From an uncultured Alistipes sp. (GTDB lineage: Bacteria > Bacteroidota > Bacteroidia > Bacteroidales > Rikenellaceae): 49,400 nt of DNA. The notes beneath the pieces were generated by a model that worked only from the letters and a program-made list of their open reading frames with translations, had not been told where the DNA came from and made no database searches. A program made the translations under genes and the position numbers. The DNA lies in NCBI GenBank assembly GCA_944321185.1, contig CALUKH010000011.1, positions 1-49,400 of the forward strand, written 5' to 3'. Within the stretch, counting starts at the first letter, position 1. Every line of letters starts with the position of its first letter. This document shows, piece after piece, positions 1 through 49,400 of the stretch.

Positions 1-1
1 G

Positions 2-75
2 AGCCGATGGAGGGATTCGAACCCACGACCAGCTGATTACAAATCAGCTGCTCTGGCCAACTGAGCTACATCGGC
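2..75 (-). tRNA. tRNA-Thr (anticodon TGT)
   Basis: The minus strand folds into a full cloverleaf: acceptor GCCGATG/CATCGGC, D-stem GCTC/GAGC, anticodon stem GCTGA/TCAGC around loop TTTGTAA, and a canonical T-loop TTCGAAT. Anticodon TGT reads ACA (Thr). The T-stem GTGGG/CCCTC carries a T50-T64 mismatch. CCA does not appear to be encoded within the window. A consensus promoter lies 22 bp upstream. Confidence 0.95.
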
Positions 76-96
76 AAAATTCACCGTTTTGGATTG

Positions 97-128
97 CAAA
101 GGTAGTCATAAAAAATTTACCGAGCAAA
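97..128 (-). promoter_or_regulatory. Promoter of tRNA-Thr
   Basis: Read on the minus strand, TTTG (125-128) is followed after 20 bp by TACCTTTG (97-104). This matches the Bacteroidota primary sigma consensus TTTG-N19/20-TAnnTTTG. The -7 box sits 21 bp before the tRNA 5' end. Confidence 0.8.
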
Positions 129-212
129 TATTTTGCGGATAAATTTTCTACTTTTTCACTCTTCTCAAAGAACGGCGCCCGTTCAACCGAGGTTCAGGGG
201 CGAAATCGGGTG

Positions 213-242
213 CAAAGATAGGAAAAGTTTTGGATAACGCAA
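213..242 (-). promoter_or_regulatory. Second promoter-like site upstream of tRNA-Thr
   Basis: On the minus strand TTG (240-242), 19 bp, then TATCTTTG (213-220). It would transcribe toward the tRNA through about 110 bp with no ORF. It could be a distal tRNA promoter or drive a small RNA. Confidence 0.45.
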
Positions 243-559
243 CACGTTCGGCAAAAAATATTGTCCCGGACGATCAACTCTTTTCCGAGAAAGGATATTC
301 TCCAAGCCGGCCCCGCCATCCAAAAAGACCCCGCGATCCAGAAAACGCATTACGTATCAATATGTTACAATCGAATTCCGCCATTCGACAGACAGGCTGC
401 CAACCGGAGAGATCCGTCCATCTCCCACCCCGACACCGAGAAAACCGCACTGACGGAGAGTGCGCGGAGCTTCCCGGTGCGACATGTTCGCCTGCCCCGG
501 CGCCCTCCTCACGTGTCAAGATCATCCCATCCACACGGCCCCCGGCATCCGTACCGGCG

Positions 560-1474
560 TCACTTTTTCCGCACCGAGGAGATCAGCTGCGCCGGAGTGG
601 CCTGCAGATAGTTCTTGCAGAAACGGCTGAACTGCGTGTAGTGACGGAATCCGTACTTGTTCATCAGGGCCTTGGTGCTGTCTTCGCCGTCGCGGATATC
701 GGAGTAGATCTTCAGGGCCTTCTGCCGCATCATCCAGTGATAGACGCTGTCGTTGAAGTGTTCGGCGAAACGGCGCTTGAAGACCGAAAGGCTCATCCCG
801 GCCAGCGCAGCCAGTTCGGTGACGCCCTGTGCCTTTTCGTAGTTGTTGCAGACGAAGGCACGGAAATTGTCGCGGGGCTGCACCATCGACTGGAAGAAAT
901 AGGCGTGTTCGGTCGGCGTATAGAGGACCTTGATCATCATGAACAGTTCGGTGGTCTTCATGCGGTGGTAGCGGTTGCAGTCAACCAGCTGCTGAACGGC
1001 GAAGAACGAGACCAGGAGCTGTTCGATGGCGGGATGAATCGACAGAATGGGGGCCGCTTCGGCGGGAATGGAGGAATCGAGCGACGAGATTTTGTCGAAA
1101 ATATCCTGCTCGCAGAATTCGACGCGGTGGATCAGCGAAAGGACGATGATCCGTGTTTCGACATCCTGGGCCGTAGCGACGAACTGTTCGTTGCGTCCCA
1201 GACAGACACACTGTTTCGAAGTAACAAGGCGGACCGTATCGGCGCCATGCTGCAGGCGGAGTGATCCGGAAAGGATAAACAGGATGTGGACGGTACGGTC
1301 GGCGGGGAAGGTCACGCCCTCGCCCGCGGCGAACGTGAGTTGAGTAAACCGGCAATGGGAAGAATCGCCGATGCGCCGGAAAGGCGCCGGAAAGGTAGGA
1401 CAACTACTACAATCCGCAGAACAACTCTCCTTCAGGTCCGTCTCCACAAACTGCGGTTTGGGTTGAAAATCCAT
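560..1474 (-). CDS. AraC-family transcriptional regulator
   Basis: A DNA-binding regulator of about 304 residues. The C-terminal ~100 residues form an AraC-type double helix-turn-helix, recognisable from ELAALAGMSLSVFKRRF and the end signature YGFRHYTQFSRFCKNYLQATPAQ. The N-terminal two thirds looks like a cupin-type sensing domain (FILSGSLRLQHGADTVRL), ligand unknown. A Cys-rich stretch (CSADCSSC) lies near the N-terminus, which is unusual and could be a metal or redox site (inference). The start is placed at the ATG at 1474: the upstream in-frame TTG at 1495 overlaps the promoter's TAGCTTTG box and would not be on the transcript. The gene is monocistronic and the regulon cannot be inferred from its neighbours. 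Confidence 0.85.
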   Translation of the reverse strand: MDFQPKPQFVETDLKESCSADCSSCPTFPAPFRRIGDSSHCRFTQLTFAAGEGVTFPADRTVHILFILSGSLRLQHGADTVRLVTSKQCVCLGRNEQFVATAQDVETRIIVLSLIHRVEFCEQDIFDKISSLDSSIPAEAAPILSIHPAIEQLLVSFFAVQQLVDCNRYHRMKTTELFMMIKVLYTPTEHAYFFQSMVQPRDNFRAFVCNNYEKAQGVTELAALAGMSLSVFKRRFAEHFNDSVYHWMMRQKALKIYSDIRDGEDSTKALMNKYGFRHYTQFSRFCKNYLQATPAQLISSVRKK

Positions 1475-1492
1475 ACACGAGTGAAGTTTCGA

Positions 1493-1524
1493 CAAAGCTA
1501 TAAAAAAAAGACCGAAAAAGCAAA
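1493..1524 (-). promoter_or_regulatory. Promoter of the AraC-family gene
   Basis: Minus strand TTTG (1521-1524), 20 bp, TAGCTTTG (1493-1500). It ends 18 bp before the ATG at 1474 and so decides the start codon. Confidence 0.75.
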
Positions 1525-1531
1525 CAAAAAG

Positions 1532-1578
1532 TCTGTCCCGGAGACAGAAAGGGCTCCACTCCGAAAGGAATGGAGCCC
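1532..1578 (-). terminator. Terminator of the coiled-coil lipoprotein gene
   Basis: Two consecutive hairpins lie downstream of the stop at 1613. The first is GGGCTCCA/TGGAGCCC with a GAAA-type loop (1551-1578). The second is TCTGTC/GACAGA (1532-1548), followed on the minus strand by CTTTTTG. The T-run merges with the promoter of the next gene. Confidence 0.7.
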
Positions 1579-1612
1579 CCGAGGCAAGCCGTGCGGAGCG
1601 GGCTGCCCGCGG

Positions 1613-2482
1613 CTACTTGTAACTTACGATCAGCACCTTCGAGGATTCCCAGAAGCGGGCGGGATCCGTAATGAGCAGTTTTTCAACCACCTTGTCGGCA
1701 TTGGTCACCAGTTCGTACGCATCGTCGGGATGCGACGTAACGACGGTCACCTTCTTCTGTCCCAGAGGGATTTCGGTCAGCAGACGCGAATCGGCGGCCG
1801 TAAAGCTGTCGAGATTGGCCGTCGAGCCAACGGTCAGCGTCCGTCCGATGAAACCCTGCTTGTTGATGATCTGGGCATCGAGCAGCTCCTTCTCCGAGCC
1901 GACGATATAATAGACCGTATGGAGTTGGTTCTGGAGTTCGATCTTCTCGTCGCTGAGGCTTTCGGCCCGAGCCTGGCTCTGAGCGACCTCCTCGGTCAGC
2001 ACAGCGACCTCGATTCCCTTCTGGGCGAGCTCGTTGCGGAGCTGTTCGACTTCGGATTTCTTGGCGGTGAGCTGATCGTTCAGACCGGTGATCATCTTTT
2101 CGAGGCCTTCGATCCGCAGATTAGCCTTGCGCAGCTGGGCGGCGGCGCGTTGCAGCGAGGCGATTTTGGCATGATTCTCCTGCAGCAGCCGGTCGATGGC
2201 AGCAATATCGTTGTTGATTTCATCGATCGGGCGGCTGGGGCCTTCGGTGATACCGGAGACGGTGATCAGATTTTCACGCGACTTGATCAGCGCCAGATTT
2301 TCCGAGATGGCATTGATATCGGCGAAGACGAGATTGATGAGCGAATCCTTTTCGCCAACCACGACCGAAAGCGAGTCGCGCTGGTTTTCGGCCTGCAGCG
2401 CCACCTGACGGCTGACGCAGGAGGTCAATGCACCTGCGGCGAGGAGCACGGCGGCAATCATCAAATTGAATCCGTTTTTCAT
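1613..2482 (-). CDS. Coiled-coil lipoprotein of unknown function
   Basis: A 289-residue protein. The N-terminus MKNGFNLMIAAVLLAAG followed by ALTSC is a signal peptide with a lipobox, so the mature protein should be lipid-anchored at a Cys near residue 22. Most of the rest is predicted long helix/coiled coil with heptad-like Leu/Ala and many charged residues (for example RQVALQAENQRDSL and LRIEGLEKMITGLNDQL). A small C-terminal globular part ends in VLIVSYK. The ATG at 2482 is chosen over an in-frame upstream extension because it begins the signal peptide and lies downstream of a TATATTTG box. I do not recognise a family; a structural envelope or trafficking role is only a guess. Confidence 0.75.
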   Translation of the reverse strand: MKNGFNLMIAAVLLAAGALTSCVSRQVALQAENQRDSLSVVVGEKDSLINLVFADINAISENLALIKSRENLITVSGITEGPSRPIDEINNDIAAIDRLLQENHAKIASLQRAAAQLRKANLRIEGLEKMITGLNDQLTAKKSEVEQLRNELAQKGIEVAVLTEEVAQSQARAESLSDEKIELQNQLHTVYYIVGSEKELLDAQIINKQGFIGRTLTVGSTANLDSFTAADSRLLTEIPLGQKKVTVVTSHPDDAYELVTNADKVVEKLLITDPARFWESSKVLIVSYK

Positions 2483-2528
2483 GACACACACTAAATTAAG
2501 AGTTGCACACTGTTTTTGTCTTCGGCGG

Positions 2529-2536
2529 CAAATATA
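2529..2536 (-). promoter_or_regulatory. Promoter -7 box (lipoprotein gene)
   Basis: TATATTTG on the minus strand, 46 bp before the ATG at 2482. A TTTG lies 23 bp further upstream, a slightly long spacing. Confidence 0.6.
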
Positions 2537-2587
2537 GAAATAAAACGACAATTCTATCACAAAAAAAGTCGGCTCGGACAAAAAAAA

Positions 2588-2616
2588 GCGGATCACATTC
2601 CGAGAATGCGATCCGC
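2588..2616 (-). terminator. Terminator of rpmE2
   Basis: On the minus strand GCGGATC-G-CATTC / GAATG-T-GATCCGC forms a 12-bp stem with one mismatch and a 3-nt loop, followed by a run of eight T. It begins 25 bp after the rpmE2 stop. Confidence 0.85.
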
Positions 2617-2641
2617 ATGAGGTAAATGCCGATGCGACGAT

Positions 2642-2908
2642 TTACTTGGCGTTTTTCTTATCGTAGCGTTTTGCGTAGCGGCTCATAAACTTATCGACGC
2701 GACCGGCGGTGTCAACCAACTTCATCTTGCCCGTATAGAACGGGTGCGAGGTGTTGGAGATTTCCATCTTATACACGGGATAGGTTTCGCCGTTCACTTC
2801 GATGGTCTCTTTTGTCGAAACGGCGGACCGGCACAAAAACACGTGGTCGTTGGACATGTCCTTGAACGCCACTAAACGATAATTTTCCGGATGAATACCC
2901 TTTTTCAT
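2642..2908 (-). CDS. rpmE2: 50S ribosomal protein L31 type B
   Basis: An 88-residue protein that matches L31 in its zinc-independent type B form: the start MKKGIHPENYRLVAFKDM, the central FLCRSAVSTKETIEVNGE, and the end TSHPFYTGKMKLVDTAGRVDKF. It lacks the CxxC metal ligands of type A. It is a peripheral protein of the large subunit at the inter-subunit bridge. In many bacteria type B is expressed under zinc limitation; no Zur-like operator is evident here and it may be the only L31. It is transcribed alone, with its own promoter and terminator. Confidence 0.95.
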   Translation of the reverse strand: MKKGIHPENYRLVAFKDMSNDHVFLCRSAVSTKETIEVNGETYPVYKMEISNTSHPFYTGKMKLVDTAGRVDKFMSRYAKRYDKKNAK

Positions 2909-2946
2909 TTCGTTGTTTTTGTTAAATGATTAATGCTTAAGCGGGA

Positions 2947-2976
2947 CAAAGGTACGAATTTATTTGCAACAAACAA
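2947..2976 (-). promoter_or_regulatory. Promoter of rpmE2
   Basis: Minus strand TTG (2974-2976), 19 bp, TACCTTTG (2947-2954), 38 bp before the start codon. Confidence 0.75.
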
Positions 2977-3017
2977 GTCCCGGGCCGATTTTTTTCGTCC
3001 CGACGGGGAATCCGATG

Positions 3018-3048
3018 TTGCGGAATACGGATTGTTTTTCTATCTTTG
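3018..3048 (+). promoter_or_regulatory. Promoter of the CAT-anticodon tRNA
   Basis: TTG (3018-3020), 20 bp, TATCTTTG (3041-3048). The tRNA begins 30 bp downstream. Confidence 0.75.
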
Positions 3049-3078
3049 CCCACGCAAACGGGCACGAAGGTGCCGAAA

Positions 3079-3152
3079 GGGCCCATAGCTCAGTCGGTCA
3101 GAGCAGCGGACTCATAATCCGAAGGTCGTGGGATCATGCCCCTCTGGGCCCA
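3079..3152 (+). tRNA. tRNA with CAT anticodon (elongator Met or Ile2)
   Basis: A 74-nt cloverleaf: acceptor GGGCCCA/TGGGCCC, D-stem GCTC/GAGC, anticodon loop CTCATAA. The G27-A43 position of the anticodon stem is mismatched. The T-arm is unusual: stem GTGGG/CCCTC has a T-T mismatch, and the 7-nt loop reads ATCATGC rather than TTCGAAT, so T54 and A58 are swapped to A54 and T58. The sequence alone does not tell an elongator Met tRNA from an Ile2 tRNA (C34 modified to lysidine). It has its own promoter and terminator. Confidence 0.85.
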
Positions 3153-3196
3153 CCCGCCGCGCGGATTGCCGGACGACAAGCCATCCGCCGGGACCG

Positions 3197-3229
3197 AAAA
3201 AAGGACTGCCATTCAGGCAGTCCTTTTTT
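3197..3229. terminator. Bidirectional terminator after tRNA and acyl-CoA synthetase gene
   Basis: A perfect 14-bp stem AAAAAAGGACTGCC / GGCAGTCCTTTTTT with loop ATTCA. It has an A-run on one side and a T-run on the other, so it can serve both convergent units. Confidence 0.9.
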
Positions 3230-3281
3230 GATGTCGCGAACGTCCGGTCGGGACCATACGGTCCGCGCCGACACATCCGGA

Positions 3282-4952
3282 TCAACCCTTCCTGGCGGCA
3301 TCGTCGCGACGGATCTCCGTACGGCGGATCTTGCCGCTGATGGTCTTGGGCAGCGCATCGACGAATTCAATCACGCGCGGATACTTGTAGGGAGCCGTCA
3401 CACGTTTGACATGATCCTGCAACTCCTTGATCAGCGCGGCGCCGGCGCGTTCGCGCCACTCGGCCGCCAGGACGATCGTCGCCTTGACCACCTGTCCGCG
3501 GATCTCGTCCGGAACGCCCGTGATGGCACACTCCACGACGGCCGGATGGGTCATCAACGCACTCTCGACCTCGAAGGGGCCGATCCGGTAGCCGGAACTC
3601 TTGATGACGTCGTCGGCCCGGCCCACAAACCAGTAGTAACCGTCCTCGTCGCGCCAGGCCACGTCGCCCGTATAGTAGACGCCGTCGTGCCAGACTTCGC
3701 GCGTACGCTCCTCGTTGCGATAGTACTCCTTGAAGAGGCCGATGGGCTTTCCGCCGTCGGTGCGGATGACGATCTGCCCCTGTTCACCATCCTCGGCCGA
3801 GCGGCCGTCGGGCGTCAGCAGATCGATCCGGTACTGGGGGTTGGGGACGCCCATGCTGCCGGGTTTGGGCTCCATCCAGGGGAAGGTGCCGAGGGTCAGC
3901 GTCGTTTCGGTCTGACCGAATCCCTCCATCAGCCGGATGCCGGTCTGTGCCAGGAAGGTGTCGTAGACCGAACCGTTGAGCGCCTCGCCGGCCGTCGTGC
4001 AGTACTCGAGCGACGAGAGGTCGAAACGCGACAGATCCTCGCGGATCAGGAAGCGGTAGATCGTCGGAGGGGCGCAGAGCGAAGTGATATGGTACTGCTC
4101 GATCTTGTGCAGGATGTCGGCCGGAGTGAACTTCTCGTGGTCGTAGACGAAGAGCGTCGCTCCGGCAAACCACTGCCCGTAGAGTTTGCCCCAGGCGGCC
4201 TTGGCCCAGCCCGTATCGGCGATGGTCAGATGAAGGCTTCCCTCGTGGAGGTTGTGCCAGTAGCGGGCCGTGACGATGTGGCCGAGCGGATAGGTGAAGT
4301 CGTGAGCCACCATCTTCGGTTCGCCGGTGGTTCCCGAAGTGAAGTACATGAGCATGATGTCGTCGTTGCGGTTCGGGTGTTCGGGCCGCACGAAGGGGGC
4401 GGCCTGTTCGATGCCGCGGTGGAAGTCGAGGAATCCCTCGGGCACCTCGGGACCGACGCTGATGAGCGACTTGACCGTGGGGCTGTCGGGCATGGCCGCG
4501 GCGACATGATCGGTGATGACGCGTTCGCCGGCCACGACAATCGCCTTGATCGAGGCCGTATTGCAGCGATAGACGACATCCTTTCGGGTGAGCAGGTGGG
4601 TGGCCGGGATCACCACGGCCCCCAGCTTGTGGAGTGCCAGCACCGCGAACCAGAATTCGTAGCGGCGCTTGAGAATCAGCATCACGGGGTCGCCCTTTCC
4701 GATGCCGAGGCTCTGGAAATAGGCGGCCGTGCGGTCGCTTTCGCGCTTCATGTCGGCAAACGTAAAGCGGGCCACGTGATCCTTGTCGTCGGTCCAGACC
4801 ATGGCCAGCTGATCGGGCTGCTCGGCAGCGTAGCAGTCGACGACGTCGTAAGCGAAATTGAACGGCTCGGGCACCCGGATACGGAGGTGCTGTCGGAACT
4901 CCTCCTGCGAGGAGAAGTCGGTCCGGGCCAGATAACGATCTACCAGATTCAT
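3282..4952 (-). CDS. AMP-forming acyl-CoA synthetase
   Basis: A 556-residue enzyme of the ANL (acyl-adenylate-forming) superfamily. It activates a carboxylic acid with ATP and CoA to acyl-CoA, AMP and PPi. Visible core motifs are the P-loop-like YFTSGTTGEPK, GFGQTET, YYTGDVAWRDEDGYY, the hinge motif GRADDVIKSSGYRIGPFEVE, and the C-terminal PKTISGKIRR with its catalytic Lys. The pattern resembles medium-chain/acetyl-CoA synthetase-like members more than long-chain ligases; the substrate cannot be fixed from sequence. The upstream XRE-cupin gene ends 5 bp before the ATG, so the two are almost certainly co-transcribed and the regulator probably senses a related metabolite (inference). Confidence 0.88.
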   Translation of the reverse strand: MNLVDRYLARTDFSSQEEFRQHLRIRVPEPFNFAYDVVDCYAAEQPDQLAMVWTDDKDHVARFTFADMKRESDRTAAYFQSLGIGKGDPVMLILKRRYEFWFAVLALHKLGAVVIPATHLLTRKDVVYRCNTASIKAIVVAGERVITDHVAAAMPDSPTVKSLISVGPEVPEGFLDFHRGIEQAAPFVRPEHPNRNDDIMLMYFTSGTTGEPKMVAHDFTYPLGHIVTARYWHNLHEGSLHLTIADTGWAKAAWGKLYGQWFAGATLFVYDHEKFTPADILHKIEQYHITSLCAPPTIYRFLIREDLSRFDLSSLEYCTTAGEALNGSVYDTFLAQTGIRLMEGFGQTETTLTLGTFPWMEPKPGSMGVPNPQYRIDLLTPDGRSAEDGEQGQIVIRTDGGKPIGLFKEYYRNEERTREVWHDGVYYTGDVAWRDEDGYYWFVGRADDVIKSSGYRIGPFEVESALMTHPAVVECAITGVPDEIRGQVVKATIVLAAEWRERAGAALIKELQDHVKRVTAPYKYPRVIEFVDALPKTISGKIRRTEIRRDDAARKG

Positions 4953-4957
4953 ACCTC

Positions 4958-5515
4958 TTATAATATAATGGCCAGGAAACGGACCGTTTTACCATCCAGT
5001 GCCTTCATGCCGTGGGGCAGCGAGGAGTCGAAATAGAGGCTGTCGCCGGGGTTGAGTTCGATCTGCCGGCCGTCGAGTTCGATCAGCAGGCGCCCCTCCA
5101 GCACGTAGTTCATCTCCTGCCCGGGGTGGGTATTGAGATGCATCGGAGCGTCGTCGGGCGCGGGTTCGACGGTGACGATGAAGGGATCGATGCGCCGATC
5201 GCGGAATCCGGCGGCCAACGCCTCGTAGCGGTAGGCCTTGCGGCGCTCGACGGCAATGCCCTTGCCGGCGCGGGTAATGAAATAGGAGCTCATGCGGGGC
5301 TCTTCGCCGAACATCAGCACATCGAGCGGGATGCCGTAACGGCGGGAGATCGTCTGCAGGAGATTGACCGAGATGTCGGACCGACCGCTTTCGAGCGCCC
5401 GGTACTCCTCGAGCGGGATGTGGCAACAGTCGGCCAGCTCCTGCTCCGACAATTCGAGGACTTCGCGCAGCCCGCGCAGACGGGTTGCGATCGAGAGAAT
5501 GGGGTCGTCACACAT
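4958..5515 (-). CDS. XRE-family regulator with C-terminal cupin domain
   Basis: A 185-residue protein with two domains. Residues ~8-65 form an XRE/Cro-type helix-turn-helix (LSEQELADCCHIPLEEYRALESGR). Residues ~110-185 form a cupin beta-barrel (NTHPGQEMNYVLEGRLLIEL then NPGDSLYFDSSLPHGMKAL). Such proteins act as regulators whose cupin domain binds a small effector. The paired acyl-CoA synthetase gene follows after 5 bp, suggesting local regulation of fatty- or organic-acid activation. The start at the ATG at 5515 gives a normal XRE N-terminus. Confidence 0.88.
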   Translation of the reverse strand: MCDDPILSIATRLRGLREVLELSEQELADCCHIPLEEYRALESGRSDISVNLLQTISRRYGIPLDVLMFGEEPRMSSYFITRAGKGIAVERRKAYRYEALAAGFRDRRIDPFIVTVEPAPDDAPMHLNTHPGQEMNYVLEGRLLIELDGRQIELNPGDSLYFDSSLPHGMKALDGKTVRFLAIIL

Positions 5516-5568
5516 GGCGTTTCGTTTTTGGGTGGGAACCGCCGCCCTAACCCTGCGGCGATTTTGGG

Positions 5569-5576
5569 TAAAGATA
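5569..5576 (-). promoter_or_regulatory. Candidate -7 box of the XRE-cupin operon
   Basis: TATCTTTA on the minus strand, one base off TAnnTTTG, 53 bp upstream of the ATG at 5515, within an AT-rich tract. Confidence 0.5.
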
Positions 5577-5702
5577 CGAAAATTTTTTCAAAACTCCCAA
5601 TCTGCCGGCAAAAACCTCCGTCAGAATGCGTTCCGCCGCACCCGAACAATCGTCCGACAACAGGTCGCCGAGGCCCTCCCCGTGCAAAAAACGCCCCTGA
5701 AA

Positions 5703-5734
5703 TTTGGTTTTTCCCTTCCGAAACGCTATATTTG
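5703..5734 (+). promoter_or_regulatory. Promoter of the histidine operon
   Basis: TTTG (5703-5706), 20 bp, TATATTTG (5727-5734), a full match to the Bacteroidota consensus. The leader peptide begins 18 bp downstream, so the leader transcript should run from about 5741 to the terminator at 5927. Confidence 0.85.
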
Positions 5735-5752
5735 CATCCAACGAGTTCAACC

Positions 5753-5827
5753 ATGATGCAGTTCATCCATATCCATCATCATCACCACCACTTCGACCAG
5801 GGGGCGGCGATCGTGTATGGAGCATGA
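5753..5827 (+). CDS. hisL: Histidine operon leader peptide
   Basis: A 24-codon ORF starting at tandem ATG codons. Its core MQFIHIHHHHHHFDQ contains seven His codons (four CAT, three CAC), six of them consecutive. It lies between a consensus promoter and an intrinsic terminator that precedes hisG. By the classical attenuation logic, a shortage of charged tRNA-His would stall ribosomes on the His run and change folding of the downstream RNA so the terminator does not form. That mechanism is inferred from layout; the antiterminator pairing was not established by eye. The position, composition and context make chance occurrence very unlikely. Confidence 0.9.
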   Translation: MMQFIHIHHHHHHFDQGAAIVYGA

Positions 5828-5845
5828 ACGGCAGGCTGAACGAAA

Positions 5846-5860
5846 GGTCCCGAAGGGACC
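5846..5860 (+). promoter_or_regulatory. Leader hairpin between hisL and the attenuator
   Basis: Perfect stem GGTCCC/GGGACC with loop GAA, 18 nt after the hisL stop. It may be part of the pause or antiterminator fold of the leader RNA. Confidence 0.55.
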
Positions 5861-5897
5861 GCAGACAGACCGGACAAACCGAAAAAGACAATACATG

Positions 5898-5927
5898 AAG
5901 CTCACCCCTCGACGGGTGGGCTTTTTT
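5898..5927 (+). terminator. Attenuator terminator of the histidine operon
   Basis: Stem AAGCTCACCC / GGGTGGGCTT (10 bp including one T-G wobble) with loop CTCGAC, directly followed by a T-run (5922-5927). It lies 58 bp upstream of hisG and 70 bp downstream of the hisL stop, the expected place for a leader-controlled attenuator. Confidence 0.88.
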
Positions 5928-5984
5928 GTTGGCCCATGCGGGGAGGGGCGGGGAGGAAAAACGACAATCAAACACACACCCGAC

Positions 5985-6836
5985 ATGTTGAGAATAGCAA
6001 TCCAGGCCAAGGGCCGACTGAACGAACAAAGCACAAGCCTGCTGGCCGAAGCGGGCATCCAGGTAGCCGAAAGCAAACGCAAACTGATCTCCCGAGCGGA
6101 GGGATTTCCGCTGGAGGTGCTCTACCTGCGCGACGACGACATACCGCAGGCCGTGACGATGGGCGTCGCGGATCTGGGGATCGTGGGGCTGAACGAGGTG
6201 GCCGAGAAGGGCTTCCGCGTCGATCAGCTCATGGATCTGGGCTTCGGCGGCTGCCGCCTCTCGCTGGCCGTGCCGAAAGGCACCGACTACAACGGACCCG
6301 ACTTCTTCCGCGGCAAGCGCATCGCCACCTCCTACCCCAACATCCTCTCGCGCTACTTTGCCGAGCGGGGCATCGAGGCCGAAATTCACCGCATCGAGGG
6401 TTCGGTCGAGATCGCACCGGCGGTCGGCATGTCGGACGCCATCTTCGACATCGTCTCGTCGGGCGGCACGCTCATCTCCAACGGGCTGGTCGAGGTCGAG
6501 AAGGTGCTCTTCTCGGAGGCGGTGCTGATTGCCAACCCGGATCTGGACCCGGCCAAGCGCCGCGAATGCGAGCAGCTGACCTTCCGTTTCAACTCGATTC
6601 TGGAGAGCCGCGGCATGAAGTACGTGCTGATGAATCTGCCCCAGGAGCAGTTGCAGGAGGCGATCCGCATCCTGCCGGGGATGCGCAGCCCGACGGTGCT
6701 GCCGCTGGCGCAGGAGGGGTGGTGCTCGATCCACGCCGTCATCGCGCAGGAGCAGCTCTGGGAGCGTATCGAACGCCTGAAGGAGATCGGCGCCGAGGGC
6801 ATTCTGGTCCTGGCCCTCGAAAACATGATCCGATGA
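5985..6836 (+). CDS. hisG: ATP phosphoribosyltransferase, long form
   Basis: HisG catalyses the first step of histidine synthesis, ATP + PRPP to N1-(5'-phosphoribosyl)-ATP. The 283 residues start MLRIAIQAKGRLNEQ, carry the PRPP/substrate region around SVEIAPAVGMSDAIFDIVSSGG, and end in the ~70-residue C-terminal domain (SPTVLPLAQEGWCSIHAV) that marks the long, hexameric, histidine-feedback-regulated form needing no HisZ. The start at 5985 is chosen because the in-frame upstream ATG codons precede or overlap the attenuator stem and add non-conserved residues. It is the first structural gene of the operon; hisD overlaps its stop by ATGA. Confidence 0.96.
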   Translation: MLRIAIQAKGRLNEQSTSLLAEAGIQVAESKRKLISRAEGFPLEVLYLRDDDIPQAVTMGVADLGIVGLNEVAEKGFRVDQLMDLGFGGCRLSLAVPKGTDYNGPDFFRGKRIATSYPNILSRYFAERGIEAEIHRIEGSVEIAPAVGMSDAIFDIVSSGGTLISNGLVEVEKVLFSEAVLIANPDLDPAKRRECEQLTFRFNSILESRGMKYVLMNLPQEQLQEAIRILPGMRSPTVLPLAQEGWCSIHAVIAQEQLWERIERLKEIGAEGILVLALENMIR

Positions 6837-8197
6837 AACGAACCCCGAAAAACGCAGAAATCATGCAGATGCTGAAGATATACGACAATCCGCCCCGCAG
6901 CGAGTGGGGCCGGCTGAGCGAACGCTGCACGCGCAGCGAAGAGGAGATCACCGAACAGGTGGCCGCCATCCTGGCGGAGGTGCGCACGGGCGGCGACCGG
7001 GCCTTACGCGAGATCACGCAACGCATCGAGGGACACCGTCCCGAACGGTTCGAGATTCCGGCCGAGGAGCTGGATGCCGCCGCACGTGCACTTCCCGAAG
7101 CGATGAAGGAGGCACTCCGCACGGCCAAGTCCCAGATCGAGGCCTTCCACCGCGCACAGCTGCCCGCCGAGGTGTGTGTCGAGACCCTGCCCGGCGTGCG
7201 ATGCCTGCAACGGGCGATGGCGATCGACCGCGTGGGGCTCTACATTCCGGGGGGCAAGGCGCCGCTCTTCTCGACGGTGCTGATGCTGGCCGTACCGGCA
7301 CGGGTGGCGGGCTGCCGCGAGGTGATACTCTGCACCCCGGCGCGTGCCGACGGAAGCATTGCCCCCGAAATCGCCTGTGCCGCACGGCTCTGCGGCGTCG
7401 ACCGGGTCTTCGCCGTGGGCGGCGCCCAGGCCATTGCCGCCATGGCCTACGGCACGGAGAGCATCCCGCGTGTGGAGAAGATCTTCGGCCCCGGGAACCG
7501 CTACGTGACGAAGGCCAAACAGCTGATCGGTGCCCGTGACGTGGCGATCGACCTCCCGGCCGGGCCGTCGGAGGTGCTGGTGCTGGCCGACGAGGGGGCT
7601 TCGCCCGCCTTCGCGGCTGCCGACCTGCTCTCGCAGGCCGAACACGGTGGCGACAGCCAAGCGGTGCTGGTCTGCCAGACGGCGGACTTTGCCCGGGCCG
7701 TACAACGGGCCGTCGAGGAGCAGTTGTCGCAGCGCCGCCGCGGGGAGATCATCCGCGAAGCGCTGCAGCAGAGCCGGATCATCGTGCTGACGGAGCGTGC
7801 CGACCGCATCGCCTTCTCGAATGTCTATGCCCCGGAGCACCTGATCCTGTCGATGCGCGATCCGTGGGAGGCGGCCTCGCAGATCACCGCGGCCGGCAGC
7901 GTCTTCATCGGACCGTGGTCGCCCGAGAGCGCCGGCGACTACGCCTCGGGCACGAACCACACGCTGCCGACCGGAGGCTGGGCCCGTTCGTACAGCGGCG
8001 TGAATACCGACTCGTTCCTGCGCAAGATCACCTTCCAGGAGCTGACGCGCGAGGGGCTTGCCCGCCTGGCCCCGACCATCGAGACGATGGCCCTCGGCGA
8101 AGGGCTCGATGCCCATGCCGCCGCCGTGCGCATCCGGCTCGAAAGCCCCGAGAGACAGAACGAAACCCCTTCCCCGCAAATCCCGAAGCAATCATGA
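6833..8197 (+). CDS. hisD: Histidinol dehydrogenase
   Basis: HisD oxidises L-histidinol to L-histidine in two NAD-dependent steps, the last reactions of the pathway. Signatures are DRVGLYIPGGKAPLFSTVLM, the NAD/zinc-site region GPSEVLVLADEGA, LLSQAEHGGDSQAVLV, and the C-terminal SAGDYASGTNHTLPTGG with its conserved Asp/His zinc ligands. The ATG at 6833 overlaps the hisG stop (ATGA) and gives 454 residues, a little longer than the usual ~430. ATG 6863 (MQMLKIYDNPP) is a plausible alternative with a more typical length. hisC overlaps its stop by the same ATGA arrangement. Confidence 0.95.
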   Translation: MKRTPKNAEIMQMLKIYDNPPRSEWGRLSERCTRSEEEITEQVAAILAEVRTGGDRALREITQRIEGHRPERFEIPAEELDAAARALPEAMKEALRTAKSQIEAFHRAQLPAEVCVETLPGVRCLQRAMAIDRVGLYIPGGKAPLFSTVLMLAVPARVAGCREVILCTPARADGSIAPEIACAARLCGVDRVFAVGGAQAIAAMAYGTESIPRVEKIFGPGNRYVTKAKQLIGARDVAIDLPAGPSEVLVLADEGASPAFAAADLLSQAEHGGDSQAVLVCQTADFARAVQRAVEEQLSQRRRGEIIREALQQSRIIVLTERADRIAFSNVYAPEHLILSMRDPWEAASQITAAGSVFIGPWSPESAGDYASGTNHTLPTGGWARSYSGVNTDSFLRKITFQELTREGLARLAPTIETMALGEGLDAHAAAVRIRLESPERQNETPSPQIPKQS

Positions 8198-9228
8198 GAC
8201 CCCTTGAAGAGCTGATCCGCCCGAACATCCGGGCCCTGCAACCCTACTCGACGGCGCGCGACGAATACGCCGGCGGTGAAATTTCGACGTGGCTCGATGC
8301 CAACGAAAGCCCCTACGACAACGGTGTGAACCGCTATCCGGATCCGCACCAGCGCCAGCTGAAACACCTCGTCTCCCGGCTGAAGGGGGTGCGCGAGGGG
8401 CAGATCTTCCTGGGCAACGGCAGCGACGAGGCGATCGACCTGGCCTACCGGATCTTCTGCACGCCGGGGCGCGACAACGCCGTCTCGATCGCACCGACCT
8501 ACGGCATGTACCGCGTGGCAGCCGACACGAACGACGTCGAGATGCGCGAAGTGGCACTCGATACGGATTTCGCGCTGCGGCCCGATGCGCTGCTCGCCGC
8601 CGCGGACGAACGCACGAAACTGCTGTGGCTCTGTTCACCGAACAATCCCACGGGCAATCGGTTCCCGACCGTGGAGATCGAGCACCTGCTGCGGGCCTTC
8701 CCGGGGATGGTCATCCTGGACGAAGCCTACATTGACTTCGCCTCGGAGCCGGGGTTTCTGGGGCGTCTCGACGAATTTCCGAACCTCATCATCCTGCAAA
8801 CGCTCTCCAAGGCGTGGGGCATGGCCGGGCTGCGCCTGGGCATGGCCTTTGCCGCGGAACCCGTGGCCGAGCTCTTCGCCCGGGTGAAATACCCCTACAA
8901 CATCAACGGCCCGACGCAGGCGGAGGTGATCCGCCGGCTGACCCGGCCGGTCGACGACCAGATCGCGGAGGTGCGCCGCGAACGGGAACGCGTGGCCCGT
9001 GCGCTGGCCGAATGCCGGGCCATCGAGCGGGTCTACCCCTCCGATGCCAACTTCCTGCTGGCGCGCACTCCGGCACCCGATGCGCTCTACGAGGCGCTGA
9101 TCGAGGCGGGGGTCATCGTCCGCAACCGTTCGCGCGTACGGGGCTGTGCGGGGTGTCTGCGCATCACCATCGGCCGTCCCGAGGAGAACGACCGCCTGTT
9201 ACGAACTGTCCAAAATTTCCGCCCATGA
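8194..9228 (+). CDS. hisC: Histidinol-phosphate aminotransferase
   Basis: A 344-residue PLP-dependent fold-type I aminotransferase converting imidazole-acetol phosphate and glutamate to histidinol phosphate. Evidence: substrate/cofactor motifs DANESPYDN, LGNGSDEAIDLAYR, CSPNNPTGN, the Asp of VILDEAYIDF, and the Schiff-base Lys in LQTLSKAWGMAGLRLGMA. Near the C-terminus the Arg-containing RNRSRVRGCAGCLRITIG binds the substrate carboxylate/phosphate. The ATG overlaps the hisD stop, and hisB overlaps this stop (ATGA at 9225). Confidence 0.96.
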   Translation: MRPLEELIRPNIRALQPYSTARDEYAGGEISTWLDANESPYDNGVNRYPDPHQRQLKHLVSRLKGVREGQIFLGNGSDEAIDLAYRIFCTPGRDNAVSIAPTYGMYRVAADTNDVEMREVALDTDFALRPDALLAAADERTKLLWLCSPNNPTGNRFPTVEIEHLLRAFPGMVILDEAYIDFASEPGFLGRLDEFPNLIILQTLSKAWGMAGLRLGMAFAAEPVAELFARVKYPYNINGPTQAEVIRRLTRPVDDQIAEVRRERERVARALAECRAIERVYPSDANFLLARTPAPDALYEALIEAGVIVRNRSRVRGCAGCLRITIGRPEENDRLLRTVQNFRP

Positions 9229-10352
9229 AAAAAGCCCTCTTCATCGACCGCGACGGCACGATCCTCGCGGAACCCGCCGACGAACAGATCGACAGCCTCG
9301 CGAAAATGGAGTTCATCCCCAGGGTGATTTCGGCGCTCAAGGCCCTTTCGACGCTCGATTTCGAGCTGGTCCTGGCCTCGAACCAGGACGGATTGGGAAC
9401 TCCCGCCTTTCCGGAGGAGACGTTCCTTCCGCCCCACGAAAAGATGCTCGCGACGCTGCGCGGCGAAGGCGTCACCTTCGACGACCAGCTCATCGACCGT
9501 ACCTTCGAGCGCGACAACGCCCCGACGCGCAAACCCCGCACGGGCCTCTTCACCCGCTACCTGGACGGGTCGTACGATCTGGCCGCAAGCTACGTCATCG
9601 GCGACCGTGTGACGGATCTCCAGCTGGCCCGCAACCTCGGGGCGCGCGGCATTCTGCTCCGCCCCGAGGACGAAGGTCGCCGGATGGTGGCCGAGGCGGA
9701 GCTGGAGGACGTCTGCGCTCTGGTAACCGACTCGTGGGCCGAAGTGGCCGAGTTTATCCGCCGTCCGGAACGGTATGTCGACCTGCGACGCCAGACGCGC
9801 GAGACGCAGATCCGCGTACGGCTGGACCTCGACGGCCGCGGCGACTTCAACGACCGCATCTCGACCGGACTGCGCTTTCTGGACCACATGCTCTCGCAGA
9901 TCGCCCACCACGGCGGCGTGTCGCTGGCCGTCGAGGCGCAGGGCGATCTGGACATCGACGAACACCACACCATGGAGGATGTGGCCCTGACGCTGGGCGA
10001 GGCCATCGACCGGGCGCTGGGTTCGAAGGCCGGAATTGCCCGCTACGGATTCGCCCTGCCGATGGACGACAGCTGCGCGCTGGTGCTCCTCGACTTCGGC
10101 GGCCGGATCGACTTCGAATGGGAGGTCACATTCCGCCGCGAACGGATCGGCGACGTTCCGACCGAGATGTTCCGCCACTTCTTCCAGTCGCTCTGCTGCG
10201 CCGCGCGCTGCAACCTGCGGATCGCGGCCCGCGGCGAGAATGACCACCACAAGGCCGAAGCCATCTTCAAGGCCTTTGCCCGGGCCCTGCGGATGGCCGT
10301 CATGCGTCAAGGTTTCGGATACGACATACCCAGCAGCAAAGGAGTCCTATGA
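9225..10352 (+). CDS. hisB: Bifunctional histidinol-phosphatase / imidazoleglycerol-phosphate dehydratase
   Basis: A 375-residue fusion. Residues 1-~165 are a HAD-type histidinol phosphatase (FIDRDGTI with D8 and D10 as nucleophile and acid/base). Residues ~187-375 are the IGPD dehydratase (FNDRISTGLRFLDHMLSQIAHHG, DEHHTMEDVALTLGEAI, and HHKAEAIFKAFARAL, whose His/Glu bind manganese). The Cys/His zinc loop present in the E. coli phosphatase half is not seen; the region reads ERDNAPTRKPRTG. Bifunctional HisB occurs in enterobacteria and Bacteroidota. hisH overlaps the stop by ATGA. Confidence 0.96.
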   Translation: MKKALFIDRDGTILAEPADEQIDSLAKMEFIPRVISALKALSTLDFELVLASNQDGLGTPAFPEETFLPPHEKMLATLRGEGVTFDDQLIDRTFERDNAPTRKPRTGLFTRYLDGSYDLAASYVIGDRVTDLQLARNLGARGILLRPEDEGRRMVAEAELEDVCALVTDSWAEVAEFIRRPERYVDLRRQTRETQIRVRLDLDGRGDFNDRISTGLRFLDHMLSQIAHHGGVSLAVEAQGDLDIDEHHTMEDVALTLGEAIDRALGSKAGIARYGFALPMDDSCALVLLDFGGRIDFEWEVTFRRERIGDVPTEMFRHFFQSLCCAARCNLRIAARGENDHHKAEAIFKAFARALRMAVMRQGFGYDIPSSKGVL

Positions 10353-11020
10353 TAGCCGTCGTCGATTATGCCACGGGCAACCTGCGATCGGTTGCCAATG
10401 CCCTGCGGCGGGCCGGTGCGGAGTTCACGCTCACGGCCGATGCCGCGTTGCTGCGCCGGGCCGAACGGGTGATCCTCCCGGGCGTAGGCGAAGCGTCGAG
10501 TGCCATGGCCCGACTCCGCGAGCGGGGGCTGGACACGGTGCTGCCGACGCTGACCTGCCCCGTGCTGGGGATCTGCATCGGGATGCAGCTGCTGTGCCTC
10601 TCGAGCGAGGAGGGCAATGCCGAATGTCTGGGAGTCTTCCCCACTCGGGTCCGACGCCTTCCCTCCGGGACCGAGGCCGGAGCTGAAACCGGGGCCGAAC
10701 CCGTCGAGAAAATCGGCATTTTCCCCGCGGTCGGGAGCCTTCCCGTCGGAGGGGCTCCTCGTCTGAAAATTCCCCACGTCGGTTGGGACACGATCGAGGG
10801 GTTGCGTTCGCCGCTCTTCGAGGGGATTCCCGAGCAGAGCTACGTCTATTACGTCCACTCCTACGCGGCGGATCCCTGTCCGTCGACAATCGCCTCGACC
10901 GACTACGGCCGCCGTTTCAGCGCAGCCCTCCAACGCGACAACTTCTTCGGCACCCAGTTCCACCCCGAGAAGAGCGGTGCGGTGGGTGCCCGGATTCTGC
11001 AGAATTTCCTGACCCTGTAA
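10349..11020 (+). CDS. hisH: Imidazole glycerol phosphate synthase, glutaminase subunit
   Basis: HisH hydrolyses glutamine and channels ammonia to HisF to make IGP and AICAR. Triad residues are visible: nucleophile C76 in [11 protein letters not shown], and His/Glu in [11 protein letters not shown]. The oxyanion strand [12 protein letters not shown] is present. At 223 residues it is about 25 longer than usual: between VRRLP (~104) and LKIPHVGWD (~139) is a Gly/Ala/Glu/Pro-rich insertion ([16 protein letters not shown]...) not found in typical HisH. The reading frame is intact. It overlaps hisB at ATGA; hisA starts about 100 bp after its stop. Confidence 0.94.
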
Positions 11021-11118
11021 CGAACTCTCCGCCCGAAAGCGCCGCAAAGCTCCGCCGCCCAACCCGCCGGAAACCCGCCGCGCACCCCGGGTCCAAACCC
11101 AACGAACAACCTTTACCC

Positions 11119-11850
11119 ATGAAAATCACCATCATACCCGCCACGGACCTCATCGACGGCCACTGCGTGCGCCTCACACAGGGCGACTACGCCCGGCAGA
11201 CGATCTACTACCGGGATCCGCTCGAGGCGGCACTTCGCTTCGAAGGGGCCGGCATCCGCCGCCTGCATCTGGTCGATCTCGACGGCGCGAAGGCCTCCGA
11301 GCCGTGCAACCTCCGCACGCTGGAGCGCATCGCCACCCGCACGTCGCTCGAAATTCAGTACGGCGGCGGCATCAAGAGCCGCGAGGCGCTGCACAGCGTC
11401 TTCGACGCCGGAGCCCGACGCGCCATCTGCGGCAGCATCGCCGTCAGCCGCCCGGAACTCTTCGCCGCCTGGCTGGCGGAATTCGGCCCCGAACGGCTGA
11501 TCCTCGGTGCCGACATCCGCGACGGCCGGATCGCCGTGAAGGGGTGGCTCGAAACCTCCCCGACGACGGCCGACGCGTTGATCCGCCAGTTCCTGCCCCA
11601 CGGCCTCGAACAGGTCATCTGCACCGACATCTCGCGCGACGGCATGCTCTGCGGCCCCTCGGCCGAATTCTACGCCGATCTGCAACGACAATTCCCCACG
11701 GTCGAAATCACCGTCAGCGGCGGCATCTCGTCGCTGGACGACATCCGCCGCCTCGACCAACAGCAACTGCGGAGCGTCATCGTCGGAAAGGCGCTCTACG
11801 AAGGACGTATCACCCTCCAGGAACTCGAACAATGCTTGCCAAACGAATAA
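11119..11850 (+). CDS. hisA: ProFAR isomerase
   Basis: A 243-residue (beta/alpha)8 barrel that isomerises the aminoaldose ProFAR to the aminoketose PRFAR. The N-terminal catalytic Asp lies in [20 protein letters not shown], and the second in [17 protein letters not shown]. Phosphate-binding glycines are seen in [10 protein letters not shown] and [11 protein letters not shown]. The ATG at 11119 is the first consistent with the family N-terminus; the upstream part of the frame reads through hisH and spacer. The ~98-bp hisH-hisA gap is the longest inside the operon and has no terminator. The gene overlaps hisF by 19 bp. Confidence 0.95.
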
Positions 11851-12584
11851 TACCCTGTCTGGACATCCGCGACGGTCAGACCGTCAAGGGCATCCACTTC
11901 GAGGAGCTGCGCCGGGTCGGCGACCCCGTGGAACTGGGCGCCAAATACGCTGCGCAGGGGGCCGACGAACTGGTCTACCTCGACATCAGCGCCACGCAGC
12001 AGGGGCGCCGCACCTTCACCGACCTGGTCACGCGCATCGCCGCACGCATCGACATTCCGTTCACTGTCGGCGGCGGGATCTCGTCGGTCGAGGATGCCGG
12101 ACGGCTGCTCGAGGCCGGCGCCGACAAGGTGACGGTCAACAGCGCCGCCGTGCGCAACCCCGCGCTGATCGACGCCATTGCCGCCCGTTATGGTTCGCAG
12201 TTTGTCGTGGCGGCGATCGACGCCCGGCTCGTCGACGGACGCCGCGTGGTCACGACCCACGGCGGCACCCGCCCCACCGACCGCGAACTCTTCACCTGGG
12301 CGCGCGAATGCGTCGAGCGCGGCGCCGGCGAGATCCTCTTCACCTCGATGGACCACGACGGCACGAAGAACGGCTATCCGTGCGAGGTCTTTGCGCGGCT
12401 GGCCGAGCTGCCCGTGCCGATCATCGCCTCGGGAGGCGCCGGCACGGTGGGCCACATCGCCGAGGTCCTCACCCGCGGAGGCGCCGACGCCGCACTGGCC
12501 GCCAGCATCTTCCACTACAACGAGATCCCCATCCCGACGCTCAAGCGCGAACTCCACCGTGCCGGCATTCCGGTCCGGCTCTGA
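11832..12584 (+). CDS. hisF: Imidazole glycerol phosphate synthase, cyclase subunit
   Basis: A 250-residue barrel subunit that joins HisH-derived ammonia to PRFAR, giving IGP and AICAR. Both catalytic Asp residues are visible: [20 protein letters not shown] (near residue 11) and [16 protein letters not shown]. Phosphate-binding segments [14 protein letters not shown] and [14 protein letters not shown] are also present. The ATG at 11832 lies inside the end of hisA, so the two are probably translationally coupled. Confidence 0.96.
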
Positions 12585-12637
12585 ACCCGGCAAACCCGGC
12601 AACAAAAGAAAGCAAAACTCAAAAATTCATCCATACC

Positions 12638-13258
12638 ATGAAGATTCAAGCCATTCCGTTTACGGACCTCAACCTCGAAAAACTCCCCGGCGGGCTGGTC
12701 CCCGCCATCATCCAGGACGACCGCACGCTGCAGGTACTGATGCTGGGCTACATGAACCGCGAAGCCTACGAAAAGAGCCTCGCCGAGGGTCGCGTCACCT
12801 TCTACAGCCGCACGCGGCAATGCCTCTGGACCAAGGGCGAAACCAGCGGCCACTGGCTGGAGATCGTCTCCGTGGCCGCCGACTGCGACGCCGATACGCT
12901 GCTGGTGCGGGTCATCCCCCACGGCCCGACCTGCCACACGGGGTCGAAGACCTGTTTCGGGGCGGCCATCCCCGAGAGCGAAGGGTTCATCCGCTACCTG
13001 CAGAGCGTCATCCAGGGCCGCCACGCCGAGATGCCCGAGGGCTCCTATACGTCGAAGCTCTTCACGCGCGGCGTGAACAAGATTGCTCAAAAGGTGGGCG
13101 AGGAGGCCGTCGAGACGGTCATCGAGGCCGTGGCCCGCAACCGCGACGCCATGATCTACGAAGCCTCGGATCTCATCTACCACCTGCTCGTGCTGCTCGA
13201 GGCCACCGGTTGTACGATTGCCGATCTCGAGCGCGAACTGGCCCGCCGCCACTCCTGA
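12638..13258 (+). CDS. hisI: Bifunctional phosphoribosyl-AMP cyclohydrolase / phosphoribosyl-ATP pyrophosphatase
   Basis: A 206-residue HisIE fusion for steps 2 and 3 of the pathway. Residues 1-~110 are the HisI cyclohydrolase (VLMLGYMNREAYEKSL, TFYSRTRQCLWTKGETSGHWL, with metal ligands in DCDADTLLVRV and GPTCHTG). Residues ~118-206 are the HisE pyrophosphohydrolase (NKIAQKVGEEAVETVIEAV and EASDLIYHLLVLLEATG, with MazG-like Glu/Asp metal ligands). It is the last operon gene, 53 bp after hisF, and completes all ten activities in eight structural genes. No clear terminator follows; a 14-bp tandem repeat lies just downstream. Confidence 0.96.
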   Translation: MKIQAIPFTDLNLEKLPGGLVPAIIQDDRTLQVLMLGYMNREAYEKSLAEGRVTFYSRTRQCLWTKGETSGHWLEIVSVAADCDADTLLVRVIPHGPTCHTGSKTCFGAAIPESEGFIRYLQSVIQGRHAEMPEGSYTSKLFTRGVNKIAQKVGEEAVETVIEAVARNRDAMIYEASDLIYHLLVLLEATGCTIADLERELARRHS

Positions 13259-13294
13259 GCCTCGGGGCGAAAGAAGACGGGCAGGAAAGAGGCG

Positions 13295-13350
13295 GCCGGA
13301 AGGAAGCAGCCGGAAGGAAGCGGCCGGAAGACGGCAGCCGGAAGACGACG
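13295..13350 (+). repeat. 14-bp tandem repeat, four copies
   Basis: GCCGGAAG recurs at 13295, 13309, 13323 and 13337 with an exact 14-bp period. Units are GCCGGAAGGAAGCA, GCCGGAAGGAAGCG, GCCGGAAGACGGCA and GCCGGAAGACGACG. It lies 36 bp after the hisIE stop. The rest of the hisIE-DUF3127 spacer is purine-rich and contains no gene. Confidence 0.8.
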
Positions 13351-13459
13351 GGTGAAGGAGCGAACGGCAGAGACAAACCGAGGAGGCAGGCAGGATCGAA
13401 TCCACGCTCCCGGGGACCGATTTTTCGATCCTCCGGCAGCCGGAATCGCAAATTTTCCC

Positions 13460-13467
13460 TATCTTTG
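13460..13467 (+). promoter_or_regulatory. Promoter -7 box of the DUF3127 gene
   Basis: TATCTTTG, 71 bp upstream of the ATG at 13539. No clear -33 TTTG at the standard distance. Confidence 0.55.
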
Positions 13468-13538
13468 CAGGAAAACTACGGCGGCGGACAATCCGCCGGC
13501 TGCAATCGGATCAATCACCAAAAAATCGATACGTCACT

Positions 13539-13898
13539 ATGGAATTCGAAGGAACCGTCTACAAAATACTGCCGGTCACGAAGGGCACTTCGGCCCGCGG
13601 TGAATGGCAGCGTCAGGATGTCGTTTTCGAGATGAACGAGGGTTCGTTCACGCGCAAGATCTGCGTCACGTTCTTCAACAAGCCCGACGATGTGGCCCGC
13701 CTGAAGGAGGGAGCCGCCTACAACGTCTCGGTCAACATCGAATCGCGCGAATACAACGGCCGCTGGTACACCGACGTCCGTGCCTGGCGCATTCAGCCCA
13801 AGCAGGAAGCCGCTCCGGCACCCGAGATGCCGCCTATCGTCGAGGAGCCCGCATACGCCTCGGCACCCGCGCAGGAGGTGGACGACCTGCCCTTCTGA
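13539..13898 (+). CDS. DUF3127 domain-containing protein
   Basis: A 119-residue small protein. Residues 1-~88 match DUF3127 as I know it from Bacteroidota: MEFEGTVYKILPVTKGTSA, QDVVFEMNEGSFTRKICVTF, then the beta-rich YNVSVNIESREYNGRWYTDVRAWRI. The pattern of strands suggests an OB-like fold related to single-stranded nucleic-acid-binding proteins (inference). Residues ~89-119 are an acidic, Pro/Ala-rich tail ending in EVDDLPF, similar in style to the acidic C-terminal tip of SSB proteins. It is monocistronic. The function is not established. Confidence 0.85.
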   Translation: MEFEGTVYKILPVTKGTSARGEWQRQDVVFEMNEGSFTRKICVTFFNKPDDVARLKEGAAYNVSVNIESREYNGRWYTDVRAWRIQPKQEAAPAPEMPPIVEEPAYASAPAQEVDDLPF

Positions 13899-14135
13899 TC
13901 GGGCTCTGACCGGGGGGGGGCCGCTGCCGGAAAATCCGTCCGCCAAGGGGGGGGGTGAAACCGGCCCGCCAGATCCTTGTGCAACCGGCTGCACCCGGGG
14001 GCAGCCGGTCCGCCAGAACTCCGCGTAGTCGCAGTCAGAGAGCCCCTCGACCGCAGGAAAAACCGGGGGGGGGCAGGCCCGGCCCGTCGAGAATCCGCGC
14101 TACCCAAAGATCATCCCGACTTCACCCTGAAACAA
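13899..14135. other. Convergent intergenic region with three G9 tracts
   Basis: Between the DUF3127 stop and the terminator of the FKBP gene there is no gene. It holds three runs of exactly nine G on the plus strand (13912-13920, 13947-13955, 14065-14073), one G5 run (13997-14001), and a 9-bp hairpin ACCGGCTGC/GCAGCCGGT (13984-14009) without a T-run. The runs could form a G-quadruplex in RNA or DNA. Confidence 0.7.
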
Positions 14136-14171
14136 AAAAATCCCGGAATGCTTCGGCATTCCGGGATTTTT
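14136..14171. terminator. Bidirectional terminator after the FKBP-type gene
   Basis: Perfect 16-bp stem AAAAATCCCGGAATGC / GCATTCCGGGATTTTT closed by a TTCG loop; works on either strand. It ends 16 bp from the stop of the 370-residue FKBP gene. Confidence 0.92.
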
Positions 14172-14186
14172 CATATTCGAGACGTG

Positions 14187-15299
14187 CTATTTGGCAGGCT
14201 CCACGGCAGGCGTCTCGGCCGTAGCCGTCGAATCGGCAGGAGCCGGCTCCTCGTACGGCGTTACGTCGATCAGCTCGACCTCGAACTCCAGAGCCTCGTT
14301 GGGGCCGATGTCACGACCGGCACCGCGCGGACCGTAAGCCAGACCGGACGGGATCCACAGCGTGATCGTACCTCCCTTGCCCACCAGCTGCAGGCCTTCG
14401 GTCCAACCCGGGATCACCCGGTTGAGCGGGAACTCGACCGGCTCATCCTTGTCGTAGCTGTCCGGACGCTGTTTCTTGAGGATCTCCTGCTGCTCCTTCG
14501 GGCGATTGGCGAACTTCGACGTATCGAAGACCTTGCCCTCACGCGTGCGGCCCGTGTAGTGGACCTTCACCACGTCGCGCGGATCCTTGGCCATGACCGT
14601 CGTATCACCCATCTTGGTCACCTTGTAGAGCAGACCCGATTCGGTCTTCTTCACACCCGACTTCTTCTCGATCTTCTCCAGCCAGGCCTTCGAAGCGGCG
14701 GCATTCTCGGCCGGACGCTTGATCATGAAGTAGTACTGCAGATACTGATTCACGGCATCCTCGTCCATCTTGGCATTCTTGTCGCGCACGTTCTGCATGG
14801 CCTCGTTGACCCATACCAGCTGGATCGGCATGCCGCTCTGGGCGATGTTGCAGCCAATGTCGTTACCGAAGGCATAGGAGAGCGCCGTACGCTCCTCCTC
14901 GGTCTCGAACATCTCGGGATCGGCAACCGGGTAGTCGACCTTCGTCGAATCGCCCGAAGCCAGACGGATGCTGTCGGCCTCGGCACGCTTCTTGGCGATG
15001 GCCTCGGCACGCTGGCCGCGCTTCGACATGAAGTATTCGCGCAGCATGTCCAGCGACTCGTCGTGCGACTGCGTGGCCTTGCCCAGCGCACCTTCGCGTA
15101 CACCCTTGTCCACGGCCTCGAAGTCGAACGGAATATCCCTCATCTGATAACTGATTCCGTAGCCGATGTTGGCGCCCAGGGCGTACGACAGCGAGTCGAA
15201 CTCCGAGAGACTGCCCATCTGAACTCCGGTCTTGTTGCCCCCGCAGGAGGCAAGCATTGCCGCACCGGCAACTGCCGCGGCATAAAAGAGTCTTTTCAT
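14187..15299 (-). CDS. FKBP-type peptidyl-prolyl isomerase, lipoprotein (370 aa)
   Basis: A periplasm-facing foldase that isomerises X-Pro bonds. The N-terminus MKRLFYAAAVAGAAMLASC is a lipoprotein signal with Cys19 as anchor. Residues ~28-220 are an FKBP_N-type helical dimerisation domain, and residues ~245-345 the FKBP catalytic domain (VKVHYTGRTREGKVFDTSKF, VIPGWTEGLQLVGKGG, WIPSGLAYGPRGAG, LEFEVELIDV). The C-terminal ~22 residues are Ala/Pro/Glu-rich. A second, shorter FKBP lipoprotein lies directly upstream on the same strand, so the pair looks like a duplication or functional cluster, though each has a separate leader region. Confidence 0.93.
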   Translation of the reverse strand: MKRLFYAAAVAGAAMLASCGGNKTGVQMGSLSEFDSLSYALGANIGYGISYQMRDIPFDFEAVDKGVREGALGKATQSHDESLDMLREYFMSKRGQRAEAIAKKRAEADSIRLASGDSTKVDYPVADPEMFETEEERTALSYAFGNDIGCNIAQSGMPIQLVWVNEAMQNVRDKNAKMDEDAVNQYLQYYFMIKRPAENAAASKAWLEKIEKKSGVKKTESGLLYKVTKMGDTTVMAKDPRDVVKVHYTGRTREGKVFDTSKFANRPKEQQEILKKQRPDSYDKDEPVEFPLNRVIPGWTEGLQLVGKGGTITLWIPSGLAYGPRGAGRDIGPNEALEFEVELIDVTPYEEPAPADSTATAETPAVEPAK

Positions 15300-15346
15300 G
15301 GTTGTTTTGAGTATGTTATGAGTTGTTTGCTTTTTTTTCGTACGCG

Positions 15347-15354
15347 CAAAGATA
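15347..15354 (-). promoter_or_regulatory. Promoter -7 box of the 370-aa FKBP gene
   Basis: TATCTTTG on the minus strand, 47 bp before the start codon, in the AT-rich gap between the two FKBP genes. Confidence 0.6.
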
Positions 15355-15392
15355 GTAAAATATTGTATAATGCCTGATTTTATTTTTGCAAA

Positions 15393-16109
15393 TTATCGGC
15401 GGCGGAAGCGATTCGAATACTTGTCCAGATCGAGCAGTTCGATTTCGTAGTAGAGCGTGGTGTTGGGGGCGATCCCGAGCGCCTGGTCGCCATCCGGGCC
15501 GTAGGTCACCGAAGAGGGCATCCAGGCATTGATGCGGCCGCCCACGCCGATGAGTTTGAGACTCTCCTGCACACCGCGGTTGAGGTCGCGCATCACCGAC
15601 CGCACCGTATCGCCGCGTTCGTAGGAGGAGGTGATCTGCTGCCCGTCGGCCGTTCGGATCACCCACCGCAGCGCCACGCTGTCGCGTTCCGACAGCGGGA
15701 TGCGCTCCTGGTCGCCGACCTCCTCGACCGTATAGGTCACGCCCGACGACGTACGGGCATACGAGCGGTTCGACTTGGCGATATCCTCCAGGAACTGCTC
15801 CTCGTAGGCACGGGCCTTCTCCGGGAGGGCATAGTTCACATAGCTCAGATAGAAGGTTTCGGCCTGGTCGAAGGTCATGCGGGTCTGCCCCTCGAAGGCA
15901 TCGCGCAGCCCCTCGCACACGGCCTCGACGTTGAGCGTCGAATCCATGCGCAGCAGATTCTGCCCCACATTCATGCCGATGACGTAGGCCACCGAGTCGA
16001 CATCGTTCTTGAGTTTCACGCCTCCGCCGCCCGACTTTTTCGAGCACGCGCCACCCAGCAGGGCCACCGCCGGGAGAATCAGCCACAGATTTTTCATCGT
16101 TTTATCCAT
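15393..16109 (-). CDS. FKBP-type peptidyl-prolyl isomerase, lipoprotein (238 aa)
   Basis: A second FKBP lipoprotein. KNLWLILPAVALLGGAC is a signal peptide with a lipobox. A short helical N-terminal region (NVGQNLLRMDSTLNVEAVCE) precedes a C-terminal FKBP domain (GVTYTVEEVGDQERIPLSER, NRGVQESLKLIGVGGRINAWMPSSVTYGPDG, LYYEIELLDLDKY). The domain is diverged: some substrate-pocket aromatic residues are not obvious, so activity may be reduced. The ATG at 16109 overlaps the end of nhaA by 8 bp; ATG 16097 (MKNLW) gives an equally good signal peptide and is a possible true start. It is probably co-transcribed with nhaA. Confidence 0.88.
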   Translation of the reverse strand: MDKTMKNLWLILPAVALLGGACSKKSGGGGVKLKNDVDSVAYVIGMNVGQNLLRMDSTLNVEAVCEGLRDAFEGQTRMTFDQAETFYLSYVNYALPEKARAYEEQFLEDIAKSNRSYARTSSGVTYTVEEVGDQERIPLSERDSVALRWVIRTADGQQITSSYERGDTVRSVMRDLNRGVQESLKLIGVGGRINAWMPSSVTYGPDGDQALGIAPNTTLYYEIELLDLDKYSNRFRRR

Positions 16110-17484
16110 TTTTTTGTCGTTTCGAGAAGAGGAGGATCAGCAGCGAGCCCACAACGGCTGCGGCAACCGAACCCATGAGAATCGAGATCTTGCCCCGGTC
16201 GACGAGCGCCGGATCGTCGAAGGCCAGCGAATCCACGAAGATGGCCATCGTGAAGCCGATACCGCCCAGACAGGCCACCGCCAGCAGCATCCGCCACGAG
16301 GTTCCTTGGGGACGTTCGGCCAGTCCCAGACGCACGGCCCCCCAGCTGGCGAGGAAGATGCCCAGCGGCTTGCCCACGAGCAGCCCGAAGAAGACACCCA
16401 TGCCGACGGATCCCGTCTCGGCCGAGCGGTGGAAGATGTCGAGATACTCCGCCGACGAAATCTCCACCCCGGCGTTGGCCAGCGCAAAAACGGGCATCAC
16501 CACAAAGGCCACGTAGGGGGCCAGGGCATGTTCGAGCCGGTAGCTCATGCCCACCGAGCGGGTCGTCAGGTCGTGGATACGGCGCAGGTAGAAACGCTGC
16601 TCCTCATTGGGGAAATCCTCGTGCGTGGCGGCCTGCACCACCCGGGCGTTGAGCCAGCGCATCTTGTGGGCGAAGTACTCGCGGCTGTAACGCGGCTGCA
16701 TGGGGATCAGCAGCGCCATGGCCACGCCCGAGATCGTCGAATGCACGCCCGAATAGTAGAAGAGCCCCCACACCGCGACGGCCGGAATCAGATAGGCGAA
16801 GATGCGCTTCTCGCCCATGCGGTTCATCAGATAGACGCCCACCATGATGAGCAGCGCCACGATCAGACACGTCATCTCGACATGCCCGCCGTAGAAGAGC
16901 GCGATGACCAGCACGGCGCCCAGATCGTCGGCCACGGCCAGAGCCGTGAGGAAGATCTTGAGCGAGGCGGGGACCCGGTCGCCCAGCATTGACAGCACGC
17001 CGATGGCGAAGGCGATGTCCGTGGCCGTAGGGATTCCCCACCCGCCGGCGGCCGCCGTACCGTGGTTGAACGCCAAGAAAATGAGCGCCGGAGCCAGCAT
17101 GCCGCCCGCGGCCGCCACCACCGGAAGAATCGCCCGGCGGAAGGTCGACAACTGACCGCAGACCACCTCGCGCTTGATCTCCAGCCCGACGGCGAAGAAG
17201 AAGATGACCATCAGACCGTCGTTGACGAACTTCTCGACGGTCATTCCGCGCGGGAAGAGCCAGTCGATCACGCCGTCCGGCGAGCGGACCAGCAGCGAGA
17301 GATCGGTTTCGAGCAGATGGTGGTAGTACTCCTTCGTGACCGGGAGGTTGGCCAGCAGCATGGCCACGACCACGCAGACCAGCAGCACCGCCCCGCCGGC
17401 CCAGGGGGCTTCGAGAATCAGTTGTCCGCGCAGGCTCATCAGGTGTCGCCGGCGGACCCAGCGGAACATCGAAAAGAGTCTCAT
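16102..17484 (-). CDS. nhaA: Na+/H+ antiporter NhaA
   Basis: A 460-residue inner-membrane antiporter exchanging sodium for protons for pH and salt homeostasis. It has about twelve hydrophobic segments. The ion-binding aspartates are visible in ALAVADDLGAVLVIALFYGG (equivalent to Asp163/164 of E. coli) and TDIAFAIGVLSMLGDRVPASLK (Asp133). A conserved segment DGLMVIFFFAVGLEIKREVV near residue ~90 is also diagnostic. It is longer than E. coli NhaA (388) because of extended loops and an N-terminal cytosolic stretch rich in Arg. The neighbouring arginase-family gene ends 4 bp upstream. Confidence 0.96.
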   Translation of the reverse strand: MRLFSMFRWVRRRHLMSLRGQLILEAPWAGGAVLLVCVVVAMLLANLPVTKEYYHHLLETDLSLLVRSPDGVIDWLFPRGMTVEKFVNDGLMVIFFFAVGLEIKREVVCGQLSTFRRAILPVVAAAGGMLAPALIFLAFNHGTAAAGGWGIPTATDIAFAIGVLSMLGDRVPASLKIFLTALAVADDLGAVLVIALFYGGHVEMTCLIVALLIMVGVYLMNRMGEKRIFAYLIPAVAVWGLFYYSGVHSTISGVAMALLIPMQPRYSREYFAHKMRWLNARVVQAATHEDFPNEEQRFYLRRIHDLTTRSVGMSYRLEHALAPYVAFVVMPVFALANAGVEISSAEYLDIFHRSAETGSVGMGVFFGLLVGKPLGIFLASWGAVRLGLAERPQGTSWRMLLAVACLGGIGFTMAIFVDSLAFDDPALVDRGKISILMGSVAAAVVGSLLILLFSKRQKNG

Positions 17485-17488
17485 CGTC

Positions 17489-18541
17489 TTATTTCCGGTT
17501 TTCGGGATCGTTTGAAAGGAGGGTCAGCGAACAGAGTTTCCACAGGATGCGGGCACCGGTGATGGCGTCGATGCGTCCCTCGGGCGAGGGGCAGACCTCG
17601 ACCACATCGAAGCCGATGATCCGGCGGCCCGACTCAACCAGCGTACGAAGCAGCCAGACGGCCTCGTTGAAGCTCATCCCGCCACAGACGGGCGTACCCG
17701 TGTGGGGACAGTTGTCGAAACTCAGGCCGTCGATGTCGAAGCTCACGTAGACCTCGTCGGGCAGCTCCGCGACGATGCGGCGGCACTGTTCGTCCCACGT
17801 CTCGCCGCGGAAGCGGGCGCCGGCCAGTTCGAGATCCTCGAACGAGACCACGCGTTCGTCGGCCGCAGCCCTGCCCGCCTCGCCGGCGCTGAAGTCGCGC
17901 ACGGCCACCTGCACCAGACGCCGCACCGACGCCACGTCGCGCAGAACGTTGTACATGATCGAGGCATGGGAGTATTCGAACCCTTCGTAGGCTTCGCGCA
18001 GGTCGCGGTGGGCATCGATGTGGAGGATGCCGAACGACGGGCGTCGAGCCCCCAGCGCACGGATCAGTCCGTAGGGGGTCGAATGGTCGCCGCCGACCAG
18101 CCCCACCAGCCGACCTTGATCGAGCCACTGTGCGGCCTGGGCCTCGATGTTGGCATTCATGGCCCGGCATCCTTCGTTCACGCGGCGGATCTTGCGCACG
18201 ACATAGTCGTCGTCGATGCTGCCGCCACCCTCCAGGTGGTCGATCACGCGTTCGGCCTCGCTGCGCAGCCGCTGCGACTGCTCCTGGATCGAATAGTCGA
18301 TGTCGGCCGTGGCGATTCCCCGGCGCCAGGCTCCGGGTGCGAGCGGTTCGTGGAAGTCGAGCTGCGTGGAGGCCTCGATGACGGCATCCGGCGCATAGGC
18401 CGTGCCTGCGCCGTAGGAGACCGTCACGTCCCACGGTGCCGAGATCAGCACCAGAGCCGCATCCTCGGGTTCAAACGGAAGTCCGAAATAGGTCCCGGTG
18501 GCGACGCCTACGCCGTCCGGATCGAAGGTTTTCTGTTCCAT
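17489..18541 (-). CDS. Arginase/agmatinase-family ureohydrolase
   Basis: A 350-residue member of the binuclear manganese ureohydrolase family, which hydrolyses guanidino compounds (agmatine, arginine, formiminoglutamate) to urea or formamide. Metal ligands are seen in GLVGGDHSTPYGL, ILHIDAHRDLREAYEG (Asp-x-His-x-Asp), and YVSFDIDGLSFDNCPHTGTP (Asp-x-Asp). The substrate cannot be settled from motifs; agmatinase-like is most likely given length and Bacteroidota annotations known to me. It is the first gene of a probable operon with nhaA and the small FKBP gene. Its promoter faces that of pdxB. Confidence 0.85.
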   Translation of the reverse strand: MEQKTFDPDGVGVATGTYFGLPFEPEDAALVLISAPWDVTVSYGAGTAYAPDAVIEASTQLDFHEPLAPGAWRRGIATADIDYSIQEQSQRLRSEAERVIDHLEGGGSIDDDYVVRKIRRVNEGCRAMNANIEAQAAQWLDQGRLVGLVGGDHSTPYGLIRALGARRPSFGILHIDAHRDLREAYEGFEYSHASIMYNVLRDVASVRRLVQVAVRDFSAGEAGRAAADERVVSFEDLELAGARFRGETWDEQCRRIVAELPDEVYVSFDIDGLSFDNCPHTGTPVCGGMSFNEAVWLLRTLVESGRRIIGFDVVEVCPSPEGRIDAITGARILWKLCSLTLLSNDPENRK

Positions 18542-18558
18542 AGCGTGTTTTTAAGACA

Positions 18559-18566
18559 CAAAGGTA
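18559..18566 (-). promoter_or_regulatory. Promoter -7 box of the ureohydrolase-nhaA unit
   Basis: TACCTTTG on the minus strand, 17 bp upstream of the start codon. Confidence 0.65.
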
Positions 18567-18640
18567 CGAAATTTTACCTATATTTAACGTCCCAGCCGGA
18601 GCATCCGCGCAAAAAACCGCACGCAAATGTGTTTTTTCAC

Positions 18641-18648
18641 TATCTTTG
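18641..18648 (+). promoter_or_regulatory. Promoter -7 box of pdxB
   Basis: TATCTTTG, 51 bp before the pdxB ATG. It is divergent from the 18559-18566 box. Confidence 0.65.
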
Positions 18649-18699
18649 CGCGCCCGCAGGAGGATCGTAGGATCCGTATTCTGCGGACGCACGAATCTC

Positions 18700-19695
18700 A
18701 TGAAAATCATTGCCGATCAAGCCATTCCCTTTCTGAAGGGTGTTCTGGAGCCCTTCGCCGAAGTTTGCTACCGTCCCGGGCGGGAGTTCACGCCCGAGGA
18801 GGTCCGCACGGCCGACGCGCTGATCATCCGCACGCGGACACGCTGCGACAGCCGTCTGCTCGAAGGCTCCCGCGTCGGGATGATCGCCACGGCCACCATC
18901 GGTTTCGACCATATCGACCGGTCGTGGTGCGCCGCCCACGGCATCGAGGTGGCAACGGCTGCCGGATGCAACGCCCGCGGCGTGCTGCAATGGGTGGCTG
19001 CCGTGCTGACAACACTCGCACGCCGCGAAGGGTGGCGCCCCCAGGAGCGGACGCTCGGCATCATCGGCGTGGGACACGTCGGCTCGCTGGTCAAAAGCTA
19101 TGCCGAAGCGTGGGGGTTCCGGGTGCTGTGCTGCGACCCGCCGCGCGAGGCGCGTGAACACGTCGGATTCCTTCCGCTCGAGGAGGTAGCCCGCCAGGCC
19201 GACCTGCTCACCTTCCACACGCCGCTCGACGACACGACCCGTCACATGGCCTCGCAGCCCCTCTTCGAACGGATGAAGCCCGGCGCCGTCATCATCAACT
19301 CCTCGCGCGGCGAGGTGGTCGACGGCGAGGCGCTTCGCCACAGCCGCCAACGGTGGGTCCTCGATGTCTGGGAGCACGAACCGGCGCTCGATCCCGAACT
19401 GCTCGAACGCGCCCTGCTCGCCACGCCCCACATCGCCGGATACTCCCAGCAGGGCAAGGCCAACGCCACGGCCATGGCCGTAGCCGCCGTGAGCCGTCGT
19501 TTCCAGCTTCCGCTCGAAGGGTGGTTCCCGCCGCAGGTCGAGCCGTCGACTCCCCGTCCGATCAGCTGGACGGAGCTCTGCCGCACCATGCCGCAGCACT
19601 ACGATATCGAGGCCGAAAGCTCCCGCCTGAAGCTCCATCCCGACACGTTCGAATCCCTGCGCGACAACTACGCCTATCGGCATGAGTATTTTTGA
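18700..19695 (+). CDS. pdxB: 4-phosphoerythronate dehydrogenase
   Basis: PdxB oxidises 4-phosphoerythronate in the DXP-dependent pathway to pyridoxal phosphate. The 331 residues show the D-isomer 2-hydroxyacid dehydrogenase layout: N-terminal RTRCDSRLLEGS and ATATIGFDHID, the NAD fold GIIGVGHVGSLV, catalytic Arg in INSSRGEVVDGEAL, and Glu/His in WEHEPALDPE and TPHIAGYSQQGKANAT. The PdxB-specific GYSQQGKAN and the extra C-terminal domain separate it from SerA. The ATG at 18700 is chosen because the upstream extension is Arg-rich, non-conserved, and overlaps the promoter. The pyrD-like gene starts about 50 bp downstream with its own TACCTTTG box. Confidence 0.93.
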   Translation: MKIIADQAIPFLKGVLEPFAEVCYRPGREFTPEEVRTADALIIRTRTRCDSRLLEGSRVGMIATATIGFDHIDRSWCAAHGIEVATAAGCNARGVLQWVAAVLTTLARREGWRPQERTLGIIGVGHVGSLVKSYAEAWGFRVLCCDPPREAREHVGFLPLEEVARQADLLTFHTPLDDTTRHMASQPLFERMKPGAVIINSSRGEVVDGEALRHSRQRWVLDVWEHEPALDPELLERALLATPHIAGYSQQGKANATAMAVAAVSRRFQLPLEGWFPPQVEPSTPRPISWTELCRTMPQHYDIEAESSRLKLHPDTFESLRDNYAYRHEYF

Positions 19696-19729
19696 CTTAC
19701 CGACCCGTTCAGCGTATCTGTTTTTTCAT

Positions 19730-19737
19730 TACCTTTG
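19730..19737 (+). promoter_or_regulatory. Promoter -7 box of the DHODH-like gene
   Basis: TACCTTTG, 8 bp before the ATG at 19746; if used, the 5' UTR would be extremely short. Confidence 0.5.
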
Positions 19738-19745
19738 CCCGCGAT

Positions 19746-21125
19746 ATGTACCGTAAGTTCATAAAACCGCTGCTGTTCTCACTCTCCATCGAGCGGGCAC
19801 ACCGGATCGTCATTCTGTTCCTGCGCGTCGTCGGGCTGATCCCCGGAGGACGCTGGCTGCTGCACAAGTGCTACGCCGTGGAACACCCCGCGCTCGAACG
19901 CGAGGTCTTCGGCCTGCGCTTCCCGAACCCCGTGGGGCTCGCCGCCGGATTCGACCGCAACGGCGAAGCCTGCCGCGAACTGGCCACCCTGGGATTCGGA
20001 TTCATCGAAATCGGGACCGTCACGCCGCAACCCCAGTCCGGAAATCCGCGGCCGCGGGTCTTCCGCCTGCCCAAGGACCGCGCCATCGTTCAGCGCATCG
20101 GCCTGGCCAACCGCGGTCTGGCCGCCACCATCCGCCACCTGCGCCGCCCGCACGACGGCGTGATCGTCGGCTGCAACATCGGCAAAAATACCACTACGCC
20201 TCCCGAACAGGCTCCGGCCGACTACCTGAAGGTCTTCCGCAACCTCTACCAGTATGCGGACTACTTCACCGTCAACATCAATTGCGACAACGCCTGCCGC
20301 GAAAGCGCAGCCTATGCAAGTTCGCACATCCTGAAGATCCTCGAGCCGCTGTTCGACTTCCGCCGCGGCCAGAATCAGTACCGCCCGATCATGCTCAAGG
20401 TCTCGCCCGACATGCCCGACGAGGTGGTCGACCGCGTGACGGACATCCTGCTCGAAACCCCCCTCGACGGCATCGTCGCCACGAACGGCACCAACTGCCG
20501 CGACGGACTGCAGACCAGCCGGATGTCGCTCGAAAAGATCGGCAGCGGCCGCATCAGCGGGGCTCCGCTCACCCGCCGCGCCGTGGAGATCGTCCGCCGC
20601 ATCCACACGCGTTCGGGCGGCACCTATCCGATCATCGGCGTGGGCGGGCTGATGACCCCCGACGACGTGCGGGCCATGCTCGACGCCGGCGCCGATCTCG
20701 TACAGCTCTATACGGGCTACATCTACGAAGGGCCGAGGCTCGTGGGCGACATCTGCCGGGCGTTGATCGCCGACGAGCAGCAGCGTCTGCAAGAAGCCGC
20801 AAAAGCCGCCGCCGCAGAACAGCAACGCCTGCAGGAAATCGCAAAAGCCGCGGCAGAACAGCCCGCCAAGCCGACCTCAGACCCGGCCGTTGTTGTCGCC
20901 GAAACACCGGTCACCGCCGAGGATCCGGCCACAAGACCGACCTCGGAACCGGCCGTCGAAAAACCCGCCAAGGCCGCCGAGCCGACAGCTGAACCGGCCG
21001 CCGCAGAGAAAGCTGCAAACATTCCCGAATCATCCGATTCCGGACTCCCGACGACGGACCCCGGTGCGGAGATGACATCCGCCCGGTCGGAACCCGCTCC
21101 GCACGAGTCCGGAGAACAGGCATAA
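19746..21125 (+). CDS. pyrD: Class-2 dihydroorotate dehydrogenase-like protein with disordered tail
   Basis: Residues 1-~340 match membrane-associated class-2 DHODH (pyrimidine synthesis): N-terminal amphipathic helices (FIKPLLFSLSIERAHR), FMN-site NPVGLAAGFDRNGEA, GFIEIGTVTPQPQSGNPRPR, MLKVSPDMPD, and IIGVGGLMTPDDV. However, the active-site loop normally reading NxSSPNT reads NINCDNACRES, placing Cys180 where class-2 enzymes have the catalytic Ser and losing the Pro. The orotate-binding NRMGFNN reads QRIGLANR. Residues ~341-459 form an unusual Ala/Pro/Glu-rich tail that begins with two EQQRLQE-type repeats. True DHODH activity is therefore uncertain; it may be a paralogue. Confidence 0.8.
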   Translation: MYRKFIKPLLFSLSIERAHRIVILFLRVVGLIPGGRWLLHKCYAVEHPALEREVFGLRFPNPVGLAAGFDRNGEACRELATLGFGFIEIGTVTPQPQSGNPRPRVFRLPKDRAIVQRIGLANRGLAATIRHLRRPHDGVIVGCNIGKNTTTPPEQAPADYLKVFRNLYQYADYFTVNINCDNACRESAAYASSHILKILEPLFDFRRGQNQYRPIMLKVSPDMPDEVVDRVTDILLETPLDGIVATNGTNCRDGLQTSRMSLEKIGSGRISGAPLTRRAVEIVRRIHTRSGGTYPIIGVGGLMTPDDVRAMLDAGADLVQLYTGYIYEGPRLVGDICRALIADEQQRLQEAAKAAAAEQQRLQEIAKAAAEQPAKPTSDPAVVVAETPVTAEDPATRPTSEPAVEKPAKAAEPTAEPAAAEKAANIPESSDSGLPTTDPGAEMTSARSEPAPHESGEQA

Positions 21126-21129
21126 ATCC

Positions 21130-22383
21130 ATGAAAGCAACGATCATTACCATTGGCGATGAGATCCTCATCGGCCAGATCGTGGACACCAATTCGGTATC
21201 CATTGCCAAACACCTCAATTCGGCGGGCATCGTCGTGCGCGAAAAGATCTCGATCGGCGACGACCGCGAACAGATCCAGCAGTGCGTGACGCGCGCGATG
21301 GAGAACTTCGAGGTGACGATCATCACCGGCGGCCTCGGCCCCACGAAGGACGACATCACCAAAAAGACCCTCGCCGAACTCTTCCACAGCGGCATGCACT
21401 ACGACCAGACCGTGGCCGACCACGTCGAGCGGATGCTCACGGCCCGCGGCATCGACTTCAACGAACTCAACCGCTCGCAGGCAATGGTCCCCGACTGCTG
21501 CACGGTGCTCTTCAACGCCCACGGCACGGCCCCCGGCATGTGGTTCGAACACGACGGCCATGTGGTGGTTTCGCTGCCCGGCGTGCCGTTCGAGATGGAG
21601 CACCTGATGCAGGACGAGGTCATGCCCCGCCTCAAGGCCCACTTCTCGCTGCGGCAGATCGTCCACCGCACGATGATCACCGCCGGACTGGCCGAATCGA
21701 TGCTCGCCAAACGCATCGAAAGCTGGGAAAACGCCCTCCCGCCCTATCTCAAACTGGCCTATCTGCCCAATCCGGGAGCCGTACGGCTGCGGCTGTCGGC
21801 CTACGAGGTCGAAGGCGAAAGCGTCGCCCGCGAAATCGACCGTCAGTTCGAAAAGCTGCGCCAGCTGATCCCCCACAACGTCATCGGCTTCGAGACGGCC
21901 ACGATGCAGGAACTCGTCCACGGAATCCTCACGCACCGCGGCCTGACCCTGGCTACGGCCGAGAGCTGCACGGGCGGAACCATCGCCTCGCGCTTCACGG
22001 CCATGCCGGGCGCTTCGGCCTACTTCCTCTGCGGAGTGGTCTCCTACAGCAACGAGGCCAAGGCCGACGTGCTGGGCGTCAACCCCGACGACATCGCCCG
22101 CTACGGCGCCGTGAGCGAACAGGTGGCCCGCCAGATGGCCGAAGGCGCCCGCCGCATCGCCCACGCCGACTACGCCGTGGCGACGACCGGTATCGCCGGC
22201 CCGACGGGCGGTTCGGCCGAAAAACCCGTCGGCACGGTCTGGATCGCCGTGGCAACCCCGCGCGGCACCACCGCCGTGCTCAAACAGTGCGGCACCGACC
22301 GCGGCCAGGTCATCGACCGCGCCAGCGCCTTCGCCATCTCGCTGCTGCGCGACGCCCTGGACGACGGTTCCGCCGAGGCCTAA
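21130..22383 (+). CDS. cinA: CinA-family protein (competence/damage-inducible; nicotinamide-nucleotide amidase)
   Basis: A 417-residue two-domain protein. Residues 1-~170 are the MoCF/COG1058 domain (GDEILIGQIVDTNS, ITGGLGPTKDDITKKTLAE, SLPGVPFEME). Residues ~255-417 are the CinA/PncC domain (ATAESCTGGTIASRFTAMPGAS, GVVSYSNEAKADVLGV, GIAGPTGGSAEKPVGTVW), whose Ser-Lys pair deamidates NMN in NAD recycling. The ATG at 21130 lies 4 bp after the preceding stop, so it is probably co-transcribed with the DHODH-like gene. rpmB follows after a promoter-containing gap. Confidence 0.94.
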   Translation: MKATIITIGDEILIGQIVDTNSVSIAKHLNSAGIVVREKISIGDDREQIQQCVTRAMENFEVTIITGGLGPTKDDITKKTLAELFHSGMHYDQTVADHVERMLTARGIDFNELNRSQAMVPDCCTVLFNAHGTAPGMWFEHDGHVVVSLPGVPFEMEHLMQDEVMPRLKAHFSLRQIVHRTMITAGLAESMLAKRIESWENALPPYLKLAYLPNPGAVRLRLSAYEVEGESVAREIDRQFEKLRQLIPHNVIGFETATMQELVHGILTHRGLTLATAESCTGGTIASRFTAMPGASAYFLCGVVSYSNEAKADVLGVNPDDIARYGAVSEQVARQMAEGARRIAHADYAVATTGIAGPTGGSAEKPVGTVWIAVATPRGTTAVLKQCGTDRGQVIDRASAFAISLLRDALDDGSAEA

Positions 22384-22426
22384 TGCCCGGAAAATCATCC
22401 GCCAAACCGAAAAAAAGTCAAGGCTT

Positions 22427-22457
22427 TTTGCGTTTTGACGAAAAGGTTGTATATTTG
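22427..22457 (+). promoter_or_regulatory. Promoter of the rpmB-rpmG-DUF4295 operon
   Basis: TTTG (22427-22430), 19 bp, TATATTTG (22450-22457): a perfect consensus, fitting a strong ribosomal-protein promoter. The ATG is 36 bp downstream. Confidence 0.88.
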
Positions 22458-22493
22458 CAAGCCCGAAAAGGGTCTTAACAAAATTTTAGAAAC

Positions 22494-22727
22494 ATGAAAG
22501 TTTGCGAAATCACAGGCAAGGTGGCCGTCGTGGGCAACAACGTCTCGCACTCCCACCACAAGACCAAACGCAAATTCAGCCCCAATCTGAAAACCAAGCG
22601 TTTCTGGTCCGAGCAGGAAGGCCGCTGGATCACCCTGAAGGTATCCGCCGCCGGCATGAAAACCATCAACAAGAAAGGGCTTGCAGTAGCCATGCGTGAG
22701 GCTGCCGCTCCCAAAAGCGTCTACTAA
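22494..22727 (+). CDS. rpmB: 50S ribosomal protein L28
   Basis: A 77-residue basic protein with the L28 signature: MKVCEITGKVAVVGNNVSHS near the start, TKRKFSPNLKTKRFWSEQEG, and WITLKVSAAGMKTINKKGL. It binds 23S rRNA in the large subunit. It is the first gene of the rpmB-rpmG-DUF4295 set typical of Bacteroidota. Confidence 0.97.
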   Translation: MKVCEITGKVAVVGNNVSHSHHKTKRKFSPNLKTKRFWSEQEGRWITLKVSAAGMKTINKKGLAVAMREAAAPKSVY

Positions 22728-22743
22728 AAACCAACTGTAATCC

Positions 22744-22926
22744 ATGGCAAAGAAAGGCAACCGTGTGCAGGTCATCCTCGAATGCACCGAGCAGAAAGAG
22801 AGCGGCGTTGCGGGAATGTCCCGTTACATCACCACCAAAAACAAGAAAAACACGCCCGAACGTCTCGAACGCAGAAAGTACAACCCGTTCCTCAAGCGTG
22901 TAACGTTACACCGTGAAATCAAATAG
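22744..22926 (+). CDS. rpmG: 50S ribosomal protein L33
   Basis: A 60-residue basic protein matching L33: [17 protein letters not shown], followed by [20 protein letters not shown] and [15 protein letters not shown]. Only one Cys is present, so this is the zinc-independent form. It lies 16 bp after rpmB. Confidence 0.96.
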
Positions 22927-22939
22927 TTAGAACAGCTCT

Positions 22940-23098
22940 ATGGCAAAGAAAGTAGTCGCAACACTGAAAACCGGTACCGGCAAGCAGTTCACCAAGTGCA
23001 TCAAGATGGTCAAGTCCGAAAAGACCGGAGCCTACATGTTCAAGGAGGGCATCATTGCCAACGACCAGGTAAAGGATTTCTTCGAAGGCAAGAAATAA
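22940..23098 (+). CDS. DUF4295 family protein
   Basis: A 52-residue basic protein: MAKKVVATLKTGTGKQFTKC, then a Lys-rich middle, and an end that reads GIIANDQVKDFFEGKK. It matches the short DUF4295 proteins that always follow rpmG in Bacteroidota genomes. Its size, charge and location suggest ribosome association (inference), but no function is established. It is 13 bp after rpmG and followed by a strong terminator. Confidence 0.92.
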   Translation: MAKKVVATLKTGTGKQFTKCIKMVKSEKTGAYMFKEGIIANDQVKDFFEGKK

Positions 23099-23121
23099 CG
23101 TATTTTAAGAGTCCGTCTCTT

Positions 23122-23163
23122 AAATACAAAGGGCATCTTCTCGAGAAGGTGCCCTTTGTATTT
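23122..23163. terminator. Terminator of the rpmB-rpmG-DUF4295 operon
   Basis: A long stem AAATACAAAGGGCA(T)CTTC / GAAGGTGCCCTTTGTATTT centred on TCGA, with T-rich end on the plus strand. Confidence 0.85.
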
Positions 23164-23218
23164 GCCCCGGCGAACCCCAGCGGATCCGCTCCGATTTGGC
23201 AGTCCCGCAAAAAAAACC

Positions 23219-23226
23219 TATCTTTA
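23219..23226 (+). promoter_or_regulatory. Candidate -7 box of the glycosyltransferase pair
   Basis: TATCTTTA, one base from consensus, 25 bp upstream of the ATG at 23252 and just past the preceding terminator. Confidence 0.45.
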
Positions 23227-23251
23227 TCCACCTTATTGCCAGCTCACAGAC

Positions 23252-24445
23252 ATGGAGGTCAAAACCATCGCATTCTACAACAGACCCTTCCCCTCGGGTG
23301 GCGCCGAAACCGTATCGCGGAATCTGGCCCACTATTTCCATAAACAGGGACTGCGCGTACTCATCTATACCTCGCAACTGGAGGAGGGACTGCTCACGGA
23401 GCAGGATCGCAAGGCGTTCGAAACCCGCGTGCTCCCGTGGGCCGAATATGAGAACCATCCGGAGAATGTCCGTTTCCTGCGCGATTCGCTGACCGCCGAA
23501 CAGGTCGACCTGCTGATCGTGCAGGGTTGCACGAACTTTCCGTTCGGAGACCTCTACGGCCAGGTCCGCACGCGGCTGATCTTCTGCCTGCACAGCATCC
23601 CCCTGTGGGAGGTCGACGACTGGAAAGTCCGCAAGAGCAGCCAGATCTACAACCCCACCTGGCGTCGCAGACTGGAGTTCATCCTGTTTCGCAAACCGGT
23701 CTACCGGCTCACCGACAAACTCAAACGACGCTTCCTGCGCCGCTATGCGGACATCCATGCCCATACGGATCGATTCGTGACCCTCTGCCCGGAATACGGC
23801 CGGCAGCTGTCGCACGAACTGCAAAGATACGGACACGCCACCTTCCCGGAACGACTGGCCGCCATCGCCAATCCGCTGCTGCCGCCCCAGGAGCCGACCC
23901 ATTGCCCCAAGGAGAAGATCGTCCTCTATGTCGGACGCTTCTCCTACTGCGACAAACGCATCGACCGGCTGCTGAAGATCTGGCACCGGATCGAACACAC
24001 GCTCCCCGACTGGCGGCTGATCCTGGTCGGCGACGGCCCCGAAAGGGAGAATCTGCACGCACTCGCCCGCCGGCTCAGGCTCGGACGGGTCGAATTCGCC
24101 GGCTATCAGTCCGATGTCGCCCCGTACTATCGCCGGGCTACGTTCGTCTGTCTGACCTCCGTCTTCGAAGGGTTCGGCATGTGCTTCGCCGAGGGCCAGC
24201 AGTACGGTGCGATCCCCGTGTCGTTCGACTCCTACGCCGCCATCCGCGAAATCACGCGCAACGGCGAGGCCGGCATCCTCGTCCCGCCGTTCAGCAAACG
24301 ACAGTATGCCCGCCGGCTGATGGACGCCATGCTCGACGAAGAGGCCCAGGCCCGGATGCGCGAACAATGCTACCGGCAGGCTGCCAGCTACGATCTGGAA
24401 CGAATCGGCGCAGAGTGGCTCCGTCTCTTCAAGCATATGAACTGA
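23252..24445 (+). CDS. Glycosyltransferase family 4 protein
   Basis: A 397-residue GT-B fold enzyme that probably transfers a sugar from a nucleotide donor during surface glycan synthesis. The N-terminal acceptor domain starts MEVKTIAFYNRPFPSGGAET; the GGAE element is typical of GT4. The C-terminal donor domain shows IVLYVGRFSYCDKRIDRLLKIW, WRLILVGDGPERENL, and the EX7E-type region SVFEGFGMCFAEGQQYGAIPVSFD. The ATG at 23252 is chosen because the upstream extension overlaps the terminator. It is followed 4 bp later by a second glycosyltransferase. Donor and acceptor are unknown. Confidence 0.9.
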   Translation: MEVKTIAFYNRPFPSGGAETVSRNLAHYFHKQGLRVLIYTSQLEEGLLTEQDRKAFETRVLPWAEYENHPENVRFLRDSLTAEQVDLLIVQGCTNFPFGDLYGQVRTRLIFCLHSIPLWEVDDWKVRKSSQIYNPTWRRRLEFILFRKPVYRLTDKLKRRFLRRYADIHAHTDRFVTLCPEYGRQLSHELQRYGHATFPERLAAIANPLLPPQEPTHCPKEKIVLYVGRFSYCDKRIDRLLKIWHRIEHTLPDWRLILVGDGPERENLHALARRLRLGRVEFAGYQSDVAPYYRRATFVCLTSVFEGFGMCFAEGQQYGAIPVSFDSYAAIREITRNGEAGILVPPFSKRQYARRLMDAMLDEEAQARMREQCYRQAASYDLERIGAEWLRLFKHMN

Positions 24446-24449
24446 ACCC

Positions 24450-25685
24450 ATGAAAAAGATCGCCTTCATCATCATCCGCTACGGCCGCGAAGTGAACGGC
24501 GGCGCCGAGGCTCACTGTCGCATGCTGGCCGAACGGCTGACCCCCTATTACGACGTCGAGGTGCTGACCACCACCACGCGGGTTTTCAACGATCCCGCGC
24601 AGGATTTCGAGGAGGGAACGTCGGTCGAAAACGGCGTACGGATCCGTCGTTTCAAGCCCCATCCGGTTGATGGCGAGCGCTATCTGACCTATTACCGCCA
24701 CGGAAAATGGGCCCGGCGGATCCGGATCCGGCTCGACAAACTCGGTCTGCTGGGAGTGTTCACAACGCTGCATCCGACCTGGAAGTTCGGTCTCGAGGCC
24801 GAGCGGCGGATGTTCGAGGCGCAACCCGACCACACGCCGCAGATGATGGAGTTCATCCGGGATCACCGCGAGGAGTACCACGCCTTCCTCTTCATGAACT
24901 TCTACTTCAGCCAGACGGTCTTCGGAACGCAGATCGCCCCCGAAAAGAGCATCCTCATCCCGCTGGCCCATCCCGACAAGCCGCTCTATTTCGCCTCCAA
25001 CATCCCGATGTTCACCCTCATCCGCCACATCGCCTTCAACACGCGGGCCGAAGAGCGAATGTGCCGCCGGATCTTCGGACGGGCAATGGCGCCGGGGAGC
25101 ATCGTGGGTTGCGGCATCGAAGAGGTCGAAGCGGCCGACTGGACGACGGTCCGGGAACGTTACGGACTGCCCGAACGCTATGTGCTCTACCTGGGGCGCG
25201 TCACGCGGCAGAAGATCGGCCGCATCATCCCCGAGTTCCTGCGTTACAAACGGCGCTACGGCGGCACGGCCCGTCTGGTGATGATCGGGGGGATCGATCC
25301 GGAGGTCGAACGTCCGGCCGGCGACGAGGTCATCATGACCGGATTTGTCGACGACGCCGAAAAGAGCGCCATCGTGCGTCATGCCACGGTGATGGTCAAC
25401 CCTTCGGCGCAGGAGAGCCTCTCGCTGCTGATGCTCGAGGCGATGCAGAACCGCATCCCGGCACTGGTCAACGGGCGGAGCGAAGTGATGAAGGATCACT
25501 GCCGACTGAGCGGTGCGGCGCTCTGGTACGACAGCTGGCGCGACTTCCGCCACAAGCTCCACCGGCTGCTCGATGACGACGCCTTGCGCCAGCGGCTCAC
25601 CGCCCGTGGCCCGGCCTACGTCGAGGCCAACTACTCCTGGGCAGTCATCATTTCCAGGCTGCGGGAGCTGATCGAGCGTCTTTAG
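24450..25685 (+). CDS. Glycosyltransferase family 4 protein
   Basis: A 411-residue GT-B enzyme. The N-terminus reads MKKIAFIIIRYGREVNGGAE, the usual GT4 acceptor-side start. The donor domain contains RYVLYLGRVTRQKIGRIIPE, ARLVMIGGIDPEVERPAGDE, and the acidic motif NPSAQESLSLLMLEAMQNRIPALVN. It starts 4 bp after the preceding GT gene and is co-transcribed with it. The two are unlike each other outside the GT4 core, so they likely add successive sugars to one glycan (inference). Confidence 0.9.
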   Translation: MKKIAFIIIRYGREVNGGAEAHCRMLAERLTPYYDVEVLTTTTRVFNDPAQDFEEGTSVENGVRIRRFKPHPVDGERYLTYYRHGKWARRIRIRLDKLGLLGVFTTLHPTWKFGLEAERRMFEAQPDHTPQMMEFIRDHREEYHAFLFMNFYFSQTVFGTQIAPEKSILIPLAHPDKPLYFASNIPMFTLIRHIAFNTRAEERMCRRIFGRAMAPGSIVGCGIEEVEAADWTTVRERYGLPERYVLYLGRVTRQKIGRIIPEFLRYKRRYGGTARLVMIGGIDPEVERPAGDEVIMTGFVDDAEKSAIVRHATVMVNPSAQESLSLLMLEAMQNRIPALVNGRSEVMKDHCRLSGAALWYDSWRDFRHKLHRLLDDDALRQRLTARGPAYVEANYSWAVIISRLRELIERL

Positions 25686-25760
25686 ACCGCCGGACAACGG
25701 AGCGGGTGACGGGGAGCGCCGCAATCAGCGGAGCGCTTGTGACAGCGGCAAAACAGATCA

Positions 25761-25866
25761 CCGGCAGCGTGCGGAGACGACAGCCAAGCGAAACAGTCGG
25801 CAGAACTCAGCGGCCGGCAGCGTGCGGAGACGGTAACCACGCAGCACAGCCGGCAGAACGGAATAA
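25761..25866 (+). repeat. Diverged 53-bp tandem duplication
   Basis: CCGGCAGCGTGCGGAGACG occurs at 25761 and again at 25814. The remainder of each unit aligns loosely (for example CAGTCGGCAGAAC versus CAGCCGGCAGAAC). It lies in the GT-secreted protein spacer, which otherwise holds no gene. Confidence 0.7.
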
Positions 25867-25869
25867 AAA

Positions 25870-25898
25870 ACGGCGGATCGTCCGGAACGATCCGCCGT
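25870..25898 (-). terminator. Terminator of the secreted-protein gene
   Basis: Perfect 12-bp stem ACGGCGGATCGT/ACGATCCGCCGT with loop CCGGA; on the minus strand it is followed by TTTTTTATTC. The plus-strand side has only a weak T-run. Confidence 0.88.
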
Positions 25899-25941
25899 CT
25901 TGCATGCCTCGGGCTTCGGGCAGCAGGCTTTCGACCAGGCG

Positions 25942-26802
25942 TCAGAAACGGTGCACGGCCCGCACGAGGAACTTGTTGTACTTGGGAATCTCCACCACGT
26001 AGGGCGGTTCGATGCTCATGTGCGACGTATAGGCGTTTTTATCGTCTATTTCGGTCGACGAGAAGTAGTAGACCATGCGGTCCATCCGCTTGCCGCCGGC
26101 CTCCTTCAGCGTTCCGTTGAACGCATTGCGGGCACGACGGTCGTTGTGGAGCCGCGATCCGCCGTTGTAGTTGTGACCGATGGTCAGCAGTTCGTCGATG
26201 GCCGGCAGATACCACCCTTCGCCCTGCTCGCGGCACCACTTGAAGGCAGGGAAATCCTCCCACGAAAGGTTGTTCTCCTCGATGTAACGGGCCACGGTCT
26301 GCATGTTGACCCTCCCGTCGGTACGGTGATCGGCCCCCACCGTACGCAGTTCCGGCTTGCGGAACACACTCCACGGCAGGTACAGCTCTTCGAGCGAAAT
26401 GATCAGTCCGTGGCGCCGGTCCTCCGAGAGCTGGCAGACAACCCCCTTCACGCCGTTGACATCGTACAACTCACCGATTGCATACTCGCGGAGAGGCAAC
26501 GTCTCGACTGCCGTTGTCGATTCGGAGCGTGAGGCCGCGGAACCGGTCGTCGCGGCGGACGTCTCACGCGTGTAGTACTCCGTCTCGCCGTTGGCATAAC
26601 GGATATAGTGGATCTCGAGTGTGGGCAGCACATAGGTCGGCCCGTCGGGATTGGTAAAGCGTTTGTAACGAACGCTCTGCGGAGAGACCTCGATCACTTT
26701 GGCCTCGATCTTCGTCGAGTCGGTCTTCACGATCAGATCCTGGGCCGAGGCACCGAAGATCCCGAACAAAGCTGCTACGAGCAGCAGGAAACATCTTTTC
26801 AT
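25942..26802 (-). CDS. Secreted protein of unknown function
   Basis: A 286-residue protein. MKRCFLLLVAALFGIFGASAQ is a cleavable Sec signal peptide. Residues ~22-75 (LIVKTDSTKIEAKVIEVSP, then FTNPDGPTYVLPTLEI) match a short beta domain common at the N-terminus of Bacteroidota exported proteins. After a Ser/Thr/Ala linker, residues ~105-286 resemble DUF1566/Fibrobacter-paralogue type repeats (WYLPAIDELLTIG, YYFSSTEID, and the end FLVRAVHRF). Such domains are found in surface or secreted proteins without known activity. It is transcribed alone, divergent from ftsY. Confidence 0.78.
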   Translation of the reverse strand: MKRCFLLLVAALFGIFGASAQDLIVKTDSTKIEAKVIEVSPQSVRYKRFTNPDGPTYVLPTLEIHYIRYANGETEYYTRETSAATTGSAASRSESTTAVETLPLREYAIGELYDVNGVKGVVCQLSEDRRHGLIISLEELYLPWSVFRKPELRTVGADHRTDGRVNMQTVARYIEENNLSWEDFPAFKWCREQGEGWYLPAIDELLTIGHNYNGGSRLHNDRRARNAFNGTLKEAGGKRMDRMVYYFSSTEIDDKNAYTSHMSIEPPYVVEIPKYNKFLVRAVHRF

Positions 26803-26825
26803 CTTCTGAGGTACGTGTTGTGATG

Positions 26826-26833
26826 CAAAGATA
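26826..26833 (-). promoter_or_regulatory. Promoter -7 box of the secreted-protein gene
   Basis: TATCTTTG on the minus strand, 23 bp upstream of the start codon. Confidence 0.6.
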
Positions 26834-26855
26834 ACGCTTTTCCAAACATTCTTCG

Positions 26856-26863
26856 TATCTTTG
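26856..26863 (+). promoter_or_regulatory. Promoter -7 box of ftsY-rimO
   Basis: TATCTTTG, 31 bp before the ftsY ATG. The two divergent -7 boxes are only 22 bp apart, so their upstream elements overlap. Confidence 0.65.
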
Positions 26864-26894
26864 CTCCGAGTTTAACGGGACAAAATCTTTGCAC

Positions 26895-27896
26895 ATGGCA
26901 TTTTTCGATATTTTCCGCAAGAAACAACAGGAGGCCCCCGCCTCCGAGGAGCAGACCCGCCGTCAGCAGCAGGAGCTCGACGCCGGACTTGAGAAGACCA
27001 AAAGCGGTCTCTTCTCGAAACTGGCACGCGCCGTAGCGGGACGGTCGACCGTCGACGCCGACGTGCTCGACAACCTCGAGGAGGTGCTCATCACCTCGGA
27101 TGTCGGCGTGGAGACCACCGTGAAGATCATCCGCCGCATCGAGGAGCGCGTCGCCCGCGACAAGTACATGAATACCTCCGAGCTGCAGTCGATCCTGCGC
27201 GAGGAGATCGCCTCGCTGCTCGAACAGGCCCAGGGTTCGGCCGAGAACTTCGGCCTCGACGCCCGCGAAGGCGAACCCTACGTGGTGATGGTCGTCGGGG
27301 TGAACGGCGCCGGCAAGACCACCACCATCGGCAAACTCGCCGCACAGCTCACCAAGGCCGGACGCAAGGTCTGGATCGGTGCCGCCGACACGTTCCGCGC
27401 CGCGGCCATCGACCAGCTGCAGGTCTGGGCCGACCGCGCCGGCGCCACGATGATCCGCCAGCAGATGGGTTCCGACCCCGCATCGGTGGCCTTCGACACG
27501 CTCACCTCGGCCAAGGCCAACGGTGCCGACGTGGTGCTGATCGATACGGCCGGACGTCTGCACAACAAGATCAACCTGATGAACGAGCTGACGAAGATCC
27601 GCAACGTCATGGGCAAGGTCATCCCCGGAGCGCCCCACGAAGTGATGCTCGTGCTGGACGGCTCGACCGGCCAGAATGCCTTCGAACAGGCCCGTCAGTT
27701 CACCCAGGCCACGCAGGTCACCTCGCTCGCCATCACCAAGCTCGACGGCACGGCTAAGGGCGGCGTGGTGATCGGCATCAGCGACCAGTTCCACATCCCG
27801 GTCCGCTACATCGGCATCGGCGAAGGCATCGACCAGCTGCGCATCTTCGACCGCCGGGAGTTTGTCAACGCATTGTTCGGACATGAAAAAAATTAA
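26895..27896 (+). CDS. ftsY: Signal recognition particle receptor FtsY
   Basis: A 333-residue SRP-family GTPase that docks SRP-ribosome complexes at the inner membrane. Residues ~30-115 are the helical N domain. The G domain carries G1 GVNGAGKTTT (135-144), DTFRAAAIDQLQVWA, DTAGRLHNKINLMNEL, TKLDGTAKGG, and the C-terminal GIGEGIDQLRIFDRREFV. The acidic A domain is very short (FRKKQQEAPASEEQ). The ATG at 26895 is chosen over the in-frame TTG at 26889. rimO begins inside the last 14 bp of this gene. Confidence 0.97.
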   Translation: MAFFDIFRKKQQEAPASEEQTRRQQQELDAGLEKTKSGLFSKLARAVAGRSTVDADVLDNLEEVLITSDVGVETTVKIIRRIEERVARDKYMNTSELQSILREEIASLLEQAQGSAENFGLDAREGEPYVVMVVGVNGAGKTTTIGKLAAQLTKAGRKVWIGAADTFRAAAIDQLQVWADRAGATMIRQQMGSDPASVAFDTLTSAKANGADVVLIDTAGRLHNKINLMNELTKIRNVMGKVIPGAPHEVMLVLDGSTGQNAFEQARQFTQATQVTSLAITKLDGTAKGGVVIGISDQFHIPVRYIGIGEGIDQLRIFDRREFVNALFGHEKN

Positions 27897-29202
27897 CGTC
27901 ATCACGCTCGGCTGCTCGAAGAACACCGTCGACAGCGAACACCTCATGGCCCGCCTGGCGGCCGCCGGCTACGAAGTCCTCTTCGACAGCGACCGCACGG
28001 ACGCCAAAGTGGTCGTCATCAACACCTGCGGATTCATCGGCGACGCCAAGCAGGAGTCCATCGACATGATCCTGCGCGCCGCCCAGGCCAAAAAGGCCGG
28101 ACGCATCGAGAAACTGTTCGTCATCGGCTGCCTGGCGGAACGCTACGCCGACGAGCTGCGGCACGAAATCCCCGAAGTCGACGAGTACTTCGGAGCCCGC
28201 ACGTGGGACGGCATCGTGCGCGCGCTGGGCGCCTCGGAGGATCCGGCCCTGGCCACCGAACGCCATCTAACCACTCCGAAGCATTACGCCTATCTGAAGA
28301 TCTCCGAGGGGTGCAACTGGAAGTGCGGCTACTGCGCCATTCCGCTCATCCGCGGACCGCACGTCTCCGTCCCGATGGAGGAGCTCGAGGAGGAGGCCCG
28401 CAAACTGGCTCAGCGGGGCGTGCGCGAACTGATCGTCATCGCGCAGGACACCACCTACTACGGCCTCGACCTCTACGGCAAACGCATGCTGGCCGAACTG
28501 CTGCGTCGGTTGTGCCGCATCGACGGCATCGAGTGGATCCGCCTCCACTACGCCTATCCGGCCGCCTTCCCCGAGGATGTCATCGAGGTGATGGCCTCCG
28601 AACCCAAGATCTGCAAGTACCTCGACATCCCCTTCCAGCACATCTCCGACGCCCAGCTCTCGGCCATGCTGCGCCGCCATACCAAGGCCGAAGCCCTGGA
28701 GCTGATCCACAAGCTGCGCACGGCAATCCCCGATCTGGCGCTGCGCACCACCCTGCTGGTCGGCTACCCGGGCGAGACCGAAGCCGATTTCGAGGAGTTG
28801 ATGGAGTTTGTGCGCGAGGTGCGTTTCGACCGCCTCGGCGTCTTCGCCTACTCCGAGGAGGAGGGGACCTGGTCGGCGCGGAAGCTCCGCAACGATGTCC
28901 CCGAGGAGGTCAAGCAGCAGCGCGTCGACCGCATCATGGCGCTGCAGAACGAAATCTCGCTCGAAAACAACCGCCGGCGCGTCGGCCGTACGGAACGCGT
29001 GCTGATCGATTCGCGACAGGGCGACTGGTATGTCGGCCGCTCGCAGTACGATTCGCCGGAGGTCGATCAGGAGATCCTCATCCCCACGGGCGGGAAGCGG
29101 CTGCTGAAGGGCCATTTCTATCCCGTACGCATCGATGCGGCCGAAGATTACGATCTCTACGCCTCCGTCGTGGAGCCCGTGAAGAGCCGTTCCGCAAAAT
29201 AA
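27883..29202 (+). CDS. rimO: Ribosomal protein S12 methylthiotransferase RimO
   Basis: A 439-residue radical-SAM enzyme that adds a methylthio group to an Asp of ribosomal protein S12. The N-terminal UPF0004 domain binds a second 4Fe-4S cluster through C11 (ITLGCSKN), C49 (NTCGFIG) and C83 (IGCLAE). The radical-SAM motif CNWKCGYC (C144, C148, C151) is intact. The C-terminal TRAM domain is present (~375-439). LGCSKNTVDSE is diagnostic for RimO rather than MiaB. It overlaps ftsY by 14 bp, indicating translational coupling. Confidence 0.97.
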   Translation: MKKINVITLGCSKNTVDSEHLMARLAAAGYEVLFDSDRTDAKVVVINTCGFIGDAKQESIDMILRAAQAKKAGRIEKLFVIGCLAERYADELRHEIPEVDEYFGARTWDGIVRALGASEDPALATERHLTTPKHYAYLKISEGCNWKCGYCAIPLIRGPHVSVPMEELEEEARKLAQRGVRELIVIAQDTTYYGLDLYGKRMLAELLRRLCRIDGIEWIRLHYAYPAAFPEDVIEVMASEPKICKYLDIPFQHISDAQLSAMLRRHTKAEALELIHKLRTAIPDLALRTTLLVGYPGETEADFEELMEFVREVRFDRLGVFAYSEEEGTWSARKLRNDVPEEVKQQRVDRIMALQNEISLENNRRRVGRTERVLIDSRQGDWYVGRSQYDSPEVDQEILIPTGGKRLLKGHFYPVRIDAAEDYDLYASVVEPVKSRSAK

Positions 29203-29234
29203 TTTGTGTTTTATCCTTTTTTTGCTTACCTTTG
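29203..29234 (+). promoter_or_regulatory. Promoter of the coiled-coil gene and zapA
   Basis: TTTG (29203-29206), 20 bp, TACCTTTG (29227-29234), starting right after the rimO stop. Confidence 0.8.
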
Positions 29235-29264
29235 AAAAAGCAAAACGGACCTATTCCGAAACCG

Positions 29265-29585
29265 ATGGCCGATAAGAGTGTGATAACGAACATCGAAGCC
29301 CGTGTCAGGCAGTTGATCGACGACCACGCCCGGCTGTCGGATCTCTGTGCGGAGCTTACGGCGCAATGCGACGCTCTGCGGGCCGAGAAACGAACTCTGG
29401 AGGAGCGCATCAAGACGCTCGATGCCGAGGTGGCACGCATGCAGCTGGCCGAAGGGCTCGCAGGAGGAGGTCCCAACCGCGACAAGGCGAGGGCACGGAT
29501 CAACAAACTGATGCGGGAGGTTGACAAATGCATCGCCCTGCTGGGCAAGCCGGCCGAAATTCCCGATTCCGGATCCGCAAAATGA
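29265..29585 (+). CDS. Small coiled-coil protein upstream of zapA
   Basis: A 106-residue protein. Residues ~8-65 are a continuous coiled coil (IEARVRQLIDDHARLSDLC, LRAEKRTLEERIKTLDAEV). A Gly-rich hinge (AGGGPNRDKAR) leads to a second helix, INKLMREVDKCIALLG. Its position 55 bp ahead of zapA, size and coiled coil suggest a Z-ring-associated partner similar in style to ZapB (inference; no sequence homology claimed). The ATG at 29265 follows a consensus promoter by 30 bp. Confidence 0.82.
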   Translation: MADKSVITNIEARVRQLIDDHARLSDLCAELTAQCDALRAEKRTLEERIKTLDAEVARMQLAEGLAGGGPNRDKARARINKLMREVDKCIALLGKPAEIPDSGSAK

Positions 29586-29640
29586 CCGGAACGAATGGCC
29601 GCAAGCCCCTGGATGAAACTGGAGATAAACGAAAACGAAA

Positions 29641-29940
29641 ATGGCCAAACAGTCGATAACCCTCAAAATAGCCGGTAAAAGCTATCCTTTTACCATCGAC
29701 AGCGACAAGGAAGAGGCCTATCGACTGGCCGAACGGGAGGTGAACAATTTCCTGGTGACCATCAAGCAGAAAAACTTCAAGGGTTGGAACGACCTCGACT
29801 ACATGTCGATCACCGCCCTGAACTTCGCCATCACCAACGTCATGTCCCGCCAAAGCCGCGAAGCCAGTGAGGATGACCTTCGTCGCTTGAAACAGTTGGA
29901 AAGCGACATCGACTCCTACCTGAACAACCCCCGTCGCTAA
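29641..29940 (+). CDS. zapA: Cell division protein ZapA
   Basis: A 99-residue ZapA homologue that bundles FtsZ filaments. The beta-rich head MAKQSITLKIAGKSYPFTID and EEAYRLAEREVNNFLVTIKQ are characteristic, followed by a C-terminal coiled coil (EASEDDLRRLKQLESDIDSY). It lies upstream of the 6S-like RNA and rny, paralleling the zapA-ssrS linkage known from Proteobacteria. Confidence 0.92.
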   Translation: MAKQSITLKIAGKSYPFTIDSDKEEAYRLAEREVNNFLVTIKQKNFKGWNDLDYMSITALNFAITNVMSRQSREASEDDLRRLKQLESDIDSYLNNPRR

Positions 29941-29943
29941 CCC

Positions 29944-30060
29944 GGGGGGGGGCGAGAGAAGGGGCCGAGAGATGAGGAGGAGAAGAGGAAGAGGGAGAGG
30001 AAGAGAGGAAGAAAGGAAGAAGAGGAAGAGACGAGAGAAGAAAAGAGGAGATACCGGGAA
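29944..30060 (+). other. G9 tract and purine-rich 3' flank of zapA
   Basis: Three bases after the zapA stop is a run of nine G (29944-29952), then about 100 nt made almost only of A and G. An in-frame run of Arg/Lys/Glu codons exists here but has no gene-like start context or composition, so I do not call a gene. The remaining 30061-30190 holds no recognisable feature. Confidence 0.65.
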
Positions 30061-30197
30061 AAGGCTGGGCGGAAGATCATTCGAATCCTGCACCCGCCCG
30101 AAATCCCGACCAAAAGATATACGAAGCTCCGGCAAACGGTCTGACGACCAACGGCACGACTTCGACTGATGAGGTTCTTTTACATATCAGAATCTAC

Positions 30198-30401
30198 CCG
30201 CATAGATTCCTTAAAGCTTTGCGAAACTGAACACTTTTTATATTGGGGCAACTTGCGATGCTTCAAAATCAGGCCTTACTACCCGCAATGGGGAGTGCGT
30301 TACGGCGCACCGTTGGAAGATTGCGATACTCGGAGCCCCCACACATGACTAATCTTGCAGATTCGTCAAACGAGACTAAGGAGCCTATGCGGTTTTTTTT
30401 T
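30198..30401 (+). ncRNA. ssrS: Probable 6S RNA
   Basis: About 200 nt fold into a long interrupted rod. Closing stem CCGCATAG/CTATGCGG (30198-30205 with 30385-30392) is followed by TCCTTA/TAAGGA, then a large asymmetric internal loop whose 3' side can form a small hairpin (TCG/CGA). Then TGGGGC pairs with GCCCCA, CGCAAT with ATTGCG, and an apical hairpin GTGCG/CGCAC tops the rod. A T9 run (30393-30401) follows the closing stem, so it doubles as terminator. The rod with central bubble, length and location between zapA and rny are the hallmarks of 6S RNA, which binds RNA polymerase holoenzyme as an open-promoter mimic. No clear promoter was found immediately upstream; the 5' end is approximate. 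Confidence 0.75.
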
Positions 30402-30448
30402 AGACACAACGATTAACCTAATTAATAATTAAAAACACGTAAAGAACA

Positions 30449-31996
30449 ATGTATACCACCATTTTGGTAGCCTGCATCTCTGCGGTGGTCGCCGTTGCGA
30501 TTTACGCGGTTGTCACGAATTACGTCGTCAAGAACACGATCCGCAAACGCCGCGAAGTCGCCCTCAAGGAGGCCGAATCCGAAGCCGAGATGATCAAGAA
30601 GGAGCGCATCCTTCAGGCCAAGGAGAAGTTTATCCAACTCAAGAGCGAATATGACCGTCAGGTGAACGAGCGCAACCAGAAGCTCAACCAGAGCGAGCAG
30701 CGTGCCAAACAGCTCGAACAGAACCTCCAGAACAAGGAGCGTGACCTGGAGAACAAACTCCGCGAAAACGATCGCCTCAAGGAGCAGATGCAGAACCAGA
30801 TGCAGCTGCTCGAACACAAGAAGGAGGAGATCGACCAGGTGCGCCGCGAACAGAACGTCCGCCTCGAACAGATCTCCGGCATGAGCACCGAGGAGGCCAA
30901 GAACATCCTCATGGAGAACATGAAGGCCGAGGCCAAGACCGAGGCCGCAGCCTATATCAACGAAACCATCGAGGAGGCCAAGATGACCGCTACGAAAGAG
31001 GCCAAACGCATCATCGTGGCCTCGATCCAGCGTGTGGCCACCGAAACGGCCATCGAGAATGCCGTCACGGTCTTCAACATCGAGAGCGACGAGGTCAAGG
31101 GCCGCATCATCGGCCGTGAGGGCCGCAACATCCGCGCCCTGGAAGCCGCCACCGGTATCGAAATCATCGTCGACGATACGCCTGAAGCCATCATCCTGTC
31201 GGGATTCGACCCCGTACGCCGTGAGATCGCCCGCCTGGCGCTCCACCAGCTCGTCACCGACGGCCGCATCCACCCCGCACGCATCGAGGAGGTCGTTGCC
31301 AAGGTCAAGAAACAGATCGAGGAGGAGATCGTCGAGGTCGGAAAACGGACGGCCATCGACCTGGGTATCCACGGTCTGCACCCCGAAATGATCCGCCTGA
31401 TCGGCAAGATGAAATACCGTTCGTCCTACGGCCAGAACCTGTTGCAGCACGCCCGTGAAACGGCCAACCTGGCCGGAATCATGGCTGCCGAACTGGGTCT
31501 GAACCCCAAGATCGCACGCCGCGCCGGTCTGCTGCACGACATCGGCAAGGTGCCCGACGACGAACCCGAACTGCCGCACGCAATCATCGGCATGAAACTC
31601 GCCGAAAAATACAAGGAGAAGCCCGAAGTCTGCAACGCCATCGGTGCCCACCACGACGAGGTGGAGATGACCTCGCTCATTGCACCGATCATCCAGGCTT
31701 GCGACGCCATCTCGGGAGCCCGTCCGGGAGCCCGCCGCGAGGTGGTCGAGAGCTACATCAAGCGTCTGAAGGAGATGGAGGACATCGCGCTTTCGTACCC
31801 CGGTGTCGTGAAGACCTACGCCATCCAGGCCGGTCGCGAGCTGCGAGTCATCGTCGGGGCCGACAAACTCTCGGATCAGGAGTCGGAGGGTCTGTCGCAC
31901 GATATCGCCAAGAAGATCCAGGACGAGATGACCTACCCCGGACAGGTAAAGATCACCGTCATCCGCGAGACCCGCGCCGTCGCCTACGCCAAATAA
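30449..31996 (+). CDS. rny: Ribonuclease Y
   Basis: A 515-residue membrane-anchored endoribonuclease that starts mRNA decay. It has an N-terminal transmembrane helix (~3-28), a long coiled coil (~35-200, for example [20 protein letters not shown]), a KH RNA-binding domain (~208-270, [17 protein letters not shown]), and an HD phosphodiesterase domain (~330-425) with H/HD ligands in [14 protein letters not shown] and [15 protein letters not shown]. All domains are full length. It follows the 6S-like RNA by 47 bp and may read through from it. Confidence 0.97.
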
Positions 31997-32000
31997 GCGA

Positions 32001-32160
32001 GGGGGGGGGCAGAGGAGCAACGAGACGGAGAGACGGACGGAGAGACAGAGAGGCAAGAGCGACGAGACCTGGCAACGACCGGACAACGAGACCAAACGAC
32101 GCTCCTGCACACAAATCCGTGATACGCCCGCAACGCTCCGCTTCACGCCACACCCCATAA
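32001..32160 (+). other. G9 tract and purine-rich 3' flank of rny
   Basis: A run of nine G (32001-32009) begins 5 nt after the rny stop, followed by ~60 nt of mostly A/G with imperfect GACGGAGAGAC repeats. No gene is seen. Confidence 0.6.
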
Positions 32161-32171
32161 CCAGAAAAGAC

Positions 32172-32206
32172 GAAAAATCCTTCGGATTGCCTCCGGAGGA
32201 TTTTTC
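32172..32206 (+). terminator. Terminator of rny
   Basis: Stem GAAAAATCCTTCGGA / TCCGGAGGATTTTTC (15 bp, one wobble) with a short loop and T5 run. Confidence 0.88.
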
Positions 32207-32237
32207 ATACACCGAGGAACCTCAAACCCCAACCACC

Positions 32238-32891
32238 ATGCCGACAAACATCCGCCCGGAACTCGAAACCTATATCGAGACGACGATCATCCCCCGCTAT
32301 GAGACGTTTGACCGCGCCCACGACGTGAATCACGTACGGGCAGTGATCGACCGCAGTCTCGCCATGGCGGCCGAGTATGAGGTCAATCCGGAAATGGTCT
32401 ATGCGATCGCCGCCTACCACGATACGGGCCTGATCCACGGACGCGAACACCACCATATCGATGCCGGACGCATCCTCGCATCCGATACGGAGTTGCGCCG
32501 CTGGTTCTCGGAGGAGGAGATCCGCACGATGCGCGAAGCGGTCGAGGATCATCGCGCCTCGTCACACCACGCACCGCGATCGATCTACGGCCGCATCGTG
32601 GCCGAAGCCGACCGCCTGATCGACCCCCAAACCATCATCCGCCGCACGGTCCAGTACAGTCTGGCCCACTACCCCGCCCTCGATCGCGAGGGACACTTCA
32701 CGCGCTGCCTCGATCACCTCAACGAGAAGTACGCCGAAGGTGGCTATCTGCAACTCTGGATCGTTCCGTCGGAGAATCAACAACGGCTCGAGGAGCTGCG
32801 CCGAATCATCCGCGATACGACGCGGCTGCGCGAACTCTTCGACCACGCCTTCGAGGCCGAATCCTCCACGCCGCCGACCGGCCGTCAATAG
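32238..32891 (+). CDS. HD-domain metal-dependent phosphohydrolase
   Basis: A 217-residue HD-superfamily protein. The metal ligands are H28/H32 in RAHDVNHVRAV, H61-D62 in AYHDTGLIHG, and an Asp/His in AVEDHRASSHHA. It resembles small single-domain HD hydrolases acting on nucleotides; the substrate is unknown. The ATG at 32238 is chosen because in-frame codons upstream overlap the rny terminator. It is monocistronic and convergent with the DHODH-like gene. Confidence 0.85.
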   Translation: MPTNIRPELETYIETTIIPRYETFDRAHDVNHVRAVIDRSLAMAAEYEVNPEMVYAIAAYHDTGLIHGREHHHIDAGRILASDTELRRWFSEEEIRTMREAVEDHRASSHHAPRSIYGRIVAEADRLIDPQTIIRRTVQYSLAHYPALDREGHFTRCLDHLNEKYAEGGYLQLWIVPSENQQRLEELRRIIRDTTRLRELFDHAFEAESSTPPTGRQ

Positions 32892-32913
32892 TCAATAGAA
32901 GAACTCGCAATAA

Positions 32914-32949
32914 AAAAGGCGGGGATCCCTGCGTGGATCTCCGCCTTTT
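32914..32949. terminator. Bidirectional terminator, HD gene / DHODH-like gene
   Basis: Stem AAAAGGCGGGGATCC / GGATCTCCGCCTTTT (15 bp with one wobble) and loop CTGCGT; flanked by A and T runs. Confidence 0.9.
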
Positions 32950-32969
32950 GAGCCTTGCGGCGAAAGAAG

Positions 32970-33938
32970 CTACTCGACGTCGTGCGGGAAGTACTTCATG
33001 TACTGCACGCGCTGGTAGAACTCGCCCTGCGAGGAGCCGTAATCCATCCGTCCGCGGAAAGCCTCCAGGGTGTCGAACCCGTGACGGGCGGCCCATTCGT
33101 CGACAAAGCGGCCGATCTGTCCGATCACCTCGTATCCGTGGCGGTGGATCGCCGTGCAGACCTGTACGGCCCGTGCGCCGCACAACAGCGCCTTGACGGC
33201 CGCCGCTCCGTCGTGCACACCCGTCGAGACGGCCACATCCAGCTGCGGCAGTGCATGCGAGCAGAGTGCCGTGCTGCGCAGCACATGGCGCAGTTCGGTC
33301 GGCTGACTGAAGGGATCGGCCGGCTGGAGCGTCATCTTCTCGATGTCGATGTCGGGCTCGAAGAAGCGGTTGAACAGGACCACGCCGCGTGCCCCGCGGG
33401 CCAGCAGCGCATCGCACGTCGAGAGGACGTTGGTCAGTCGCATCGGCAGCTTCACCGACACCGGGATAGTGACCGCCGCAGCCACCTTGCGCACGATATC
33501 GGCATAGTGCTGCTCGATCTCGGCGGCCGAAGCGTGACGGTCGGTCGGCAGCACGAAGATATTCAGTTCGAGAGCCGAGGCGCCGGCCGCCTGCATCGAC
33601 GTCGCGTAGTCGATCCACGCATCGCCCGTTGCGATGCAGTTGATGCTGCCGATGACGGGAACACCCGTTGCGGCGGCCTGCTTGACCAGATCGAGCAGTT
33701 CGGCCTTGTAGGCGTCGCCCAGATAACGCTCGAGGTACTCGCCGGCATCGCCGTAGCCCTCCATCTTGTCCAGCGAGGCGGCCTGACGGTAGATCTGCTC
33801 CTCGAAGATCGATTTCAGAACGAGGGCGCCCGCTCCGTGGCGTACGCACTCGTCGATGTGGGCCATGTTCGACGTGTAGGGCGAACTGCTCACGATGACC
33901 GGACTTGAAAGTTCAAGTCCCAGGTATTCGGTTTTCAT
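32970..33938 (-). CDS. Dihydroorotate dehydrogenase-like flavoprotein
   Basis: A 322-residue FMN-binding (beta/alpha)8 barrel related to class-1 DHODH: YLGLELSSPVIVSSSPYTSN at the N-terminus, GAGALVLKSIFEEQI, VIGSINCIATGDAWIDYA, SVKLPMRLTNVL, and the phosphate-binding STGVHDGAAAVKALLCGARA. At the position of the catalytic Cys/Ser loop (SxPN) it reads LNIFVLPTDRH, with no nucleophile-type residue, so it is probably not a true PyrD. The substrate is unknown. It is the third gene of a minus-strand unit with a GNAT-like protein and gcvT (22 bp spacing). Confidence 0.85.
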   Translation of the reverse strand: MKTEYLGLELSSPVIVSSSPYTSNMAHIDECVRHGAGALVLKSIFEEQIYRQAASLDKMEGYGDAGEYLERYLGDAYKAELLDLVKQAAATGVPVIGSINCIATGDAWIDYATSMQAAGASALELNIFVLPTDRHASAAEIEQHYADIVRKVAAAVTIPVSVKLPMRLTNVLSTCDALLARGARGVVLFNRFFEPDIDIEKMTLQPADPFSQPTELRHVLRSTALCSHALPQLDVAVSTGVHDGAAAVKALLCGARAVQVCTAIHRHGYEVIGQIGRFVDEWAARHGFDTLEAFRGRMDYGSSQGEFYQRVQYMKYFPHDVE

Positions 33939-33960
33939 GGCTTCTTATTTTTGTGATACG

Positions 33961-35064
33961 TTATACAAAGGGAATCTTCACCACCTCGGCCCGCACGGGT
34001 TTCTCGCGGATGACCACCGCAACCTCCGTACCGGGTTTAGCGAAGGCCGTCTCGACGTAACCCAGCGCCACACCCACCTTCAGGCAGGGCGACATGGTTC
34101 CCGAGGTGACATGGCCGATCGCACGGCCGTCGGGCGCGGCCAGCGTGTAACCGTGGCGCGGGATGCCCCGCTCGATCATCTTCAGTCCGACGAGCTTGCG
34201 CGTCACGCCTTCGGCCTTCTGACGCTCGAGCAGTTCACGGTCGATGAAATTCTTGCCCTCGACGAACTTCGTGATCCAGCCCAGACCCGCCTCGATGGGC
34301 GAAGTCGTGTCGTCAATATCGTTGCCGTAGAGGCAGAAGCCCTTCTCCAGGCGCAGCGTATCGCGGGCCCCGAGGCCGATATTCTTCAGACCGTACTCGG
34401 CGCCGGCCTCCCAGAGGGCCTTCCAGAGCCGCGGGCCATCTTCGTTGGCGGCGTAGATCTCGCAGCCGCCGGCCCCCGTGTAACCCGTGATCGAGAGGAT
34501 TGCCCGGCAGCCGCCCACCTCCATCTTGCGGAAGGTGTAGTACTCCATCTCCTCGACCGGCTCCGTGCACATCTTCTGCACGATCTTCATCGCCAGGGGC
34601 CCCTGCACGGCCAGCTGGCAGATCTCGTCCGAAGCGTTGTAGAGCTCCTTGCCCGAACCGGCCTCCATGCCGAATTCGTCGTGGCCCACGCGGCAGATAT
34701 GCGCCCAGTCCTTCTCGATGTTCGCCGCATTGACGCACAGCATGTAGGTCTCGGCATCGATGCGGTAGACCAGGATGTCGTCGACGATGCCGCCGCGGCC
34801 GTTCGGCATGCACGAATACTGCACCTTGCCGTCGTAGAGCTTTGCCACGTCGTTGGTCGTAATGCGCTGCAGAAGGGCCAGCGCCTTGGGTCCCTTGACC
34901 CAGATTTCGCCCATGTGGCTCACGTCGAAGACACCGGCACCCTGACGCACGGTCATGTGCTCGTCGGTGATGCCCGTGAACTCGATGGGCATGTTATAAC
35001 CCGCAAATTCGGCCATCTTGGCCCCTGCGGCGATGTGATAATCGGTAAAAACGGTGGTTTTCAT
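33961..35064 (-). CDS. gcvT: Glycine cleavage system T protein (aminomethyltransferase)
   Basis: A 367-residue tetrahydrofolate-dependent aminomethyltransferase that takes the aminomethyl group from the H-protein and releases ammonia. Family signatures: [37 protein letters not shown] (with the catalytic Asp), [33 protein letters not shown], and [11 protein letters not shown]-type region ([14 protein letters not shown]). The ATG at 35064 is preferred to a GTG at 35088, which overlaps the upstream gene and adds eight non-conserved residues. gcvP/gcvH are not in the window. No glycine riboswitch is seen upstream; transcription probably comes from the upstream gene. Confidence 0.95.
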
Positions 35065-35080
35065 ATAGGTTGTTTGGTGG

Positions 35081-36286
35081 TTACTCACGACGTTTCACGC
35101 CCAGGCGCGGGCAGCGGTGGAACTCCTTCGTGCGGTCGAACAGATAGCGGTACGTAGTGTGGACCTTGTGGCGCGTGGCGCAGACGTAGGTCTCGATCAT
35201 GCGGTTCATCACCGGGTTGAAGTCGCCGATCCACGCCAGCTCCATCGTCTTGTATGGATTCTTCGTCAACTCGAGGAATTCGTAGTACTTGACCATGATG
35301 GCCGATTCGACCCCCTTGCCGTGGAATTCGGGCGTGATGCCGAAGATCACCCCGAAGATGCGGTCGCACGACTTGCGCACCTTCAGGTCCCACATCAGGC
35401 GCAACTTCTGCCACACGCCGAACTTGCCGTTGAACTTGCCGATCAGGCGGTTGAGGTCCGGCACCGTGATGAAGAATCCGATGGGTTCGTCGTTGAAGTA
35501 GGCGAAGAAGATGATGTTGGGGTCGATAATCGGCTTCATCTCGTGGACCATCTGCAGCGCCTCCTCCTGCGTCATGGGCTTCACGCCCGAGAAGAGGGCC
35601 CAGGCCTTGTTGTAGATCACGCGGAAGTTTTCGGCCGCCTCCTCGAGGTTCTTCATGTCGATGTTCTCGACGCGGTAGCCCGGCACGGTATAGAGCCGTT
35701 TGGCGCGGGCGAAGATCTGCTTGTTGGCCTCCGAGTTGTTCACGCGCCAGATGAAGCTGTGCTGGTTGAAGTAGTTGCGGAAGCCGTAGTTTTCGAACAG
35801 ATCCTTGTAGTAGGGCGGATTGTAGGGGTTCTTGTAGAGGGGCTGGAACTCGTAGCCCTCGACCAGCAGCCCCCACCAGTCGCGGCGCTGGCCGAAGTTC
35901 ACCGGGCCGTCCATGGCCTCCATGCCGCGGCTGGCGAGCCACATGCGCGCGGCATCGAACAGCGTATTGGCCACCTCCTGATCCTCGATCGACTCGAAGA
36001 ATCCGCAACCGCCGGTGGGTTGCTCCTCGATAGAGGCCTTTTCGCGGTTGTAGAAGGCCGCGATGCGGCCCACCACTTCGCCCCGCGCATTGCGGACCAC
36101 CCAACGGATGGCCTCTCCGTCGGCGAAGAGGTCGTTGCGCTTCGGGTCGAAGACCTCCAGCACGTCCACATCCAACGGGCAGACCCAGTTGCGGTTGCCC
36201 TTGTAGATCCGCTTCGGGAGGTCGAGCCATTCGCGTTCGACGGCCGGCGTGGTGACCTCCTGCAGCGTATATTTCTCCTTGTTCAT
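35081..36286 (-). CDS. GNAT-like acyltransferase family protein
   Basis: A 401-residue protein. The layout looks like tandem GNAT-fold domains: N-terminal [18 protein letters not shown] and [19 protein letters not shown], then [15 protein letters not shown] and FIWRVN. A second half has [21 protein letters not shown] and [19 protein letters not shown], with the [12 protein letters not shown] stretch similar to an acetyl-CoA pyrophosphate loop. I recognise it as a conserved Bacteroidota family, often annotated as an N-acetyltransferase; the substrate is not known. It is first in a unit with gcvT (16 bp apart). Confidence 0.7.
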
Positions 36287-36320
36287 CTGCTTGACGGTTA
36301 AATTCGATGTTTACAACGTT

Positions 36321-36328
36321 CAAAGGTA
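36321..36328 (-). promoter_or_regulatory. Promoter -7 box of the GNAT-gcvT-DHODH-like unit
   Basis: TACCTTTG on the minus strand, 34 bp upstream of the start codon. Confidence 0.65.
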
Positions 36329-36341
36329 ACAATTTTTTCCT

Positions 36342-36349
36342 TATTTTTG
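36342..36349 (+). promoter_or_regulatory. Promoter -7 box of the receiver/ATP-grasp gene
   Basis: TATTTTTG, 25 bp before the ATG at 36375; divergent from 36321-36328. Confidence 0.55.
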
Positions 36350-36374
36350 TTCATCCACCAAATTTCGAATCCCA

Positions 36375-39356
36375 ATGACCAAAAGCCTGGAACAGTACAT
36401 GCCCGACGGGAGCAAACTCCCCTACCGCTTCATGAAATACCGTATCCACAAGATCCTGCTCGTCTGCTGCAGCTACGACGGGTACATTCTCGAGGAGGAC
36501 GGGCATATCGAATCCCAGATCAACCAGGAATACATCGACCTCAACATGTCGAATCCGCCGTCGCTCACGCGCGTCAGTTCGACGGCCGAGGCACTCGAGG
36601 CGCTCGGCGAGGACGACTCCTACGACTTCATCCTGACGATGTACAACGTCGGCGAACCCGACGTCTTCGCCTTTGCCCGCATCGTCAAGGAGCGCCATCC
36701 GCAGATCCCCGTGGCGCTGCTCACCTCCTTCTCGAAGGACATCTACCGCCGCATCGAGGAGCAGGACCATTCGGGGCTGGACTACATCTTCTCCTGGCAC
36801 GGGAACACCGACCTGATCATCGGTATCATCAAGCTCATCGAGGACAAGATGAATGCCGACGAGGATATTCTCGAAGGGGGCGTGCAGGCCATCCTGCTGG
36901 TCGAGGACTCGATCCGCTTCTACTCGACCTACCTGCCCGAACTCTACAAGCTGATCCTGCTCCAGAACACGGAATTCCTCAAGGATGCCTTCAACGAACA
37001 GCAGCAGGTCCTCCGCAAGCGGGCCCGCCCGAAGATCCTGCTGGCCCGCTGCTACGACGAGGCCACGGAGCTCTACGACCGCTACCGGCGGAATCTGCTC
37101 GGCGTGATCTCCGACGTGGGCTTCGTCCTCCACCGCGACGACCCCTCGGAGAGCGAAAAACGCGACGCCGGCATCGACCTCTGCCGCCGCATCAAGCAGG
37201 ACAATCCGCTGATGCCCGTGCTGCTGCAGTCGTCGCAGACCTCCTTTGCCGAACAGGCCCGCGCCCTGGGGGCCGGATTCCTGGCCAAGAACTCCAAGAC
37301 GCTGCTCTCCGAACTGAGCGACTACATTGCCAAGGAGTTCGCCTTCGGCGACTTCGTCTTCGAGGATCCCGAGACCGGCGCCGAAATCGGCCGCGCCAAG
37401 GACCTCACGCAGATGCAGCACATGATCGCCACCATCCCCGACCGGGCCTTCGAGTACCACACCTCGCAGAACCACCTCTCCAAGTGGCTGTATTCGCGCG
37501 GATTGTTCCCGCTGGCCGCCTCGATCCGCCAGTACAACAAGAGCCACTTCTCGTCGGTCGAGGAGCATCGCCGCGTGCTGGTCAACCTGATCCGCGACTA
37601 CCGCACGCTGCTCGGACAGGGTGTCGTGGCGCGTTTCGACCCCGAGACCTACTCCGATGCCGTGGCCTTCGCCCGCATCGGCGAGGGTTCGCTCGGCGGA
37701 AAGGCCCGCGGTCTGGCCTTCATGAACTCGATGCTCACCAAGCACCGCCAGTACGACAAGCACGAAAACGTCCGCATCATGATCCCCCGCTCGGTGGTCA
37801 TCGCCACGGAGTATTTCGACGAGTTCATCCGCCGCAACGACCTGCAGTACATCATCTCGCAGGACTTCTCCGACGAGGAGATCCTCTCGGAATTCGTCAC
37901 CTCGACCGTCCCGCAGCGTCTGCAGGAGGAACTGAAGGCCTACATCCGCACGGTCCGTACGCCGCTGGCCATCCGCTCCTCGTCGAAACTCGAGGATTCG
38001 CACTACCAGCCCTTCGCCGGCATCTACTCGACCTATATGATCCCCTATACGCCCAACGAGGATCAGATGCTGCGTCTGGTGCTGCGCGCCGTCAAGAGCG
38101 TCTACGCCTCGGTCTACTTCGCCGCCTCGCGGGCCTACATCGCCTCGTCGCAGAACCTGATCTCCGAGGAGAAGATGGCCGTCATCATCCAGGAGGTCTG
38201 CGGCACGGAGCAGAACGGACTGTGGTTCCCGACCTGCTCGGGCGTCGCCCGCTCGATCAACTACTACCCGATCGGCGACGAACAACCCTCGGACGGCGTC
38301 TGCAACGTGGCCATGGGGCTGGGCAAACTCGTCGTCGACGGCGGCCGCACGCTCCGCTTCTCGCCCCGCTATCCGCAGAAGGTCCTCCAGACGTCGACCC
38401 CCGAACTGGCACTGAGCGAGACCCAGACCGAAGTCCTCGCCCTGAGCCTGCAGCCGGAGGATTTCCGCACGTCGATCGACGACGCGGTCAATCTGCACCG
38501 CCTCACGCTGCGCGACATCGCCGACTACCGCAACGCCCGCTACGTCTGCTCGGTCTGGGACCGCGAGAACGAACGCATCTCGGACAGCCCGTTCGACCGC
38601 GGCCGCAAGGTCATCACCTTCAACAACATCCTCAAGTACAACACCTTCCCGCTGGCCGAGATCATCTCGGACATCCTGCGCATGGGCGCCGAGGAGATGC
38701 GCTGCCCCGTCGAGGTGGAGTTTGCCGTCAACATGGACGTCGCCCCGGGCCAGCAGCAGATCTTCAACCTGCTGCAGATCCGCCCGATCATCGACAACCA
38801 GGACAACCGCGCCATCGACTGGTCGAAGGAGGATCCCTCCCGCGCACTGATCTACGGCGAACAGGCCCTCGGCATCGGCATGATGGCCGATCTGGCCGAC
38901 ATCATCTACGTGAAGAGCGAGGCGTTCGATTCGCTCTCGACCGAGAAGATCGCCGACGAACTGCTCCAGCTGAACAACCGCATGCGCGACGAAAAACGCT
39001 CCTATATTCTTGTGGGACCCGGACGGTGGGGATCGTCGGACCCGTTCCTGGGCGTTCCCGTGAAGTGGAACCACATCTCCGAGGCGAAGGTCATCGTCGA
39101 GTGCGGCATCGAGAAGTTCGAGGTCGAACCCTCGCAGGGAACCCACTTCTTCCAGAACGTCACCTCGCTGGGCGTGGGCTATCTGACCATCAGCCCCTAC
39201 CGCGGCGAGGGGATCTTCCGCGAAGCGTATCTCGATTCGCTGCCGGCCTGCCACGAAGGCACCTACCTGCGTCAGGTGCGCTTCGAACACCCGCTGTGGG
39301 TCTGCATCGACGGACGCTCGAACCGAGGCATGGTCCGCGAAGCCTCGGAAGACTAA
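36375..39356 (+). CDS. Receiver-like / PEP-synthase-type ATP-binding fusion protein
   Basis: A 993-residue protein. Residues ~22-160 resemble a response-regulator receiver but lack the usual acidic pocket and Lys (C31-C32, N91, W141). Residues ~172-320 form a second receiver with E177/D178, D247 (GVISDVGF), S286/S287 and K305 (FLAKNSK) in the expected places, with a helical insertion. Residues ~430-815 match the N-terminal ATP-grasp domain of PEP synthase/PPDK: EGSLGGKARGLAFMN, PLAIRSSSKLEDSHYQPFAG (R534), MAVIIQEVCG, and FNLLQIRPI. I see no phosphohistidine (TSHAA-type) or PEP-binding domain; residues ~816-993 are unique. So it may bind ATP and be phospho-regulated without making PEP. Function unknown. 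Confidence 0.8.
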   Translation: MTKSLEQYMPDGSKLPYRFMKYRIHKILLVCCSYDGYILEEDGHIESQINQEYIDLNMSNPPSLTRVSSTAEALEALGEDDSYDFILTMYNVGEPDVFAFARIVKERHPQIPVALLTSFSKDIYRRIEEQDHSGLDYIFSWHGNTDLIIGIIKLIEDKMNADEDILEGGVQAILLVEDSIRFYSTYLPELYKLILLQNTEFLKDAFNEQQQVLRKRARPKILLARCYDEATELYDRYRRNLLGVISDVGFVLHRDDPSESEKRDAGIDLCRRIKQDNPLMPVLLQSSQTSFAEQARALGAGFLAKNSKTLLSELSDYIAKEFAFGDFVFEDPETGAEIGRAKDLTQMQHMIATIPDRAFEYHTSQNHLSKWLYSRGLFPLAASIRQYNKSHFSSVEEHRRVLVNLIRDYRTLLGQGVVARFDPETYSDAVAFARIGEGSLGGKARGLAFMNSMLTKHRQYDKHENVRIMIPRSVVIATEYFDEFIRRNDLQYIISQDFSDEEILSEFVTSTVPQRLQEELKAYIRTVRTPLAIRSSSKLEDSHYQPFAGIYSTYMIPYTPNEDQMLRLVLRAVKSVYASVYFAASRAYIASSQNLISEEKMAVIIQEVCGTEQNGLWFPTCSGVARSINYYPIGDEQPSDGVCNVAMGLGKLVVDGGRTLRFSPRYPQKVLQTSTPELALSETQTEVLALSLQPEDFRTSIDDAVNLHRLTLRDIADYRNARYVCSVWDRENERISDSPFDRGRKVITFNNILKYNTFPLAEIISDILRMGAEEMRCPVEVEFAVNMDVAPGQQQIFNLLQIRPIIDNQDNRAIDWSKEDPSRALIYGEQALGIGMMADLADIIYVKSEAFDSLSTEKIADELLQLNNRMRDEKRSYILVGPGRWGSSDPFLGVPVKWNHISEAKVIVECGIEKFEVEPSQGTHFFQNVTSLGVGYLTISPYRGEGIFREAYLDSLPACHEGTYLRQVRFEHPLWVCIDGRSNRGMVREASED

Positions 39357-39406
39357 AATTTTCCGAAAAATTCCCGAAAAAAGTTACAATCCCTAAGAAA
39401 TATTGC

Positions 39407-39414
39407 TATATTTG
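39407..39414 (+). promoter_or_regulatory. Promoter -7 box of gdhA
   Basis: TATATTTG, 36 bp upstream of the gdhA ATG, in a short AT-rich gap. Confidence 0.65.
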
Positions 39415-39450
39415 TAACAGAAGAATACCAAACCTAAAAACTTCAAAGCT

Positions 39451-40788
39451 ATGAACGTAAACAAAATCATGACGGAACTCGAACGCAAGCACCCCGGCGA
39501 AAGCGAATACCTGCAGGCCGTGCGCGAAGTTCTGATGACTGTGGAGGGCGCCTACAACCAACACCCCGAATTCGAAGCCAACCGCATCGCTGAACGCATC
39601 GTCGAGCCCGACCGGATCTTCACGTTCAAAGTCGTATGGGTCGACGACCGCGGCGAAGTGCAGACCAACATCGGCTACCGCGTACAGTTCAACAACGCCA
39701 TCGGCCCCTACAAGGGCGGCCTGCGTTTCCACCCGTCGGTCAACCTCTCGATCCTCAAGTTCCTCGGTTTCGAGCAGATCTTCAAGAATGCCCTCACGAC
39801 GCTCCCGATGGGCGGCGGCAAGGGCGGCTCGGACTTCAACCCCAAAGGCAAGTCGGATCGCGAAGTGATGCGCTTCTGCCAGGCCTTCATGACCGAACTC
39901 TGGCGCCACATCGGTCCCGAGACCGACGTTCCGGCCGGTGACATCGGCGTCGGCGGCCGCGAGATCGGTTACCTCTACGGCATGTACCGCAAACTCGCCC
40001 GCGAAAATACCGGCGTGCTGACCGGCAAGGGCATGACCTACGGCGGTTCGCTCATCCGTCCCGAGGCGACGGGCTTCGGCGCCGTCTACTTCCTGCGCCA
40101 GATGCTCGAGAAGGCCGGCATGGACATCAAGGGCCAGACGATCGCCATCTCGGGCTTCGGCAACGTCGCCTGGGGCGCCGCCAAGAAGGCTACGGAACTT
40201 GGTGCCAAGGTCGTGACGCTGTCGGGTCCCGACGGGTATGTCTACGATCCGGACGGTCTGAACGACGAGAAGATCGACTACATGCTCGAGCTGCGCGCGT
40301 CGAACAACGACGTCGTGGAGCCCTACGTCAAGAAGTTCCCCGGCGCACAGTTCTTCGCCGGCCGCAAGCCCTGGGAGGTCAAGGTCGACATCGCCATGCC
40401 GTGCGCCACGCAGAACGAGCTGGACGGCGAGGATGCCAAGAAACTGCTGGCCAACGGCGTGAAGATCGTGGCCGAGGTTTCGAACATGGGCTGCCGCCCG
40501 GAGGCCATCGACGCCTTCATCGCCGCCAAGATCCCCTACGGACCCGGCAAGGCCGTCAATGCCGGCGGTGTGGCCACCTCGGGCCTCGAGATGACGCAGA
40601 ACGCCCAGAAACTCAACTGGACGGCCCAAGAGGTCGATGCCAAACTGCATCAGATCATGTCATCGATCCACCACGCCTGCCTCGAATACGGTACCGAAGC
40701 CGATGGATACATCAACTACATGAAGGGCGCCAACATCGCCGGCTTCATGAAGGTGGCCAAGTCGATGGTCGAGCAGGGCATCCTGTAA
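39451..40788 (+). CDS. gdhA: Glutamate dehydrogenase, hexameric (NADP type)
   Basis: A 445-residue enzyme making glutamate from 2-oxoglutarate and ammonium. Diagnostic stretches are FNNAIGPYKGGLRFHPSVN, LTTLPMGGGKGGSDFNPKGK (catalytic Lys region), PAGDIGVGGREIGYLYG (catalytic Asp) and the NAD(P) fold TIAISGFGNVAWGAA. Length and the GGSDFNPKGKS pattern fit the small hexameric, biosynthetic class; NADP preference is inferred. It is monocistronic with a strong terminator. Confidence 0.97.
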   Translation: MNVNKIMTELERKHPGESEYLQAVREVLMTVEGAYNQHPEFEANRIAERIVEPDRIFTFKVVWVDDRGEVQTNIGYRVQFNNAIGPYKGGLRFHPSVNLSILKFLGFEQIFKNALTTLPMGGGKGGSDFNPKGKSDREVMRFCQAFMTELWRHIGPETDVPAGDIGVGGREIGYLYGMYRKLARENTGVLTGKGMTYGGSLIRPEATGFGAVYFLRQMLEKAGMDIKGQTIAISGFGNVAWGAAKKATELGAKVVTLSGPDGYVYDPDGLNDEKIDYMLELRASNNDVVEPYVKKFPGAQFFAGRKPWEVKVDIAMPCATQNELDGEDAKKLLANGVKIVAEVSNMGCRPEAIDAFIAAKIPYGPGKAVNAGGVATSGLEMTQNAQKLNWTAQEVDAKLHQIMSSIHHACLEYGTEADGYINYMKGANIAGFMKVAKSMVEQGIL

Positions 40789-40811
40789 GCCGCCCGTCGA
40801 TCCAGATCCCG

Positions 40812-40848
40812 CAAAAGGCCGTCCGAGTACGCTCGGACGGCCTTTTTG
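40812..40848 (+). terminator. Terminator of gdhA
   Basis: Stem CAAAAGGCCGTCCGAG / CTCGGACGGCCTTTTTG with loop TACG and T5 run. Confidence 0.93.
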
Positions 40849-40942
40849 CAGGATTCTCATCAGGAAGGGGCACGAACGGCAAAAACATTTGTTCTAAAAA
40901 TCGGCGGATTCGTGATCAAACCCGGCCCGATCATTGAATTTA

Positions 40943-40974
40943 TTTGATGCAGTCGATGCGGACCTCTATTTTTG
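40943..40974 (+). promoter_or_regulatory. Promoter of the DUF4840 lipoprotein gene
   Basis: TTTG (40943-40946), 20 bp, TATTTTTG (40967-40974), 32 bp before the ATG. Confidence 0.75.
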
Positions 40975-41006
40975 AACCCAATAAACACCAAAATACGTTA
41001 CGGACT

Positions 41007-41615
41007 ATGACACACATTCGGAAAATCACCAACACGCTGGCAGCCGTTGCACTGGCCTGCCTGACGATGACCACGGTCGCCTGCTCGGACGATGACGACA
41101 ACGCCACCCCGAATCCCGACCAGCAGGAACAGGAACAGGCTCTGACGCTTCAGGATCTCGTCGGAAGCTACACCGGCACGTTCGACTTTACGGCCGAGCC
41201 CAGTGCGCTGAATCCCGCCCCGCAGGCCCAGAACGATATTGCCGTATCGGTTGAAGTGACCGAGGAGGGCGCCGTGCATTTCGCCGAGTTCCCGGCCGCC
41301 ACGCTGGTTACGGCGCTGCTGGGTGAAGAGGCTGCCGGCTCGCTGATTCCCATGCTGGGAACGATCATCTACGATGCCACGATCGGTACGCCGACGGCCG
41401 ATGCCACGAAACTCTCGGCTGACCTGACCACGCCCGTCCTGACGCTCAACCTGATGGGCGGTATAATGAAGGTCGAGATCACGATCGAATCGCCCGATCA
41501 GCTCACCTATACGAAGGAGGGCGGACTGACCTTCACGCTCAAGACCACCAAGGCCACGGTCAACGGCGAGGAGATGGAACTGGTCAACACGCTGACGTTC
41601 GACGTCAAGAAATAA
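41007..41615 (+). CDS. DUF4840 family lipoprotein
   Basis: A 202-residue lipoprotein. The signal sequence IRKITNTLAAVALACLTMTT ends at VAC, with the anchor Cys near residue 26 followed by SDDDD, an acidic motif typical of surface-exported Bacteroidota lipoproteins. The mature part (LQDLVGSYTGTFDFTAEP, then beta-rich segments to the end LVNTLTFDVKK) matches DUF4840 as known from Bacteroidales, a lipocalin-like beta fold of unknown role. The start at 41007 follows the promoter; the earlier in-frame ATG lies within the promoter. Confidence 0.82.
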   Translation: MTHIRKITNTLAAVALACLTMTTVACSDDDDNATPNPDQQEQEQALTLQDLVGSYTGTFDFTAEPSALNPAPQAQNDIAVSVEVTEEGAVHFAEFPAATLVTALLGEEAAGSLIPMLGTIIYDATIGTPTADATKLSADLTTPVLTLNLMGGIMKVEITIESPDQLTYTKEGGLTFTLKTTKATVNGEEMELVNTLTFDVKK

Positions 41616-41746
41616 TCGCGGATAAAGTGCCGGGAATCGCATTGCGAGGTCCGGTGCGGGAGGTCCGGCCTGCCGGCGGCAGGTTGAGGCGAGTTGGACG
41701 GTGTGAAACCGCCGCCGGCCGGACCTTCCATCCGACAAAGTCGCCA

Positions 41747-41780
41747 AAAAAGGCGGTTCCGAATTCGGAACCGCCTTTTT
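41747..41780. terminator. Bidirectional terminator, DUF4840 gene / pgi
   Basis: Perfect palindrome AAAAAGGCGGTTCCG / CGGAACCGCCTTTTT around AATT; serves both convergent genes. Confidence 0.93.
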
Positions 41781-41804
41781 CAGGTTTGGGGGATCGGCCG
41801 TCGC

Positions 41805-43136
41805 CTACAGCCGGGCCTTGATCGCCTTGGTGGCCTCCTCGTAGCCCGGCTTCTCCAGCAGCGCGAACATGTTCTTCTTGTAGGCCTCGACACCCGGCTG
41901 GTCGAACGGATTGACACCCAGCAGATAACCGCTGATGCCGCACGCCTTCTCGAAGAAGTAGAGCAGCGATCCGATCACCTCGGCCGAGATCTCCGGGATC
42001 TCCACCCGCAGGTTGGGCACGCCGCCATCGACATGAGCCAACTGCACGCCCAGTTCGGCCATGCGGTTGACCTCCGAGATGCGCTTGCCGGCCAGATAGT
42101 TCAGTCCGTCGAGGTTCTCGGGATCGGATTCGATCACCACCTTTGCGGCCGGACGGGCCACCGAGATGATCGTCTCGAACAGATGACGCTCACCCTGCTG
42201 GATATACTGACCCATCGAGTGCAGGTCGGCCGTCAGCGTCACGCTGGCCGGGAAGATACCCTTGCCCTCCTTGCCTTCGCTCTCGCCGTAGAGCTGCTTC
42301 CACCACTCGTTGATATACTGCAGACGGGGTTCATACGAACCGAGGATCTCGATCTTCTTGCCCCCGGCATAGAGCAGGTTGCGCACGACGGCGTAGATGG
42401 CCGAGGGGTTTTCGGCAAAGGGAACCTCCTCCGCGGTAGCCTTCTCCATCAGCTGTGCACCGCGCACCAGCGCCCGGATGTCCACCCCGGCCACAGCCAG
42501 CGGAAGCAGTCCGACGGGCGTCAGCACCGAGAAGCGGCCGCCCACGTCATCCGGAATGACGAACGTCGGGTAACCCTCCTGCATGGCCAGCGTCTTGAGC
42601 GCACCGCGCGCCTTGTCCGTCACGGCCACGATCCGCTCGGCGGCCTCCTGCTTGCCGTAACGCTTCTCGATCTCGGCCTTGATCAGGCGGAAGGCGATGG
42701 CCGGTTCGGTCGTCGTGCCGGATTTCGAGATGACGATGGCGGCGATCGAATGCTCCTTCACGGCATCGAGCAGCTCGGCCGTGTAATCCTCCGAGATGTT
42801 CTGTCCGGCGAAGAGCACCGTCGGGCAGCTCTGCTCCTTGTGCAGCAGTTTGAAGGGGTCGCTCATCGCCTCCAGCACGGCCTTCGCGCCGAGGTACGAA
42901 CCGCCGATACCGATGCAGATCACCACGTCGGCCTTTGCGCGCAGCTTCGCGGCCGCAGCCTCAACGGCATCCAGGTCCGCCTCCGAAATCGACGACGGAA
43001 GGTGCACCCATCCCAGAAAATCGTTACCGGCGCCCTTGCCCGAATGCAGCAGGGCATTGGCGGCCTGTGCTTTGGCCTCCATCTCGGCGGTGATCTCCAC
43101 ACCGGCCTTCGAGATGTCCAGTTTTACATTTTTCAT
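41805..43136 (-). CDS. pgi: Glucose-6-phosphate isomerase
   Basis: A 443-residue glycolytic enzyme interconverting glucose-6-P and fructose-6-P; the short form common in Firmicutes and Bacteroidota. Evidence: [38 protein letters not shown] (sugar-phosphate binding), [19 protein letters not shown] with the catalytic Glu, and a C-terminal His/Lys region ([19 protein letters not shown]). gpsA ends 6 bp upstream, so the two form an operon. Confidence 0.97.
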
Positions 43137-43142
43137 ATCGTA

Positions 43143-44150
43143 TCAAATTAGTTTGGTTGTCAGTTGTCGCATCTCCTTGCGCGGCGAGGCGCCCTCGTAG
43201 AGGACCCGGTAGACCATCTCGGCGATGGGCATCTCGATGCAGTGGCGTGTATTGATGTGGCGGATGCAGTCGGCGGCAAAGTAGCCTTCGGCCACCATCG
43301 TCATCTCGTTCAGCGCGCTCTTCACCGTACAGCCGTGGCCGATGAGCAGTCCCAGCCGGCGGTTGCGGCTGTAGGTCGAGTAGCAGGTCACCAGCAGGTC
43401 GCCCAGGTAGGCCGACACCAGCGTATTGCGGCGGTCGGGATAGCTCTCCTCGAGGAAGCGCGTCATCTCGCCGGCCGAATTGGCAATCAGCACCGCCAGG
43501 AAGTTGTCGCCGTAGCCCAGCCCCACGGCCAGCCCCACGGCCAGTGCGTAGATGTTCTTCAGGATGGCTGCATATTCGATGCCATAGAGGTCGGTCGAAT
43601 AGCTCAGGCGGATGTTGCCGCCGGCAAAGCGCGAGCCGATCAGGCGGGCATTCTCCGGATCGGTGCAGACCACCGTCAGGTAGGAGAGCTTGCCGCGCGA
43701 GACCTCCTCGGCGTGGGACGGTCCGGTGAAGAGTCCCAACTGCTTGTAGGAGAGATCGTAATGATCGTGAATATACTCGACGACGGTCTGGTAGTCGCCC
43801 GGGACAATGCCCTTGATGGCCGAGACGATGAACTTCTCCTTGAGCGGGACGGTCAGCGGGGCGAGAAAATCCTTCAGATAGGCCGACGGGGTGGCCAGGA
43901 TGACGATGTCGGCATCGCGAACCACGGCATCCAGATCGTCCGAGACGGCCAGCGTTGCGGGGTCGAACTCCAGATCGCTCAGATACCGCGGATTGCGTCC
44001 CTCGGTGCGCAGCGAGGCCAGCACCTCCGGATTGCGGACATACCATCCCACCCGCTGGCGGTTGGCGGTAAGCAGCCCCACCAGGGCCGTCGCCCAGCTT
44101 CCATAGCCGATCACCGCACAGCGCGCGTCGGTTCCGATTTTGTATTCCAT
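43143..44150 (-). CDS. gpsA: Glycerol-3-phosphate dehydrogenase [NAD(P)+]
   Basis: A 335-residue enzyme reducing DHAP to sn-glycerol-3-phosphate for phospholipid synthesis. The NAD fold reads CAVIGYGSWATAL. Further signatures are VSAIKGIVPGDYQTV (catalytic Lys), GPSHAEEVSRGKLSYLTVV, the catalytic Lys in YAAILKNIYALAVGLAVGLG and NSAGEMTRFLE. The ATG at 44150 (MEYKIGTDARCAV) is chosen because an upstream in-frame extension overlaps the promoter at 44171. It is first in an operon with pgi. Confidence 0.95.
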   Translation of the reverse strand: MEYKIGTDARCAVIGYGSWATALVGLLTANRQRVGWYVRNPEVLASLRTEGRNPRYLSDLEFDPATLAVSDDLDAVVRDADIVILATPSAYLKDFLAPLTVPLKEKFIVSAIKGIVPGDYQTVVEYIHDHYDLSYKQLGLFTGPSHAEEVSRGKLSYLTVVCTDPENARLIGSRFAGGNIRLSYSTDLYGIEYAAILKNIYALAVGLAVGLGYGDNFLAVLIANSAGEMTRFLEESYPDRRNTLVSAYLGDLLVTCYSTYSRNRRLGLLIGHGCTVKSALNEMTMVAEGYFAADCIRHINTRHCIEMPIAEMVYRVLYEGASPRKEMRQLTTKLI

Positions 44151-44170
44151 GCAGATTTCCGTTTGGCTTA

Positions 44171-44178
44171 CAAAGATA
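44171..44178 (-). promoter_or_regulatory. Promoter -7 box of gpsA-pgi
   Basis: TATCTTTG on the minus strand, 20 bp upstream of the gpsA ATG. Confidence 0.65.
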
Positions 44179-44425
44179 CGCAAAGTTGCGTGCAAAAATC
44201 CGGCGAGGAGCGAATTTTTGTCCACCCCTCATCCATCTTTCTCAGATTCAAAGATAACGAAATTTGCAATACCGCACAACTTTTTCGGGCAGTTTCCACC
44301 CGCAGCCGCGTGGCAGACACCGCCCGACGCCCGACGCAGACGCCCGTCACCCCCTCCTGAAAGGAGAAATGCGCCTTCCATGAAAAAATACACGCGAGAA
44401 TGCACTATTTTTCCGGGGGTTTTTG
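44179..44425. other. Divergent gpsA-mreB intergenic region
   Basis: The 382-bp gap between gpsA and mreB holds the two divergent promoters and the ~95-nt mreB leader. I see no gene in it, apart from an unconvincing in-frame extension of mreB. Confidence 0.5.
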
Positions 44426-44433
44426 TACCTTTG
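44426..44433 (+). promoter_or_regulatory. Promoter -7 box of the mre operon
   Basis: TACCTTTG, followed by a ~95-nt leader to the mreB ATG. No clear TTTG at -33. Confidence 0.65.
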
Positions 44434-44532
44434 TCCGAACCTTTGGCTTTCGGAACCGCGAAACGCCGAAGATCCACGTATCCGATTGACAATAAACGTT
44501 TTTACGAAACATACAGAGTTGGGTGTAGCTTT

Positions 44533-45552
44533 ATGGGAATCTTTTCTTTGACACAAGAGTTGGCCATCGACCTCGGTACGGCCAACACGCTGATCATCTA
44601 TAACGGAAAGGTCGTCGTCGACGAACCGTCGATCGTCGCCCTCGACGTCCACACCGGCAAACTCGTCGCCATCGGCCACCAGGCCCACCAGATGCACGAG
44701 CGTACCAATCCGAACATCAAGACCATCCGTCCGCTCAAGGACGGCGTGATCGCCGACTTCAACGCCACGGAACTCATGCTGCGCGGCATGATCAAGAAGG
44801 TCAAAACCTCGGGCAGCCTCTTCGCCCCGTCGCTGCGCATGGTCATCTGCATCCCCTCGGGATCGACCAACGTCGAGATCCGTGCCGTGCGCGACTCGGC
44901 CGAACACGCCGGAGGCCGCGAGGTCTACATGATCTACGAACCGATGGCCGCAGCCCTCGGCGCCGGCCTCGACGTCGAAGCCCCCGAAGGAAACATGGTC
45001 ATCGACATCGGCGGCGGCACCTCCGAAATCGCCTGCATCTCGCTCGGCGGCATCGTCTGCTCCGAATCGATCAATACGGCCGGCGACGTCTTCACCAGCG
45101 ACATCCAGAGCTACGTCCGCCAGCAGCACAACATCCGCATCGGCGAGCGTACGGCCGAAGCCATCAAATGCTCGATCGGCGCCGCCGTCTCCGACCTGGA
45201 GGAGGAGCCCGAAGACTACGTCGTCACCGGCCCCAACATGCTGACCGCCCTGCCGCAGACCATCTCGCTCTCGTACAGCGAAATCGCATACGCCCTCGAA
45301 AAGTCGCTCTCGAAGATCGACGTCGCCCTGATGGACGTGCTCGAGAAGATGCCCCCGGAACTCTACGGCGATATCGTCAAGAACGGTATCTACCTGGCCG
45401 GCGGCGGCGCCCTGATCAAGGGCCTCGACCGGCGTCTGAACGAAAAGACCGGTATCCCGTTCCACATCGCCGAAGACCCGCTGCGCGCCATCGCACGCGG
45501 TACGGGCATCGCCCTGAAGAACATCAACCGCTTCTCGTTCCTGATGCGTTAA
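44533..45552 (+). CDS. mreB: Rod shape-determining protein MreB
   Basis: A 339-residue bacterial actin that positions the cell-elongation machinery under the inner membrane. Signatures: LAIDLGTANTLIIYNGKVVV (phosphate 1), RPLKDGVIADFNATELML, VCIPSG-type region (VICIPSGSTNVEIRAVRDSA), MVIDIGGGTSEIACISLGG (phosphate 2), and YLAGGGALIKGLDRRL (adenosine). Start at 44533 fits the family N-terminus (MGIFSLTQELAID) with its membrane-binding start; the long upstream frame extension crosses the promoter. Confidence 0.98.
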   Translation: MGIFSLTQELAIDLGTANTLIIYNGKVVVDEPSIVALDVHTGKLVAIGHQAHQMHERTNPNIKTIRPLKDGVIADFNATELMLRGMIKKVKTSGSLFAPSLRMVICIPSGSTNVEIRAVRDSAEHAGGREVYMIYEPMAAALGAGLDVEAPEGNMVIDIGGGTSEIACISLGGIVCSESINTAGDVFTSDIQSYVRQQHNIRIGERTAEAIKCSIGAAVSDLEEEPEDYVVTGPNMLTALPQTISLSYSEIAYALEKSLSKIDVALMDVLEKMPPELYGDIVKNGIYLAGGGALIKGLDRRLNEKTGIPFHIAEDPLRAIARGTGIALKNINRFSFLMR

Positions 45553-45593
45553 ACCGCCCGGGAGAACATACGCGCACTGATTTGCACCTGACG

Positions 45594-45617
45594 GATTGCG
45601 GGCCTCGGTCCGCAATC
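45594..45617 (+). promoter_or_regulatory. Intercistronic hairpin between mreB and mreC
   Basis: Perfect 8-bp stem GATTGCGG/CCGCAATC with loop GCCTCGGT, 42 bp after the mreB stop. It lacks a long T-run, so it may be a processing or partial attenuation site. Confidence 0.6.
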
Positions 45618-45656
45618 TTGAATTAAGGAACAATCCACCTTTAATCGGGAATCACC

Positions 45657-46511
45657 TTGCGAAAGCTGATCGAGTTCATACGGAGTATCTACGTCGCGGT
45701 ACTCTTCGTGGTGCTGGAAGCCGCCGCCATCGGCTACTACGCCCACTCCACCAGCTACACCCAGGCCCGGCTGCTGGCCCGTTCGAACCAGGTGGCCGGC
45801 GGTGTGCACGGCCTCTTCGCCGGCATCCGCCGCTACCTCTTCCTCGGAGGCGAAAACCGCGCCCTGGCCGAACGCGTCGCCCGTCTCGAAGAGCAGCTCG
45901 CCCACTACCAGGAGGCCGAAACCGCCGCTCGCCTCGACTCCTACATGCAGGACATCGGCGAATCGAAATACCACTTCGCCACGGCCGCCGTCGTCGGCAA
46001 TACCCTCAACCGGCAGCAAAACCTGCTGACCCTCAACCGCGGCCGAAAGGACGGCATCGAAGAGGAGATGGCCGTACTGGCCCCCGACGGTTCGATGGTC
46101 GGATACGTCGTCGCCTGCACGGAGCGCTATGCCGTGGCCATGTCGGTGCTCAACACGTCGTTCCGCACCAGCGGCAAGATCGCCGACTCGGACTACTCGG
46201 GATCGATCTACTGGGACGGTCTGGACCCCAATACGGTGCTGCTCGGCGAACTCTCGAAGTATGCCGACCCGCAACCCGGCCAGGAGGTCGTCACGGCCGG
46301 TCTGTCGGAGTACTTCCCGGCCGACGTGCTGATCGGATGGGTCGAAAGCGCCCAACTCAACGAAACCAAAACCTCCTACACCGTCCGCGTCCGTCTGGCC
46401 GCCGAGATGTCGCGCCTGAACGAGGTCATCCTCGTCGAGGACCGCGACCGCTACGAAATCCGCGAACTCCAGCAGAGCGAACAGGTCGAACAACATACCC
46501 GTCTGGACTGA
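45657..46511 (+). CDS. mreC: Rod shape-determining protein MreC
   Basis: A 284-residue bitopic membrane protein linking MreB to periplasmic cell-wall enzymes. It begins RKLIEFIRSIYVAVLFVVLE (transmembrane helix), then a coiled coil (LAERVARLEEQLAHYQEAE) and the beta-rich MreC core (LLTLNRGRKDGIEEEMAVLA, TSFRTSGKIADSDYSGSIYW, VTAGLSEYFPADVLIG). The start is TTG at 45657; no in-frame ATG gives a full transmembrane segment. Confidence 0.93.
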   Translation: MRKLIEFIRSIYVAVLFVVLEAAAIGYYAHSTSYTQARLLARSNQVAGGVHGLFAGIRRYLFLGGENRALAERVARLEEQLAHYQEAETAARLDSYMQDIGESKYHFATAAVVGNTLNRQQNLLTLNRGRKDGIEEEMAVLAPDGSMVGYVVACTERYAVAMSVLNTSFRTSGKIADSDYSGSIYWDGLDPNTVLLGELSKYADPQPGQEVVTAGLSEYFPADVLIGWVESAQLNETKTSYTVRVRLAAEMSRLNEVILVEDRDRYEIRELQQSEQVEQHTRLD

Positions 46512-46512
46512 C

Positions 46513-47031
46513 ATGTATCGAACCCTACCCTATATCGGACTTTTCGTCGTCGCCGTGCTGCTGCAGGTCTTCCTGTTCGACAACCTCTCGATCAGCGTCT
46601 ACCTCAACCCGCTCGTCTACGTCGTCTTCCTGGCCCTGCTGCCGCTCGACGCCCAACCCGTCACGCTGCTCGGCGGAGGTCTGCTGCTGGGCATCACGAT
46701 GGACCTGGCCATGGGTGCCGCCGGGATCAACACCATCGCCACGCTGCCCGTGGCCTTCTTCCGCCCGACGCTCGCCGGCATGATCTGCGGACGCGAAAAC
46801 GTCCGTGAAGGCGGCATCCCCTCGCCGGGACGCCTCGGAACGCACAAGTTCTTCGTCTACATGACCACGCTGATCCTCATCCACCATACGATCTTCTTCC
46901 TGCTCGAAGCCCTCTCGTGGAACCACCTGCTGCACACCGTGCTGCGCATCGTCGTCAGCTCGGCCGTCACGCTGGCCTTCTGCTGGATCATCGACCGTCT
47001 GTTCACCGCCAAACTCCCCGCACGCGTATGA
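46513..47031 (+). CDS. mreD: Rod shape-determining protein MreD
   Basis: A 172-residue multi-pass membrane protein of the elongasome with about five to six hydrophobic helices (for example FVVAVLLQVFLFDNLSI and YVVFLALLPLDAQPVTLL). It starts 1 bp after the mreC stop and its stop overlaps mrdA (ATGA). The sequence is poorly conserved, as usual for MreD; the assignment rests on topology and operon position. Confidence 0.92.
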   Translation: MYRTLPYIGLFVVAVLLQVFLFDNLSISVYLNPLVYVVFLALLPLDAQPVTLLGGGLLLGITMDLAMGAAGINTIATLPVAFFRPTLAGMICGRENVREGGIPSPGRLGTHKFFVYMTTLILIHHTIFFLLEALSWNHLLHTVLRIVVSSAVTLAFCWIIDRLFTAKLPARV

Positions 47032-48854
47032 GTGACAGCGAAAGTTTCATCCGAATGAGAACCCTGCAGGCCATCGTGATCTTCATCTTCGCGGTGATCG
47101 TGCTCCGACTGGCCTACATCCAGCTCTTCGACCGCCGTTACGCCGAACTGGCCGAAGCCAATGTCCTGCGTCACGTGGTGCAGTACCCGCCCCGCGGCGA
47201 GGTCTTCGACCGCAACGGCGAATACCTCGTCCAGAGCCGCGAGTGCTACGACCTGATGGTCATCTACCGCGAAATCGACAAGCGCGGGTTCGATACGGCG
47301 CGTCTATGCGAGGTGGCCGGCATCTCGCGCACGAAGCTCGAACGCGAACTGGCCAATGCGCGCGTCCGCCCGCGGGCCCCGCGCGTGGTGACGAGCTACA
47401 TCCCCAAGGAGGACAAACTCCGCTTCGACGAGGGCAACTTCCGCGGTTTCTACACCGTCTACCGCACCGTGCGGCAGTATCCGCGCAAGATCGGCGGCAA
47501 CCTGCTGGGTTACGTCAGCGAGGTGAACGACACCTATCTGAAACGCCATCCCGAATACAAGGTCGGCGACTACGTCGGCATGAGCGGCGTGGAGTCGGCC
47601 TACGAACCCGAACTGCGCGGCACGAAGGGGGTCAAGATCCAGGAGATCGATACCCACGGCGCCATCAAGGGCTCCTACATGAACGGCCGCTACGATTCGG
47701 TGCCCGAACCGGGCAAGTACCTCGTCAGCACGATCGACGCCCGGCTGCAGCTGCTGGGCGAGGAGCTGATGCGCGGCAAGGTCGGCGCCGCCGTGGCCAT
47801 CGAACCCTCGACGGGCGAGATCCTGATGATGGTCTCCTCGCCGACGTACGATCCCGACGAGCTGGTCGGCCGCGAGCGCGGCAACAACTACATGAAGATG
47901 CTCTACAACAAACGCAAGCCGCTCTTCAACCGCGCCGTGAAGGCCAAATACCCGCCGGGCTCGACCTTCAAGCTCGTACAGGGGCTGATCGGTCTTCAGG
48001 AGGGGGTGCTGCGTCCGTCGGACCTGCACGTCTGCCACAACGGCTACCAGGCCGGACGCCTCAAGATGGCCTGCCACTCCCACGCCTCGCCGCTCGACCT
48101 GCGCTTCGCCGTGGCCACCTCGTGCAACGCCTACTTCTGCTACGTCTTCCGCGATATTCTCGACAACCCGAAGTACGACAACGTCAAGGAGGGTTTCGAC
48201 GTCTGGAAAGAGTATGTCGAGAGTTTCGGATTCGGCCGCAAGCTCGGCTCCGACTTCCTCGACGAAGGAAACGGCTATGTCCCCGACCGTGCCTACTACG
48301 ATCGCCAGTACCGCGGTTCGTGGAACTCGCTGACGGTGCTCTCGCTCTCGATCGGGCAGGATGCACTGGGCTGCACGCCGCTGCAGCTGGCCAACCTGGC
48401 CTGCATCATCGCCAACCGCGGCTACTACTACATCCCGCACATCGTCAAACGCGTCGAAGGGCAGGATTCGCTCGACCGCCGCTTCTACGAACGCCACTAC
48501 ACGAAGGTCGATCCGCGGCATTTCGAACCCATCGTCGAGGGCATGTGGCGCGGCGTGAACGTCGGCGGCACCTCGACCATGGCCCGTCTCGAAGGGTGGG
48601 ACGTCTGCGGCAAGACCGGTACGGCCGAAAACCCCCGCGGCCGCGACCACTCGACCTTCCTGAGCTTCGCCCCGAAGGACAACCCGCGGATCGCCATCTC
48701 GGTCTACGTCGAAAACGGAGGCTTCGGCGCCACGTCGGCCCTGCCGATCGCCAGCCTGCTCGAAGAGTACTACCTCACCGACACGATTCGTCGCCCCTAT
48801 CTGCTCGATTACGTCAAGAACATGCAACTCTATTACCCGGCCTATGACAAGTAA
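47028..48854 (+). CDS. mrdA: Penicillin-binding protein 2 (elongation transpeptidase)
   Basis: A 608-residue class-B PBP that cross-links peptidoglycan during lateral growth. N-terminal transmembrane helix (~12-32, AIVIFIFAVIVLRLAYIQLF), dimerisation domain (PPRGEVFDRNGEYL, GGNLLGYVSEVND, GMSGVESAYEPELRG), and a transpeptidase domain with S312-x-x-K315 in PPGSTFK, SxN in TSCNAYF (365-367), and K529-T-G in CGKTGTAE. The ATG at 47028 overlaps the mreD stop. It is the direct partner of RodA, encoded next. Confidence 0.97.
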   Translation: MSDSESFIRMRTLQAIVIFIFAVIVLRLAYIQLFDRRYAELAEANVLRHVVQYPPRGEVFDRNGEYLVQSRECYDLMVIYREIDKRGFDTARLCEVAGISRTKLERELANARVRPRAPRVVTSYIPKEDKLRFDEGNFRGFYTVYRTVRQYPRKIGGNLLGYVSEVNDTYLKRHPEYKVGDYVGMSGVESAYEPELRGTKGVKIQEIDTHGAIKGSYMNGRYDSVPEPGKYLVSTIDARLQLLGEELMRGKVGAAVAIEPSTGEILMMVSSPTYDPDELVGRERGNNYMKMLYNKRKPLFNRAVKAKYPPGSTFKLVQGLIGLQEGVLRPSDLHVCHNGYQAGRLKMACHSHASPLDLRFAVATSCNAYFCYVFRDILDNPKYDNVKEGFDVWKEYVESFGFGRKLGSDFLDEGNGYVPDRAYYDRQYRGSWNSLTVLSLSIGQDALGCTPLQLANLACIIANRGYYYIPHIVKRVEGQDSLDRRFYERHYTKVDPRHFEPIVEGMWRGVNVGGTSTMARLEGWDVCGKTGTAENPRGRDHSTFLSFAPKDNPRIAISVYVENGGFGATSALPIASLLEEYYLTDTIRRPYLLDYVKNMQLYYPAYDK

Positions 48855-49400
48855 CCGGCATATCGGATTCCTCGACGGCGTCGACCGCGGCACCGTCCTG
48901 CTGTACGTCCTGATCGTGCTGGCGGGATTCATCTCGATCATCTCGGCCTCGTACGACGATACGATAGCACAGACCTTCTCCCTGTCGCACTTCTACATGA
49001 AGCAGCTCATCTGGATCGGCATCGCCTGGGTGACGGCGCTGGTCGTGCTGCTGCTCGACGAGCGCTTCTACCACATGTTCGCCTATCCGGCCTACTTCGT
49101 CGGACTGCTGCTGCTGGTGGCCGCCCTGCTCTTCGGCCGCGAGGTGAACGGCGCCAAGGCCTGGTTCGAATTCGGATCGGTGCGCGTGCAGCCCGTCGAG
49201 TTCGCCAAAATTGCCACGGCCCTGGCCCTGGCCCGCGTCATGAGCAACTACTCGTTCTCGATCAATCGGCCCGGCGACCTCTTCAAGGTCGGGCTGGTGA
49301 TCTGCATCCCGCTGCTGATCATCATCCTGCAGAACGACACCGGCTCGGGCATCGTCCTCGGATCGTTCCTCTTCGTCCTCTACCGCGAAGGGCTGAACAA
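48844..49400 (+). CDS. rodA: RodA glycan polymerase (partial, cut by window end)
   Basis: A SEDS-family peptidoglycan glycosyltransferase that works with PBP2. The first 185 codons are present: N-terminal TM segments (TVLLYVLIVLAGFISIISAS, YFVGLLLLVAALLFG), then the SEDS signature NGAKAWFEFGSVRVQPVEFAKIATALALAR and LLIIILQNDTGSGIVLGS with the Asp typical of RodA/FtsW. It overlaps the mrdA end by 11 bp. The 3' part lies outside the window. Confidence 0.95.
   Translation, partial: MTSNRHIGFLDGVDRGTVLLYVLIVLAGFISIISASYDDTIAQTFSLSHFYMKQLIWIGIAWVTALVVLLLDERFYHMFAYPAYFVGLLLLVAALLFGREVNGAKAWFEFGSVRVQPVEFAKIATALALARVMSNYSFSINRPGDLFKVGLVICIPLLIIILQNDTGSGIVLGSFLFVLYREGLN

Follow-up and report, generated by a model that had tools for sequence, protein, structure and literature searches.

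The histidine operon of an uncultured Alistipes sp., a gut bacterium, is very probably controlled by a ribosome-stalling transcription attenuator, and this mechanism of histidine control is proposed here for Bacteroidota. The operon is complete (hisGDCBHAF(IE), eight genes at 5985-13258, all over the NCBIfam cut-offs) and lies within a window of 49,400 nucleotides, the whole stretch of DNA that was analysed. Directly 5' of it is a short ORF rich in His codons, with an intrinsic terminator between this ORF and the first structural gene, hisG, and a conserved antiterminator, identified in silico, excludes the terminator. Central to the proposed switch is a helix between the 3' end of the leader and the 5' arm of the terminator.

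Promoter, leader ORF and terminator of the his operon

The features of the region are listed in Table 1. An earlier note on this DNA had described a promoter, a 24-codon ORF with seven His codons (six of them in a row) and an intrinsic terminator with six T ahead of a complete his operon, and each of these parts was confirmed. The promoter is of the Bacteroidota type; the pattern TTTG-N(19-21)-TATATTTG occurs six times in the whole window against 0.06 expected, and a sigma-70 promoter scan of the window found none. Of 118 homologues, 94 have TAnnTTTG, given as the -7 box of sigma-A in PMC9723704, no more than 80 nt 5' of the leader ATG, the number expected from mononucleotide shuffles being 5.1.

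Table 1. Features of the his leader region and his operon (positions in the window)
Feature	Position	Strand	Details
Promoter, Bacteroidota-type	5703..5734	+	TTTG 5703-5706, 20-nt spacer, TATATTTG 5727-5734
Leader peptide ORF	5753..5827	+	Reads MMQFIHIHHHHHHFDQGAAIVYGA*; 24 codons, 7 His
Regulatory codons	5768..5791	+	His 5768, Ile 5771, six His 5774-5791; predicted stall sites
Antiterminator 5' strand	5793..5818	+	UCGA 5793-5796, GGGG 5800-5803, GGC 5806-5808, UCGUGUAU 5811-5818
Intermediate hairpin	5846..5860	+	GGUCCC-GAA-GGGACC, 6 bp; sits in antiterminator loop
Antiterminator 3' strand	5891..5912	+	AUACAUGA 5891-5898, GCU 5900-5902, CCCC 5905-5908, UCGA 5909-5912
Intrinsic terminator	5897..5927	+	Stem-loop 5897-5924, 11 pairs, loop of 6; six T at 5922-5927
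hisG, ATP phosphoribosyltransferase	5985..6836	+	TIGR00070
hisD	6833..8197	+	TIGR00069
hisC	8194..9228	+	TIGR01141
hisB, bifunctional	9225..10352	+	NF003937
hisH	10349..11020	+	TIGR01855
hisA	11119..11850	+	TIGR00007
hisF	11832..12584	+	TIGR00735
hisIE, bifunctional	12638..13258	+	NF002747

The leader ORF starts at 5753 or alternatively at 5756, and its His codons are codons 6 and 8-13. Six consecutive CAY (His) codons have a single occurrence in the window, and 100 shuffles of it yielded none. The UAG that is common within the antiterminator strand (GGGGUAGGC) reads GGGGGCGGC in the window, so that the leader ORF continues to the TGA at 5825. The same UAG is also lost in a relative with a 99% identical HisG, and extended leaders occur in other relatives too. 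Beside the his leader, on the minus strand (3282-5515), lies a divergent pair: an acyl-CoA synthetase-like gene and one for a regulator-like protein that matches PuuR weakly.

The RNA from 5741 to 5931 folds better than all of 200 shuffles (z -3.36). According to the folds, the 5' strand of the antiterminator lies within the leader ORF and its 3' strand overlaps the 5' arm of the terminator; the two pairings are mutually exclusive. Relatives, too, show pairing between the RNA at the position homologous to 5793-5818 and the 5' arm of their terminator. The intermediate hairpin of the earlier note is real, but among 55 aligned leaders it is unique to the window, being different or missing in the others, and it was rejected as a conserved element; even the closest relative has a different hairpin in its place. 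The spacer between stop codon and terminator measures 69 nt in the window against a median of 33, most relatives having a shorter one.

Transcription would begin just 3' of 5734, with a ribosome translating the leader behind RNA polymerase. Where charged His-tRNA is scarce, the ribosome would stall on the His codons and leave the strand 5793-5818 free to pair with 5891-5912; the emerging 5' arm of the terminator would thus be captured and the polymerase would continue into hisG. Where His-tRNA is plentiful, the ribosome would proceed to the stop codon, the strand would be hidden or inactively folded, and the terminator would then form and transcription stop.

Conservation of the leader and terminator

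The Bacteroidota sample was not random: it holds 80 of 132 relatives (three of the 80 stretches being repeats), 23 loci of the genus, loci from the best 30 of 70 matching genomes of a family search and from the best 30 of 332 of a phylum search, and a further 37 of the 70 and 40 of the 332, with one genome (G172) left out. Judged by record titles, most of the named relatives belong to Alistipes or other Bacteroidales, and the others are genomes of the genus, family and phylum. With a detector that takes only ATG-started ORFs with at least three His in seven codons, and that therefore may miss leaders and at this lowest threshold may also pass chance ORFs, a His-rich short ORF was found in 148 of 204 distinct hisG-upstream regions. 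A terminator lies within 130 nt in 119 of the 148, leaving 29 without a detected one; 43 of the 119 came from the phylum-wide search and 76 from other searches, and the element is present also in families beyond the order of the window. The other 56 regions, without an ATG-started His-rich ORF, include some assigned by title to Muribaculaceae, Bacteroides and Porphyromonadaceae, and also some to Alistipes or Rikenellaceae (L044, L053, L060, L100). When ten of the regions scored as leaderless were read again, two (L095, L205) proved to contain His-rich frames without ATG. A stricter detector, requiring at least four of one residue in eight codons, finds His with a terminator in 107 of the 204 regions and any other residue in four at most. 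Conservation of the His run and terminator, to which the earlier note had tied its reading, is thus present in many relatives.

A covariance model based on 55 leaders was searched against 101 genus genomes. Strong matches (E 3.9e-14 or better) occur in exactly the 23 genomes that carry hisG, many of which contributed to building the model, and in none of the 78 genomes without hisG, where the best match has an E of 2.2e-4. Four of the 23 have weaker additional matches (E 1.2e-6 to 4.0e-5), which are plain terminators. At the level of the order, 247 genomes were searched, and the best 30 matches comprise the window and 29 other loci, three of the order-level genomes (G449, G457, G566) being already in the phylum-search set. 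All 29 lie 5' of hisG, 28 have a His-rich leader and a terminator as scored by script, and none of their leader peptides is among those of the training alignment. Twenty second-tier loci include eight His leaders before hisG, three Trp, one Phe/Tyr and one Asn leader, and seven loci without a leader, six of which resemble plain terminators and one the end of a His/Asp-rich protein. A detectable hisG was encountered in only 23 of the 101 genus genomes (8 of 38 among the most complete), and histidine synthesis may have been lost in most of the genus.

A chance arrangement, in which the His run arose by accident and the terminator is part of a different unit, has a practically negligible probability, being contradicted alike by the conservation across the phylum, the residue specificity, the model matches and the shuffles. 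It is also extremely improbable, if somewhat less so, that a tRNA- or protein-sensing riboregulator (a T-box or an RNA-binding protein) sets the terminator and the His ORF is incidental. T-boxes govern his genes in Firmicutes and Actinobacteria, according to the accessible text of PMC9413887, but an Rfam search of the window at gathering scores returned two tRNAs only, with no regulatory RNA and no T-box, and both the six-His run, absent from the shuffles, and the frequency of His-rich ORFs before hisG speak against an incidental ORF.

Competing pairings and the position of the ribosome

The 5' arm of the terminator has its complement in the RNA where the leader ORF ends. Of 119 regions, 77 have a best pairing that overlaps the leader stop codon; in 33 it lies before the stop, inside the ORF, and in nine just after it. 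In arm swaps, which like the permutations below ignore the relatedness of the sequences, the native leader-arm pairings total -1269.9 kcal/mol against a mean of -929.0 (sd 24.9) for dissimilar arms, the best of 2000 draws reaching -1014.9. Native pairing beats 95% of its own dissimilar-arm swaps in 66 of the 119 and is in no case worse than half of them. Under a weaker control, in which any different arm was admitted, a median of 13% of swaps are as good as the native pairing, and against shuffled leader strands the mean z is -2.1, with 49% below -2.

As the MAFFT alignment of the 55 leaders misaligns the stop region, the stop codon and the terminator arm served as anchors for counting base pairs; eight of the 55 rows, in which the stop is lost or the register differs, were excluded, including the row of the window itself. 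With the stop codon setting the register, standard pairs fill 344 of 376 core cells (47 rows), and the maximum in 2000 whole-arm permutations is 335. Position -3 holds G-C, A-U, C-G and G-U pairs in 38 of 47 cells, plus one U-A, and the A of the stop codon stands opposite C in 13 of the 47 rows. Unrelated arms of other lineages still pair, as in GGUAGGUC/GGCUUACC, GAGGUAGGUC/GGACUUGCCU, CUCAAGCG/CCGUUUGA and GCAGGUAG/CCUACCUG. A second helix, of GUGUAUGG with AUACAU, has weaker support than the pairing of leader and terminator arm: in a Rikenellaceae-centred set (n=47) the native value is -303.3 against a permutation mean of -262.0 and minimum of -315.4, and in 85 sequences it is -507.4 against a permutation minimum of -483.7. 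The alternative antiterminator fold for which the earlier note had asked exists in silico, and it changes in step with the terminator across lineages.

These pairings bear also on control at the translation of hisG, by reinitiation or occlusion instead of termination, which is highly unlikely though not to the same degree as a riboregulator. Leader peptides can act via reinitiation, as stated in the accessible text of PMC4833913, but over much shorter distances than the 157 nt between the end of the leader ORF and the start of hisG. Of the 148 leader-bearing regions, 119 have a strong intrinsic terminator and its T run 3' of the leader, and the competing pairings involve the terminator arm and not the hisG start.

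Folding with a ribosome footprint, proposed earlier as a check on attenuation by ribosome stalling, gives antitermination for a stall at the early His codons of the window and termination for a ribosome at the stop codon. With the A site at 5762-5774, the long antiterminator (5793-5818 with 5891-5912) forms at equilibrium and the terminator probability is 0.00-0.04; with the A site from 5777 on, the terminator is favoured at equilibrium, and with the ribosome at the stop its probability is 1.00 and that of antiterminator pairing 0.08. In a transcript ending before the 3' arm of the terminator, the antiterminator reaches 0.93-0.99 up to A site 5789; for A sites between 5789 and the stop, antiterminator pairing ranges from 0.12 to 0.72, and without a ribosome the arm pairs at 0.15 or 0.47 depending on the 5' end and the arm chosen. 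As the stop inside the antiterminator strand is lost in the window, a ribosome at the actual stop hides the strand only partly, assuming a footprint like that of E. coli. The folds suggest that the strand is otherwise tied up or too weak.

In truncated transcripts of the 119 homologues, the arm pairs with upstream RNA at a mean of 0.97 if a ribosome stands at the first His codon and 0.96 if it stands at the last; the means are 0.32 for a ribosome at the stop and 0.61 without one. Pairing is higher at the first His codon than at the stop in 118 of the 119, and in 85 the difference exceeds 0.5. For a ribosome at the stop, pairing falls below 0.2 in 57 and exceeds 0.5 in 33, these counts coming from a simple footprint model with no shuffled control. 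At equilibrium, the terminator probability for a stall at the first His codon has a mean of 0.81 and is below 0.5 in only 22 of the 119. The terminator thus mostly wins at equilibrium even with a stalled ribosome, so the switch must be mostly kinetic.

Leaders before other amino-acid genes and comparison with known systems

The second-tier matches of the his-derived model led to leaders of the same design before other genes: Trp-rich before trpB and an anthranilate synthase-like gene, Phe/Tyr-rich before prephenate dehydratase (pheA), and Asn-rich before asparagine synthase B (asnB). The identities of asnB and trpB are over the NCBIfam cut-offs; prephenate dehydratase and anthranilate synthase have strong matches that stay under the cut-offs of their families. 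At pheA, 23 of 30 order-level loci and 26 of 30 genus loci carry a Phe-rich leader with a terminator ahead of the gene; among the latter, the genome of the window has a Phe/Tyr-rich leader, MRLYGFAYYFYYFFFYHKGKSGSVCIG, with a terminator before its own pheA (L393, contig C41, match 2042-2860, minus strand). In 60 pheA regions the stricter detector finds Phe in 45, Tyr in 19 and any other residue in one at most. In one subgroup of the genus, the pheA matches (L402-L411) contain one or two stop codons. Trp-codon leaders with terminators precede trpB or the anthranilate synthase-like gene at four loci (L310, L316, L320, L240), three of which came from the his-derived model; at L320 the start of the leader lies outside the model match and the leader was read in part. 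Asn-rich leaders (MFILNNFNLLINNNPFER, MYLLNNNNLFNYNPFQW) with a terminator precede asnB at L311 (484-540), L323, L350 and L353, the last three representing all three genomes of one family in the order of the window, and none was seen at the 28 other asnB loci examined. These are possible Asn-sensing attenuators.

Such leaders bear on a further explanation, in which the His-rich ORF encodes a functional small peptide, for example for metal binding, and the terminator sets a fixed his level. His-rich peptides can bind metals, and the residues flanking the His run are kept within subgroups of Alistipes; phylum-wide, however, the His content mainly persists and the remainder of the peptide does not. 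The Phe/Tyr leaders at pheA and the Trp leaders at some trp genes, with the same layout, fit codon sensing, and the RNA strand at the leader end varies in step with the terminator arm. A functional peptide is consequently very unlikely, if the least so of the four alternatives. On balance, the his, pheA, trp and, in one family, asnB leaders seem to belong to a phylum-wide set of ribosome-stalling attenuators, sensing His, Phe/Tyr, Trp and Asn respectively, with Asn as a new specificity and with an antiterminator strand centred on the end of the leader ORF. A conserved attenuator only makes sense if the position of the ribosome can affect the polymerase in time. If this reading is correct, ribosomes keep near enough to RNA polymerase to serve as a sensor in Bacteroidota, a major phylum of the gut in which Shine-Dalgarno sequences are little used, and the leaders offer a testable handle on transcription-translation coupling there. 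This bearing on coupling and the breadth in the phylum are what make the his attenuator of interest, its kind being known.

The general mechanism is textbook; the his version in Bacteroidota matches no Rfam family. Older surveys by the Lyubetsky group may have touched Bacteroidota. A literature search of titles and the starts of abstracts, with subscription journals mostly outside its range, found no report of a his attenuator in this phylum. In the accessible text of a paper on Bacteroidota his genes (PMC8305728), 'attenuat' occurs once and concerns E. coli and S. enterica. The 5' UTR sORFs of B. thetaiotaomicron are called 'reminiscent of leader peptides' in the available part of PMC7366714. 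In the same phylum, and with the same mechanism proposed, there are the 'strong clues' for leader-peptide attenuation 5' of amino-acid biosynthesis operons in Flavobacterium psychrophilum (PMC9723704); the main text of that paper contains neither 'histidine' nor 'his operon', and its operon list may be in the supplement. The Bacteroid-trp RNA (RF01692), listed in a table of PMC2864571, is from the same phylum but senses Trp and not His. The window and the genome that contains it both lack a match to its model. The Bacteroid-trp RNA seems to work alike, as its match in L240 has a Trp-codon leader and a terminator before a trpB-like gene.

The His_leader model (RF00514) has no match in the window at its gathering score and none in the genome of the window at E 0.001; sub-cut-off matches occur in two of 21 genomes, and no His-rich ORF was found by script at either locus. 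In the trp and phe attenuators of E. coli, stalling of the ribosome at cognate codons releases an RNA strand that sequesters the terminator 5' arm, and the enterobacterial his attenuator follows the same logic with a set of three hairpins. The layout in Alistipes had been said to mirror the latter. This holds for the His-codon leader, the intrinsic terminator before hisG and the alternative antiterminator, but not for the three-hairpin form, as the intermediate hairpin is not conserved. The Bacteroidota version instead has one competing long-range helix and a Bacteroidota promoter, and its freed strand, unlike that of the enterobacterial his and E. coli trp and phe attenuators, overlaps the leader stop codon in 77 of the 119 relatives.
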